DNA from: an uncultured Alphaproteobacteria bacterium
GTDB taxonomy: Bacteria > Pseudomonadota > Alphaproteobacteria > HIMB59 > GCA-002718135
Direction of reading: 5' to 3'
NCBI GenBank assembly: GCA_902518985.1
Contig: CABYIF010000004.1
Location: 1 to 51,721, forward strand
Length of the DNA: 51,721 nucleotides
The position numbers were made by a program, and so were the translations under genes. A model generated the notes under the pieces. The model ran no database searches, had not been told where the DNA came from, and was given only the letters and a program-made list of their open reading frames with translations. Each line of letters opens with the position of its first letter. The stretch's first letter is position 1. This document shows, one piece after another, positions 1 to 51,721 of the stretch.

Positions 1-602
1 GTGACAAAGGTTTTTACGCAAGAGATGAATTAAATACTCTCAATAAGTTTGATTCACATTTTATTGGTCATCCAACTAGAAAGGTCAAAGGAATAGAACA
101 TAATACAGGTGCTTTAGGTCACGGATTATCAGTAGCAGTAGGAATGGCAATAGGTCTAAAGCTAGATGAAAAACCACATAAAGTATTTACTCTTTTAGGT
201 GATGGTGAGCTCAGTGAAGGCTCAATATGGGAAGGATTAATGTCAGCTAATAAATACCAATTAGATAATTTAATTATTATTATTGATAGAAATAGACTTC
301 AAATTACTGGAAAGACTGAAGATGTAAATCCTACAGAACCACTAAAAGAAAAATTTTTGTCATTTGGTATGTCTGTTCGAGAAGTTGATGGAAATTCTGT
401 TGAACAATTACAAGATATTTTTAGAAAAATACCTTTTGAAGAAAAAAAACCAAATCTTATTATTGCTAATACTGTTAAAGGAAAAGGTATAAGTTTTATT
501 GAAAACCAAGTTATATGGCATCATAAGGTTCCTACCAAAAATGAATTTCAAGCCGCTCAAAAAGAATTAGATAATGAAAAATTAAGTTTAGAAAATGATT
601 GA
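1..602 (+). CDS. transketolase N-terminal (TPP-binding) subunit, 5' truncated by window edge
   Basis: The frame stays open upstream of the listed ATG (DKGFYARDELNTLNKFDSHFIGHPTRKVKGIEHNTGALGHGLSVAVGMAIG); GDGELSEGSIWE TPP motif. Confidence 0.9.
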   Translation, partial: DKGFYARDELNTLNKFDSHFIGHPTRKVKGIEHNTGALGHGLSVAVGMAIGLKLDEKPHKVFTLLGDGELSEGSIWEGLMSANKYQLDNLIIIIDRNRLQITGKTEDVNPTEPLKEKFLSFGMSVREVDGNSVEQLQDIFRKIPFEEKKPNLIIANTVKGKGISFIENQVIWHHKVPTKNEFQAAQKELDNEKLSLEND

Positions 603-1527
603 AAAAGCTAACTTAGAAATATTTGCAGAAACTTTACTTGATCTAGCAAGAAATGATAAAGATATCATTGTTGTTACAAGTGATTCTAGGGGATCAGGTA
701 AATTAACAAACTTTGGAAAAGAACTTCCAGATCAAATTATTGAAGTTGGAATTGCTGAACAAAATTTAGTTGCAATTTGTGCAGGTCTATCAGCTGTTGG
801 AAAAAAAGTATTTGGAGTATCTCCTTCTAGTTTTTTGACTGCAAGAGCTTTAGAACAAATTAAAAATGACATTGCTTACTCTAATCATCCTGTTACACTT
901 GTTGGGATTAGTTCTGGTGTTAGCTACGGTCAACTTGGATCTACACACCACTCCATTCATGACATTGCTGTATTGAGAGCAATTAACAATTTAAATATTG
1001 TTATCCCTTGTGATAATTTTGAAACAAAAAAAACAATTCAATCGGCAGTAAATTTTGATGAACCATTATTTATAAGATTTGGAAAAAAACCAATGTTAAA
1101 AATACATAATGATAATCAATTATTTAAAATAGGCAAGGGTATCAGAATTAAAGAGGGTAAAGATATAGTGTTTATTGCAACGGGCGAGACTGTTCAAAGA
1201 GCATATCAGGCAATAGAAATACTTCAAAAAGATAATTTTGATTGCACACTAATTAGTATGCACACTATTAGACCTTTTGATGAGAGTCTTTTTTTAGAGT
1301 CTATAAAACATACCAAAGGTATTATAGCAATAGAAGAACATAGTGAAAGTGGAGGTTTGGGAGAAAAATGTGCAAGTATTTTAGCTCAAAAAAAAATAAT
1401 GACGAACTTCAAAATTATTGGTTTTCCAGATGAATATATGGTCAATGGTTCACAAAGTGATGTTCTTGATCATTATAATATGGCGCCTAAAAAATTAGCA
1501 GAAATTGCAAAGAAACTAATAAGTTAA
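595..1527 (+). CDS. transketolase C-terminal subunit
   Basis: Pyr/C-terminal transketolase motifs (VGIAEQNLVAICAGLSAVGKKVF, SYGQLGSTHHSIHDIAVLRAI); overlaps the N-terminal subunit by 8 nt. Confidence 0.9.
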   Translation: MIEKANLEIFAETLLDLARNDKDIIVVTSDSRGSGKLTNFGKELPDQIIEVGIAEQNLVAICAGLSAVGKKVFGVSPSSFLTARALEQIKNDIAYSNHPVTLVGISSGVSYGQLGSTHHSIHDIAVLRAINNLNIVIPCDNFETKKTIQSAVNFDEPLFIRFGKKPMLKIHNDNQLFKIGKGIRIKEGKDIVFIATGETVQRAYQAIEILQKDNFDCTLISMHTIRPFDESLFLESIKHTKGIIAIEEHSESGGLGEKCASILAQKKIMTNFKIIGFPDEYMVNGSQSDVLDHYNMAPKKLAEIAKKLIS

Positions 1528-2993
1528 TGTATTTATCACTTGATCAAAGTACTTCATCTACCACGATTTTTTTATATAATAAAAAATTTAAACTTTTAAC
1601 TAAGCTTTCTAAATCACATAAACAGATTCAAAAATCCAGAGGTTATGTAGAGCATGATGCTAATGAAATAATGAAAAATATATTTTTTTTAGTAAAAAAA
1701 ATTTCTAAAAAAATTAAATATAATAAGGATTTATTTTTAAGCATTACTAACCAAAGGGAAACCTTTGTAATATTTGACAAAAAATCAGGTAAACCTCTCC
1801 ATAATGCAATTGTTTGGCAATGTAGAAGAGGTCAAAAAGTTTGTGATAAAATAAATAAATCAATAAAAAACAAAAATTTAATAAAGAAAAAAACAGGTCT
1901 TACTTTAGACACTTATTTTCCTGCTTCAAAATTAATAGAATTATTAAATTCAAATAAAAAAATTAAAGAAAAATTAAAAAATGGCTCAGCTTTATTTGGA
2001 ACAATTGATACCTTCCTCATTTATCAGTTAACCAATCTAAAAAAATATTCAACTGACTTTACAAATGCGTCCAGAACTCTTTTTTTTGATAATGGGTCAC
2101 TGGTTTGGAGTAAAGAACTTTTAAAATTATTTAAATTAAACTTAGAAAGTCTTCCAGAGGTGAGAGAAAGCTCATCAATATTTGGATACACAAATTTTAA
2201 TGGGATATTAAATAAGAATATTCCTATTTCAGGAGTAATAGGAGATTCACAAGCTTCAATTTTTGCAAATCAATGTTTTAATAAGGGCAATACTAAAATT
2301 ACTTTAGGTACAGGTGCCTCCATCTTAACAAATATAGGCCAGTCATTTGAACATAATAATAATATTATCACTACACTTTCTTATGTTTACAGAAATAAAC
2401 CATTATATTCTTATGAGTGTCTAATTAACTATGCTGGAGCTACAATAAGTTGGCTTAAAAATAATTTAAAAATTATAAGTAATGAGAAAGAGACTAATCA
2501 AGTATTTGTTAATACTAAAAATACTGAAGGTTTAGTTTTTGTTCCAGCTTTTGTTGGTTTGAGCTCTCCTCATTGGAAGCCTAATAGTAAGGCATTGATA
2601 TATGGATTAACACCTTCTATTAACAAGAATCATATAATAAGAGCAGCTCTTGAGTCTATAGCATTTCAAATTAAAGATTATCTAGATGATTTAGAGGTTA
2701 ACAATAAAATAAAATATAATGATATTTTTATTGATGGAGGTATAGTTTCTAATACTTCATTTATTCAGTTCTTAACTAATACTTTAAATAAAAAAATATA
2801 TGTAACTAATTATCAAGATATGTCTTCCTATGGAGCATTAATGATGGGTTTATTAGGTATGAAAATTAAAAAAAATTTCAAAGAAATGGCAGCACTAAAA
2901 CAAAAATATTTAGTTTATACTCCATCAAAAAATAATTCAGCAAACAAAAGTTATGAAAAGTGGAAACTAGTTTTAAAAAAATTTTATTTTTAA
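1527..2993 (+). CDS. FGGY-family carbohydrate kinase, glycerol kinase-like
   Basis: LDQSTSSTT, GYVEHDANEI, ITNQRETFVIFDKKSGKPLHNAIVWQCRRG, GDSQASIFANQ motifs; ATG overlaps the previous stop. Confidence 0.85.
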   Translation: MYLSLDQSTSSTTIFLYNKKFKLLTKLSKSHKQIQKSRGYVEHDANEIMKNIFFLVKKISKKIKYNKDLFLSITNQRETFVIFDKKSGKPLHNAIVWQCRRGQKVCDKINKSIKNKNLIKKKTGLTLDTYFPASKLIELLNSNKKIKEKLKNGSALFGTIDTFLIYQLTNLKKYSTDFTNASRTLFFDNGSLVWSKELLKLFKLNLESLPEVRESSSIFGYTNFNGILNKNIPISGVIGDSQASIFANQCFNKGNTKITLGTGASILTNIGQSFEHNNNIITTLSYVYRNKPLYSYECLINYAGATISWLKNNLKIISNEKETNQVFVNTKNTEGLVFVPAFVGLSSPHWKPNSKALIYGLTPSINKNHIIRAALESIAFQIKDYLDDLEVNNKIKYNDIFIDGGIVSNTSFIQFLTNTLNKKIYVTNYQDMSSYGALMMGLLGMKIKKNFKEMAALKQKYLVYTPSKNNSANKSYEKWKLVLKKFYF

Positions 2994-2996
2994 AAT

Positions 2997-3974
2997 CTAT
3001 AAAAATTTATAAAGTGATTTCTGTGCAATTTTTAATGCAGTCATTGCATCATGATTAGATTGAGCTTCTTCAAGCGCTTTCATATCTAAATCATCCAAAG
3101 CCTTTTCTATTGATTTTAAGAAGTCAATTGCCTGATTAGCCATCTGTACACTATCTTCTCTAAATGGAAACTGATCAAGTTGCCAAACACCTTCCCAATT
3201 ATTCTTTTTTAAAACATAAAAAAATTCAAATATTTCTATAGGATGCAAGCTACCAGCAATTAGATCGTCATCCCAAGATCTGTAATTGTCATTAACATCC
3301 ATTCCAAATAAGCGACCATAATCTATAGCTAATTGAGCAGAGTCAGCAGCTGACTCACCGCCATAAATGGCATGTCCAAAATCAAGCAATATCCCAATAT
3401 TTGGAAGTCCAATTTTTTCTATACCTAATAAAGTTCTAGAAACAGAGTCATAACTCATTTTAACTCTAGGCTCACGTGGCTTATATTCGATTACAAATTT
3501 TAGATCTGGATTTTCACTTGCTAGTCTTGCAACTCCATCCATTGAATTTTTCCATAATGTTCTGTGATCGACTTGAAAAGGATAATCCCATCCATCTTGA
3601 CCTGGCCACAACTTAACATAAGCTGCATTAAAAAACCGCACGGCATCACAAGCCTGTGTAATAAGTTCATGAGCTCTATTACGAACGCCAGGGTCAGGAT
3701 TTGTAAAAGCCCCTTTTCTAAATTCTTTAGTATAAATCTCTGGAGTAATTCCAATAACTTCTAAATTAACTTTATCTAGCTCATCCTTTATTTCTTGATT
3801 TGAAAAGGAGCCACCAAAATAAGGAAAATTAATATCTACAACTGAGAGATCCTTAACCTGACCTGCTAATTTAATAGCATCCAAGACACTTCTAGGTTCG
3901 CCGTAGCCTTCAGTATTATATCTATCAACGTATGTAGCAAAATGCCAAATACCCGCTCCAAATTTCTGAGTCAT
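2997..3974 (-). CDS. sugar isomerase/epimerase, xylose isomerase-like TIM barrel
   Basis: Typical AP-endonuclease-2-like TIM barrel signatures: [41 protein letters not shown]. Confidence 0.75.
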
Positions 3975-4084
3975 ATATTTTCATACCATAATCTGAAAAT
4001 AGTAGAAATCAAAACGATAATTTCTTTTTCCTGATTTTAGCTTCCATTTATCGAGATGGCACTTAAAAACTGCAAATTGACGCA

Positions 4085-4102
4085 ATTGATACTTATATCA
4101 AT
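4085..4102. promoter_or_regulatory. candidate operator palindrome ATTGATA-CTTA-TATCAAT
   Basis: Perfect 7-bp inverted repeat with 4-nt spacer in the divergent intergenic region, just upstream of a -35-like TTGACC. Confidence 0.35.
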
Positions 4103-4125
4103 AATTTTTTTAGGTTGTTTCAAAT

Positions 4126-4155
4126 TTGACCTTGATTTGAAAACTTGCCCATATT
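4126..4155 (+). promoter_or_regulatory. candidate sigma70-type promoter of the ABC sugar importer
   Basis: TTGACC (4126-4131) and CATATT (4150-4155), spacing 18 bp; upstream of a GGAGG RBS (4181-4185) and ATG 4193. Confidence 0.45.
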
Positions 4156-4192
4156 AACGTCCCTCATCTAATAATTATTAGGAGGATATAAT

Positions 4193-5101
4193 ATGAAAAA
4201 ACTTCTTATGACAGTTGTAGCAATCGTATTTGCTACAAGTGCAGCCTTTGCTGAAAGATACGTTATGGTAACTCACGGTGAAGGTAAAGATCCTTTCTGG
4301 CCAGTTGTGCAAAAGGGTGGTGAAGATGCAGCTAGAGCAATCGGTGCTGATTTCGAATACATCTACAACCCTTCAGCTGATATGGCAGATATGGCAAGTT
4401 CAATTCAAGCTGCTGCTGCGACTCAGCCAGACGGTATGGTAATTTCACTACCTGATCCAGATGCGTTAGGCCCTGCAATTAAAGCTGCTGTTGCCGCTGG
4501 TGTACCAGTTGTAACTATGAACTCAGGTCTTGAAAACTCAGCTGCTTTAGGTGCTTTAATGCACGTTGGTCAGCCTGAGTATCTTGCTGGTCAAAAAGCT
4601 GGTGCTAGAGCTGCTTCTGAAGGAGCTACTAAAGCACTATGTATGATTCAAGAAGCATACAATACTGCTCTTGTTGATAGATGTGAAGGTTATGGAGAAG
4701 CTGTTCCAATGGAATTTACAGATACTACTTCTGACCCAGCAACTATCGTAACTCGTGCAACTGCTGCTTTACAAGCTAACCCAGACGTTGATGCAGTTCT
4801 ATCAGTAGGACCTCACGTTTGTGAAGGTGTTGCAAAAGCAATGGATGATCTTGGTATGAGTGGTATTCACCACGCATGTTTCGATTTAAGCCCAGGTGTT
4901 ATGGACTTAATCGGAGCTGGTAAAGTTTCATTTACTATTGACCAACAACAAAGACTACAAGGCTATATGCCAATTATAGTTCTACACTTATACAATAACA
5001 GTGCAGGATTATTACCAGGTGCAAATATTCCATCTGGACCAGGATTTGTTGATAAGTCTAATGCTGCTTCAGTTTCAGCGTTAGCTGGTATCGATAGATA
5101 A
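4193..5101 (+). CDS. sugar ABC transporter periplasmic substrate-binding protein (RbsB/FrcB-like)
   Basis: Signal peptide MKKLLMTVVAIVFATSAAFA; periplasmic-binding-protein fold (DPFWPVVQKGGEDAARAIGADFEY, PDGMVISLPDPDALGPAIKAAVAAGVPVVTMNSG). Confidence 0.9.
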   Translation: MKKLLMTVVAIVFATSAAFAERYVMVTHGEGKDPFWPVVQKGGEDAARAIGADFEYIYNPSADMADMASSIQAAAATQPDGMVISLPDPDALGPAIKAAVAAGVPVVTMNSGLENSAALGALMHVGQPEYLAGQKAGARAASEGATKALCMIQEAYNTALVDRCEGYGEAVPMEFTDTTSDPATIVTRATAALQANPDVDAVLSVGPHVCEGVAKAMDDLGMSGIHHACFDLSPGVMDLIGAGKVSFTIDQQQRLQGYMPIIVLHLYNNSAGLLPGANIPSGPGFVDKSNAASVSALAGIDR

Positions 5102-5112
5102 CAATTAATTTT

Positions 5113-5138
5113 AAGCCGCCTTCGGGCGGCTTTTTTTT
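5113..5138 (+). terminator. intrinsic terminator between the binding-protein gene and the permease gene
   Basis: AAGCCGCC-TTCG-GGCGGCTT followed by a T-run: strong 8-bp stem, UUCG tetraloop. Confidence 0.9.
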
Positions 5139-5146
5139 ACAATATT

Positions 5147-6739
5147 ATGAATTCTAACGCACAACCTCAAAGAAAAGAATCAGATAGGCTAAAACCTAAA
5201 AGATGGTACTCAGCATTTTTTGCAAGACCAGAAGTTGGACCTTTGGGTGTTATGCTTTTACTTTTTGCAATGCTAGGTTATTTTTCAATCCCGCAAGGAG
5301 AGTTTTCATTAAATCCATTTGCTGGTGAAGGTTTTAATGCACTTGGAATTAGGAATAACTTTAGGGTTATTTCACAGTTAGGTATTGTTGCACTTGGAGC
5401 TGGTATGCTCATTATAGCAGGTGAATTTGATCTTAGTGTTGGTTCAATGATTGGTTTTGCTGGAGGAGCAATGGCGATGATACTTAAATGGGGATTTGCT
5501 GTTGTTATACCTTACATATCATTTGAAGGCAGTTTTCATTTAGAAGGTATAAAATTATTTGAAATAACAAATGTTTCTCCCTTAACAGCGCTTTTAATTA
5601 CTTTAGTAATGACTCTTTCTTTTGGATGGTTTCAAGGCTTTATAATAGTTAAAAGCGGAATCGCTTCTTTTATTGTTACCTTAGGAGGTTTATTTTTCCT
5701 AAGAGGTCTTACAGAAGTTACATATCGAGCCTTTAATAAAAAACCTGATCAAACAGCTGGGTCTACAACAGTGACCGATCTTCCAGATATAAAAAATATC
5801 ATCAATGTTCCTGGTCATGGAGAAATGGAAAGGGATGCTGCAAAAGCTTTGTCAAATGAAGAACTATTAGAAATTTTAAAAACAGCTCCAGAAAAAACAA
5901 TTAATAAACTTACAGAACAACTAACATACATTAACGAAAAAGTTGCGGTTACTAAAACACTTTTACAAAAACAAAAGATGGTAGATACAATGCAAAATAC
6001 TTTAGATAACGCTATAAAGTCAGGAAACGAATCAATGGTTGAAGCAATTCAGAAAAAAATTGATGCAGGTATTCAAGTACCAGAAATAGCAGCTAAAGCA
6101 GTAACAGATTTAGATTTAGCTAGAGAGTATTTAGATTCTTTTATCACTGCAAGACCAGTGGCTAATTTCTTTGGTGGAGATATTATGGAACCTTTCTTTG
6201 ATTGGTTATACTTTACCGCCGATTGGAATGTAAATATGTTTGGTAACAAGTTTGCACCTGGACTTTATTCTTGTGTGATGATTTGGGTGTTATTAGCAAT
6301 AATATGTTATTTTGTATTAAGTAAAACTCAAGTAGGTAACTGGATCTATTCCACAGGTGGTAACTTATCTGCTGCACAAGCAAATGGTGTGCCAACCAAT
6401 AAAGTTAAAATAGGACTGTTTATGTTTACTGCTTTTTGTGCAACAATGTTTGCAGCGTGTCAGGTATTCGAAGTCAATACAGCTGATACAGCTAAAGGAA
6501 ATCTAAAAGAATTAGAAGCTATCGCAGCAGCAGTAATTGGAGGAGTTGTTTTAACTGGGGGGTTTGGAACTATTTTAGGAATCATGTTAGGTGCTGTTAT
6601 TTTTGGAATTGCAAAGGAAGCTTTCTTTTATATACCTGGTGTTGATGGATCATTTTATAGAGTATTCTTAGGCGCAGTATTAGTTGTTGCAGCACTTACA
6701 AATGAAAATATAAGAAAAAGAATAATGGGAAGTATTTGA
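5147..6739 (+). CDS. sugar ABC transporter permease (BPD_transp_2/RbsC-like) with a ~150-aa insertion
   Basis: AGEFDLSVGSMIGFAGG and EAIAAAVIGGVVLTGGFGTILGIMLGA permease motifs; insertion rich in charged residues between membrane segments. Confidence 0.85.
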   Translation: MNSNAQPQRKESDRLKPKRWYSAFFARPEVGPLGVMLLLFAMLGYFSIPQGEFSLNPFAGEGFNALGIRNNFRVISQLGIVALGAGMLIIAGEFDLSVGSMIGFAGGAMAMILKWGFAVVIPYISFEGSFHLEGIKLFEITNVSPLTALLITLVMTLSFGWFQGFIIVKSGIASFIVTLGGLFFLRGLTEVTYRAFNKKPDQTAGSTTVTDLPDIKNIINVPGHGEMERDAAKALSNEELLEILKTAPEKTINKLTEQLTYINEKVAVTKTLLQKQKMVDTMQNTLDNAIKSGNESMVEAIQKKIDAGIQVPEIAAKAVTDLDLAREYLDSFITARPVANFFGGDIMEPFFDWLYFTADWNVNMFGNKFAPGLYSCVMIWVLLAIICYFVLSKTQVGNWIYSTGGNLSAAQANGVPTNKVKIGLFMFTAFCATMFAACQVFEVNTADTAKGNLKELEAIAAAVIGGVVLTGGFGTILGIMLGAVIFGIAKEAFFYIPGVDGSFYRVFLGAVLVVAALTNENIRKRIMGSI

Positions 6740-7521
6740 TGGATAAAAAGCCTTTAATTGAAATCAAAGATCTAGTTAAAAAATTTGGAAGCTTTACTGC
6801 TCTAAATGGAGTCTCTTTAGACGTATTCCCAGGAGAAGTTCATGCCTTGCTCGGTGATAATGGTGCCGGTAAGTCAACATTAATAAAAGTTTTATCTGGA
6901 GTTCATACTGCTACAAATGGTGAAATAAAGGTTGATGGAGAGATAGTAAAGTTTGCTTCACCAAGACAAGCATCTGATGCCGGAATCGGAACAGTTTATC
7001 AGGATCTCGCTTTAAATAATTTAACATCTGTTACATTAAATTTTTTCTTAGGTAGAGAATTAAAAAAAGGACCTGGTCCTTTTGGTCTTATGCAAATGGA
7101 CGAAATGCATAAGATAACTATTGAAGAAATGTCTAAGATTGGAATTAATATTGCTGATCCAAATCAAAAGGTTGGAACAATGTCTGGAGGTCAAAGGCAA
7201 ACTTTAGCAATTGCACGTGCAATTTATTTTGGGGCAAAAATATTAATCCTTGATGAGCCAACTTCAGCTCTTGGTCAAAAACAACAAATGGAAGTTCTAA
7301 AAACAATTAAAAAGGTTCAACGACTAGGTAATATTGCCATTATTCTTATCACACATAACGAAATTCATGCACGACTTATTGCAGACCGTTATACCTTCTT
7401 AAGTTTGGGTGAAGTTATTGGAAATGGTTTAGCGAGTGAGCTTGGTGGAGAAGATGTAAAAAGATTAATGGCAGGTGGCGCAGAAATAGGCGACCTTGCA
7501 AAGGAGTTAGATCTAAAATAG
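6739..7521 (+). CDS. sugar ABC transporter ATP-binding protein, single NBD (FrcA-like)
   Basis: Walker A GDNGAGKST, signature MSGGQRQ, Walker B ILILDEPTSALG; ATG at 6739 overlaps the permease TGA (the track start is an upstream TTG). Confidence 0.9.
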   Translation: MDKKPLIEIKDLVKKFGSFTALNGVSLDVFPGEVHALLGDNGAGKSTLIKVLSGVHTATNGEIKVDGEIVKFASPRQASDAGIGTVYQDLALNNLTSVTLNFFLGRELKKGPGPFGLMQMDEMHKITIEEMSKIGINIADPNQKVGTMSGGQRQTLAIARAIYFGAKILILDEPTSALGQKQQMEVLKTIKKVQRLGNIAIILITHNEIHARLIADRYTFLSLGEVIGNGLASELGGEDVKRLMAGGAEIGDLAKELDLK

Positions 7522-7566
7522 ATCATACCATTTGACTATATCTATGTTTTTTGATTAATTAATTGG

Positions 7567-8415
7567 ATGTTATTAGCTAAGAATGACGATTATAATAAAC
7601 AAGACGTTCTAAATGAACTTTTAAAAGGTAGTGGTGTCGTTGTAATTAAAGATGTTTATAGTTCTGAAGATATTGAAATAACAAGAAATATTATTAATGA
7701 ATTTGCTTCTACACAAGAGCAAAAAGAATCTCATTTTAATGCTGAAGCAGAAGCCTCAGGTAAAATTCACTTACAGCAAAGAGTATGGAACCTTTTTGGA
7801 AAGGGAGCGATTTTTGGAAAACTAATCTCTAGCGATGTTATATTTGATATAATGTCTTCTTTTTTAGGAAATGAATTTACTTGCGGATCTTATTGCGCAA
7901 GTAGATTGATGCCAGGAGCACCTGGTCAGGAATTACACATAGATTATCCTTATTGGGATTATTATAAAAAAGATACATTTCCAATGGGATTGAATAGTTC
8001 TTTCCCTCAAAATTGTCAGGCCACAATTCCCTTAGATGTTTGCTCTGAATTATCAGGTGCAACCGCTTATGTTCCAGGATCTCAAAAAAAACTTCATTAT
8101 CCTAATGATAAAGATGATTTTTCTGATCAAAAACAAATGACAGCAAATCCTGGTGATTTAGTTTTATTTAATGGTAACTGTTGGCATGGTGCATCACCAA
8201 ATAATTCTGATCATCAAAGAGCTGTTTTGCTAATAGAATTTCTTCCTAAATATATTAAACCAGTAGAGGATCTTGTAACTTATCTTGATGATAATTTTAA
8301 AAAAAACTGTCCTGATAGAGTCAAACAACTTTTAGGATTAAATTATAAATATCCAAAAATCATGGATGTAAGTAAGACTGTAAATGATATTGGATTAGGC
8401 TATAAAGCCAAATAA
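7567..8415 (+). CDS. phytanoyl-CoA dioxygenase (PhyH) family protein
   Basis: Fe(II)/2OG-type HxD...H pattern: ELHIDYPYW ... NGNCWHGASPN ... RAVLLIEF. Confidence 0.8.
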   Translation: MLLAKNDDYNKQDVLNELLKGSGVVVIKDVYSSEDIEITRNIINEFASTQEQKESHFNAEAEASGKIHLQQRVWNLFGKGAIFGKLISSDVIFDIMSSFLGNEFTCGSYCASRLMPGAPGQELHIDYPYWDYYKKDTFPMGLNSSFPQNCQATIPLDVCSELSGATAYVPGSQKKLHYPNDKDDFSDQKQMTANPGDLVLFNGNCWHGASPNNSDHQRAVLLIEFLPKYIKPVEDLVTYLDDNFKKNCPDRVKQLLGLNYKYPKIMDVSKTVNDIGLGYKAK

Positions 8416-8421
8416 ATTTCT

Positions 8422-9567
8422 ATGAAAAATATTGGTGTAATTGGATGCGGTAATATTCTTGAAACTTATTTGAGATCTCAAGAATATTTTAATAATATCA
8501 ATTTTGTGTCATGTTCAGATATTAATATGGAGTTAGCTAAAAAGACTGCTTCAGAAAATAATCTAAAAGCGCAAACAGTTGAAGAATTATTAAGTGATAA
8601 TTCAATAGATATAGTTTTAAACATTACAATTCCTCAAGCTCATTTTGAAGTATCCAAAAAAATATTAGAAGCAGGAAAGCATGTCTATTCAGAAAAACCC
8701 ATGAGCGTCAAATATGATCAAGCAAAAGAATTGCTTGAAATTTCTAATAGAAAAAATTTATATTTTGGTAATGCCCCAGATACTTTTCTTGGAGGTGGCG
8801 GTCAATTATCTAGAGAAATTATTGACTCAAATGAACTAGGAGAAATACTAACTGGTAACTTTATTTTTGCCTTTCCAGGCGTTCAAGATTTTCATCCAAA
8901 TCCTGAGTCTTGGTTCCAAGATGGTGGAGGGCCTTTAATTGATATGGGTCCTTATTTTTTTACAACACTTGTTAACCTATTAGGACCTGCTAAAAATATT
9001 AGAAGCAGAGGAGTTAAGTTTTCTAATAAAAGAGAATATAAAGCAGGACCAAAAAAAGGAAAATATTTTAATGTTGATATTCCTACTTCGTATATGTTTA
9101 ATTTAGAATTCCAGAATAAATCAATTATACAAGGTTTTATTTCTTTTGATGTTTTAAATCACAAAAGAAATCACGTTGAACTTTATGGCACAAAAGGATC
9201 AATCATTGTGCCTGACCCAAATATGTTTGGTGGTCCTGTAATGACATCTGGCCAGTTAGGTTCAGATTGGCTAGAACATAGTGTTGAATCTAAGCCTTTA
9301 GGTAAAACAAATATATTTAATAAAACTGTTAGAAGTAATGAGGCACCAAAGCAGTCTAATTACAGAGGTGTTGGATTGTCTGAAATGGTTGACTCCATTG
9401 AAAATCAAAGACAACAAAGATGCAATGGAGAACTTGCCTTACATGTTCTTGATATTATTGAAAGTGCCATGGTAGCTGCAAATGATAAAACAGAAGTAAA
9501 TATGAGATCAACTTGTAAAAAACCTCAGCCATTTAATGATAAAGAAATTATAAATTTGTTGAAATAA
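8422..9567 (+). CDS. Gfo/Idh/MocA family oxidoreductase
   Basis: NAD-binding GVIGCGNILETYL; VLNITIPQAHFEVSKKILEAGKHVYSEKPMS (EKP motif). Confidence 0.9.
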   Translation: MKNIGVIGCGNILETYLRSQEYFNNINFVSCSDINMELAKKTASENNLKAQTVEELLSDNSIDIVLNITIPQAHFEVSKKILEAGKHVYSEKPMSVKYDQAKELLEISNRKNLYFGNAPDTFLGGGGQLSREIIDSNELGEILTGNFIFAFPGVQDFHPNPESWFQDGGGPLIDMGPYFFTTLVNLLGPAKNIRSRGVKFSNKREYKAGPKKGKYFNVDIPTSYMFNLEFQNKSIIQGFISFDVLNHKRNHVELYGTKGSIIVPDPNMFGGPVMTSGQLGSDWLEHSVESKPLGKTNIFNKTVRSNEAPKQSNYRGVGLSEMVDSIENQRQQRCNGELALHVLDIIESAMVAANDKTEVNMRSTCKKPQPFNDKEIINLLK

Positions 9568-9622
9568 ATTTTTATATTATTATATTTTAGTCAATTAATT
9601 TAATAAGAAAATACTTTATATT

Positions 9623-10603
9623 ATGAAAGTTGATTTAAATAAGTGGTATAGACCTGAGGTAAACAAAGAAGAATTTAAAAAACTTTGTGAAAAATCTGAT
9701 TGGCAAGGTTTCAAACATGTTGTTATTTATTTTAGCACTCTCTTTTTTGTCGGATATCTAGCATATTATACATATGGCACATGGTGGAGCTTAATATTCT
9801 TTCTTATATATGCTAACATTTATGCGTGTAGTGATTCCATATGGCATGAGACAGGTCATCAAACAGCTTTTAAGTCAAAATTCTGGAATAACTTTTTTTA
9901 CCAAATTGCAAGTTATATGGATAATTTTGAACCAGTTAGATGGAAGTGGTCGCACTTTAAGCATCATACTCAAACAGCATATGATGAGCCTCATGATTTT
10001 GAAATTGCCATAAGAAAGCCAACTGACTTATTTTTGTTTTTTTCATATTTTATTCCATTTTCTCAAATGATAACTTTTCATAAAACTTTACAATTTGAAA
10101 CTATTAAACATGCTATAGGTATAACTACACCAGTTATGAAGCATGCTATTCCTGAAAAGGAAAGATATAAATGTAGACGGTCTGCAAGAATACACGTTAG
10201 TATATGGTTAATAGTTATTGTTAGTTCTATTTACTTTCAATCTTGGCTACCTGTTTTATATTTAGTTCTTCCTGGATTTTATGGAAAAACACTTGTAGCT
10301 TGCTTTGGATTAACACAACATACGGGGCTGCAAGAAAATATTAAAGATCATAGATACAGCACAAGAACGGTTTATCTTAATCCAATATTTAGTTTTTTAT
10401 ATTGGCATATGGAATATCATATTGAACATCATATGTTTCCAACTGTACCTTCTTATAACCTACCAAAACTACATGAGATGATAAAGGATAAGATGCCACC
10501 GGCTAAAAGAGGATTATTAGGAGCTTATAAAGAAATTTTACCGGCCATTTTTAAACAAGCTAGAAATCCAGATTATCAGATTAAATTAAGTGTTCCTAGT
10601 TAA
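9623..10603 (+). CDS. membrane fatty acid desaturase/hydroxylase family
   Basis: Histidine boxes HETGH, HFKHH, HIEHH with hydrophobic segments. Confidence 0.85.
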   Translation: MKVDLNKWYRPEVNKEEFKKLCEKSDWQGFKHVVIYFSTLFFVGYLAYYTYGTWWSLIFFLIYANIYACSDSIWHETGHQTAFKSKFWNNFFYQIASYMDNFEPVRWKWSHFKHHTQTAYDEPHDFEIAIRKPTDLFLFFSYFIPFSQMITFHKTLQFETIKHAIGITTPVMKHAIPEKERYKCRRSARIHVSIWLIVIVSSIYFQSWLPVLYLVLPGFYGKTLVACFGLTQHTGLQENIKDHRYSTRTVYLNPIFSFLYWHMEYHIEHHMFPTVPSYNLPKLHEMIKDKMPPAKRGLLGAYKEILPAIFKQARNPDYQIKLSVPS

Positions 10604-11426
10604 TTTTTTCAGCTAACTCTAGAAATTTATCAAATTCATTATCTTCTATTTGAACCGTTATTTTAGGATCATTAAAATTTTTGTTTATTGTGTCCTCATG
10701 AAATTCTCTAAAAGCTCTCACTCTCTCATTTTGTAATCTTTGATATTCTTTTCTAAAATTTCTGTAAACCCTAGCATGTCTAGGTATATGGCCATCATTC
10801 CATCCTAAAACATCATTTGAAAATAAAAACTGTGCATCACAATCTGAGCCACTTCCCATTGACATTGTAATTATTTCAACCTTTTTTGTAATAACCTCTG
10901 CAACTTTTGGAGGAACAACCTCAAGCTCAACACCAATTACCCCAGCCTCTTGTAATTCTAGAGTATTTTTTAAAACCCCTACTGCTTCAACTGCAGTTTT
11001 ACCAATTGCTCGAAGACCGCCAATCCATGTAGATTTTCCAGGAACTAGACCAACATGACCTATTGTTGGAATATTTTCTTGGCGCATTGCCTTGATCCAT
11101 TTTAAACTATAATTTCCGACATAGATGCAATCTACTCCAAAAGATAAATAATTATGTGCATATTTAATAGCTTCGTATTCAGAAGCAGGTGGATAGGGAC
11201 CAGATGATTGCATAAAGCAATTTGGCGCTACTTCACGTATTTTTTTTACATCATCTAAAGTAGCATTAATACCAAATCTTGGCAGGTCATGAGCAGCAAC
11301 AATATAATCAATACCTGCTTCTTCTGCAGCTGCACCTTCTTCAATAGTATGAACAAATAGATTACTTAGTTGTCTCTTACCCTTTGATTTTAAATAATCA
11401 TAAACGGTTAATTTTTTTCTCAACAA
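10596..11426 (-). CDS. divergent ketopantoate hydroxymethyltransferase (PanB)-like / PEP mutase-superfamily protein
   Basis: PanB-like GHVGLVPGKSTWIGG...ELQEAGVIGVELEVVPPKVAEVITKKVEIITMSMGSGSDCDAQFLFSNDVLGW; canonical VGDSLGMV segment not preserved. Confidence 0.65.
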   Translation of the reverse strand: MLRKKLTVYDYLKSKGKRQLSNLFVHTIEEGAAAEEAGIDYIVAAHDLPRFGINATLDDVKKIREVAPNCFMQSSGPYPPASEYEAIKYAHNYLSFGVDCIYVGNYSLKWIKAMRQENIPTIGHVGLVPGKSTWIGGLRAIGKTAVEAVGVLKNTLELQEAGVIGVELEVVPPKVAEVITKKVEIITMSMGSGSDCDAQFLFSNDVLGWNDGHIPRHARVYRNFRKEYQRLQNERVRAFREFHEDTINKNFNDPKITVQIEDNEFDKFLELAEKIN

Positions 11427-11434
11427 AATTTAAT

Positions 11435-11860
11435 TTACCAACTACCTGAATTCTCCATGGATTTCCATGGTTCTTGTTCTGGTAGTGACTCTCCTTCTTG
11501 TAAGATTTCAATCGATATTCCGTCAGGTGAACGAACAAAAGCCATATGACCATCTCTTGGAGGTCTATTAATTTTAACACCGTTTTTCATTAGTTTGTCA
11601 CAAATCTCATAGATATTTTTTACACTATATGCAAGATGCCCAAAATTTCTGCCACCTCCATACTCTTCCTTATCCCAATTATAAGTAAGTTCTAATAAGC
11701 CAGTTTTTTCATCACTATTTTCTGCTGCTAAAAAAATTAATGTAAATCTTCCTTTTTCACTCTCTCTTCTTCTTATTTCTTTTAATCCTAAAAGATTACA
11801 ATAAAAATTTAGAGATTTTTCAATATTTTCTATTCTAACCATTGTGTGTAAATATTTCAT
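11435..11860 (-). CDS. gloA: lactoylglutathione lyase / VOC family protein
   Basis: HTMVRIENIEKSLNFYCNLLGLKEIRRRE, LELTYNW, GHLAYSVKNI, FVRSPDGISIEIL glyoxalase I motifs. Confidence 0.85.
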   Translation of the reverse strand: MKYLHTMVRIENIEKSLNFYCNLLGLKEIRRRESEKGRFTLIFLAAENSDEKTGLLELTYNWDKEEYGGGRNFGHLAYSVKNIYEICDKLMKNGVKINRPPRDGHMAFVRSPDGISIEILQEGESLPEQEPWKSMENSGSW

Positions 11861-11931
11861 ATAATATTTATTATATTTAATTTATTTTTAGACTACAATT
11901 AAAATATAATTAAAATCATAGAGGGGAAGAA

Positions 11932-13245
11932 ATGCAAGATTATTTTAAGAATATACCTGAAATACAATTCGAAGGGGAAGATAGTAACAACCCATTAGCT
12001 TTTAAATTCTATGATGAGAACAAAAATATTTTAGGAAAATCGATGAAAGAACATTTCCGCTTTGCAACTTGTTATTGGCATACTTTTACTTGGCCAGGAT
12101 TGGACCCCTTTGGCGGACAAACGTTTGAAAGACCATGGATGAAAAGTGGCGATTCAATGAAAATGGCAGAGGAAAAACTTAATTGTGCCTTTGATTTCTT
12201 TACTAAAATAAAGACACCATTTTTCTGTTTCCACGATAGAGATATTGCTCCAGAAGGGTCAAACTACAAGGAAACACAAAAAAATTTCATGTACATTGTT
12301 GATTTAATGGAGAAGAAGATTGAAGAAACAAAAATGAAATTATTATGGGGTACTGCTAATGCCTTTTCACATAAAAGATATATGAGTGGAGCTTCAACGA
12401 ATCCAGATCCAGAAGTATTTGCCTACAAAGCAGCACAAGTTAAAGATTGCATGGACGCAACATTAAGACTTGGTGGACAAAACTATGTTTTGTGGGGTGG
12501 CAGAGAAGGTTATGAAACAATATTAAACACTAACATGTCTAAGGAAATGGATAATTTGAAAAGATTTCTTGAATTAGTAGTTAATTATAAACATAAAATT
12601 GGATTTAAGGGTCAAATTTTAATTGAACCTAAGCCACACGAACCAACAAAACATCAGTATGATTTTGACTCTGCAGCATGTCTTGCTTTTATTAGAAAAG
12701 CTGGACTTGAAGGAGAAATTAAACTTAATATAGAAGCAAATCATGCGACTCTATCTGGACATAACTATGAACATGAAATAGCATACGCAATTGCAAATAA
12801 TGCATTGGGAAGTTTAGATATTAATAGAGGTGATACATTAATTGGTTGGGATACAGACCAGTTTCCAAATAATCCAGCTGATTTAATTATGGCCTTTTAC
12901 TTTATATTCAGTAATGGAGGACTTGGTAATGGAGGATTAAATTTCGATGCTAAGATTAGAAGGCAATCTATTGATCCGGAGGATTTGTTTTACGCACATA
13001 TTGGTGGAATGGATGTTTGTGCTAAAACATTAATTGCTGTTGAAAAATTAATTAAAGATAATGTTATTCCAAAATTCATAGAAGATCGATATTCTGATTG
13101 GGATAGTGAATTAGGCAAATTTATACATAATAAAGATGCATCATTAGACTCTATCCATAAAAGAGTTATCGATAGTAATATTGAACCAAAAACACGATCT
13201 GGAAGACAAGAATATTTGGAAAATATTATAAACAAATATTTATAG
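11932..13245 (+). CDS. xylA: xylose isomerase
   Basis: YWHTFTWPGLDPFG, FFCFHDRDIAPEG, YVLWGGREGYETILNT, IEPKPHEPTKHQYDFD, NIEANHATLSGHNYEHEI. Confidence 0.95.
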   Translation: MQDYFKNIPEIQFEGEDSNNPLAFKFYDENKNILGKSMKEHFRFATCYWHTFTWPGLDPFGGQTFERPWMKSGDSMKMAEEKLNCAFDFFTKIKTPFFCFHDRDIAPEGSNYKETQKNFMYIVDLMEKKIEETKMKLLWGTANAFSHKRYMSGASTNPDPEVFAYKAAQVKDCMDATLRLGGQNYVLWGGREGYETILNTNMSKEMDNLKRFLELVVNYKHKIGFKGQILIEPKPHEPTKHQYDFDSAACLAFIRKAGLEGEIKLNIEANHATLSGHNYEHEIAYAIANNALGSLDINRGDTLIGWDTDQFPNNPADLIMAFYFIFSNGGLGNGGLNFDAKIRRQSIDPEDLFYAHIGGMDVCAKTLIAVEKLIKDNVIPKFIEDRYSDWDSELGKFIHNKDASLDSIHKRVIDSNIEPKTRSGRQEYLENIINKYL

Positions 13246-13300
13246 AACTTATTTAATAAGTTAAGTATTTAGATATTATTAAGGTATTAGTATTAGTAAC

Positions 13301-14230
13301 GTGAAGTATTTTGAATTAGATACACAATCTCAGTTTAAAGAAAAAAACCTATGTTTGGCAATAGGTAATTTTGACGGCTTTCATAAGGGGCATATTGCAA
13401 TACTTGAATCTTTGAAAAAAATTGCCAACCAAAAAAAACAACCTATTGCTATTATGAGCTTTAATCCCCACCCAAGAGAATTTTTTGAAAATAAAAATGA
13501 AAATTTCAATATTTATTCCAAATTAGATAAAATTAATTTTCTTAAGAAATTTGGTATCGATATTTATATTGAATTTATTTTTGATAAAAATCTATCAGAT
13601 TTAACTGCTAACGAATTTGTTAAAAATATTTTAGTTGATAAGCTTGATATAAAAAATGTGGTTGTAGGTAAAGATTTTAAATTTGGTAAAAATAGATCTG
13701 GTAACTTTAAAACATTAGATAATTTTTCAAAAGAAAATAATTTTGATGTTCATTTAATAGAGTCAGTAATGCTTTCTGATGGTTCTGACAAATATTCCTC
13801 TTCGATAATTAGAAGTAATATAAAAAATGGTGAAATAGAAAAGGCAAATTTTGCTTTAGGGCGCAATTGGCATATGACTGGAAAAATTATCGAAGGTGAT
13901 AAAAGAGCAAGAAGAATCAATTTTCCAACTGCAAATGTAATACCTGGTAATCATATTTTTCCAAAAAAAGGAGTTTATTGTGTTAAAGTCAATATTAATA
14001 ATGAAAAATATTTAGGTATTTCAAATTTTGGTGAAAGACCCACCGTTGATGGTTCTAAATTACTCTTGGAAACTCATATATTTAATTTTAATCAAGAAAT
14101 ATACGGTTATGATTTGACTGTTGAATTTCTTACATTTATTAGATCTGAACAAAAATTTGCTAATTTTGATAAATTAACTAAACAGATTAAAAAAGATATA
14201 GAAACAGCAAGAAAATATCACAACGTTTAA
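13301..14230 (+). CDS. ribF: bifunctional riboflavin kinase/FAD synthetase
   Basis: AIGNFDGFHKGH, GKDFKFGKNRSG, GDKRARRINFPTANV; GTG start. Confidence 0.9.
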   Translation: MKYFELDTQSQFKEKNLCLAIGNFDGFHKGHIAILESLKKIANQKKQPIAIMSFNPHPREFFENKNENFNIYSKLDKINFLKKFGIDIYIEFIFDKNLSDLTANEFVKNILVDKLDIKNVVVGKDFKFGKNRSGNFKTLDNFSKENNFDVHLIESVMLSDGSDKYSSSIIRSNIKNGEIEKANFALGRNWHMTGKIIEGDKRARRINFPTANVIPGNHIFPKKGVYCVKVNINNEKYLGISNFGERPTVDGSKLLLETHIFNFNQEIYGYDLTVEFLTFIRSEQKFANFDKLTKQIKKDIETARKYHNV

Positions 14231-17004
14231 TGGAATATAAAGATACAATATTTTTACCAAAAACCTCTTTTGAAATGAGAGCAAATTTACCATCTAAAGA
14301 ACCAAAAATTTTAGAGGATTGGAATAAAGAACAAATATTCAAAAAATTAAGAGAAAAATCTAAGGGTAGAGAAAAATTTATACTTCACGATGGTCCCCCA
14401 TATGCAAATGGTCACATTCACATGGGCACTGCACTAAATAAAATTTTGAAAGATGTAATAGTCAGAACTCAACAAATGTCTGGCAAAGATTCAATTTATG
14501 TACCAGGATGGGATTGTCATGGATTGCCTATTGAATGGAAAATCGAAGAAGAGTACAGAAAAAAAGGAAAAAATAAAGATGATGTTCCAATAGTTCAATT
14601 CAGAGATGAGTGCAGAGAATTTGCTGAAAAGTGGATAGAAATCCAAAAAAAAGAATTTCGTCGCTTAGGCGTAGAGGGTGACTGGAACAATCCATACCTT
14701 ACAATGTCTAATCAAGCAGAAGCTCAAATTGTAAGAGAGTTAGGAAAATTTTTAATTGATGAAAGTTTATATAAAGGTGCTAAGCCAGTTCTTTGGTCTG
14801 TGGTTGAAAAAACTGCTTTAGCTGATGCGGAGGTGGAATATGAAGAACATACTTCAAACACAATATATGTTAAGTTTCTGATTTCTAATTCAGAGGATAA
14901 AGATTTAATTGGATCAAGCATAGTAATTTGGACTACAACTCCTTGGACAATACCTGGTAATAGAGCCTTGGCTTATGGAAAAGAATTAGATTACTGCATT
15001 ATAAAAGTAAATGAAGCTGAGAGCTCAAGTTTATTAAAAACTAATGAAAAATTAATTTTTGCTAAAGAATTATTAGAAAAAGTTACAAGTGAAATCGGTA
15101 TAAAAAAATATTCAATATTAAAAACATTCAAGGGTAGCAATTTTTTATCTTGTGAGTGCGAGCATCCTTTTAAAGAGTTAGGTTATGAGTTTATAGTTAG
15201 ACCTTTTCATGGTAATTTTGTAAACTTAGAACAAGGAACTGGTATTGTTCATATTGCCCCTGGTCATGGAGATGATGATTATGTGCTTGGAATAGAAAAT
15301 AATGTTGATATTATTCAAACTGTACAAGATGATGGAAAATATAATCATCATGCAATAGGTTTTGAAGGCGAACATGTCTATAAAGTTGATCAGAAAATTG
15401 CTGATAAACTTAGAGAATTCTCAAAACTTTTATTTCAAGGAACTTTAAGACACAGCTACCCACATTCTTGGAGATCTAAAGCTCCGTTAATTTATAGAAA
15501 TACTCCTCAATGGTTTATTTCAATGGAAAAAAAGGATTTAAGAAAAATTGCATTAAGATCTATTGATGAAACTATTTTTTACCCACCTCAGGGGCAAACT
15601 AGGTTGCGATCAATGATTGAGACCAGGCCAGATTGGTGTGTGTCGAGACAAAGGGTCTGGGGCGTACCTCTTCCATTATTTATTAACAAAAAAACAGGAC
15701 AACCTCTTAGAGATAAAAAAATTGTAAATAGAATCGCAGATATTTATGAAAAAGAGGGAAGTAATACATGGTTTACCGAAGATCCTCAGCGTTTTTTAGG
15801 AAAAGAATATTCCAAAAATGATTTTGACCAAGTTAAGGATGTTGTTGAGGTCTGGTTTGATAGTGGTTCTACCCATGCATTTTGTCTTGAGAAAAGACCT
15901 GATTTAAAGTGGCCAGCATCAATGTATTTAGAGGGAAGCGATCAGCACAGGGGATGGTTTCATTCTTCTCTGTTAGAGTCTTCAGGAACAAGAGGTCGTG
16001 CACCTTACGATAGTGTCTTAACACATGGATTTGTTGTCGATGGTAAGGGAAGAAAAATGTCTAAATCACTTGGTAATGTTATTTCTCCAGATGACATTCT
16101 TAAACAATATGGAGTAGATATATTAAGGTTATGGGTAGTAGCTTCAGATTATTATGATGATTTAAAGTTAGATAGAGGGATTCTACAATCTCAAGCAGAA
16201 TCTTATAGAAGAATAAGAAACACTTTCAGATTTTTAATAGGCAATCTAAATAATTTTAGTAGTCAGGAACTTGTTAAAGAAGAAGATTTTCCAGAACTTG
16301 AAAAATATCTCCTTCATCGTTTGTGGGAAGTTGATCAAATAATTAAAAAATGTGTTGGAAGTTTTAATTTTCATCTAATGTTTACCACATTACTAAATTT
16401 CTGTTCAAATGATCTTTCGGCTTTTTACTTTGATATTAGAAAAGATGTAATTTATTGTGATAATGAAAAATCACATACACGAAAATCATCAAGAACTCTT
16501 TTAAATATTATATTCAATTATTTAGTCAGATGGTTTGCTCCCTCAATTTCTTTTACAACTGAAGAAGCTTGGAAAGCTATGGGCAATAAAACCAGTATAC
16601 ATTTAGAGGATTTTTTGACTTGTAATGATACTTATCAAAATATTGACATAAATAATAAATGGTCAATAGTCAGAAATATAAGAAAAGTTGCAACAGGAGC
16701 AATTGAAAAAATGCGTGAAAATAAAACTATTAGATCTAGTCTGGAAGCTCATTTAGATATATTCGTTAGTGATGATATATTTAAAAAAATTAGAGATGTA
16801 TCATTTGATGAAATAGCCATTACTTCTTCTTTTAAACTAAACACTCTAGAAGATAAAACGAATGGCTTTGAACTAGAAGAACTTCCAAATATCAAAGTTA
16901 AAGCAACTAAAGTTATTGGTAATAAATGTCAAAGATGCTGGAAATATGAAGAAAGACTAATTAATGATGAAATTTGCAAGCGATGCAATAATGCCATAAC
17001 CTAA
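14230..17004 (+). CDS. ileS: isoleucyl-tRNA synthetase
   Basis: HIGH-type GPPYANGHIHMGTALNKILKD, KMSKSLGN, C-terminal zinc site CQRCWKYEE...CKRCNNAI. Confidence 0.97.
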   Translation: MEYKDTIFLPKTSFEMRANLPSKEPKILEDWNKEQIFKKLREKSKGREKFILHDGPPYANGHIHMGTALNKILKDVIVRTQQMSGKDSIYVPGWDCHGLPIEWKIEEEYRKKGKNKDDVPIVQFRDECREFAEKWIEIQKKEFRRLGVEGDWNNPYLTMSNQAEAQIVRELGKFLIDESLYKGAKPVLWSVVEKTALADAEVEYEEHTSNTIYVKFLISNSEDKDLIGSSIVIWTTTPWTIPGNRALAYGKELDYCIIKVNEAESSSLLKTNEKLIFAKELLEKVTSEIGIKKYSILKTFKGSNFLSCECEHPFKELGYEFIVRPFHGNFVNLEQGTGIVHIAPGHGDDDYVLGIENNVDIIQTVQDDGKYNHHAIGFEGEHVYKVDQKIADKLREFSKLLFQGTLRHSYPHSWRSKAPLIYRNTPQWFISMEKKDLRKIALRSIDETIFYPPQGQTRLRSMIETRPDWCVSRQRVWGVPLPLFINKKTGQPLRDKKIVNRIADIYEKEGSNTWFTEDPQRFLGKEYSKNDFDQVKDVVEVWFDSGSTHAFCLEKRPDLKWPASMYLEGSDQHRGWFHSSLLESSGTRGRAPYDSVLTHGFVVDGKGRKMSKSLGNVISPDDILKQYGVDILRLWVVASDYYDDLKLDRGILQSQAESYRRIRNTFRFLIGNLNNFSSQELVKEEDFPELEKYLLHRLWEVDQIIKKCVGSFNFHLMFTTLLNFCSNDLSAFYFDIRKDVIYCDNEKSHTRKSSRTLLNIIFNYLVRWFAPSISFTTEEAWKAMGNKTSIHLEDFLTCNDTYQNIDINNKWSIVRNIRKVATGAIEKMRENKTIRSSLEAHLDIFVSDDIFKKIRDVSFDEIAITSSFKLNTLEDKTNGFELEELPNIKVKATKVIGNKCQRCWKYEERLINDEICKRCNNAIT

Positions 17005-17008
17005 ATTA

Positions 17009-17461
17009 GTGAAATACATTTTAATATTTACGATATTAGTTTTAGTTGATTTAATTACTAAATTTTTTGTTAAAAATTTGTTTGTTTTAAATCAACTAGT
17101 GAAAATAAATAAATTTTTAGATATTGCCTACATCCAAAATTTTGGTGTATCATTTGGTTTGTTATCAGGCATAGTTTCTTATTGGTTTTTGATTATAATT
17201 GGATTGATTGTAGTTTTATTTATTTTATATTTAATGGCTATTTCAAAAAACAAATTAGAAAAAATAGCTTATTTTATTATAATTGCAGGCGCAATCTCCA
17301 ATATACTTGATAGATCCATAAATACATATGTTGTTGATTTTATATTAGTTCATTATGAAAGCTATTATTGGCCAGCTTTTAATTTTGCAGATATTTATAT
17401 TACTATTGGTATTATCGTGTTAATAATAAGTTTCTTTACTAAATCTGAAGAGAATAAATGA
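17009..17461 (+). CDS. lspA: lipoprotein signal peptidase II
   Basis: Four hydrophobic helices, IIAGAISNILDRS and AFNFADIYITIG catalytic Asp motifs; GTG start. Confidence 0.9.
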   Translation: MKYILIFTILVLVDLITKFFVKNLFVLNQLVKINKFLDIAYIQNFGVSFGLLSGIVSYWFLIIIGLIVVLFILYLMAISKNKLEKIAYFIIIAGAISNILDRSINTYVVDFILVHYESYYWPAFNFADIYITIGIIVLIISFFTKSEENK

Positions 17462-17952
17462 AAAAAATAATTAGCATCATTATTATTTCTAATTTATTTC
17501 TAGCATCTTGCAACTCTGTAAGAGATAGCGCAGGTGTAAATAGAAAGTCAATTGATGAATATACTGTAGTCGAAAATCCACCATTGGTTATTCCCCCTGA
17601 CTTTAATTTACTTCCTCCTGAGCAAATGGAGTCAAGAAGCATTGAAGATGCAGAAAGTGATTTAGCAAAAGAAATATTATTTGGTCTAGAAGATAGCTCA
17701 GACACCTCATTTTCAGACAACTCTTTAATGTCAGTAATACTTGATGAAACAAAAGCTAATGAAGTAAACAGTAATATTAGAGAATTAATAAATGAACAAT
17801 TTGCTGGAGAAAAATCAACAATTAGTGATGAAGAAAATTTTGATAGTGAGAATGATTTAAATTCAGCAATTAAAGAAACTAAAAATAAAGGAAACAATAA
17901 TAATAATCACAAAGAAAAACAAAAAAAGAAAAAAAGATTTTTCTTTTTTTAA
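17458..17952 (+). CDS. DUF3035-family lipoprotein
   Basis: Lipobox LASC; NRKSIDEYTVVENPPLVIPPDFNLLPP conserved segment; immediately downstream of lspA. Confidence 0.8.
   Translation: MKKIISIIIISNLFLASCNSVRDSAGVNRKSIDEYTVVENPPLVIPPDFNLLPPEQMESRSIEDAESDLAKEILFGLEDSSDTSFSDNSLMSVILDETKANEVNSNIRELINEQFAGEKSTISDEENFDSENDLNSAIKETKNKGNNNNNHKEKQKKKKRFFFF
17921..17950 (+). terminator. A/T-only-type hairpin overlapping the 3' end of the DUF3035 CDS
   Basis: A7GA5 / TTTTTCTTTTTTT, 13-bp perfect inverted repeat with 4-nt loop AAGA. Confidence 0.4.
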
Positions 17953-17959
17953 ATTTTAA

Positions 17960-19159
17960 ATGGAAATCAAATACATAAATACAAATTTTAATAATATTAA
18001 AAATACCAAATTATATGATAAAAAGATTTTAGATATTATTGCAAATCTACCAGCCTTAAATATTATTAATAATAATAAATTATTAAATGATACAATAAAA
18101 ATAATTAAACAATTTGAACTAAATAAAAAAAAATTTGTTTTATTAGGCACTGGTGGTTCAAATCTAGGCGCACGTGCATTACATAATTTTAACAATAATA
18201 AAAAAGTAAATATAGAATTTTATGATAATATAGATCCTGTTACTTTTGAAAAATCATTTGAAGATATTGATTTTAGCTCAACAGGTTTTATAGTTGTATC
18301 AAAGTCAGGTAGTACTCCAGAAACACTAGCACAATTTTCCTCTTTATATCAAATGGCATTACAAAGAAATTATTTAGATAAATTTTTATCTAATACGCTA
18401 GTAATAACTGAATTTAAAAACTCTCCTCTTTATAAAATATCAAAAGATAAAAAATGTTTATTGTTAGAGCATGATAATAAAATTGGAGGTCGGTATTCTA
18501 TATTTTCTAATGTAGGAATTGTTCCTGCAATATTATCTGGAATAAATATATCAGAATTATACAATGGAGCTGCAGAAATTTATAATAATATTGAAAAATA
18601 TTCTGCTCTTAATCTAAGTAAATATTTGTGCATGCAAGAAAATCAAAAATATTCATCAAATGTATTGATGACTTATTCAGATAATTTGTATTTTTTTGGT
18701 AAATGGTATTTACAATTATGGGCTGAGAGTATTGGAAAAAATAAAAAAGGCATTACAGCAATACATTCTATAGGAACTACTGATCAACATAGTCAATTAC
18801 AATTATATTTAGATGGGCCAAATGATAAATTTTTTACATTTATAACCACTGATCACTCAAAAAAAGGACTTGTAATAAACAATGAAATTTTTGAAAATAC
18901 AGATGTAAATTATTTTAAAAATAAAAGAATGGGTGATTTAATGGAGGCAGAGCAACGAGCAACCATTGAAACATTTAAATTAAATAAATTTAGTTATAGA
19001 GAAATCACAATTCCAAAGATTAATGAGAAAAATTTAGGTAAATTATTAACTTTAAGTATAATTGAAACTATTTCATCTTGTATCTACTTAGACGTTAACC
19101 CCTTTGATCAACCAGCTGTAGAACAAGGAAAAATTCTCACAAGAGAATTCCTAAGATAA
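17960..19159 (+). CDS. pgi: glucose-6-phosphate isomerase
   Basis: GTGGSNLGARAL, VVSKSGSTPETLAQF, GGRYSIFSNVGIVP, TDQHSQLQLYLDGP, NPFDQPAVEQGK. Confidence 0.95.
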   Translation: MEIKYINTNFNNIKNTKLYDKKILDIIANLPALNIINNNKLLNDTIKIIKQFELNKKKFVLLGTGGSNLGARALHNFNNNKKVNIEFYDNIDPVTFEKSFEDIDFSSTGFIVVSKSGSTPETLAQFSSLYQMALQRNYLDKFLSNTLVITEFKNSPLYKISKDKKCLLLEHDNKIGGRYSIFSNVGIVPAILSGINISELYNGAAEIYNNIEKYSALNLSKYLCMQENQKYSSNVLMTYSDNLYFFGKWYLQLWAESIGKNKKGITAIHSIGTTDQHSQLQLYLDGPNDKFFTFITTDHSKKGLVINNEIFENTDVNYFKNKRMGDLMEAEQRATIETFKLNKFSYREITIPKINEKNLGKLLTLSIIETISSCIYLDVNPFDQPAVEQGKILTREFLR

Positions 19160-19711
19160 AATTAAAAAACTCAAATTAGTTTTTCCATATTTTTTTTGAT
19201 TAATTAATTTTAGTTTGTTCGGAATTTTAAATTTATCTTTAATACTGGTCTCAATTCCAATTATAGTTTCTTTATTTACTTTATCTTGGAGTTTTACTAG
19301 TAAAGTACTAATGTCGTATTTGTTATATGGTGGATCAATGTAAATTATTGAGATGTTTTTAAATTCTATATCTAATCTTGATTTTACCAAATCTTCTATA
19401 ATAATTTCATATTGATTTTCTTGACATAATTTTTTACAATTTTTTTCTAGAATTTTTGATACATCTTGATTATTTTCATAAAAAATTACGTTTTCTATGC
19501 CTCTAGAAACAGCCTCTAAGCCCATCGTTCCAATTCCAGCAAATAGATCAAGAAAAATTTTTTTATTAAAAAGATCATAAGAGTTTTTTAAAGAATAACT
19601 TTCAACTATTGAAAAAAAGGCTTCCCTTTTTAGTGAGGAAGTTGGTCTCACAAATTGAGAAATACTAATTAGCTGTGTTTTTTTTAGTTTACCTCCGGTT
19701 ATTCTAATCAT
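19151..19711 (-). CDS. rsmD: 16S rRNA (guanine966-N2)-methyltransferase
   Basis: MIRITGGKLK, RPTSSLKREAFFSI, DLFAGIGTMGLEAVSRG, IYIDPPYNK (DPPY). Confidence 0.9.
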   Translation of the reverse strand: MIRITGGKLKKTQLISISQFVRPTSSLKREAFFSIVESYSLKNSYDLFNKKIFLDLFAGIGTMGLEAVSRGIENVIFYENNQDVSKILEKNCKKLCQENQYEIIIEDLVKSRLDIEFKNISIIYIDPPYNKYDISTLLVKLQDKVNKETIIGIETSIKDKFKIPNKLKLINQKKYGKTNLSFLILS

Positions 19712-20399
19712 GTTTTATAATTCTAATTTTTTCTATTTTACCAACTTTTAATTTTCCAAGTTTATATGGCCCAAATCCGACTCGTAATAATTTAACAATT
19801 TTCCATGAAAAAAAACTACAAATATTTCTAATTTCTCTATTTTTACCCTCTTTTAACTTAAATATTAACCATGTGTAACTTTGAGATTGTTTCTCAATTA
19901 CTAATTTTACTCTGTTATATTTTATTTCCTCTATCTTTATCCCTTTATTAACTTTCTGAATATCATTCTTATTTACAATCCCATTTACACAAACTCTATA
20001 TGTTCTTTCAATATTTGAAGTTGGTAATTCTAAAAATCTTGAATAATCACCATTATTTGTTAACAAAATTAAGCCTTCACTCATATAATCTAGCCTTCCA
20101 ACGCTAATTAATTTTGGCATCCCTTTTGGTAAAAGATCAAATATTTTATTTCTTTTAAAATTATCTTTAGTACTACAGATATATTTTACAGGTTTATACA
20201 TTTTCCAAAGTTCAACAGTATTTAATTTTTTTAAAATTTTATTATGAATTTTAATTATATCTTTATCGTTAACCTTATGGCTTGGATGAGAACATACCAC
20301 ATTATTTATGTAAACTTTATTTTGGAAAATTAATTTTTCAGCTTCTCTTCTAGAGCAATAACCTGAATTTGAAATATATTTTGCTATTCTTATGTTCAC
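19704..20399 (-). CDS. pseudouridine synthase (RsuA/RluB family)
   Basis: S4 domain RIAKYISNSGYCSRREAEKLI; SVGRLDYMSEGLILLTNNGD; EGKNREIRNICSFF. Confidence 0.9.
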   Translation of the reverse strand: MNIRIAKYISNSGYCSRREAEKLIFQNKVYINNVVCSHPSHKVNDKDIIKIHNKILKKLNTVELWKMYKPVKYICSTKDNFKRNKIFDLLPKGMPKLISVGRLDYMSEGLILLTNNGDYSRFLELPTSNIERTYRVCVNGIVNKNDIQKVNKGIKIEEIKYNRVKLVIEKQSQSYTWLIFKLKEGKNREIRNICSFFSWKIVKLLRVGFGPYKLGKLKVGKIEKIRIIKHD

Positions 20400-21115
20400 T
20401 ATATATTTTTAATAAAGTTATTTAAAATCTTGGAGTCATATTGGGTAATTATAAATTCGGGATGCCATTGCAAGCCAATACACCATTTGTGTTTATTATG
20501 TTCAATACCCTCGATTATACCATCCTTTGATATTGCAGATATTTTAAAATCTTTTCCTAGTTTTTTAATTGCTTGGTGATGAGCACTATTTACTTTTATA
20601 GTATTTTTTTTACAAATATTAAATAATTTACTTTTTTTAGCGATATTAACACTATGGCTAGTTTCATTCCTAGGATTTAATTGTTCATGATTTATTGGTT
20701 TTTTTTTCAAGTTTTGAATTAATGTTCCTCCACTAGCAATATTCATAAGTTGGGCTCCCCCACAAATACCTAAAATAGGCTTGTTTAATGATAAAAATTT
20801 TTTATAAATTTTTATTTCAAAATTAGTTCTTTTGTTTTTTATATTTTTTGCTCCATTTCTTTTTTGATTATAAAACTTAGGATTAATGTCAAAATCTCCT
20901 CCTGTTATGATTAGAGCATCAAGAAATTCGCTAAAACTATTAACTAATTTATTATCGTGAGAAAGAGGTATGGGTATAGCATCATATTTAACTATACTTG
21001 ACAGATAGTTCTCTCTCAATGCATACCAAGGGAATTTTGAATAATGTCCTCCTTTTTCACTATCAAGAGTAATGCCAACTAAAGGTTTTTTCATTATAGT
21101 ATATATAATATACAT
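20399..21115 (-). CDS. gamma-glutamyl-gamma-aminobutyrate hydrolase family (class I glutamine amidotransferase-like)
   Basis: ALIITGGDFDINP, PILGICGGAQLMNIASGGTLIQ, GLQWHPEF; start may be the internal ATG (MKKPLVGIT). Confidence 0.85.
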   Translation of the reverse strand: MYIIYTIMKKPLVGITLDSEKGGHYSKFPWYALRENYLSSIVKYDAIPIPLSHDNKLVNSFSEFLDALIITGGDFDINPKFYNQKRNGAKNIKNKRTNFEIKIYKKFLSLNKPILGICGGAQLMNIASGGTLIQNLKKKPINHEQLNPRNETSHSVNIAKKSKLFNICKKNTIKVNSAHHQAIKKLGKDFKISAISKDGIIEGIEHNKHKWCIGLQWHPEFIITQYDSKILNNFIKNI

Positions 21116-21132
21116 GACACATAGGTTCCATA

Positions 21133-21582
21133 ATGAACGTTGATTATTTTATGAATGAGGCAATAGTTGAAGCTAATAAAGCACTGGCTTTCAATGAAAT
21201 TCCTGTTGGAGCAGTAATTGTGGATAATAATACTGAAAAAATAATTTCCAGAAATTATAATCAAATGAATAGATTAAATAATGCAATCAGACATTGTGAA
21301 ATAGATATAATTTTTGATACTTGTAAAAAATTAAACCAAAAATATCTTGAGGATACAACAATCTTTGTAACACTCGAGCCATGCTCAATGTGCGCTAGTG
21401 CAATTAGTAAAGCGCATATACACTCTCTATACTATGGCGCATTTGATGAAAAGAATGGAGGTATTGAAAATATAAGAATAACTTTTGAAAGAAAAAATAT
21501 TTTTACTCCTAATATTTATGGTGGAATAATGGAAGATAAATGTAAAAAATTATTAAAGAATTTTTTTAAGAGCATGAGATGA
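21133..21582 (+). CDS. tadA: tRNA-specific adenosine deaminase
   Basis: EIPVGAVIVDN, HCE in place of the usual HAE, VTLEPCSMCASAISKAHIHSLYYGAFDEKNGG. Confidence 0.88.
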   Translation: MNVDYFMNEAIVEANKALAFNEIPVGAVIVDNNTEKIISRNYNQMNRLNNAIRHCEIDIIFDTCKKLNQKYLEDTTIFVTLEPCSMCASAISKAHIHSLYYGAFDEKNGGIENIRITFERKNIFTPNIYGGIMEDKCKKLLKNFFKSMR

Positions 21583-22910
21583 ATACAAAAATTAATATAC
21601 CTGAATTCGAAGTCTCCGAGTTTAACAAAGCTTTTAAAAATATTATAGAAACTAATTTTAATTATGTAAGAATTAAGGGGGAAATATCTGAAATAAAAAC
21701 TGCTACAAAAGGTCAAATATATTTAACATTAAAAGATAATGACTCAATTTTAAGTGGTGTAATTTGGGATCAAAAAAAAAAATATCTTGATATTATTCCC
21801 GAACTTGGGCTTGAAATAATAGCGACTGGAAAAATTACTACATGGTCTAGATTTAAAACTACTTATCAAATCGATATTGATAAAATTGAAATTGCTGGTG
21901 AAGGTGCTTTATTAAAAATAATAGAAGAAAGAAAAAAAAGGCTACAAAAAAAAGGTTATTTTGAAATAGATAAGAAAAATTCTTTACCTTATTTACCAAG
22001 TAGAATTGGGATTATAACTTCACCAACTGGTTCAGTAGTTTACGACATTATTAATAGGGTAAATGATCGATTTCCTATGCCTTTAGATATATGGCCGGTT
22101 TCTGTTCAAGGTATTGATGCAGTTTCAAGTATAATTAATGCAATTGATGGTTTTAACGAAATGATAAAAGATAAGCCAGATGTTATTATTATTGCCAGAG
22201 GTGGAGGAAGTACAGAGGACTTAATGGCATTTAATGATGAGAAATTAGCTATTAAAGTATTTGAATCAAAAATACCAATTGTATCAGCCATAGGTCATGA
22301 AACAGATACTACTATTATTGACCTAGTTTCTGATTTACGAGCTTCCACACCAACTGCAGCAGCAGAAAAAACTGTTCCAGTTAAAAATGAAATTGAGGGA
22401 CAATTAAAGAATTTTCATTTCCAATTAGAAAACAAACTGAAGTCTAAATTATCAATAATTAGAGATAACTTAGAATATTTAAACAAACTGTTAAAAGCAC
22501 CAATTTTTATTATTAATATTTATGGAGATAAAATTAACCAATCACTTAAAAAAATAGATTTATCTATAAAAAATAAACTTAATTTAATAAACCTTAATTT
22601 ATTAAACGTGAAAAAATCGATTAATTCACCTGATAATATTTTAAAAATAAAAAAAATGTCAATTAAAGAGCATACAAAAAATTTAGAAAGCAAAATAGTT
22701 GAAAAATATAATAACAATAAGTTAAATCTTAAATCAAACTTAAGGTTGTTAAATTCAAATTCAGTTTCAACAAACCTTAAAAAAGGCTATTCAATTCTTA
22801 CTCAAAAAAATAAAATACTTAGTAGTGTAAAAAAAATTAATATAAACTTGGACCTAGAAGCAAAACTCTCAGACGGAAAACTGAAAGTTAATGTAAAAAA
22901 AATTAATTGA
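21579..22910 (+). CDS. xseA: exodeoxyribonuclease VII large subunit
   Basis: VRIKGEISEIKTATKGQIYLTLKD, RIGIITSPTGSVVYDIINRVNDRFP, IIIARGGGSTEDLMAFNDE, SAIGHETDTTIIDLVSDLRASTPTAAAE. Confidence 0.97.
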   Translation: MNTKINIPEFEVSEFNKAFKNIIETNFNYVRIKGEISEIKTATKGQIYLTLKDNDSILSGVIWDQKKKYLDIIPELGLEIIATGKITTWSRFKTTYQIDIDKIEIAGEGALLKIIEERKKRLQKKGYFEIDKKNSLPYLPSRIGIITSPTGSVVYDIINRVNDRFPMPLDIWPVSVQGIDAVSSIINAIDGFNEMIKDKPDVIIIARGGGSTEDLMAFNDEKLAIKVFESKIPIVSAIGHETDTTIIDLVSDLRASTPTAAAEKTVPVKNEIEGQLKNFHFQLENKLKSKLSIIRDNLEYLNKLLKAPIFIINIYGDKINQSLKKIDLSIKNKLNLINLNLLNVKKSINSPDNILKIKKMSIKEHTKNLESKIVEKYNNNKLNLKSNLRLLNSNSVSTNLKKGYSILTQKNKILSSVKKININLDLEAKLSDGKLKVNVKKIN

Positions 22911-23766
22911 ATCTTTTATGTTGCCAAAACCATTGTGTTGGATTTGAAGTTATCCAATTTTGGATCAATTTATGAATATTTTCCATCATTTTAGAGTCAT
23001 CAATATTTTCATTATTATGGTATATTGGTTCCTGAAAACTTAGCTCAATCTGACCATTTGCTAGTCGTGTATTCCTAATTGGAACAATTGGTAAATTAAA
23101 TTTACGCGCAATTTTCAAAAATCCAATTTGGGTTTTTACTTTTTTGTTAAAAAAACTTATACTTTCACCAGCTGAGTCTTTTTGATCTATTAACAAAACA
23201 ATTGAAAAATTATTATTTATCGCCTCTACTAAATCTTTGGCACTTTGTTTGCCTTTAGGAGTATAAAAATTATCATCTGACAGTAATGTATTTTTTCTAA
23301 TTTTTAAAATTAATTTATCTAAAAAAAAATTATTTATATGTCTGTAAATACCACCTATCTGTAAATTTAACCTATCTAACATTGGAACTAAAATTTCCCA
23401 ATTAGACTGATGTATGCTTATATAAATTGCCTGCTGTTTTTTTTCTTTCAAATCTTTAATATTAGATAGCCCAGAGAGTGTAATTTTTCTTTTATTTATA
23501 AGATTTTTGAATTTTAATAACTCACTTATTGTCATCCCAATATTATTCCAACTTTCATCAATTATTTCTCTTATTTTGTTCTTTTCTAATTTAGGAAAAA
23601 CAAACTTACAGTTATTCATAGCCGTCTTATCAGCGCTTGAGAATTTTCCAAAAGTTCTAAAAATAAAAGATCCAAATTTTTTTGAATAACTCAATGGTAA
23701 GAATTCTAGTATAAAAAATAATACTCTCACAAAAATATATTGTAAAAAATATAAAAGTATTTTCAT
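22903..23766 (-). CDS. lipid A biosynthesis acyltransferase (LpxL/LpxM-like)
   Basis: ISIHQSNWEILVPMLD (HxxxxE-type), NNFSIVLLIDQKDSAGESISFFNKK, NPTQWFWQHKRFN. Confidence 0.85.
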   Translation of the reverse strand: MKILLYFLQYIFVRVLFFILEFLPLSYSKKFGSFIFRTFGKFSSADKTAMNNCKFVFPKLEKNKIREIIDESWNNIGMTISELLKFKNLINKRKITLSGLSNIKDLKEKKQQAIYISIHQSNWEILVPMLDRLNLQIGGIYRHINNFFLDKLILKIRKNTLLSDDNFYTPKGKQSAKDLVEAINNNFSIVLLIDQKDSAGESISFFNKKVKTQIGFLKIARKFNLPIVPIRNTRLANGQIELSFQEPIYHNNENIDDSKMMENIHKLIQNWITSNPTQWFWQHKRFN

Positions 23767-24761
23767 AAGGAATACTCATTAATTTTGTTTTCTAAAAGAT
23801 TGCTCAATATTTCAATAAATAATTGCTCGTCTTCAAACTCAATCTCACCATTCAGAGTTGTCACTAAAGATCGATAAGATTTAGGAATTCTTACAAAATC
23901 TTTTTTTGTTGTAACGAGTATTGATTTTGTAATATTTGCCATTTCTGCTAAATTTAACATATCATTTTCATCAAAAATATGATGATCTGGATAACTGATC
24001 TTTTTTTCCAAAATTGCGCCTTGCTCATTAAGTGAATTATAAAACTTATCTGGGTAAGCTATGCCAGCAAAAGCTGTAACCTTCTGTTTTTTGTAAATCA
24101 TATTATTCTTGCTTATTTTAAAGTTTGCATGAATTAAAGGTACAGTACTTGGTATTTTTCTTTTAACATCTTCAGTTATTTCGCCAATGACAATTATTAA
24201 ATTAGCTCTCGAAATTCCTCTTGATATACTTTCTCTTAACGGACCTGAAGGAATTACTCTTTTATTACCAAATCCTTGCTCTCCATTTATTACAATAATT
24301 GAGAAATCCTTTTGCAATGTAGGATTTTGAAATCCATCATCCATAATTATGCAATCAGCGCCATTTTCTCTTGCCAACATAAATGATTTATTTCTATCTT
24401 TACCTATCCAAGTTGGGGCTATTTCTGAAAGCAATAAGGACTCATCACCCACACTTTGTGCTGAATGCCATTCTTTTATGAGTGTATTGTTTGTTTCAAT
24501 ACCCCCGTAACCTTTAGTTACAAAATGTGGTTTGTAACCATTTTTTTTTAGTAGGGTTCCCAATTTTATTGCAACAGGAGTTTTACCGGCACCACCTACT
24601 ACAATGTTACCAATGCATATAACAGGAATTTTAAATATTTTTTTATGACTTAATACATTTCTTATTTTAGTTCCAAAACGAAATAAAAGAGAGAGAGGAT
24701 ATAATGTATTTGATAAGTAAGTATCTTTCTTTTTATACCAAAATTTTGGAGCTTTTAACAT
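23763..24761 (-). CDS. lpxK: tetraacyldisaccharide 4'-kinase
   Basis: VICIGNIVVGGAGKTPVAIKLG, GDESLLLSE, CIIMDDGFQNPTLQKD, PSGPLRES, DHHIFDENDM. Confidence 0.95.
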   Translation of the reverse strand: MLKAPKFWYKKKDTYLSNTLYPLSLLFRFGTKIRNVLSHKKIFKIPVICIGNIVVGGAGKTPVAIKLGTLLKKNGYKPHFVTKGYGGIETNNTLIKEWHSAQSVGDESLLLSEIAPTWIGKDRNKSFMLARENGADCIIMDDGFQNPTLQKDFSIIVINGEQGFGNKRVIPSGPLRESISRGISRANLIIVIGEITEDVKRKIPSTVPLIHANFKISKNNMIYKKQKVTAFAGIAYPDKFYNSLNEQGAILEKKISYPDHHIFDENDMLNLAEMANITKSILVTTKKDFVRIPKSYRSLVTTLNGEIEFEDEQLFIEILSNLLENKINEYSL

Positions 24762-25982
24762 TTAATTTAGAACCAAATCTATCTCATTGAATAATCTTTC
24801 ATTATCAAAAAACTTTTTATTAGAAAAGTCTATAGCTTTCTCTCTAAATTTTTGAATTTGATTGGTATTTATCATTAATTTATCTATTCTATTCCCTAAA
24901 TCATTAACGTTATTTATTATTATGCATGCCTTTTCATTAGCCATTTCATCATAAATATTTTGCCAGTTATAAATTAAATTACCACTTATTAATGTACAGC
25001 CATATTTTGCAGGCTCAAGCGGATTATGCCCTCCTTTATTTACAAAGGAACCTCCTAAAATTACAATTTCACTCTTATTAAAGTATGAATCTAAATTTCC
25101 ATAACTATCAACAATTGTAACATCCTTAATTGCATTTTTTTTATTACTTTCTAATACATAGCTAAGATTATATTTTTCAAGAATTTTAGATATTACATTT
25201 ATTCTATTAAGGTGTCTTGGAGCAATGCATAATTTTAACTTTCTGCTTATAATAATATCTTTTAAGTTTTTAATAATTAATTCTTCTTCTGTTTCATGAC
25301 TACTTGTAATCATTATATTGAATATTTTTTTATTATCTGAATTAATTAAATTTCTCTGTATATCTGATAACTTTAAGTTACCAATATAATGAGCATTTGT
25401 GGTGGCTAAAGCATTTATTCTTTTCAAATCATTTTTGCTTTGTGCAAATATTTTAAAAAAAACTTTTAATGTTTCAGAATAAAAACTTTTTAAATATTTC
25501 CATTTGTTAAATGATTTTGGGGAAATTCTAGCATTGATATATAGAGATTTTATTTTTTTATCTTTTATAATTTTTAGCATATTGGGCCAAATATCTGACT
25601 CAATCCATAGTACTATACTTGGTTTCCAATAATTAATAAATCTTATGCACCATATTGGGACATCAAAAGGTATGTACTGGTGTATTACTTTATGGTTGTA
25701 ATGTTTTTCTATATACTCTGCTGAAGTTTTTGTCGTTGTAGTAACTAAAATTTGATAATCTTTGTGATATTTTTTTATTATAATATCACTTGATTTAAAC
25801 TCCCCAATACTTGCTGCGTGTAACCAAATAATCTTTTTTGATATTGGTAATTTATAATTAGTTTTTCCTAGTCTTTCTTTGTATCTTTTTTTATCCTCTT
25901 TTTTTTTAATTATTCTTAAATTTAAATTTAACAAAATTATTGGAATAAAAATATAACTGAGAAATTTATATAATTTAAGCAT
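24762..25982 (-). CDS. waaA: 3-deoxy-D-manno-octulosonic acid transferase
   Basis: IWLHAASIGEFKSSDIII, FDVPIWCIRFINYWKPSIVLWIESDIWPNML, GGSFVNKGGHNPLEPAKYG. Confidence 0.93.
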   Translation of the reverse strand: MLKLYKFLSYIFIPIILLNLNLRIIKKKEDKKRYKERLGKTNYKLPISKKIIWLHAASIGEFKSSDIIIKKYHKDYQILVTTTTKTSAEYIEKHYNHKVIHQYIPFDVPIWCIRFINYWKPSIVLWIESDIWPNMLKIIKDKKIKSLYINARISPKSFNKWKYLKSFYSETLKVFFKIFAQSKNDLKRINALATTNAHYIGNLKLSDIQRNLINSDNKKIFNIMITSSHETEEELIIKNLKDIIISRKLKLCIAPRHLNRINVISKILEKYNLSYVLESNKKNAIKDVTIVDSYGNLDSYFNKSEIVILGGSFVNKGGHNPLEPAKYGCTLISGNLIYNWQNIYDEMANEKACIIINNVNDLGNRIDKLMINTNQIQKFREKAIDFSNKKFFDNERLFNEIDLVLN

Positions 25983-26646
25983 TTAAATTTAATTTAGCTT
26001 TAGTAATACAATAGTTTATCTTTTCTTCTAAGATTATTTTATACTTTTCAATTTCTGTTTCTTTAGTTGATGATGGTATAATTATTGGTTCACCCCAAAC
26101 AAAACTACATTTTGAAAAAGGGTAAGTTATAACAAATGAATCCCATGATTTTAACTTAAAATTTTTATTAGAAGCAAAACCTAGAGGAATTATAGGAACT
26201 TGTGAATGAATTGCTATCTTTATAATTCCTTCAGAAACCTTTTGATTTGGTCCTCTAGGTCCATCAGGAGTTATGCCAATATAATTATCTTTATTAAGTA
26301 TTTTGAAAACTTGCCTAAGTGAAGGAGATTTATTTTTAGCCTCAATAGATATATTTTTCATATTGAAGTGCGATGCTATATATGCGCCAAATCTACCATC
26401 ACTATGACTTGAAGCAAGCATGTTTAAAATTGCTTTACTTTTCCAAACATATCCAATCATCATTAATTGTCCATGCCAAAATGCTAATATAAAAGGTTTT
26501 TTTTCTTCCCACATTTTGTTTGAAAAATCTTTGTTTTCAATTGTTATATTTGATGTGATGCCTACGAAAAGAATATACAAATAGCCGAGAAAAGCTAAAA
26601 ATTTTTGTGTTAAGGTAAATTTAAATATTTTTTTTTTAAAACTCAT
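25975..26646 (-). CDS. DUF374-family lysophospholipid acyltransferase-like protein
   Basis: ILAFWHGQLMMI, SSHSDGRFGAYIASHFNM, GITPDGPRGPNQKVSEGIIKIA. Confidence 0.88.
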   Translation of the reverse strand: MSFKKKIFKFTLTQKFLAFLGYLYILFVGITSNITIENKDFSNKMWEEKKPFILAFWHGQLMMIGYVWKSKAILNMLASSHSDGRFGAYIASHFNMKNISIEAKNKSPSLRQVFKILNKDNYIGITPDGPRGPNQKVSEGIIKIAIHSQVPIIPLGFASNKNFKLKSWDSFVITYPFSKCSFVWGEPIIIPSSTKETEIEKYKIILEEKINYCITKAKLNLNA

Positions 26647-28384
26647 TTTCTAGCTTTTCTTTTAATTGAAGCTTTTTGTAAATTTCTGATTTATTGAATA
26701 AATCTTTATGAGAACCATAATTATCAACTTTGCCCTTATCCATTACATATATTATATCTGAATCCTCAATTGTGCTTAATCTGTGTGCTATAATTAAAAT
26801 TGTTTTATTTTTCATTAAATTTTTTATTGTTTTATAAATTTCTTTTTCGGTAATATTGTCAAGAGATGAAGTTGCCTCATCCATTATCAGTATAGGCGCA
26901 TCTTTGATCATTGCTCTTGCAATCGCTACTCGTTGTCTCTGTCCTCCTGATAACTTAACTCCACTCTCTCCAATAACTGTTTCTAATTTATTTTTTAAAT
27001 TTTCTGAGAATTCTGAAATTCCTGCAAGCTTAGCAACGTTTTCAATTTCATCATAGGTTGCTTCTAATTTTCCATATTTAATATTATTAGCTATAGTATC
27101 ATTAAATAAAATTGTTTCTTGTGTAACCATTGAAATATTATTTCTAAGATCACCTAATGAAATTTCTCTAATATTTTTAGAGTCAATAGTTATTTCGCCA
27201 GTATAACTATCAAAAAATCTTGATATTATGTTTACGATAGTAGATTTACCTGAGCCAGACAAACCAACAAGAGCCACTCTTTTATTTTTAGGAATCTTTA
27301 AATTAATATTTTTTAAGACCTTTTTTTCATCATACCCGAATGAAACGTCCTTTAAAATTATGTCTCCATCTAAAGTAAGATCATTTTTTATAGAGACCTT
27401 CTCCATTCTTTCTTCAGGTGTATCAAGGAGCTTAAAGATTCTTTCTGCTCCAGCTAAACCTTCTTGGACACTAATGTTCAGATTACCAAGCGCCTTTACC
27501 GGTTGGTATGCCAGAAGAAGACTAACTAGGAAACTCATAAATTGTCCTGTTGTCATTGTTTCGTTTAAAACAAATACACCACCAGCATATATTGAAAGAG
27601 CAATTGCTAAACTACCAATAAACTCCATCAGAGGACTTAATCGATTACTTATAAAGGCAGATCTTGTAAAATATTTTTGTATAAAACTTATGGTCTCAAA
27701 TGCTCTATTCTTTTCAAAGTTTTCTTTTGTATAAGATTTAACTTGCTTAATTCCTTTAATACTTTCTGCAAGTACATTTGAAAATACAGCAATTTCACTT
27801 TGTATTGTATAGGTAATTTTTCTAATACTTTTACCAATTTTTCTTATAGGCCACAAAGCAAGTGGAAAAGCAAAAAAAGCAAAAAGTGTAAGAGTCCAAC
27901 TTTGATAAAACATGTTTCCTAGTAGAAATATAATTACCAAAACATCTTTTATCACACCTGTAACTGATTTTACAATTGCAAGTCTTAGATAATAAGTGTC
28001 ATTAATAAGTCTTGAAATCAGATTGCCAGACTTAGAGTCATTATAAAATTGCATATTTAAATACATTAGTTTTTCAAACATTTGTGTTTGTAATTTTGCT
28101 ATTGTTGCATGCGCTACTTTACTCATTTGATAAGAGTGAGTATAGGTAGCCAAACCTTTAAGCAATGTTACTATTATAATTGCTATGGGTATTAAAAATA
28201 GCATTTCTTTATTCCCTTTAATTAGTACATCATCTAAAGCTGGCCTTACTAACCAAGCATGTAATCCTGTAGCAGCTGCTGAAATAATCATCATTATTAA
28301 AGCTAGAAATATCTTAAGTTTATGCTCTAAAAGATAGTTGACTATTATTCTCGATGTAACTGATTGTTTTTTTGAGGAGTTCAT
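26636..28384 (-). CDS. msbA: lipid A export ABC transporter (MsbA-like), fused TMD-NBD
   Basis: Six-TM N-terminus; GLSGSGKST, LSGGQRQRVAIARAM, ILIMDEATSSLD; adjacent to waaA/lpxK. Confidence 0.85.
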   Translation of the reverse strand: MNSSKKQSVTSRIIVNYLLEHKLKIFLALIMMIISAAATGLHAWLVRPALDDVLIKGNKEMLFLIPIAIIIVTLLKGLATYTHSYQMSKVAHATIAKLQTQMFEKLMYLNMQFYNDSKSGNLISRLINDTYYLRLAIVKSVTGVIKDVLVIIFLLGNMFYQSWTLTLFAFFAFPLALWPIRKIGKSIRKITYTIQSEIAVFSNVLAESIKGIKQVKSYTKENFEKNRAFETISFIQKYFTRSAFISNRLSPLMEFIGSLAIALSIYAGGVFVLNETMTTGQFMSFLVSLLLAYQPVKALGNLNISVQEGLAGAERIFKLLDTPEERMEKVSIKNDLTLDGDIILKDVSFGYDEKKVLKNINLKIPKNKRVALVGLSGSGKSTIVNIISRFFDSYTGEITIDSKNIREISLGDLRNNISMVTQETILFNDTIANNIKYGKLEATYDEIENVAKLAGISEFSENLKNKLETVIGESGVKLSGGQRQRVAIARAMIKDAPILIMDEATSSLDNITEKEIYKTIKNLMKNKTILIIAHRLSTIEDSDIIYVMDKGKVDNYGSHKDLFNKSEIYKKLQLKEKLENEF

Positions 28385-29247
28385 TAAAAAACTAATAAAT
28401 ATATAAATAACATAAAAGCAAATATATTATTCTGGCGAAAATAAAAATTTGAGCTTTCTGATGAGCTTATATCCCATTTTTGAATTGCTATATACGTACA
28501 AATTCCAATGATAGCTATAACAAATAAACTAATTAGAGAATTTGAGGAATTCCAGCCTAAATATCCAAAAATTAAAAGAACAATACAATAACAAATCAAT
28601 ACCAGCCATCTCCCATTGTTACCAAAAAGAACTGCGGTAGATTTAATATTATGTTTTATGTCGTCTTCCCTATCTTGATATGCATAGATTGTGTCATATC
28701 CTAATGTCCAAATTACGCACGCCACATACAGTAAAATAAATTGAGAAGTTATTGATTGGTTAAATTGTGTTGAGACTATTAAAGCCCCCCAACTAAATGT
28801 TATTCCTAAAAAAACTTGAGGCCAAAATGTTATTCTTTTCATAAATGGATAAAGAATGACAAATGGAGCACTCATTAATCCAAAAATAATTGAATATAAA
28901 TTAAATTGTAAAAGTATAATTAAGCCTAGCAATAGAAAAATTAATAATAATAAAACTGCCTCAAATATACTAATTCTTTTTGATGCTATAGGTCTGAACT
29001 GAGTTCTTTGAACAGATTTATCTATATCCTTATCAACAATGTCATTTATTATACAGCCCGCACTTCTCATAAAAAAGGAACCTAATAAAAAAATTATTAA
29101 CCAACTGATCAGCTCTTTTATTTCCAAATCTAAAAGTGATAAACCAAACCAGCATGGCCACATTAATAATAGGAACCCAATAGGTTTATTAAACCTAATT
29201 AATTCTAAATAATTAGTGAATTTTTTTAAAACTAAACTATCCAACAT
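28384..29247 (-). CDS. ubiA: 4-hydroxybenzoate polyprenyltransferase
   Basis: RSAGCIINDIVDKDIDKSVQRTQFRPIAS and YDTIYAYQDREDDIKHNIKSTAVLFG prenyltransferase Asp motifs. Confidence 0.93.
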   Translation of the reverse strand: MLDSLVLKKFTNYLELIRFNKPIGFLLLMWPCWFGLSLLDLEIKELISWLIIFLLGSFFMRSAGCIINDIVDKDIDKSVQRTQFRPIASKRISIFEAVLLLLIFLLLGLIILLQFNLYSIIFGLMSAPFVILYPFMKRITFWPQVFLGITFSWGALIVSTQFNQSITSQFILLYVACVIWTLGYDTIYAYQDREDDIKHNIKSTAVLFGNNGRWLVLICYCIVLLIFGYLGWNSSNSLISLFVIAIIGICTYIAIQKWDISSSESSNFYFRQNNIFAFMLFIYLLVF

Positions 29248-29282
29248 ATATGAATAAAGTGTTATTATTTTAAACTATTGTT

Positions 29283-30023
29283 ATGAAAATGTCTAAAACA
29301 CGATTGTATATAGAAAAGAAATTATCATCAAATATAATGATTTATATTAAAAACAAGCAGCATCACTATTTAAAAAATGTTTTAAGAATCAAAATCCAGG
29401 ATAATATTTTAATTTTTGATGGTTTAACAGGTGAATGGCTTTCTAAAGTTGTTTCAATTAATCGTGATAATATTGTACTTCAGGTAATAAAGAAAACTAG
29501 GGAGTTAAAATTAGAAACTGATATTTGGCTTATCTTTGCTCCGATAAAATTATTTCGTATGAATATAACGATCCAAAAAGCAACTGAACTGGGCATATCC
29601 AGATTTATACCTTGCATTACACAAAATACAAATCAGTCAAAAATAAATATTAGAAATTTAAAGATGAATATTACTGAAGCCGCTGAGCAATCCGAACGAT
29701 TATCACTTCCTTTAATAGATGAGCCAATCAAAATAGATAAAATAATAGAAAATTTTCCAAAAGATAGATGCTTGATCTTTTGTAATGAAAGTCATGAAAA
29801 CTTACCTATGATATATCAAGCTATATCAACGAAAGTTGATCAATACAATAAATGGGCAATTTTAATTGGTCCAGAAGGAGGTTTTTCAAAACAAGAGTCA
29901 GAAAATATACTATCTTTAAAATCAACCATACCAGTTTCACTTGGACAGAGAATTTTAAGATCAGATACAGCTACAACTGCAGCAATTTTTTCACTACAGT
30001 CATTAGTTGAAAATAACAAATAA
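29283..30023 (+). CDS. rsmE: 16S rRNA (uracil1498-N3)-methyltransferase
   Basis: HHYLKNVLRIK, QKATELGISRFIPCIT, EAAEQSERLSLP, ILIGPEGGFSKQE, LRSDTATTAAIF. Confidence 0.93.
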   Translation: MKMSKTRLYIEKKLSSNIMIYIKNKQHHYLKNVLRIKIQDNILIFDGLTGEWLSKVVSINRDNIVLQVIKKTRELKLETDIWLIFAPIKLFRMNITIQKATELGISRFIPCITQNTNQSKINIRNLKMNITEAAEQSERLSLPLIDEPIKIDKIIENFPKDRCLIFCNESHENLPMIYQAISTKVDQYNKWAILIGPEGGFSKQESENILSLKSTIPVSLGQRILRSDTATTAAIFSLQSLVENNK

Positions 30024-30109
30024 GCGACATCCTGTCCTAGAAATTGAACATAAAATCCTTTGTATATTGCTGAATTATTTATTCATAAGTGTTATATGGT
30101 AATTACAAG

Positions 30110-32516
<2,407 letters not shown>

Positions 32517-32521
32517 AGAAG

Positions 32522-33436
32522 GTGTACAATAAATCTACATTAGAAAGATATAGTGACAATCTCTTTTTGCGAAAGCTTAAAGGGTATTATGAACTTATGA
32601 AACCTAGAGTAATGAGTTTAGTAATATTTACTGCTTTTGTTGGAATGTTTCTAGCACCAGGAAAAATAGAAAGTATTAATTATATTATTGTCATCATAGC
32701 AATTGCAATTGGAGCGGGCTCATCAGCAGCTATTAATATGTGGTTTGATGAAGATATTGATAAGACAATGGAGAGAACTAAGACTCGGCCTATTCCACTA
32801 GGTATTGTCTCCAAAAACGAAGCTCTTGTATTAGGAATTTTTACGGGAATCATATCCTTAATTTTAATGCAGTGGTTCTCTAATCCACTATCGACGAGTT
32901 TACTATTATTCACAATATTATTTTATATTTTTATTTATACCTTTTGGTTAAAACGCACCACTTCTCTAAACATTGTAATTGGAGGCGCAGCTGGCGCAAT
33001 ACCTCCTATCATAGGTTGGACAGCAGTCACTCCAGAAATCAGCTTTCTACCTATTAGTATGTTCTTAATTATATTCTTTTGGACACCACCACATTTTTGG
33101 GCATTGTCTGTATATAGATTTAATGATTATGAAAACGCTAAAGTACCCATGCTTCCTAATGTTAAAAGCATAGATAACACTAAACAACAAATTGTCTCTT
33201 ACACATTAATTTTAATTATTACTAGTTATCTTCCTTATATCAGTGAGAGCGTTGGAATTATTTATTTAGGATTAGCAACTATACTAAATTTCTTTTTAAT
33301 AACTGGCTCAATTAAATTAAAAAATAGTAAAGAAAAGAAATCATTACCTAATCCCGAAGGTCTAAAATTTTTTGCTATATCTATATTTTATTTATTTAGT
33401 TTATTTTCAGCTATGCTTATAGATCATCTCATTTAA
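32522..33436 (+). CDS. ctaB: protoheme IX farnesyltransferase
   Basis: AAINMWFDEDIDKTMERTKTRPIP, GGAAGAIPPIIGWTAVT, FWTPPHFWALSVYRFNDY; GTG start. Confidence 0.95.
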   Translation: MYNKSTLERYSDNLFLRKLKGYYELMKPRVMSLVIFTAFVGMFLAPGKIESINYIIVIIAIAIGAGSSAAINMWFDEDIDKTMERTKTRPIPLGIVSKNEALVLGIFTGIISLILMQWFSNPLSTSLLLFTILFYIFIYTFWLKRTTSLNIVIGGAAGAIPPIIGWTAVTPEISFLPISMFLIIFFWTPPHFWALSVYRFNDYENAKVPMLPNVKSIDNTKQQIVSYTLILIITSYLPYISESVGIIYLGLATILNFFLITGSIKLKNSKEKKSLPNPEGLKFFAISIFYLFSLFSAMLIDHLI

Positions 33437-33438
33437 TT

Positions 33439-33546
33439 ATGAAAAATAGAAGAAAAAAAAATATAATAACATTAATAATACTTCTTTGTATTGTTGCTTT
33501 TTTTTACCTGTGGACATTGTTTAAAGCAAACATTTTTGGGGTTTAA
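33439..33546 (+). CDS. small single-TM protein, CoxF-like by position (35 aa, missed by the ORF track)
   Basis: ATG...TAA encodes MKNRRKKNIITLIILLCIVAFFYLWTLFKANIFGV; basic N-terminus plus one hydrophobic helix; sits between ctaB and ctaG; TAATG overlap with ctaG. Confidence 0.75.
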   Translation: MKNRRKKNIITLIILLCIVAFFYLWTLFKANIFGV

Positions 33547-34061
33547 TGACAAATAATAGAACAGCTCTGAGCTTATCATTAATAGTTTTAACTATGATTA
33601 TTTTAGTAGGTTTCTCAGTTCCACTATATGATCTTTTTTGTCGTGTCACAGGATATGGAGGCAAAACAAATATTTCTGAATTTCAGTCTTCAACTATTCT
33701 TGAGAGAGATATAAGTTTGAAATTTAATGCTGATGTAAATGATAGTATAAACTGGTCTTTTAAAGCACCTGAGAATATTAAATTTAAGGTTGGAGAAAAT
33801 ATGCTAGTTAAATACAAAGCTCAAAATTTATCTAATACTCCAACAACAGGAACTGCGACATTTAATGTGCTACCAGAAAAAGTTGGACCTTATTTTATTA
33901 AAACTCAATGTTTTTGTTTTGAAAAACAGACTCTAAATCCTGGTGAAATCATAGACATGCCTGTGGTATTTTATGTAGACCCTGCTATAAGTCAAGATCC
34001 AACAATGAAAGATGTAGAAGAGATAACATTGTCATACACCTTTTTTAAATATATAGATTAA
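33546..34061 (+). CDS. ctaG: cytochrome c oxidase assembly protein (Cox11/CtaG)
   Basis: VPLYDLFCRVTGYGG, CFCFEKQTLNPGEIIDMPVVFYVDP copper-binding motif. Confidence 0.95.
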   Translation: MTNNRTALSLSLIVLTMIILVGFSVPLYDLFCRVTGYGGKTNISEFQSSTILERDISLKFNADVNDSINWSFKAPENIKFKVGENMLVKYKAQNLSNTPTTGTATFNVLPEKVGPYFIKTQCFCFEKQTLNPGEIIDMPVVFYVDPAISQDPTMKDVEEITLSYTFFKYID

Positions 34062-34065
34062 TCCT

Positions 34066-34914
34066 ATGGCTAACAAATCAATATCAACCGGTCAAAAACA
34101 CCCATATCACTTAGTTGATCCTAGCCCTCTTCCTTTCTTATCATCAATAGCTGGCCTAGCAATGGCAGCTGGATTAGTTTTCTATATGCACTATGATACA
34201 AAATGGTTGTTAATATTAGGAACAATTGGCCTTCTTACTGTTATGTTTTTATGGTGGAGAGATGTAATTAAAGAGTCTACCTTTCAAAAAGTTCATACTC
34301 CTGTTGTAGAGTTAGGGTTACGTTATGGTATGGCCTTATTTATTGCATCAGAAGTTATGTTTTTTGTAGCATTTTTCTGGGCATTTTTTGACGCCAGTTT
34401 AACACCTAAACTTCCTATTGAAGAATTTTCTGAAACATTTGATTCCGATGGTGCGGTAGGTATTTGGCCACCTGAGGGTATTAAAACTTTTGATCCCTTA
34501 GATGTTCCTTTCTTAAATACATTAATATTACTTATGTCTGGAACAACCTGTACATGGGCACACCATGCAGTCAGAGAAGGTCATAAAGACCAAGCAATTC
34601 AAGCTTTGTGGATTACTGTTGGATTAGGAATATTCTTTTCTTTCATGCAAGGAGTTGAGTATTACGAAGCTGCTCATCACTATTTCAGTTTCACTGATGG
34701 AATTTATCCATCTGTATTTTACATGGCAACAGGTTTTCATGGATTTCATGTAATGGTAGGTACAATATTTCTGGCAGTATGTTTATATAGAATTTATAAA
34801 AATCATTTTACTCCAGATAGACATTTTGGTCTAGAAGCTGCTGCATGGTACTGGCATTTTGTTGATGTAGTATGGCTTTTTCTTTTTGTCTGTGTGTATG
34901 TTTGGGGAGCATAA
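34066..34914 (+). CDS. ctaE: cytochrome c oxidase subunit III
   Basis: KHPYHLVDPSPLPFL, EVMFFVAFFWAFFDASL, TGFHGFHVMVGTIFL, AAWYWHFVDVVWLFLFVCVYVWG. Confidence 0.97.
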   Translation: MANKSISTGQKHPYHLVDPSPLPFLSSIAGLAMAAGLVFYMHYDTKWLLILGTIGLLTVMFLWWRDVIKESTFQKVHTPVVELGLRYGMALFIASEVMFFVAFFWAFFDASLTPKLPIEEFSETFDSDGAVGIWPPEGIKTFDPLDVPFLNTLILLMSGTTCTWAHHAVREGHKDQAIQALWITVGLGIFFSFMQGVEYYEAAHHYFSFTDGIYPSVFYMATGFHGFHVMVGTIFLAVCLYRIYKNHFTPDRHFGLEAAAWYWHFVDVVWLFLFVCVYVWGA

Positions 34915-35604
34915 ATTAGTAAATTTCCTTTAAAATTTTCTTTATTTAGTTTTTTTTGTATAGCTCTAACATTATATTTAGGTAGCTGGCAGCTTGAGAG
35001 ACTGGAATGGAAAAAAAATTTAATTCAAGAATTTAATGATTTGGTAAAAGAAAAACCCCTATCTTTATCAATGGGTAAGATGAAGTATAGAAATATGGAT
35101 GAGTTCACAAAGATTATTACAAAAGGGACTGTTGACAGATCAAAAAAAATTTTTTTTCCTGCTAAAACATACAATGGAAAAAATGGTTTTTTTATTGCTA
35201 GTTTGTTGATTGATAACCATAATAATAAATACCTTATTGATGAAGGTTGGTTTGAATATAATAAATTAAATTATTTTAAAAATAATTCTGATGTTATTTC
35301 CTCAGAAATAATCGGGTATTTGAGATATCCAACTGAAAAAAAAATGTTTACTCCAAAAAATTCTCCAGAAACCAATGAGTGGTATTACTATGACTTAAAA
35401 GAAATTCAAAAATATTTTAAAACAGATATCAATCAAAAGTTTTTTATTAAAAATATTACTAGTTATAGTGAAGAATTTTTGTTACCTTCAACAGTAAAAA
35501 ACAATTTTTCTAATAATCATTTACAATATGCTATTACCTGGTTTTTAATGAGTTTTTCGATTTTGGTTATTTTTATTATTTATTTAATTAGAAAGTACAA
35601 ATGA
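34915..35604 (+). CDS. SURF1-family cytochrome oxidase biogenesis protein; N-terminus lies upstream of the track ORF
   Basis: Frame open from the ctaE stop: (ATT)SKFPLKFSLFSFFCIALTLYLGSWQLERLEWKKNLIQEFNDL..., the SURF1 N-terminal TM plus GxWQLxRxxWK motif. No ATG/GTG/TTG until 35041, so ATT 34915 is the best start candidate. Confidence 0.75.
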   Translation: MSKFPLKFSLFSFFCIALTLYLGSWQLERLEWKKNLIQEFNDLVKEKPLSLSMGKMKYRNMDEFTKIITKGTVDRSKKIFFPAKTYNGKNGFFIASLLIDNHNNKYLIDEGWFEYNKLNYFKNNSDVISSEIIGYLRYPTEKKMFTPKNSPETNEWYYYDLKEIQKYFKTDINQKFFIKNITSYSEEFLLPSTVKNNFSNNHLQYAITWFLMSFSILVIFIIYLIRKYK

Positions 35605-37079
35605 GCGCCTATATAAAACTTAAAGAAATCTTTAAAGAGGCCTCTCTTTCATCAGATATTGCAGGAATTTTACATTGGGATATGTCTACAATGATGCCTC
35701 TTAACTCTAGAAACCAAAGAGCTGAGCAGCTCGCCTATCTATCCAAGTTAAGCCATGATAAAGTTTCTTCAAAACAAGTAAGAGATTTAATATTTGAAGC
35801 AAAAAATGAAGATTTAAATCAAAATGACTTACATAACCTAAGGGAAATTGAAAGAGAACATAAATTAACATCTTCAGTTCCATCTGATCTTGTCCAAAAA
35901 ATTTCTAGAACTGCAGCAAAATGTGAAGGTGAGTGGCAGGAAGCAAGAAAAAATTCTAATTTTAATTTAATAAAAAATAATTTGAATGAATTAATTAATC
36001 TTACCAAAGAGGAAGCAAATATATTAGGAAATGAATTTAATTTATCACCCTATGAAGCGCTAGTTAATAAATTTGAACCAGGATCGAATACACAATTAAT
36101 CGCAAATGTATTTGATGATCTTCAACAATTTTTAACACCTTTAATAGATACTATAATCGAAAAACAAAAGTCTCAAAAAATCTTACCTATTCCAAATAAA
36201 ATCAGCAAAACACAACAGAAAGAGCTAGCTGAACACATTATGAAAATAATAGGCTTTGATTTTAAAAGAGGAAGACTTGATAAAAGTGTGCATCCATTTT
36301 GTGGAGGCTCTACAAATGATGTAAGAATTACAACAAGATATAATGAAGAAAATCCATTTTCGTCTCTTGATGGAGTTATGCATGAAACAGGGCACGCCTT
36401 ATATGAATTAAATCTTCCAAAAAAATGGAATCATCAACCTGTAGGCAAATCAAGAGGAATGGCAATGCATGAAAGCCAATCTCTTTTGATTGAAATGCAA
36501 ATAACAAGATCACTAGCTTTTAAAAAATTTTTATCAAAGCTATTAAAAGATAAATTCAATATTATGGATAAATCTTTTGATGAAGATAATTTATACTTAC
36601 TGGGAACAAGAGTTAAAAAATCTTTTATTCGTGTTGAATCTGACGAAGTCACATACCCTTTGCATATTATTTTACGCTTTAATCTTGAGAGAAAAATATT
36701 TAATAATGAAATCGGCGTTAATGATATTCCTGATGCATGGAATACAGAATATAAAAGACTATTTGATAGAGAAGTTGAAAAAGATAATGATGGAAGCTTA
36801 CAAGATGTACATTGGTATGCAGGTTTATTCGGTTATTTCCCAACGTATTCACTTGGAGCTTTGACTGCTGCACAATTTGCAAGCCAATTAAGAATTGATT
36901 TACCAGAATTAGATTTAAATATTGAAAAAGGGAAATTCGATGATTTAATTAAATGGTTGAAAACAAATATTCATGAAAAAGCTAGCTTTTTTAGTACAAA
37001 TGAAGTTTTAGAACAGGTTACAAACTCAAGTTTAAATGCTAAATATTTTAAAAATTATATAACTAATCGATATCTTTAA
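35601..37079 (+). CDS. M32-family (Taq-like) metallocarboxypeptidase
   Basis: HWDMSTMMP, GVMHETGHALYE (HExxH-type HETGH), HESQSLLIEMQI, DVHWYAGLFGYFPTYSLGALTAAQ. Confidence 0.93.
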   Translation: MSAYIKLKEIFKEASLSSDIAGILHWDMSTMMPLNSRNQRAEQLAYLSKLSHDKVSSKQVRDLIFEAKNEDLNQNDLHNLREIEREHKLTSSVPSDLVQKISRTAAKCEGEWQEARKNSNFNLIKNNLNELINLTKEEANILGNEFNLSPYEALVNKFEPGSNTQLIANVFDDLQQFLTPLIDTIIEKQKSQKILPIPNKISKTQQKELAEHIMKIIGFDFKRGRLDKSVHPFCGGSTNDVRITTRYNEENPFSSLDGVMHETGHALYELNLPKKWNHQPVGKSRGMAMHESQSLLIEMQITRSLAFKKFLSKLLKDKFNIMDKSFDEDNLYLLGTRVKKSFIRVESDEVTYPLHIILRFNLERKIFNNEIGVNDIPDAWNTEYKRLFDREVEKDNDGSLQDVHWYAGLFGYFPTYSLGALTAAQFASQLRIDLPELDLNIEKGKFDDLIKWLKTNIHEKASFFSTNEVLEQVTNSSLNAKYFKNYITNRYL

Positions 37080-38447
37080 ATGAAATATTTAAGCACAAGA
37101 GATAATTCTCTTAAAAAATCATTCAATGAAATTCTTTATCAAGGCCTTTCGAAAGATGGTGGGTTATATTTGCCAGTTGAATGGCCAAATATTGATATCC
37201 ATAACTTGGAAAATAAATCATATGAAGATGTAGCATTAGAAATTATTTTTCCATTTGTTAAAGAAAATTTCTCTAAAGGTGAATTACAAAATATTTTAAA
37301 TGAAAGTTATTCAACCTTTAGTCATGAAAAAAAAGCTCCAGTAAAAGAATTACAAACAAATAAGTATATTTTAGAGCTAATTTATGGTCCCACATATGCT
37401 TTCAAAGATTATGCATTACAGTTTTTAGGAAAATTATTTTCATATAGCTTAATTAAAAATCCAAAAAAAATAACTGTATTAGGCGCCACATCTGGAGACA
37501 CTGGCTCAGCAGCTATTCATGCTTTTAAAACAAATCAAGATATTAATGTGTTTATATTACACCCACATGGCAAAGTTTCTCCAATGCAACAGAAACAAAT
37601 GACAACAGTTAATGAAGAAAATATTTTTAATATAGCAATTGAGGGTAATTTTGATGATTGTCAAAAAATTGTAAAAACTTTATTTATTGATGATGAAATA
37701 CAAAATAAAACTTCATTGACTGCAATAAATTCAATAAATTGGGCTAGATTAATAGCTCAGGTCGTATATTATTTTTGGAGTCACTTACAAATAAAAAATA
37801 AAGATATTAATTTCATAGTACCATCAGGAAATTTTGGAAATATATTTTCTGCTTATGTTGCAAAAAAAATGGGCTTACCCATTAATCGACTTCATGTTGC
37901 AACAAATAAAAATGATATTTTGAAATCGATTATAACACATGGTCAAATGAACAAAAAAATTGTATCGCAAACATTCAGTCCAAGTATGGATATACAAATT
38001 TCTAGTAATTTTGAAAGACAGATGTTTGAAAGTTTTGATAGAGATAGTAATCAAGTAAATAATGCTTTTAATGAATTTAATAAAACAGGAAGTTATCAAT
38101 TTAGTTCAAGTGTAATTGATAATTTTAAAAAGATTTATGACGCTTCTAGTATTAATGATGATGAAACTTTAGACACAATTTCTAAAATATTTAAAAAGTA
38201 CAATTATATATCTGATCCTCATACTGCTACTGGCTTTAAACTACTTATGGATAAAAATGATGACGAGACTTGGGTCTCACTGGCATGTGCTCATCCTGCT
38301 AAATTTAATACAGCTGTTGAAAAAGCTATTGGTAAAGCAACAGATATACCAATAGAATTAAGCAATCTCTTTGATAAAAAAGAAAACATGACTATATTAC
38401 CTAATAATATTCAAGAAGTGAAAAATTACTTATTACAAAATATTTGA
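37080..38447 (+). CDS. thrC: threonine synthase
   Basis: YLSTRD, GLSKDGGLYLP, ELIYGPTYAFKDYALQFLG, LGATSGDTGSAAIHAF, SINWARLIAQVVYYF, VPSGNFGNIFSAYVAKKMGLP. Confidence 0.96.
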   Translation: MKYLSTRDNSLKKSFNEILYQGLSKDGGLYLPVEWPNIDIHNLENKSYEDVALEIIFPFVKENFSKGELQNILNESYSTFSHEKKAPVKELQTNKYILELIYGPTYAFKDYALQFLGKLFSYSLIKNPKKITVLGATSGDTGSAAIHAFKTNQDINVFILHPHGKVSPMQQKQMTTVNEENIFNIAIEGNFDDCQKIVKTLFIDDEIQNKTSLTAINSINWARLIAQVVYYFWSHLQIKNKDINFIVPSGNFGNIFSAYVAKKMGLPINRLHVATNKNDILKSIITHGQMNKKIVSQTFSPSMDIQISSNFERQMFESFDRDSNQVNNAFNEFNKTGSYQFSSSVIDNFKKIYDASSINDDETLDTISKIFKKYNYISDPHTATGFKLLMDKNDDETWVSLACAHPAKFNTAVEKAIGKATDIPIELSNLFDKKENMTILPNNIQEVKNYLLQNI

Positions 38448-38448
38448 T

Positions 38449-39702
38449 ATGCAAAAAATTACACAATTAGATAATGGATTAAGAATAGTTACTCAAAATA
38501 TGCCTGGTCTCGAGACTGTTTCAATGGGGATTTGGAATTACGTTGGTGGAAGAGATGAGACTATGGAAGTTAATGGAGTAGCACATCTTCTAGAACATAT
38601 GGCATTTAAGGGGACAAAAACTAAAAATGCTTTGCAAATTGCTGAAACCATTGAAAACGTTGGTGGTGACATTAACGCGTATACTTCTAAAGAAATTACC
38701 GCATATTATGTTAAATTATTAGCAAATGACTTACCGTATGGAATAGACATATTAACAGACATACTTCAAAACTCAACCTTTGCTGAAGAAGAACTTAATA
38801 GAGAAAGAGGTGTAATTATTCAGGAGATTGGCATGTATCTTGATACACCAGATGATATGATTTTTGATTATTGGCAAGAAAAAGCCTATCCAAACCAACC
38901 TATGGGTCGATCAATATTAGGTAAAACCGATATTATTAAAAATATTTCCAGAGAAGAAGTTAAATCTTTTATGATGAATCACTACAATCCAAAGAAGATG
39001 ATAATTAGTGCTGCAGGTAAAATAAATCATGACGAGTTTGTTGACTCCATAAAAAAAGCTTGCACTAACCTACCATCAGGACATTCAAATTCTAGAGTTA
39101 AAGCTGATTATAAATCAGGAGAATACAGAGAAGACAAAAAGTTAGAACAAATCCATCTACTTCTAGGTTTTGAAGGTGTCGATTATCATCATGATGATTT
39201 CTACTCTTTACTTGTTTATTCATCTCTTTTAGGTGGTGGTATGTCATCACGATTATTTCAGGAAATACGTGAAAAAAGAGGTTTGGTGTATGGCATTTCC
39301 TCTTTTAGTTCGTCATATACAGACACAGGTGTATTTGGAATTTACTGTGGTACTGGTGAGACTCAAATTCAAGAGTTAATTCCAGTATTATGTGATGAAT
39401 TAAATAATAGCCCTAATTCAATTACTGAAAAAGAAATTAATAGAGGCAAGGCACAGTTAAAAGCAAGTTTAATGATGGGTCGTGAAAGTGCTTTTAGGCG
39501 TTGTGAAAGTGCCGCTAGACAACTATTAGTTTTTAATCGCATTATTGAGCCGTCCGAAACTATTAAAAAAATTGATTTAGTTTCTAAAGAAACAGTTCAA
39601 AATATAGCTAAAAAAATAGTAACAGGCCCTATCACCATTTCTAGTATAGGACCATTATCCAAACTTGAAAATTTAGACAAAATACAAGCTCGAATAAATT
39701 AA
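38449..39702 (+). CDS. M16-family zinc peptidase (mitochondrial processing peptidase-like)
   Basis: GVAHLLEHMAFKGTKTK (HxxEH), SKEITAYYVKLLANDL, GGGMSSRLFQEIREKRGLVYGISSF. Confidence 0.93.
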   Translation: MQKITQLDNGLRIVTQNMPGLETVSMGIWNYVGGRDETMEVNGVAHLLEHMAFKGTKTKNALQIAETIENVGGDINAYTSKEITAYYVKLLANDLPYGIDILTDILQNSTFAEEELNRERGVIIQEIGMYLDTPDDMIFDYWQEKAYPNQPMGRSILGKTDIIKNISREEVKSFMMNHYNPKKMIISAAGKINHDEFVDSIKKACTNLPSGHSNSRVKADYKSGEYREDKKLEQIHLLLGFEGVDYHHDDFYSLLVYSSLLGGGMSSRLFQEIREKRGLVYGISSFSSSYTDTGVFGIYCGTGETQIQELIPVLCDELNNSPNSITEKEINRGKAQLKASLMMGRESAFRRCESAARQLLVFNRIIEPSETIKKIDLVSKETVQNIAKKIVTGPITISSIGPLSKLENLDKIQARIN

Positions 39703-39712
39703 TATTAAAATT

Positions 39713-39919
39713 TTATTTTATCCTAATTTTTTCAGCAACAATGTGATCTTTAGCAAAGTTATTAATTGATAACTTCATTTCTAATTCAATATCATCACCT
39801 AAATTAATATCTCCACTTTTTAATTTTTCTATTATTAATGTTTCAATAACTCTTTGAGAAGATATACCAACTTTTTTCAAGAACTTTCTTATTTCTATAT
39901 TTAAATTATCATGATCCAT
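39713..39919 (-). CDS. small DUF6494-like conserved protein
   Basis: MDHDNLNIEIRKFLKKVGISSQRVIETLIIEKLKSGDINLGDDIELEMKLSINNF; internal ATG chosen over the track start. Confidence 0.6.
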   Translation of the reverse strand: MDHDNLNIEIRKFLKKVGISSQRVIETLIIEKLKSGDINLGDDIELEMKLSINNFAKDHIVAEKIRIK

Positions 39920-39974
39920 GTTTTTATTATAGATTATTTGATAAGATTCCTTCAATAATGTAATAAAAATATCA

Positions 39975-40421
39975 ATGAATTCTTATTCTTTTAAAACTAT
40001 TTTTGGTTGGATAACTGTTAAATCATTAGAGTCTAAACTTGTATCTGTTAAATTTGGCAAGACTAAAAATTTAGGAAATGATAAATATCTTATTCATATT
40101 TCTAAACAAATCAAATTGTATTCATTAGGTAAATTAAAAAAATTTAATATAGATTACAGCCTTTTAGGATCACCATTACAAATAAAAATATGGAACGAAT
40201 TATCAAAAATAAAATACGGTCAAACAAAATCTTATGGTCAAATAGCAAAAAATATAAAAACCTCTCCTCGTTACGTGGGCAATGTTTGTGGACAAAATAA
40301 TCTTTTACTAATTATTCCTTGTCACAGAGTTATCAAGAGTGATGGATCATTGGGTGGCTTTTCAGGTTTAGGTGGTATAAAACTTAAAAAAAAATTACTT
40401 AATCTAGAAGTCAATGTCTAA
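39975..40421 (+). CDS. ogt: methylated-DNA--protein-cysteine methyltransferase
   Basis: PCHRVIKSDGSLGGFSGLGGIKLKKKLLNLE; SYGQIAKNIKTSPRYVGNVCGQN. Confidence 0.9.
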   Translation: MNSYSFKTIFGWITVKSLESKLVSVKFGKTKNLGNDKYLIHISKQIKLYSLGKLKKFNIDYSLLGSPLQIKIWNELSKIKYGQTKSYGQIAKNIKTSPRYVGNVCGQNNLLLIIPCHRVIKSDGSLGGFSGLGGIKLKKKLLNLEVNV

Positions 40422-41139
40422 AAATATAATAATATTACAACATATACCCATAGAAACACCTGGTTATATACTTGACCTAATGGAAACAGATAAATTTAAT
40501 ATAACAACTATAGAATTAGATCAGGGAGAGAAAATTCCTGACAATCTATCTTCTTATGATGCTATGTTTTGTATGGGTGGCCCAATGGATACATGGATGG
40601 AAGAAACATATCCATGGTTAATAGAAGAAAAGAATAAGATTAAGGAATACGTTATTAATCTTAAAAAACCTTATTTAGGTTTTTGTCTTGGTTGTCAGCT
40701 GCTTGGAGAAGTTCTAGGAGGTCAAGTTGTTAAATCGAATCCACCAGAAATTGGAATATTGGAGATAAATATGACTAAGAATAAAAATTTTGATAAGTTA
40801 TTTTCAGAATATCCTGAAAAAATAAAGGCTCTTCAGTGGCATAGTTATGAAGTAATAGAATTGGAAAAAAATAAAGATGTAAAAATTTTAGCTTCATCTC
40901 CTACTACTAAGTATCAAATTTTTAAATACATGGAACATGCATATGGGATCCAATTTCATATAGAAATTAAAGCAGATACAGTTAGTCAGTGGTCATGTGT
41001 ACCAGAATATGAAAAAGCTTTAGAGGATAGTTTAGGTAAAGGTGCTTTAAAAATTTTCGATCAAAATGCAAAAATTAATATGAAATCAATGAATACTAGT
41101 GCAAAAATATTATATAAAAATTTCAAAAAAATAATTTAA
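40414..41139 (+). CDS. type 1 glutamine amidotransferase (GMP synthase-like)
   Basis: AMFCMGGPMDTW, PYLGFCLGCQLLGEVLGGQV, YGIQFHIEIK. Confidence 0.88.
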   Translation: MSKNIIILQHIPIETPGYILDLMETDKFNITTIELDQGEKIPDNLSSYDAMFCMGGPMDTWMEETYPWLIEEKNKIKEYVINLKKPYLGFCLGCQLLGEVLGGQVVKSNPPEIGILEINMTKNKNFDKLFSEYPEKIKALQWHSYEVIELEKNKDVKILASSPTTKYQIFKYMEHAYGIQFHIEIKADTVSQWSCVPEYEKALEDSLGKGALKIFDQNAKINMKSMNTSAKILYKNFKKII

Positions 41140-41187
41140 TTTAGATGACTAGAATTGTAAATCATGTTTAAATATTTTTAAATAAAA

Positions 41188-42240
41188 ATGAAAAAAATTA
41201 GAGGCCCTGCTATATTTCTTGCTCAATTTGTTGGAGATGAAGATCCATTCAATTCATTAGATGGTATTTCCAAATGGGCTTCCAATTTAGGTTATAAAGG
41301 TGTGCAGATACCCTCATGGGATAAACGTCTGATTGATTTATCTAAAGCTGCTGAGAGTAAAAGCTATTGTGATGAAATAAAAGGCATTTTAAATGAAAAT
41401 AAAATTGAGCTAACAGAATTATCAACTCATCTCCAAGGACAGTTAGTAGCAGTTCATCCTGCATATGATATTCCATTTGATGGATTTGCAGATGAGGGCG
41501 TTAGAGGCAATCCATCAAAAAGAAAAGATTGGGCAATAAATCAATTAATGATGGCTGCAAAAGCATCTAAAAATTTAGGGTTGACAGAGCATGCTACATT
41601 TTCTGGAGCACTAGCTTGGCCTTATATGTATCCATGGCCTCAACGACCATCAGGTTTAGTTGAAGAAGCATTTAATGAACTTGCAAATCGTTGGTTACCA
41701 ATTCTAAACGCTTTTGATGAATCAGGGATAAATTTATGTTATGAAATTCATCCTGGTGAGGACCTGCATGATGGCATTTCATTTGAAATGTTTCTAGAAA
41801 AAGTAAAAAATCATCCGAGATGCAATATGCTTTATGATCCAAGTCATTTTGTACTTCAGCATTTAAATTATCTTGATCATATTGACATTTACCATGAAAA
41901 ATTGAAAATGTTTCATGTTAAGGATGCTGAATTAAACCCAACAGGTAAGCAGGGAGTTTATGGAGGTTTTCAATCTTGGATAGATAGAGCTGGAAGATTT
42001 AGATCCCTAGGAGATGGTCAGGTAGATTTTAAGTCAATTTTTTCTAAGTTGTCTCAGTACAATTTCAATGGATGGGCGGTACTTGAATGGGAATGTTGTA
42101 TTAAAAGTCCTCAACAGGGAGCAGAAGAAGGCGCAAAATTTATTAGTGATCACATAATTGATGTTACTGAAAAAGCTTTTGATGACTTTGCAGGCTCCGG
42201 TATGGATCAAGACACAAATAAGAAACTTCTAGGCATATAA
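41188..42240 (+). CDS. sugar phosphate isomerase/epimerase-like TIM barrel
   Basis: NLGYKGVQIPSWD, INLCYEIHPGEDLHDG, MLYDPSHFVLQHLNYLDHIDIYHEKLKMFHVKDAE. Confidence 0.85.
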   Translation: MKKIRGPAIFLAQFVGDEDPFNSLDGISKWASNLGYKGVQIPSWDKRLIDLSKAAESKSYCDEIKGILNENKIELTELSTHLQGQLVAVHPAYDIPFDGFADEGVRGNPSKRKDWAINQLMMAAKASKNLGLTEHATFSGALAWPYMYPWPQRPSGLVEEAFNELANRWLPILNAFDESGINLCYEIHPGEDLHDGISFEMFLEKVKNHPRCNMLYDPSHFVLQHLNYLDHIDIYHEKLKMFHVKDAELNPTGKQGVYGGFQSWIDRAGRFRSLGDGQVDFKSIFSKLSQYNFNGWAVLEWECCIKSPQQGAEEGAKFISDHIIDVTEKAFDDFAGSGMDQDTNKKLLGI

Positions 42241-42248
42241 AATTTTAA

Positions 42249-43400
42249 ATGAATAAAAAACTTAAACTTGGAATGATTGGTGGTGGAAATGGAGCTTTCA
42301 TAGGTGCTGTTCATCGACTATGTGCGAGGATGGATAACAAATACGAATTTGTTGCTGGATGTTTATCTTCAACTCCAGAAAAGGCTGCAAAATCAGCTGA
42401 AGAAATTGGCTTAGATCCATCAAGAAGCTATCCTGATTTTAAGACAATGGCAGAAAAAGAATCGCTTAGAGAAGATGGAATAGATGTTGTTTCAATTGTA
42501 ACTCCCAATCATATGCATGCAGAACCTGCAATTGAATTTTTAAAAAAAAATATACATGTTATTTGTGATAAACCGATGACTTCAACAATGGAGGATGCTC
42601 ATAAATTATTTGAAACAGTTTCTCAATCTAAAGCACACTTTTTTCTAACGCATAATTATTCCGGCTATCCAGTTGTAAGAGAAATGCGTTCATTAATTAA
42701 AATTGGTGAACTTGGTAAAATAAGAACAGTTAAAGGTTCATATCTTCAAGGATGGTTGGGCTCGAAAGAAGAAGAAACAGGTGAAAATAAACAAGCAGAG
42801 TGGAGAACAGATCCAAAAAGGAGTGGTGTTGCTGGTGCTGTCGGAGATATTGGGAGTCATACAATGCATTTAATTGAATTTATTACTGGAGAAAAATTAA
42901 TCTCTGTAGCTGCTGATCTAACAACATTTGTTGATGGAAGAAAACTTGAGGATGATGCCTCAATTATGATTAGGATGTCAAATAAGGTAAAAGGTAATTT
43001 GTCAATCTCTCAAGTTGCAACTGGTGAAGAAAATAATTTTAGATTATCAATATATGGAGACAAAGGGGCACTTCATTGGTCACAAGAGAATCCAAATTAT
43101 GCTACGTTTAGTAAACTTGAAAAGCCAAACCAAATAATAACTAGAGGTGGATCAATAAAACAAGATGGATCATTTTCTCATGAAAGAGTACCAGCTGGCC
43201 ATCCAGAAGGATATCTTGAAGCTTTTGCACAAATTTATTCAGATGCTGCAGATGTCATACAAAATAAAGAAAATAAAACCGACTTAATTAAAATTCTACC
43301 AAATGTTAATGATGGACTTCACATTATGAAATTCATTAAGGCTACTGTAGATTCGAATAATAATAACTCTGCATGGACAGATTTATCAACAATCAAATAG
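42249..43400 (+). CDS. Gfo/Idh/MocA family oxidoreductase
   Basis: KLGMIGGGNGAFIGAVHR, VSIVTPNHMHAEPAIEFLKKNIHVICDKPM (DKP), GDIGSHTMHL. Confidence 0.92.
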   Translation: MNKKLKLGMIGGGNGAFIGAVHRLCARMDNKYEFVAGCLSSTPEKAAKSAEEIGLDPSRSYPDFKTMAEKESLREDGIDVVSIVTPNHMHAEPAIEFLKKNIHVICDKPMTSTMEDAHKLFETVSQSKAHFFLTHNYSGYPVVREMRSLIKIGELGKIRTVKGSYLQGWLGSKEEETGENKQAEWRTDPKRSGVAGAVGDIGSHTMHLIEFITGEKLISVAADLTTFVDGRKLEDDASIMIRMSNKVKGNLSISQVATGEENNFRLSIYGDKGALHWSQENPNYATFSKLEKPNQIITRGGSIKQDGSFSHERVPAGHPEGYLEAFAQIYSDAADVIQNKENKTDLIKILPNVNDGLHIMKFIKATVDSNNNNSAWTDLSTIK

Positions 43401-43508
43401 ATATAATTTCCTATAAAACTTAGATATATTGGCATATGCATTTTTTGCATACTTATTTTTACATTTTGAAACTTAATAAATTAAAGAATTAAATTATATA
43501 CATCATTA

Positions 43509-43557
43509 CGTTCATCACTCTTAGGAGTGACGGAAGTAGACGAAAGTCGAAGGAACG
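43509..43557 (+). ncRNA. glnA-type glutamine riboswitch aptamer, copy 1
   Basis: P1 CGTTC(43509-43513)/GAACG(43553-43557); P2 TCACTC-TTAG-GAGTGA; conserved CGGAAGTAG; P3 GAC-GAAA-GTC; conserved CGAAGGAACGC. Upstream of amt. Confidence 0.85.
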
Positions 43558-43575
43558 CATGCTAAGTTATTAAAT

Positions 43576-43625
43576 CGTTCAATCTGAATTTATTCAGATC
43601 GGAAGTAGGTAATACCGAAGGAACG
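43576..43625 (+). ncRNA. glnA-type glutamine riboswitch aptamer, copy 2
   Basis: P1 CGTTC(43576-43580)/GAACG(43621-43625); P2 ATCTGAA-TTTA-TTCAGAT; conserved CGGAAGTAG; P3 GGT-AAT-ACC; conserved CGAAGGAACGC. Stems differ from copy 1 but keep pairing. Confidence 0.85.
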
Positions 43626-43666
43626 CGGATCTTATATATTAATTTCCATAGCGACGCATGAATAGT

Positions 43667-43693
43667 AACACACTGCTCACGGTGAGCTGTGTT
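43667..43693 (+). promoter_or_regulatory. hairpin in the putative riboswitch expression platform
   Basis: AACACA-(CT bulge)-GCTCA-CGG-TGAGC-TGTGTT, between aptamer 2 and the amt RBS (GGAGG 43710-43714). Confidence 0.55.
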
Positions 43694-43718
43694 TTGTGAA
43701 ATTTATAATGGAGGATTA

Positions 43719-45005
43719 ATGTTAAAAAAATCTCTTTATTTAATTGGAATAGTATCTTGTTTTTTACTATTTAGCTCTCATGCTAGAGCAGAAGTAGATG
43801 CTGAAGTAGCATATATTTTAAATACATTTTCATTTTTAGTTTGTGGTTTCCTAGTGATGTGGATGGCTGCAGGTTTCTTATTTTTAGAGTCAGGTCTTGT
43901 TACTACTAGAAGTGTTTCAACTATTGCTGCTAAAAATATTGGCAAGTTTGCAATAGTTTCTATTGTTTTTTATTTATTTGGATACAATTTAGGTTACGGA
44001 GTAGAAGAAGGCGGTATTTTAGGTTTTCCTTCATTGTGGACTGATAATACATCTATAGAAACAGGATATTCAGATGCCTCAGATTGGTTTTTTCAGGCCT
44101 TATTTGTATGTGCAACAGTATCAATTGTATCTGGTGCAGTTGCTGAAAGAATTAAAATTTGGCCTTTTTTTGTTTTTGCTGCAATATTAGGTGGTTTTAT
44201 ATATCCTATACAGATGGGATGGGAGTGGGGAGGTGGTTGGCTTGATGCTCTAGGCTTTTCTGATTTTGCTGGATCTACATTAGTTCATGCATGTGGTGGA
44301 TCTGCAGCTTTAGCAGGTGTTATCTTACTTGGGCCAAGGTTAGGTAGATTTACAGAATCAGGTGAGCCAGCAAATATGGCTCCATTTGCACCTTCTTCAA
44401 TTCCATTAGTTACTCTAGGCACTTTCATTTTATGGATGGGTTGGTATGGTTTTAATGGTGGATCGCAACTAGCATTGGGCTCCTATGAAGATGCAACCGC
44501 AATGTCTCAAATTTTTATGAATACGCAGTTGGCTGCGTGTGGCGGTTGTATGGCAGGAGCAATTATAACAAGAGTAATAGGTGGTAAAACCGACATAGTA
44601 ATGATGCTTAATGGTGCTTTAGCAGGATTAGTATCTATAACAGCAGAGCCTTTGATGCCAACACCTCTTTTAGCAATCTTTATTGGAGCAATTGGTGGAG
44701 TAATTATGTATTATGGTACTAAGCTTCTTAATTCATTAAAACTTGATGATGTTGTAGGAGCTATTCCAGTTCATATGTTTGCAGGAATTTGGGGAACAAT
44801 GATAGTGCCTTTTACAAATCCTGAAGCATCATTTGGGATTCAGCTAATAGGTGTAATTTCAATTTGTTTATTTGTATTTATATTTTCTTACATAGTTATT
44901 TACATAATCAAATACACTATGGGACTTCGGATCAGTGAAGAAGCTGAGAAGCTTGGTACTGATAAAGCTGAAGTAGGAGTAATAGCCTACTCTATACGTG
45001 ATTAA
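43719..45005 (+). CDS. amt: ammonium transporter (Amt family)
   Basis: Signal-like N-terminus, FLFLESGLV, STLVHACGGSAALAGVILLGPRLGRF, LGTFILWMGWYGFNGGS, DDVVGAIPVHMFAGIWGT. ATG 43719 has a GGAGG RBS; the track start lies inside the upstream hairpin. Confidence 0.95.
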   Translation: MLKKSLYLIGIVSCFLLFSSHARAEVDAEVAYILNTFSFLVCGFLVMWMAAGFLFLESGLVTTRSVSTIAAKNIGKFAIVSIVFYLFGYNLGYGVEEGGILGFPSLWTDNTSIETGYSDASDWFFQALFVCATVSIVSGAVAERIKIWPFFVFAAILGGFIYPIQMGWEWGGGWLDALGFSDFAGSTLVHACGGSAALAGVILLGPRLGRFTESGEPANMAPFAPSSIPLVTLGTFILWMGWYGFNGGSQLALGSYEDATAMSQIFMNTQLAACGGCMAGAIITRVIGGKTDIVMMLNGALAGLVSITAEPLMPTPLLAIFIGAIGGVIMYYGTKLLNSLKLDDVVGAIPVHMFAGIWGTMIVPFTNPEASFGIQLIGVISICLFVFIFSYIVIYIIKYTMGLRISEEAEKLGTDKAEVGVIAYSIRD

Positions 45006-45052
45006 TACAAAATTAGTGATTGCCTCTCAAACTCCTTATATCAATCACTAAC

Positions 45053-45073
45053 ATGGGGGATTTATTCCCCCAT
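45053..45073 (+). terminator. intrinsic terminator-like hairpin downstream of amt
   Basis: ATGGGGGA-TTTAT-TCCCCCAT followed by a T-rich stretch. Confidence 0.75.
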
Positions 45074-45143
45074 TTAATTACTTTTAATTTATTAATTCAT
45101 AGATTAAAAAGATTTAAATATTTCAAATACAATGGAGAAATAA

Positions 45144-45335
45144 ATGAAGACAGTTTTTATAATTTCTGGAAAAAAATACATACTTAAATATGAAAGAAAA
45201 ATGCCTGAAAAAGAAGTTATTAAAATGAAGTCTTTCGTAACAGAAAAGGGTGAAAAATTAATTAAAACATCAAAATTTAAAATAAAAAAAATTGTTGAAA
45301 AGGATGATAAGAGAAATTTTGAGATAATTTTGTAA
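45144..45335 (+). CDS. small Lys-rich hypothetical protein
   Basis: 63 aa, ATG preceded by GGAG; ends exactly adjacent to the convergent yqgE stop. Confidence 0.45.
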   Translation: MKTVFIISGKKYILKYERKMPEKEVIKMKSFVTEKGEKLIKTSKFKIKKIVEKDDKRNFEIIL

Positions 45336-45887
45336 TTAACAATTACCTGAAATATACGACAGCTTAGAGGCGTCAACACCTAGTAAATTATAAGCATCTT
45401 TCCATTTATTAGTAACGCTTTCTTCAAATATAAAACTATTGTCAGTTTCTAAAGTCATCCAACTATTAGATGCTAATTCTGTTTCTATCTGTCCAGGACC
45501 CCATCCAGCATAACCCAATGCTAATATACTATTTTTAGGACCATTACCTCTAGACAAATCTTCAAAAAACTCTGAGGTACTAGTTAAAGCAATACCTTTG
45601 GCTATATTTAAAGTTTCTTTTTGAACAACTTCATCAGAATGAAGAACAAAACCTCTGCCACTTTCGACTGGGCCCCCATACCTTATATATAATTTTTTAT
45701 CTGTGATTGGTTTATCAATACCTAGTTGTTCTAGGAGATCTGGATATAAGTCATAATCTATTTTCTTATTTATTATTATACCCATTGCTCCGTCCTTAGA
45801 ATGGGCACACATATAAATCACTGTTTTTTCAAACCTCTCATCTTCTAAAGAGGGCATTGAAATTAAGAACTGTCCTGTTAAATTCAT
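45336..45887 (-). CDS. YqgE/AlgH family protein (DUF179)
   Basis: LTGQFLISMPSLEDERFEKTVIYMCAHSKDGAMGIIINK, RYGGPVESGRGFVLHS, LGYAGWGPGQIETELASNSW. Confidence 0.93.
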   Translation of the reverse strand: MNLTGQFLISMPSLEDERFEKTVIYMCAHSKDGAMGIIINKKIDYDLYPDLLEQLGIDKPITDKKLYIRYGGPVESGRGFVLHSDEVVQKETLNIAKGIALTSTSEFFEDLSRGNGPKNSILALGYAGWGPGQIETELASNSWMTLETDNSFIFEESVTNKWKDAYNLLGVDASKLSYISGNC

Positions 45888-45943
45888 ATAATATATATAT
45901 TTTAATAATTAATTATATTTCAATATTGTATTAATTTTTTCTT

Positions 45944-48001
45944 ATGGACAAGATAATAAAAACTATAAAATATCTAATAATTTCAATAATTTTTAGTTCT
46001 GTGTCAATATATAGCAACACTATTTATGCTTTATCTAGTGAGTGGGTAGTTAACGATAAATCAAAAGTAAGATTAGTTTCATCAAAGACAAATTCTGATT
46101 TTGCAGACTCAATTTTAATTGGTTTAGAATATCAATTAGAACCAGGGTGGAAAACATATTGGAAATCTCCAGGAGGAGGAGGTTTTCCTCAAGAAATTGT
46201 TTGGAATAAATCAGAAAATATTAAAAAATTTGAAATTGATTGGCCTACGCCAAAAAAATTTAAGATACTCGGATTGTCCTCATTAGGATATGAAGATAGT
46301 GTAATTTTTCCCATAGAATTAAAATTAATTGATATTAATAAAACAACATTAATTAAATTAAATACTAATTATTTAGTTTGTAAAAATATTTGTATACCTG
46401 GAAATGCAAATTTGACTCTTGAAGTTCCACCAGGAATTGGAAAATACACTAACTTTTTATATGAAATAGAAAAAACAAAATCTTCATTACCGTTTACTGA
46501 CTTAGAATTGAGTCCAATTAATAAAATAGATGTTACCGCAATTAATAATACAAAAAGTATAGAAATATATATCAATGCAGACTCTAAAAAGTCTTTCATA
46601 AATCCAGATATTTTTATTCATACTCCTTATGGTTTGCCAGTATCAGAACCAATAAATGAATTTTCTTTAAATTTAAAAAAAATAAGCTCAAAGTTCAATT
46701 TCAACACAAAACTTTTTAATGAAAAAATTTTTCCTATAGAAATTTTAATAAATGATAAAAATCATAATTATAAATTTATTAAAAATGTAAAAATAAATGA
46801 CTCAGTATCAAAAGTAATAATAAAAGATCCAATATTATATATATTAATAATTTCTGTATTAGGTGGATTAATATTAAATTTGATGCCTTGTGTTTTTCCA
46901 GTTTTATCAATCAAACTAATGTCTGTTATGAATAATAAATCTGAAAAAATTAGATTAAGTTTTATCTATACATCCATTGGAATTATATTTTCATTTTTAC
47001 TGCTAGCAATTTTTTTTCTTACCTTAAAACAACTAAATTTTTCTGTTGCTTGGGGCATGCAATTCCAGGAACCATATTTTTTAATATTTATTTTATTAGT
47101 ACTATCAATATTTTCTCTAAATACCCTTGGATTATTTCAAATTGATCTGCCACTTTCAATTAGATCTTCAAATATTTTTAATGAAAGAAATAGTTTTTTT
47201 GCTAAAAATTTTTTTAATGGTTTCTTTGCTACACTATTAGCTACACCTTGCTCAGCTCCTTTTATTGGAACTGCTATTACAGCTGCATTTACACAAAGTT
47301 CTTTAACACTTTTTCTGATTTTTATTTCAATGGGGTTGGGTATGAGTATGCCGTATTTAATTGTAGTACTTTTTCCTAAGTTAGTGTTTTTATTACCTAG
47401 ATCAGGAAAGTGGACAATTTATACTAAATACTTTTTATCTATTCTTTTAATTGGAACAATAATTTGGATTTTTAATATACTTTTAAATTTTTATAATTTT
47501 TATTTTGTTTTAATTTTTATACTCATTGTAGTTTTATTTATTATTTCTATAAGAATAAATTTACTCAAATATACAATATCAATTTTATCGTTAATTATTA
47601 TGTTTTTAATTCCTTCTTTTGATTTAATAAAAGTAAATAATACAAATGATGATAATGGTAATTGGTTAAATTTTTTAGAAACGGATATCACAGAGCTCAT
47701 TGAAAACGACAAATTAGTTTTTATTGACATAACTGCAGATTGGTGTGCTACTTGTCAATTCAATAAAATCAATGTTTTGCAAACAAAAATAATAAAAGAA
47801 GCATTTGATAAAAATGAAATTATATTAGTAAGGGCAGATTGGACAAAACCTAGTAAAGAGATTGATAATTACTTAAAAAAATATAACAAATTTGGAATTC
47901 CTTTCAATGCCTTTTTTTCCTCAAAATATCGAAATGGATTAATATTATCTGAAATATTATCTAAAAAACAAATATTAAATTCAATTGATAAAATCAAATG
48001 A
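45944..48001 (+). CDS. DsbD/ScsB-like protein-disulfide reductase
   Basis: N-terminal periplasmic domain (YLVCKNICIPG), MPCVFPVLSIKLMS, ATPCSAPFIGTAITAAF, C-terminal thioredoxin DITADWCATCQFNK. Confidence 0.88.
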   Translation: MDKIIKTIKYLIISIIFSSVSIYSNTIYALSSEWVVNDKSKVRLVSSKTNSDFADSILIGLEYQLEPGWKTYWKSPGGGGFPQEIVWNKSENIKKFEIDWPTPKKFKILGLSSLGYEDSVIFPIELKLIDINKTTLIKLNTNYLVCKNICIPGNANLTLEVPPGIGKYTNFLYEIEKTKSSLPFTDLELSPINKIDVTAINNTKSIEIYINADSKKSFINPDIFIHTPYGLPVSEPINEFSLNLKKISSKFNFNTKLFNEKIFPIEILINDKNHNYKFIKNVKINDSVSKVIIKDPILYILIISVLGGLILNLMPCVFPVLSIKLMSVMNNKSEKIRLSFIYTSIGIIFSFLLLAIFFLTLKQLNFSVAWGMQFQEPYFLIFILLVLSIFSLNTLGLFQIDLPLSIRSSNIFNERNSFFAKNFFNGFFATLLATPCSAPFIGTAITAAFTQSSLTLFLIFISMGLGMSMPYLIVVLFPKLVFLLPRSGKWTIYTKYFLSILLIGTIIWIFNILLNFYNFYFVLIFILIVVLFIISIRINLLKYTISILSLIIMFLIPSFDLIKVNNTNDDNGNWLNFLETDITELIENDKLVFIDITADWCATCQFNKINVLQTKIIKEAFDKNEIILVRADWTKPSKEIDNYLKKYNKFGIPFNAFFSSKYRNGLILSEILSKKQILNSIDKIK

Positions 48002-48474
48002 CAAAAAATATACCTAACATTAAAGTTCCAATAATTAAAAATGGAATTACTTATATCTCTTCACTAAAAGAAGAGTTTAAAAATAAAAATATTGTTTTTT
48101 TTGGTGTACCAGGTGCTTTTACGCCTACTTGCTCTGAGAAACATTTACCCGATTATATTAAATCCATAAATTTATTTGAAAAAAAGGGTATTTTTAATAT
48201 TTATTGTTTATCTGTAAATGATGAACATGTGATGAAAGCATGGTTGCTAAGTCACTCAAATTCAGAAAAAATAATAGGTATAGCAGATGGAAATGCTGAA
48301 ATTACAAAATATTTTGAATTATTATCAGATAAAACAAAAAATTTTATGGGTTTTAGATCTTCTAGATTTGCTATGATTATTAATAATAATATTATTAAAA
48401 ATATTTTTGTTGAAAAACCAGGTGAATATAAAGTAAGCTCCCCATTAAGTATCTTAGAGGAATTAAATGAATAA
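47998..48474 (+). CDS. peroxiredoxin (Prx5/redoxin family)
   Basis: FFGVPGAFTPTCSEKHLPDYI catalytic-Cys motif; SVNDEHVMKAW. Confidence 0.92.
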   Translation: MTKNIPNIKVPIIKNGITYISSLKEEFKNKNIVFFGVPGAFTPTCSEKHLPDYIKSINLFEKKGIFNIYCLSVNDEHVMKAWLLSHSNSEKIIGIADGNAEITKYFELLSDKTKNFMGFRSSRFAMIINNNIIKNIFVEKPGEYKVSSPLSILEELNE

Positions 48475-49204
48475 AATTAACTTAAATAATAAAGTAGCAG
48501 TTGTAACAGGTGGAGTTCAGGGATTTGGTTTAGCTATAACAAAAAGATTTATAGAATCTGGTTGTAAAGTTATCATCTGGGATCAAGATGAAAAGTTACT
48601 AAATGAATTGAATTTAGATAACATAATTAAAATAAAAGTAGATGTTACAAATTTTGATAATGTGCAAGAAGCATTTTCTAAATCAATAGATCAAACTGGT
48701 AGAATTGACATTTTAATTAATAATGCAGGTATTGCTGGACCAAGTTACAAGTCTTGGGAATATCCTAATAGAGATTGGCAAAAAGTAATGAATGTGGATG
48801 TCGATAGTGTCTTTTATTGTTGTAAAACTATTGTTCCACACATGATAAAAAATAATTATGGCAGGATAGTTAATATATCTTCAATTGCTGGTAAAGAAGG
48901 TAATCCAAACGCTATGCCTTACAGTGCTGCAAAAGCTGCTGTGATTGCTCTCACAAAATCACTAGGCAAAGAACTAGCTGATAAAAATATTGCAGTCAAT
49001 TGTGTTACTCCAGCTGCGGCCAAAACACGAATATTTGATCAAATTAGTCAAGAACACATAGACTACATGCTATCCAAAATTCCAAGAAATAGGTTTATAC
49101 TTGTAGATGAGCTTGCTTCTCTAGTATCATGGATGTCTTCAGAGGAAAATTCATTTACAACTGGAGCAGTATTTGATCTTAGTGGAGGAAGAGCTACTTA
49201 TTAG
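48467..49204 (+). CDS. short-chain dehydrogenase/reductase
   Basis: VTGGVQGFGLAI (GxxxGxG), NNAGIAG, YSAAKAAV (YxxxK), C-terminal FDLSGGRATY. Confidence 0.92.
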   Translation: MNKINLNNKVAVVTGGVQGFGLAITKRFIESGCKVIIWDQDEKLLNELNLDNIIKIKVDVTNFDNVQEAFSKSIDQTGRIDILINNAGIAGPSYKSWEYPNRDWQKVMNVDVDSVFYCCKTIVPHMIKNNYGRIVNISSIAGKEGNPNAMPYSAAKAAVIALTKSLGKELADKNIAVNCVTPAAAKTRIFDQISQEHIDYMLSKIPRNRFILVDELASLVSWMSSEENSFTTGAVFDLSGGRATY

Positions 49205-49211
49205 TGATAAT

Positions 49212-50945
49212 ATGAGTAAGAAAAATAAGCTTAGATCATCAAATTGGTATAATTCTCAAACTCATAGAAGAGACACGTTTGTTCATCGTGGGTGGATGAG
49301 AAATCAAGGACATCCAAGTCACTTGTTTGATGGTAGACCAGTAATAGGGATTTGTAACACTTGGTCAGAATTAACACCATGCAATGGACACTTTAGAGAA
49401 ATATCTGAGTCAGTAAAAAAAGGTGTTTATGAAGCAGGAGGTTTTCCATTAGAGTTTCCAGTTTTTTCAGCAAGTGAATCAAATTTAAGACCAACTGCAA
49501 TGTTATTTAGAAACCTAGCAAGTATGGATGTTGAAGAAGCAATCAGAGGTAATCCAATTGATGGAGTAGTTCTTTTAATGGGTTGTGATAAAACTACTCC
49601 TTCGTTATTAATGGGAGCAGGAAGTGTTGATCTTCCAACTATTGGTATATCAGGAGGTCCGATGCTTAATGGTCAGCATAGAGGAGAAACTATTGGTTCT
49701 GGAACAGGAGTATGGGAGCTAGACGCGGATTTAAATGCAGGATTAATAACAGAAGAAGATTTTGTAGAGGCAGAAATTTCTATGAGTCGGTCCAAAGGAA
49801 ATTGTATGACTATGGGAACTGCATCTACAATGGGCAGTATGGTTGAGGCTTTAGGTATGTCATTACCTGGAAATGCAGCAATACCTGCTGTTGACGCTAG
49901 AAGATATTCGTTAGCCCATATGTCAGGAAGAAGAATAGTTGAAATGGTAAAAGAAAATCTAATAATGTCTAAAATTATTTCAAAAAAATCTTTCGAAAAT
50001 GCAATTAAAGTAAATGGCGCAATAGGTGGATCAACAAATGCAGTTATTCATCTAGCTGCAGTTGCAGGAAGACTAGAAATTGATTTGGATCTTAGTGATT
50101 GGGAAGTATGTGGAAAGGATATTCCAACTATAGTAAATTTACAACCCTCTGGAAAATATTTAATGGAAGACTTTTATTACGCAGGAGGCTTACCAGTAGT
50201 TATAAAGCGTCTTCTTGAACAAAATTTACTAAATGGAGATTGTGTTACTGTAAATGGAAAAACTATTTCTGAAAATAACATGAAAGCAAATTGTTGGAAT
50301 AATGAAGTAATAAAAAAATTTGATGACCCTCTTATAAGGGATGGAGGCATAAAAATTTTAAGAGGAAATATTGCTCCTGATGGAGCAATTATCAAACCAT
50401 CAGCTGCAACTCCTAAATTAATGAAACATAAAGGTAAAGCAGTTGTTTTTGAGTCAATAGAAGATCTCCACACTAAAATTGATGATCCTAATTTAGAAGT
50501 AGATGAAAACTCAATTCTTGTTTTAAAAAATTGTGGCCCTAGAGGATATCCCGGGATGGCTGAAGTTGGAAATATGAGACTACCTAAGAAACTTTTGAAA
50601 AAAGGTGTCAGAGATATGATTAGAATTTCTGATGCTAGGATGAGCGGTACTGCTTTTGGTACTGTTATTTTACATACATCACCAGAAGCTGCTATTAAAG
50701 GCCCATTAGCGGCTGTTCAAAATGGTGACTTTATAGAAGTAGATGTTAATAAAGGTTTAATGAATTTATTAGTTGATGAAAAAATAATATTAAAAAGATT
50801 AGAGTCATACAAGCCAATTCTTCCAGATATAAGTAGTGGATATCAAAAAATGTATATCGACCATGTTATGCAAGCTGATAAAGGAGCAGATTTAGATTTT
50901 TTAGTTGGTAAAAGAGGACATGAAGTTAAAAGGCATAGTCATTAA
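49212..50945 (+). CDS. IlvD/Edd-family dehydratase, sugar-acid (pentonate/arabonate-type) subfamily
   Basis: RDTFVHRGWMRNQGHPSHLFDGRPVIGICNTWSELTPCNGHF, LLMGCDKTTPSLLMGA, GNCMTMGTASTMG. ATG 49212 (MSKKNKL) preferred over the TTG in the track. Confidence 0.85.
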   Translation: MSKKNKLRSSNWYNSQTHRRDTFVHRGWMRNQGHPSHLFDGRPVIGICNTWSELTPCNGHFREISESVKKGVYEAGGFPLEFPVFSASESNLRPTAMLFRNLASMDVEEAIRGNPIDGVVLLMGCDKTTPSLLMGAGSVDLPTIGISGGPMLNGQHRGETIGSGTGVWELDADLNAGLITEEDFVEAEISMSRSKGNCMTMGTASTMGSMVEALGMSLPGNAAIPAVDARRYSLAHMSGRRIVEMVKENLIMSKIISKKSFENAIKVNGAIGGSTNAVIHLAAVAGRLEIDLDLSDWEVCGKDIPTIVNLQPSGKYLMEDFYYAGGLPVVIKRLLEQNLLNGDCVTVNGKTISENNMKANCWNNEVIKKFDDPLIRDGGIKILRGNIAPDGAIIKPSAATPKLMKHKGKAVVFESIEDLHTKIDDPNLEVDENSILVLKNCGPRGYPGMAEVGNMRLPKKLLKKGVRDMIRISDARMSGTAFGTVILHTSPEAAIKGPLAAVQNGDFIEVDVNKGLMNLLVDEKIILKRLESYKPILPDISSGYQKMYIDHVMQADKGADLDFLVGKRGHEVKRHSH

Positions 50946-50951
50946 ATATTT

Positions 50952-51721
50952 TTAGTCAAAAATTTTCCCAGGATTCATAATATTATTTGGATCAAGAGTT
51001 TTTTTTATTGATTTCATAACAGGAATATTATTTGCATGTTGTTTAATAAGATATTCTTTTTTATGAATTCCAACTCCATGTTCACCTGTGATTGTACCTT
51101 CAAGTTGGAGCGCTTTATCGATAAGTTTATCACAAAAATTTCTAATTAAATCATAATCTTCTTTTTTTTCTGGATCGTAAAGGATAGTTGTATGAAAATT
51201 TCCATCTCCAACATGACCTACCATAGGAGCTTTAAGCCCATACTTTTGTACCTCTACTTCAGCAAATTTAATACATTCAACTAGTCTTGAAATTGGAACA
51301 CAAACATCTGTTGTATAAACTCTGGCATTATTCCTTTGTGATTTTACTGAATAATAAACATCATGTCTTGCTTTCCACAATTTATTTCTTGCTTCAGTTG
51401 TTTCTGCCCACTTAAATTTACTTCCTGAGTTATTATGAGAAAGATTTTCTACTACTTCTATATTCTCCTTATTAGAATTTTCACTACCATGAAATTCAAA
51501 GAAAAGAGTAGGTTTCGCTTCTAGATTTTCTAGGCCAGAATATTTTATACTTATATCCATTTGATCACTATTTAACATTTCTATTCTTGCTATAGGAATT
51601 CCATATTGGATTATTTCTTGTGCAGTTAATACAGCTTTTTCTAAACTTGGAAACTGGCAAACAGCACTCATGATACTTTCTGGTATAGGGGATAATCGTA
51701 AATGAATTTCAGTTATAATTC
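50952..51721 (-). CDS. FAD-linked oxidase (glycolate oxidase GlcD/D-lactate dehydrogenase-like), N-terminus beyond window
   Basis: VGHVGDGNFHTTILYDP, GTITGEHGVGIHKKEYL, KKTLDPNNIMNPGKIF; frame is open to the window end (IITEIHLRLSPIPESIMSAVCQFP). Confidence 0.88.
   Translation of the reverse strand, partial: IITEIHLRLSPIPESIMSAVCQFPSLEKAVLTAQEIIQYGIPIARIEMLNSDQMDISIKYSGLENLEAKPTLFFEFHGSENSNKENIEVVENLSHNNSGSKFKWAETTEARNKLWKARHDVYYSVKSQRNNARVYTTDVCVPISRLVECIKFAEVEVQKYGLKAPMVGHVGDGNFHTTILYDPEKKEDYDLIRNFCDKLIDKALQLEGTITGEHGVGIHKKEYLIKQHANNIPVMKSIKKTLDPNNIMNPGKIFD

Follow-up and report, generated by a model that had tools for sequence, protein, structure and literature searches.

The leader of the ammonium transporter gene amt in the 51.7-kb stretch of DNA analysed here (the window; 29.8% GC) contains two glutamine aptamers in tandem, and comparison with related loci points to a helix, P0, that encloses the second aptamer and draws both copies into one module. 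We put at about 55% the probability that this leader works as a glutamine riboswitch in which two aptamers share one platform and which switches OFF through P0 and its 3' strand, element S. The original prediction of a tandem of glutamine aptamers holds, but is amended in that the pair resembles a single integrated module built on a common platform rather than two switches side by side. The features of the leader are:

43508..43661, + strand, whole module (aptamer 1, L, aptamer 2, P4, S), delimited by the identical amt1/amt2 leader tracts described below
43509..43557, + strand, glutamine aptamer 1 (RF01739), P1 43509-43513 / 43553-43557
43558..43575, + strand, linker L, CATGCTAAGTTATTAAAT, 5' strand of P0, beginning with the linchpin C of aptamer 1
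43576..43625, + strand, glutamine aptamer 2 (RF01739), P1 43576-43580 / 43621-43625
43627..43647, + strand, P4, a small hairpin (GGA...UCC) separating aptamer 2 from S, seen in the RNAalifold consensus for the amt1, amt2 and cpag classes
43648..43660, + strand, element S, ATAGCGACGCATG, 3' strand of P0 (99.6% canonical pairs in 119 tandems)
43662..43697, + strand, hairpin H, gene-specific, with terminator-like matches, conserved U-tract absent
43710..43714, + strand, Shine-Dalgarno GGAGG of amt, from the sequence
43719..45005, + strand, amt, ammonium transporter of 428 aa, ATG at 43719 (PF00909, E 1.7e-99)

When the window was scanned against all Rfam 15 families (cmscan), exactly two matches at or above gathering were obtained, both to RF01739, Glutamine (cut-off 35 bits): 43507-43561 for aptamer 1 (63.1 bits, E 1.1e-11) and 43574-43629 for aptamer 2 (60.7 bits, E 5e-11). 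Both copies cover positions 1-53 of the 53-position model with no non-canonical pair marked, and in the RF01739 alignment the conserved junction, CGGAAGUA and GAAGGAACG, and the linchpin C are present in each. Thus, the glnA-type tandem lies where it had been placed, and its stems, as had been noted, differ in sequence and yet pair (P2, TCACTC/GAGTGA versus ATCTGAA/TTCAGAT; P3, GAC/GTC versus GGT/ACC). The Downstream-peptide family RF01704, for which a check had also been proposed, had no match in the window. The PF00909 match bears out the ammonium transporter named as the downstream neighbour, and the nearest Amt relatives come from ‘uncultured Alphaproteobacteria’ genomes (88-94% identity), in agreement with the proposed host. 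The extent first given, 43509-43627, takes in both aptamers but ends too early: the conserved unit continues to 43661, and the linker and 3' flank, which outside the aptamers are the best-conserved parts of this unit, had been overlooked.

These two parts are the strands of P0. To describe them we used 119 distinct tandems from fetched loci of one marine alphaproteobacterial family, comprising 43 amt1, 40 amt2, 15 glnA and 21 CP-ATP-grasp (cpag) leaders. With the linchpin C of copy 1 taken as its first base, the linker has a length of 17-18 nt in all 119, and S, which begins about 20 nt 3' of copy 2, is complementary to it. The resulting helix encloses copy 2 and consists of CAUGC:GCAUG and AGUUAU:AUARCU; in the window, 43656-43660 pair with 43558-43562 and 43648-43652 with 43566-43570. 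P0 was found in each of the glnA, amt1, amt2 and cpag leader sets by RNAalifold run class by class, and P4 is limited to the amt and CP-ATP-grasp classes. Pairs were counted from anchoring motifs, the MAFFT alignment placing the glnA linker one base out. In these counts, which come from related sequences and are not independent, the outer 5 bp are canonical in 119/119 tandems and each of the inner 6 bp in at least 98%, the third inner pair being a U-G wobble in 104 of the 119. Over all P0 pairs 99.6% are canonical, compared with 10-34% after a slide of 1-3 nt, a control that is partial in that the anchoring motifs favour the true register. Shuffle tests on eight sequences gave p values from about 0 to 0.016. 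Against the P0 model, the columns are nearly invariant and offer few compensatory changes (22 L/S combinations). Stronger evidence comes from single-copy riboswitches: beside those of the same family and of a second family, f10, L and S are both absent.

The same observations bear on whether L and S might act as DNA, as an inverted repeat to which a regulator binds, instead of pairing as an RNA helix. They are indeed arranged as a spaced inverted repeat with GCATG at either end, but the U-G at the third inner pair in 104/119 tandems suits RNA and would be a mismatch in DNA, and the repeat accompanies tandem aptamers only. We therefore consider a DNA site very improbable.

Many relatives have two consecutive amt genes, each with its own tandem (L041-L099, at about 2740-2970 and 4780-5010). 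In three of them (L042, L043 and L066), out of 31 loci with such an amt pair, the leader of amt1 matches that of amt2 base for base over 152-153 nt from CGTTC. The identical tracts start 1 nt before copy 1 and stop at the last base of GCATGA; the flanks outside them are about 56-63% alike. Identity stops at the 3' end of P0, which is therefore the 3' boundary of the conserved unit, and a tract ending exactly there fits a single dual-aptamer module better than a pair of independent switches. The identical module copies in these three genomes suggest that gene conversion has been at work. Together, the comparisons among relatives support the aptamers, P0, the module limits, their conservation and the gene targets described below.

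Two independent glutamine riboswitches in series, forming a pseudo-cooperative pair in which P0 is a passive scaffold, would be a different arrangement of the same parts. A 2022 survey, which lists 157 tandem glutamine doublets and 4 triplets, classes Glutamine-I doublets in this way, with several platforms (PMC9481103), and viral tandems with short linkers have a Shine-Dalgarno hairpin after copy 2 only. In the leaders studied here, however, the region between the copies has neither a ribosome site nor a U-tract terminator, the linker varies little in length and is mostly used by P0, and L and S are restricted to tandems. No separate platform was seen for copy 1, the 3' flank of which pairs with S beyond copy 2. 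On balance, we think a pseudo-cooperative pair unlikely and favour the shared platform.

Glutamine riboswitches are also common in viral contigs (L148-L233), often upstream of small proteins, and some of these are tandem, with linkers of 7-10 nt; the linker motif of the family studied here was not found in the viral contigs searched. Of 93 viral leaders, 80 form a hairpin from the linchpin C onwards, in many sequence versions, and in most it masks the Shine-Dalgarno sequence. A helix at the linchpin C is thus the usual platform, and P0 takes the same place. The linchpin pair, G23-C60, is ligand-dependent (PMC11477058), and pairing of the linchpin C with the junction G by the ligand would explain ON switching.

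For the amt leader, we propose that when glutamine is scarce P0 would form, S would be held and amt would be translated. Glutamine on aptamer 1 would draw the linchpin C into the aptamer and, once aptamer 2 at the far end is occupied too, P0 would be destabilised and S freed; the freed S would then build an inhibitory leader structure that lowers amt expression. Opening of P0 at the linchpin C, combined with an inhibitory free S, would give an OFF response suited to amt and glnA. We infer that the amt leader binds its ligand, which of its states glutamine favours, that its output is translational as opposed to transcriptional, and that its sign is OFF.

The sign is where folding models disagree with this proposal. 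Rewarding P1 formation in a nearest-neighbour simulation raises P0, opposite to what the OFF mechanism predicts. The same dual-aptamer module could thus be an ON switch, in which glutamine stabilises both P1 stems, these exclude pairing of the 3' P1 strand of copy 1 with the 5' P1 strand of copy 2, P0 forms and the ribosome site is freed. In the simulation, a ligand bonus raises the outer P0 pairs from 0.82 to 0.99 in amt1, from 0.64 to 0.96 in amt2 and from 0.18 to 0.44 in glnA, and lowers pairing of S with the ribosome site; moreover, the glutamine riboswitches tested to date are ON switches (PMC6316151). Yet the modelled accessibility of the ribosome site is nearly unchanged, the model contains no tertiary contacts, and more ammonium uptake and more GlnA when glutamine is plentiful would be physiologically implausible. 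An ON sign therefore seems to us to have a small chance of being correct, and OFF switching through P0 and S remains our preferred reading.

How S might act was sought in the 3' part of the leader. Hairpin H follows S in every gene class. An intrinsic terminator as the platform was rejected: H is a real hairpin, but the next 8 nt contain mostly 0-5 U across relatives. H is thus probably not an intrinsic terminator, and the lack of a conserved U-tract makes translational control likelier than intrinsic termination. Masking of the amt ribosome site by S, although present in the minimum-energy fold, was also rejected as no stronger than for unrelated genes: 25-28% of background sites are as strong for amt and 72% for cpag. 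Only for glnA is it above chance (a median of 4.4% of background sites as strong); there, free S could cover the ribosome site and the start codon, with about -10 to -14 kcal/mol predicted in most. Pairing of S with H as an antiterminator was at chance level in glnA, amt1 and cpag and borderline in amt2, and was set aside.

RF01739 is present in 106/110 genomes of the window's own family and in 0/52 of the order's other family, the order consisting of two families (PMC10734472). Given this division, and a 1.4-Mb genome in the other family that is 99% complete on a single contig, the riboswitch family is probably GCA-002718135 of the HIMB59/AEGEAN-169 order, the window's GC content being uninformative on this point. 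Few other alphaproteobacteria have RF01739, all in one further family, f10, and a phylum-wide sample of 399 genomes yielded no further carrier. The expected link to nitrogen genes was borne out, the family loci examined having nitrogen-related or CP-ATP-grasp genes downstream; the window's own genome has a second tandem, flanked by a P-II gene and glnA. Family f10 has mostly one RF01739 copy per genome, with CP-ATP-grasp downstream in most of those read, so that this gene is preceded by a tandem in one family and by a single copy in the other. CP-ATP-grasp (circularly permuted ATP-grasp, PF14403/PF04174; L012:1748-3055, L114:1590-2993) is little known, and its position downstream of glutamine riboswitches in both of these alphaproteobacterial families suggests that its function is tied to nitrogen. 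A short ORF that precedes the gene and runs into its start was considered and dropped, being confined to one subclade. Three genomes of the window's family (L006, L142, L146) have a different Amt type (MTLEELNVFVTTQ...) with a single glutamine aptamer and neither L nor S. A weak match of 31 bits, below gathering (G005:C47:10015-10071, L147), could be a decayed RF01739 copy.

GlnD is the usual proteobacterial glutamine sensor, and the T-loop motif YRGAEY of P-II holds the uridylylated tyrosine. Among genomes at least 90% complete, GlnD (PF08335) was found in 0/8 of the riboswitch-bearing family and in 6/6 of the sister family, all of the latter without a glutamine riboswitch; this pattern is one evolutionary contrast between two families and not fourteen independent ones. 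The YRGAEY motif is lost from P-II of the riboswitch family and kept in the sister-family proteins read (loci L001, on contig C35 of the window's own genome, and L274-L279). A single P-II gene is present in 8/8 riboswitch-family genomes, and two are present in 4/6 sister genomes. Loss of GlnD and of the uridylylation motif where the riboswitch occurs suggests that an RNA may have taken the place of the protein that senses glutamine. The fuller scenario, in which a whole marine alphaproteobacterial family swapped GlnD and PII uridylylation for a dual-aptamer, single-platform riboswitch copied before amt, glnA and an ATP-grasp gene, with P0 inverting ON to OFF, is a tentative one that we think somewhat more apt to fail than to hold. 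The reciprocal GlnD pattern is a clear case in which to test whether RNA has taken over the job of a protein sensor in genome-streamlined ocean bacteria.

The element described here is real and of a known kind. A 2010 study described glnA RNAs in tandem together with their nitrogen genes (Weinberg 2010, PMC2864571), and tandem glutamine riboswitches have already been linked to amt, glnA and PII genes (PMC2864571, PMC9481103); the tandem itself is therefore not new. What is new is the host group, the shared helix P0 and the suggested replacement of GlnD. We found no description of P0 in the literature, although an earlier notice in Ames and Breaker 2011 or Klahn 2018 is possible, and the main text of two papers on the clade (PMC10308909, PMC10734472) does not mention riboswitches.

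Compared with the type 1 glnA RNA of RF01739, the two copies match the full model at all conserved core positions and share the link to amt, glnA and PII genes (PMC2864571); they differ in belonging to an alphaproteobacterial family, in having a linker of 17-18 nt whose pairing partner lies past copy 2, and in having no Shine-Dalgarno hairpin at the linchpin C. With the catalogued tandems of PMC9481103 they share two same-ligand aptamers in series before one gene, but there each aptamer has its platform whereas P0 indicates a single shared one here. If P0 is correct, the tandems of this family would be one regulated unit, contrary to their pseudo-cooperative filing. Two homologous aptamers, an apparently single platform and an extra-aptamer pairing that ties them together also recall the anatomy of the tandem glycine riboswitch. 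Ligand and fold are different, and in P0 it is the 3' flank that pairs with the linker, whereas the glycine pairing joins the leader to the linker. The Synechocystis gifB glutamine riboswitch is of the same aptamer class and comes from a lineage reported to be without known glutamine-sensing enzymes; it is an ON switch controlling a glutamine synthetase inhibitor, whereas the genes downstream here are amt or glnA (PMC6316151). The same work describes glutamine riboswitches as restricted to cyanobacteria and the links of the glnA motif to glutamine synthetase, PII and ammonium transporters as coming only from uncultured environmental sequences (PMC6316151). The data presented here give these environmental glnA-motif sequences a bacterial home and named genes.
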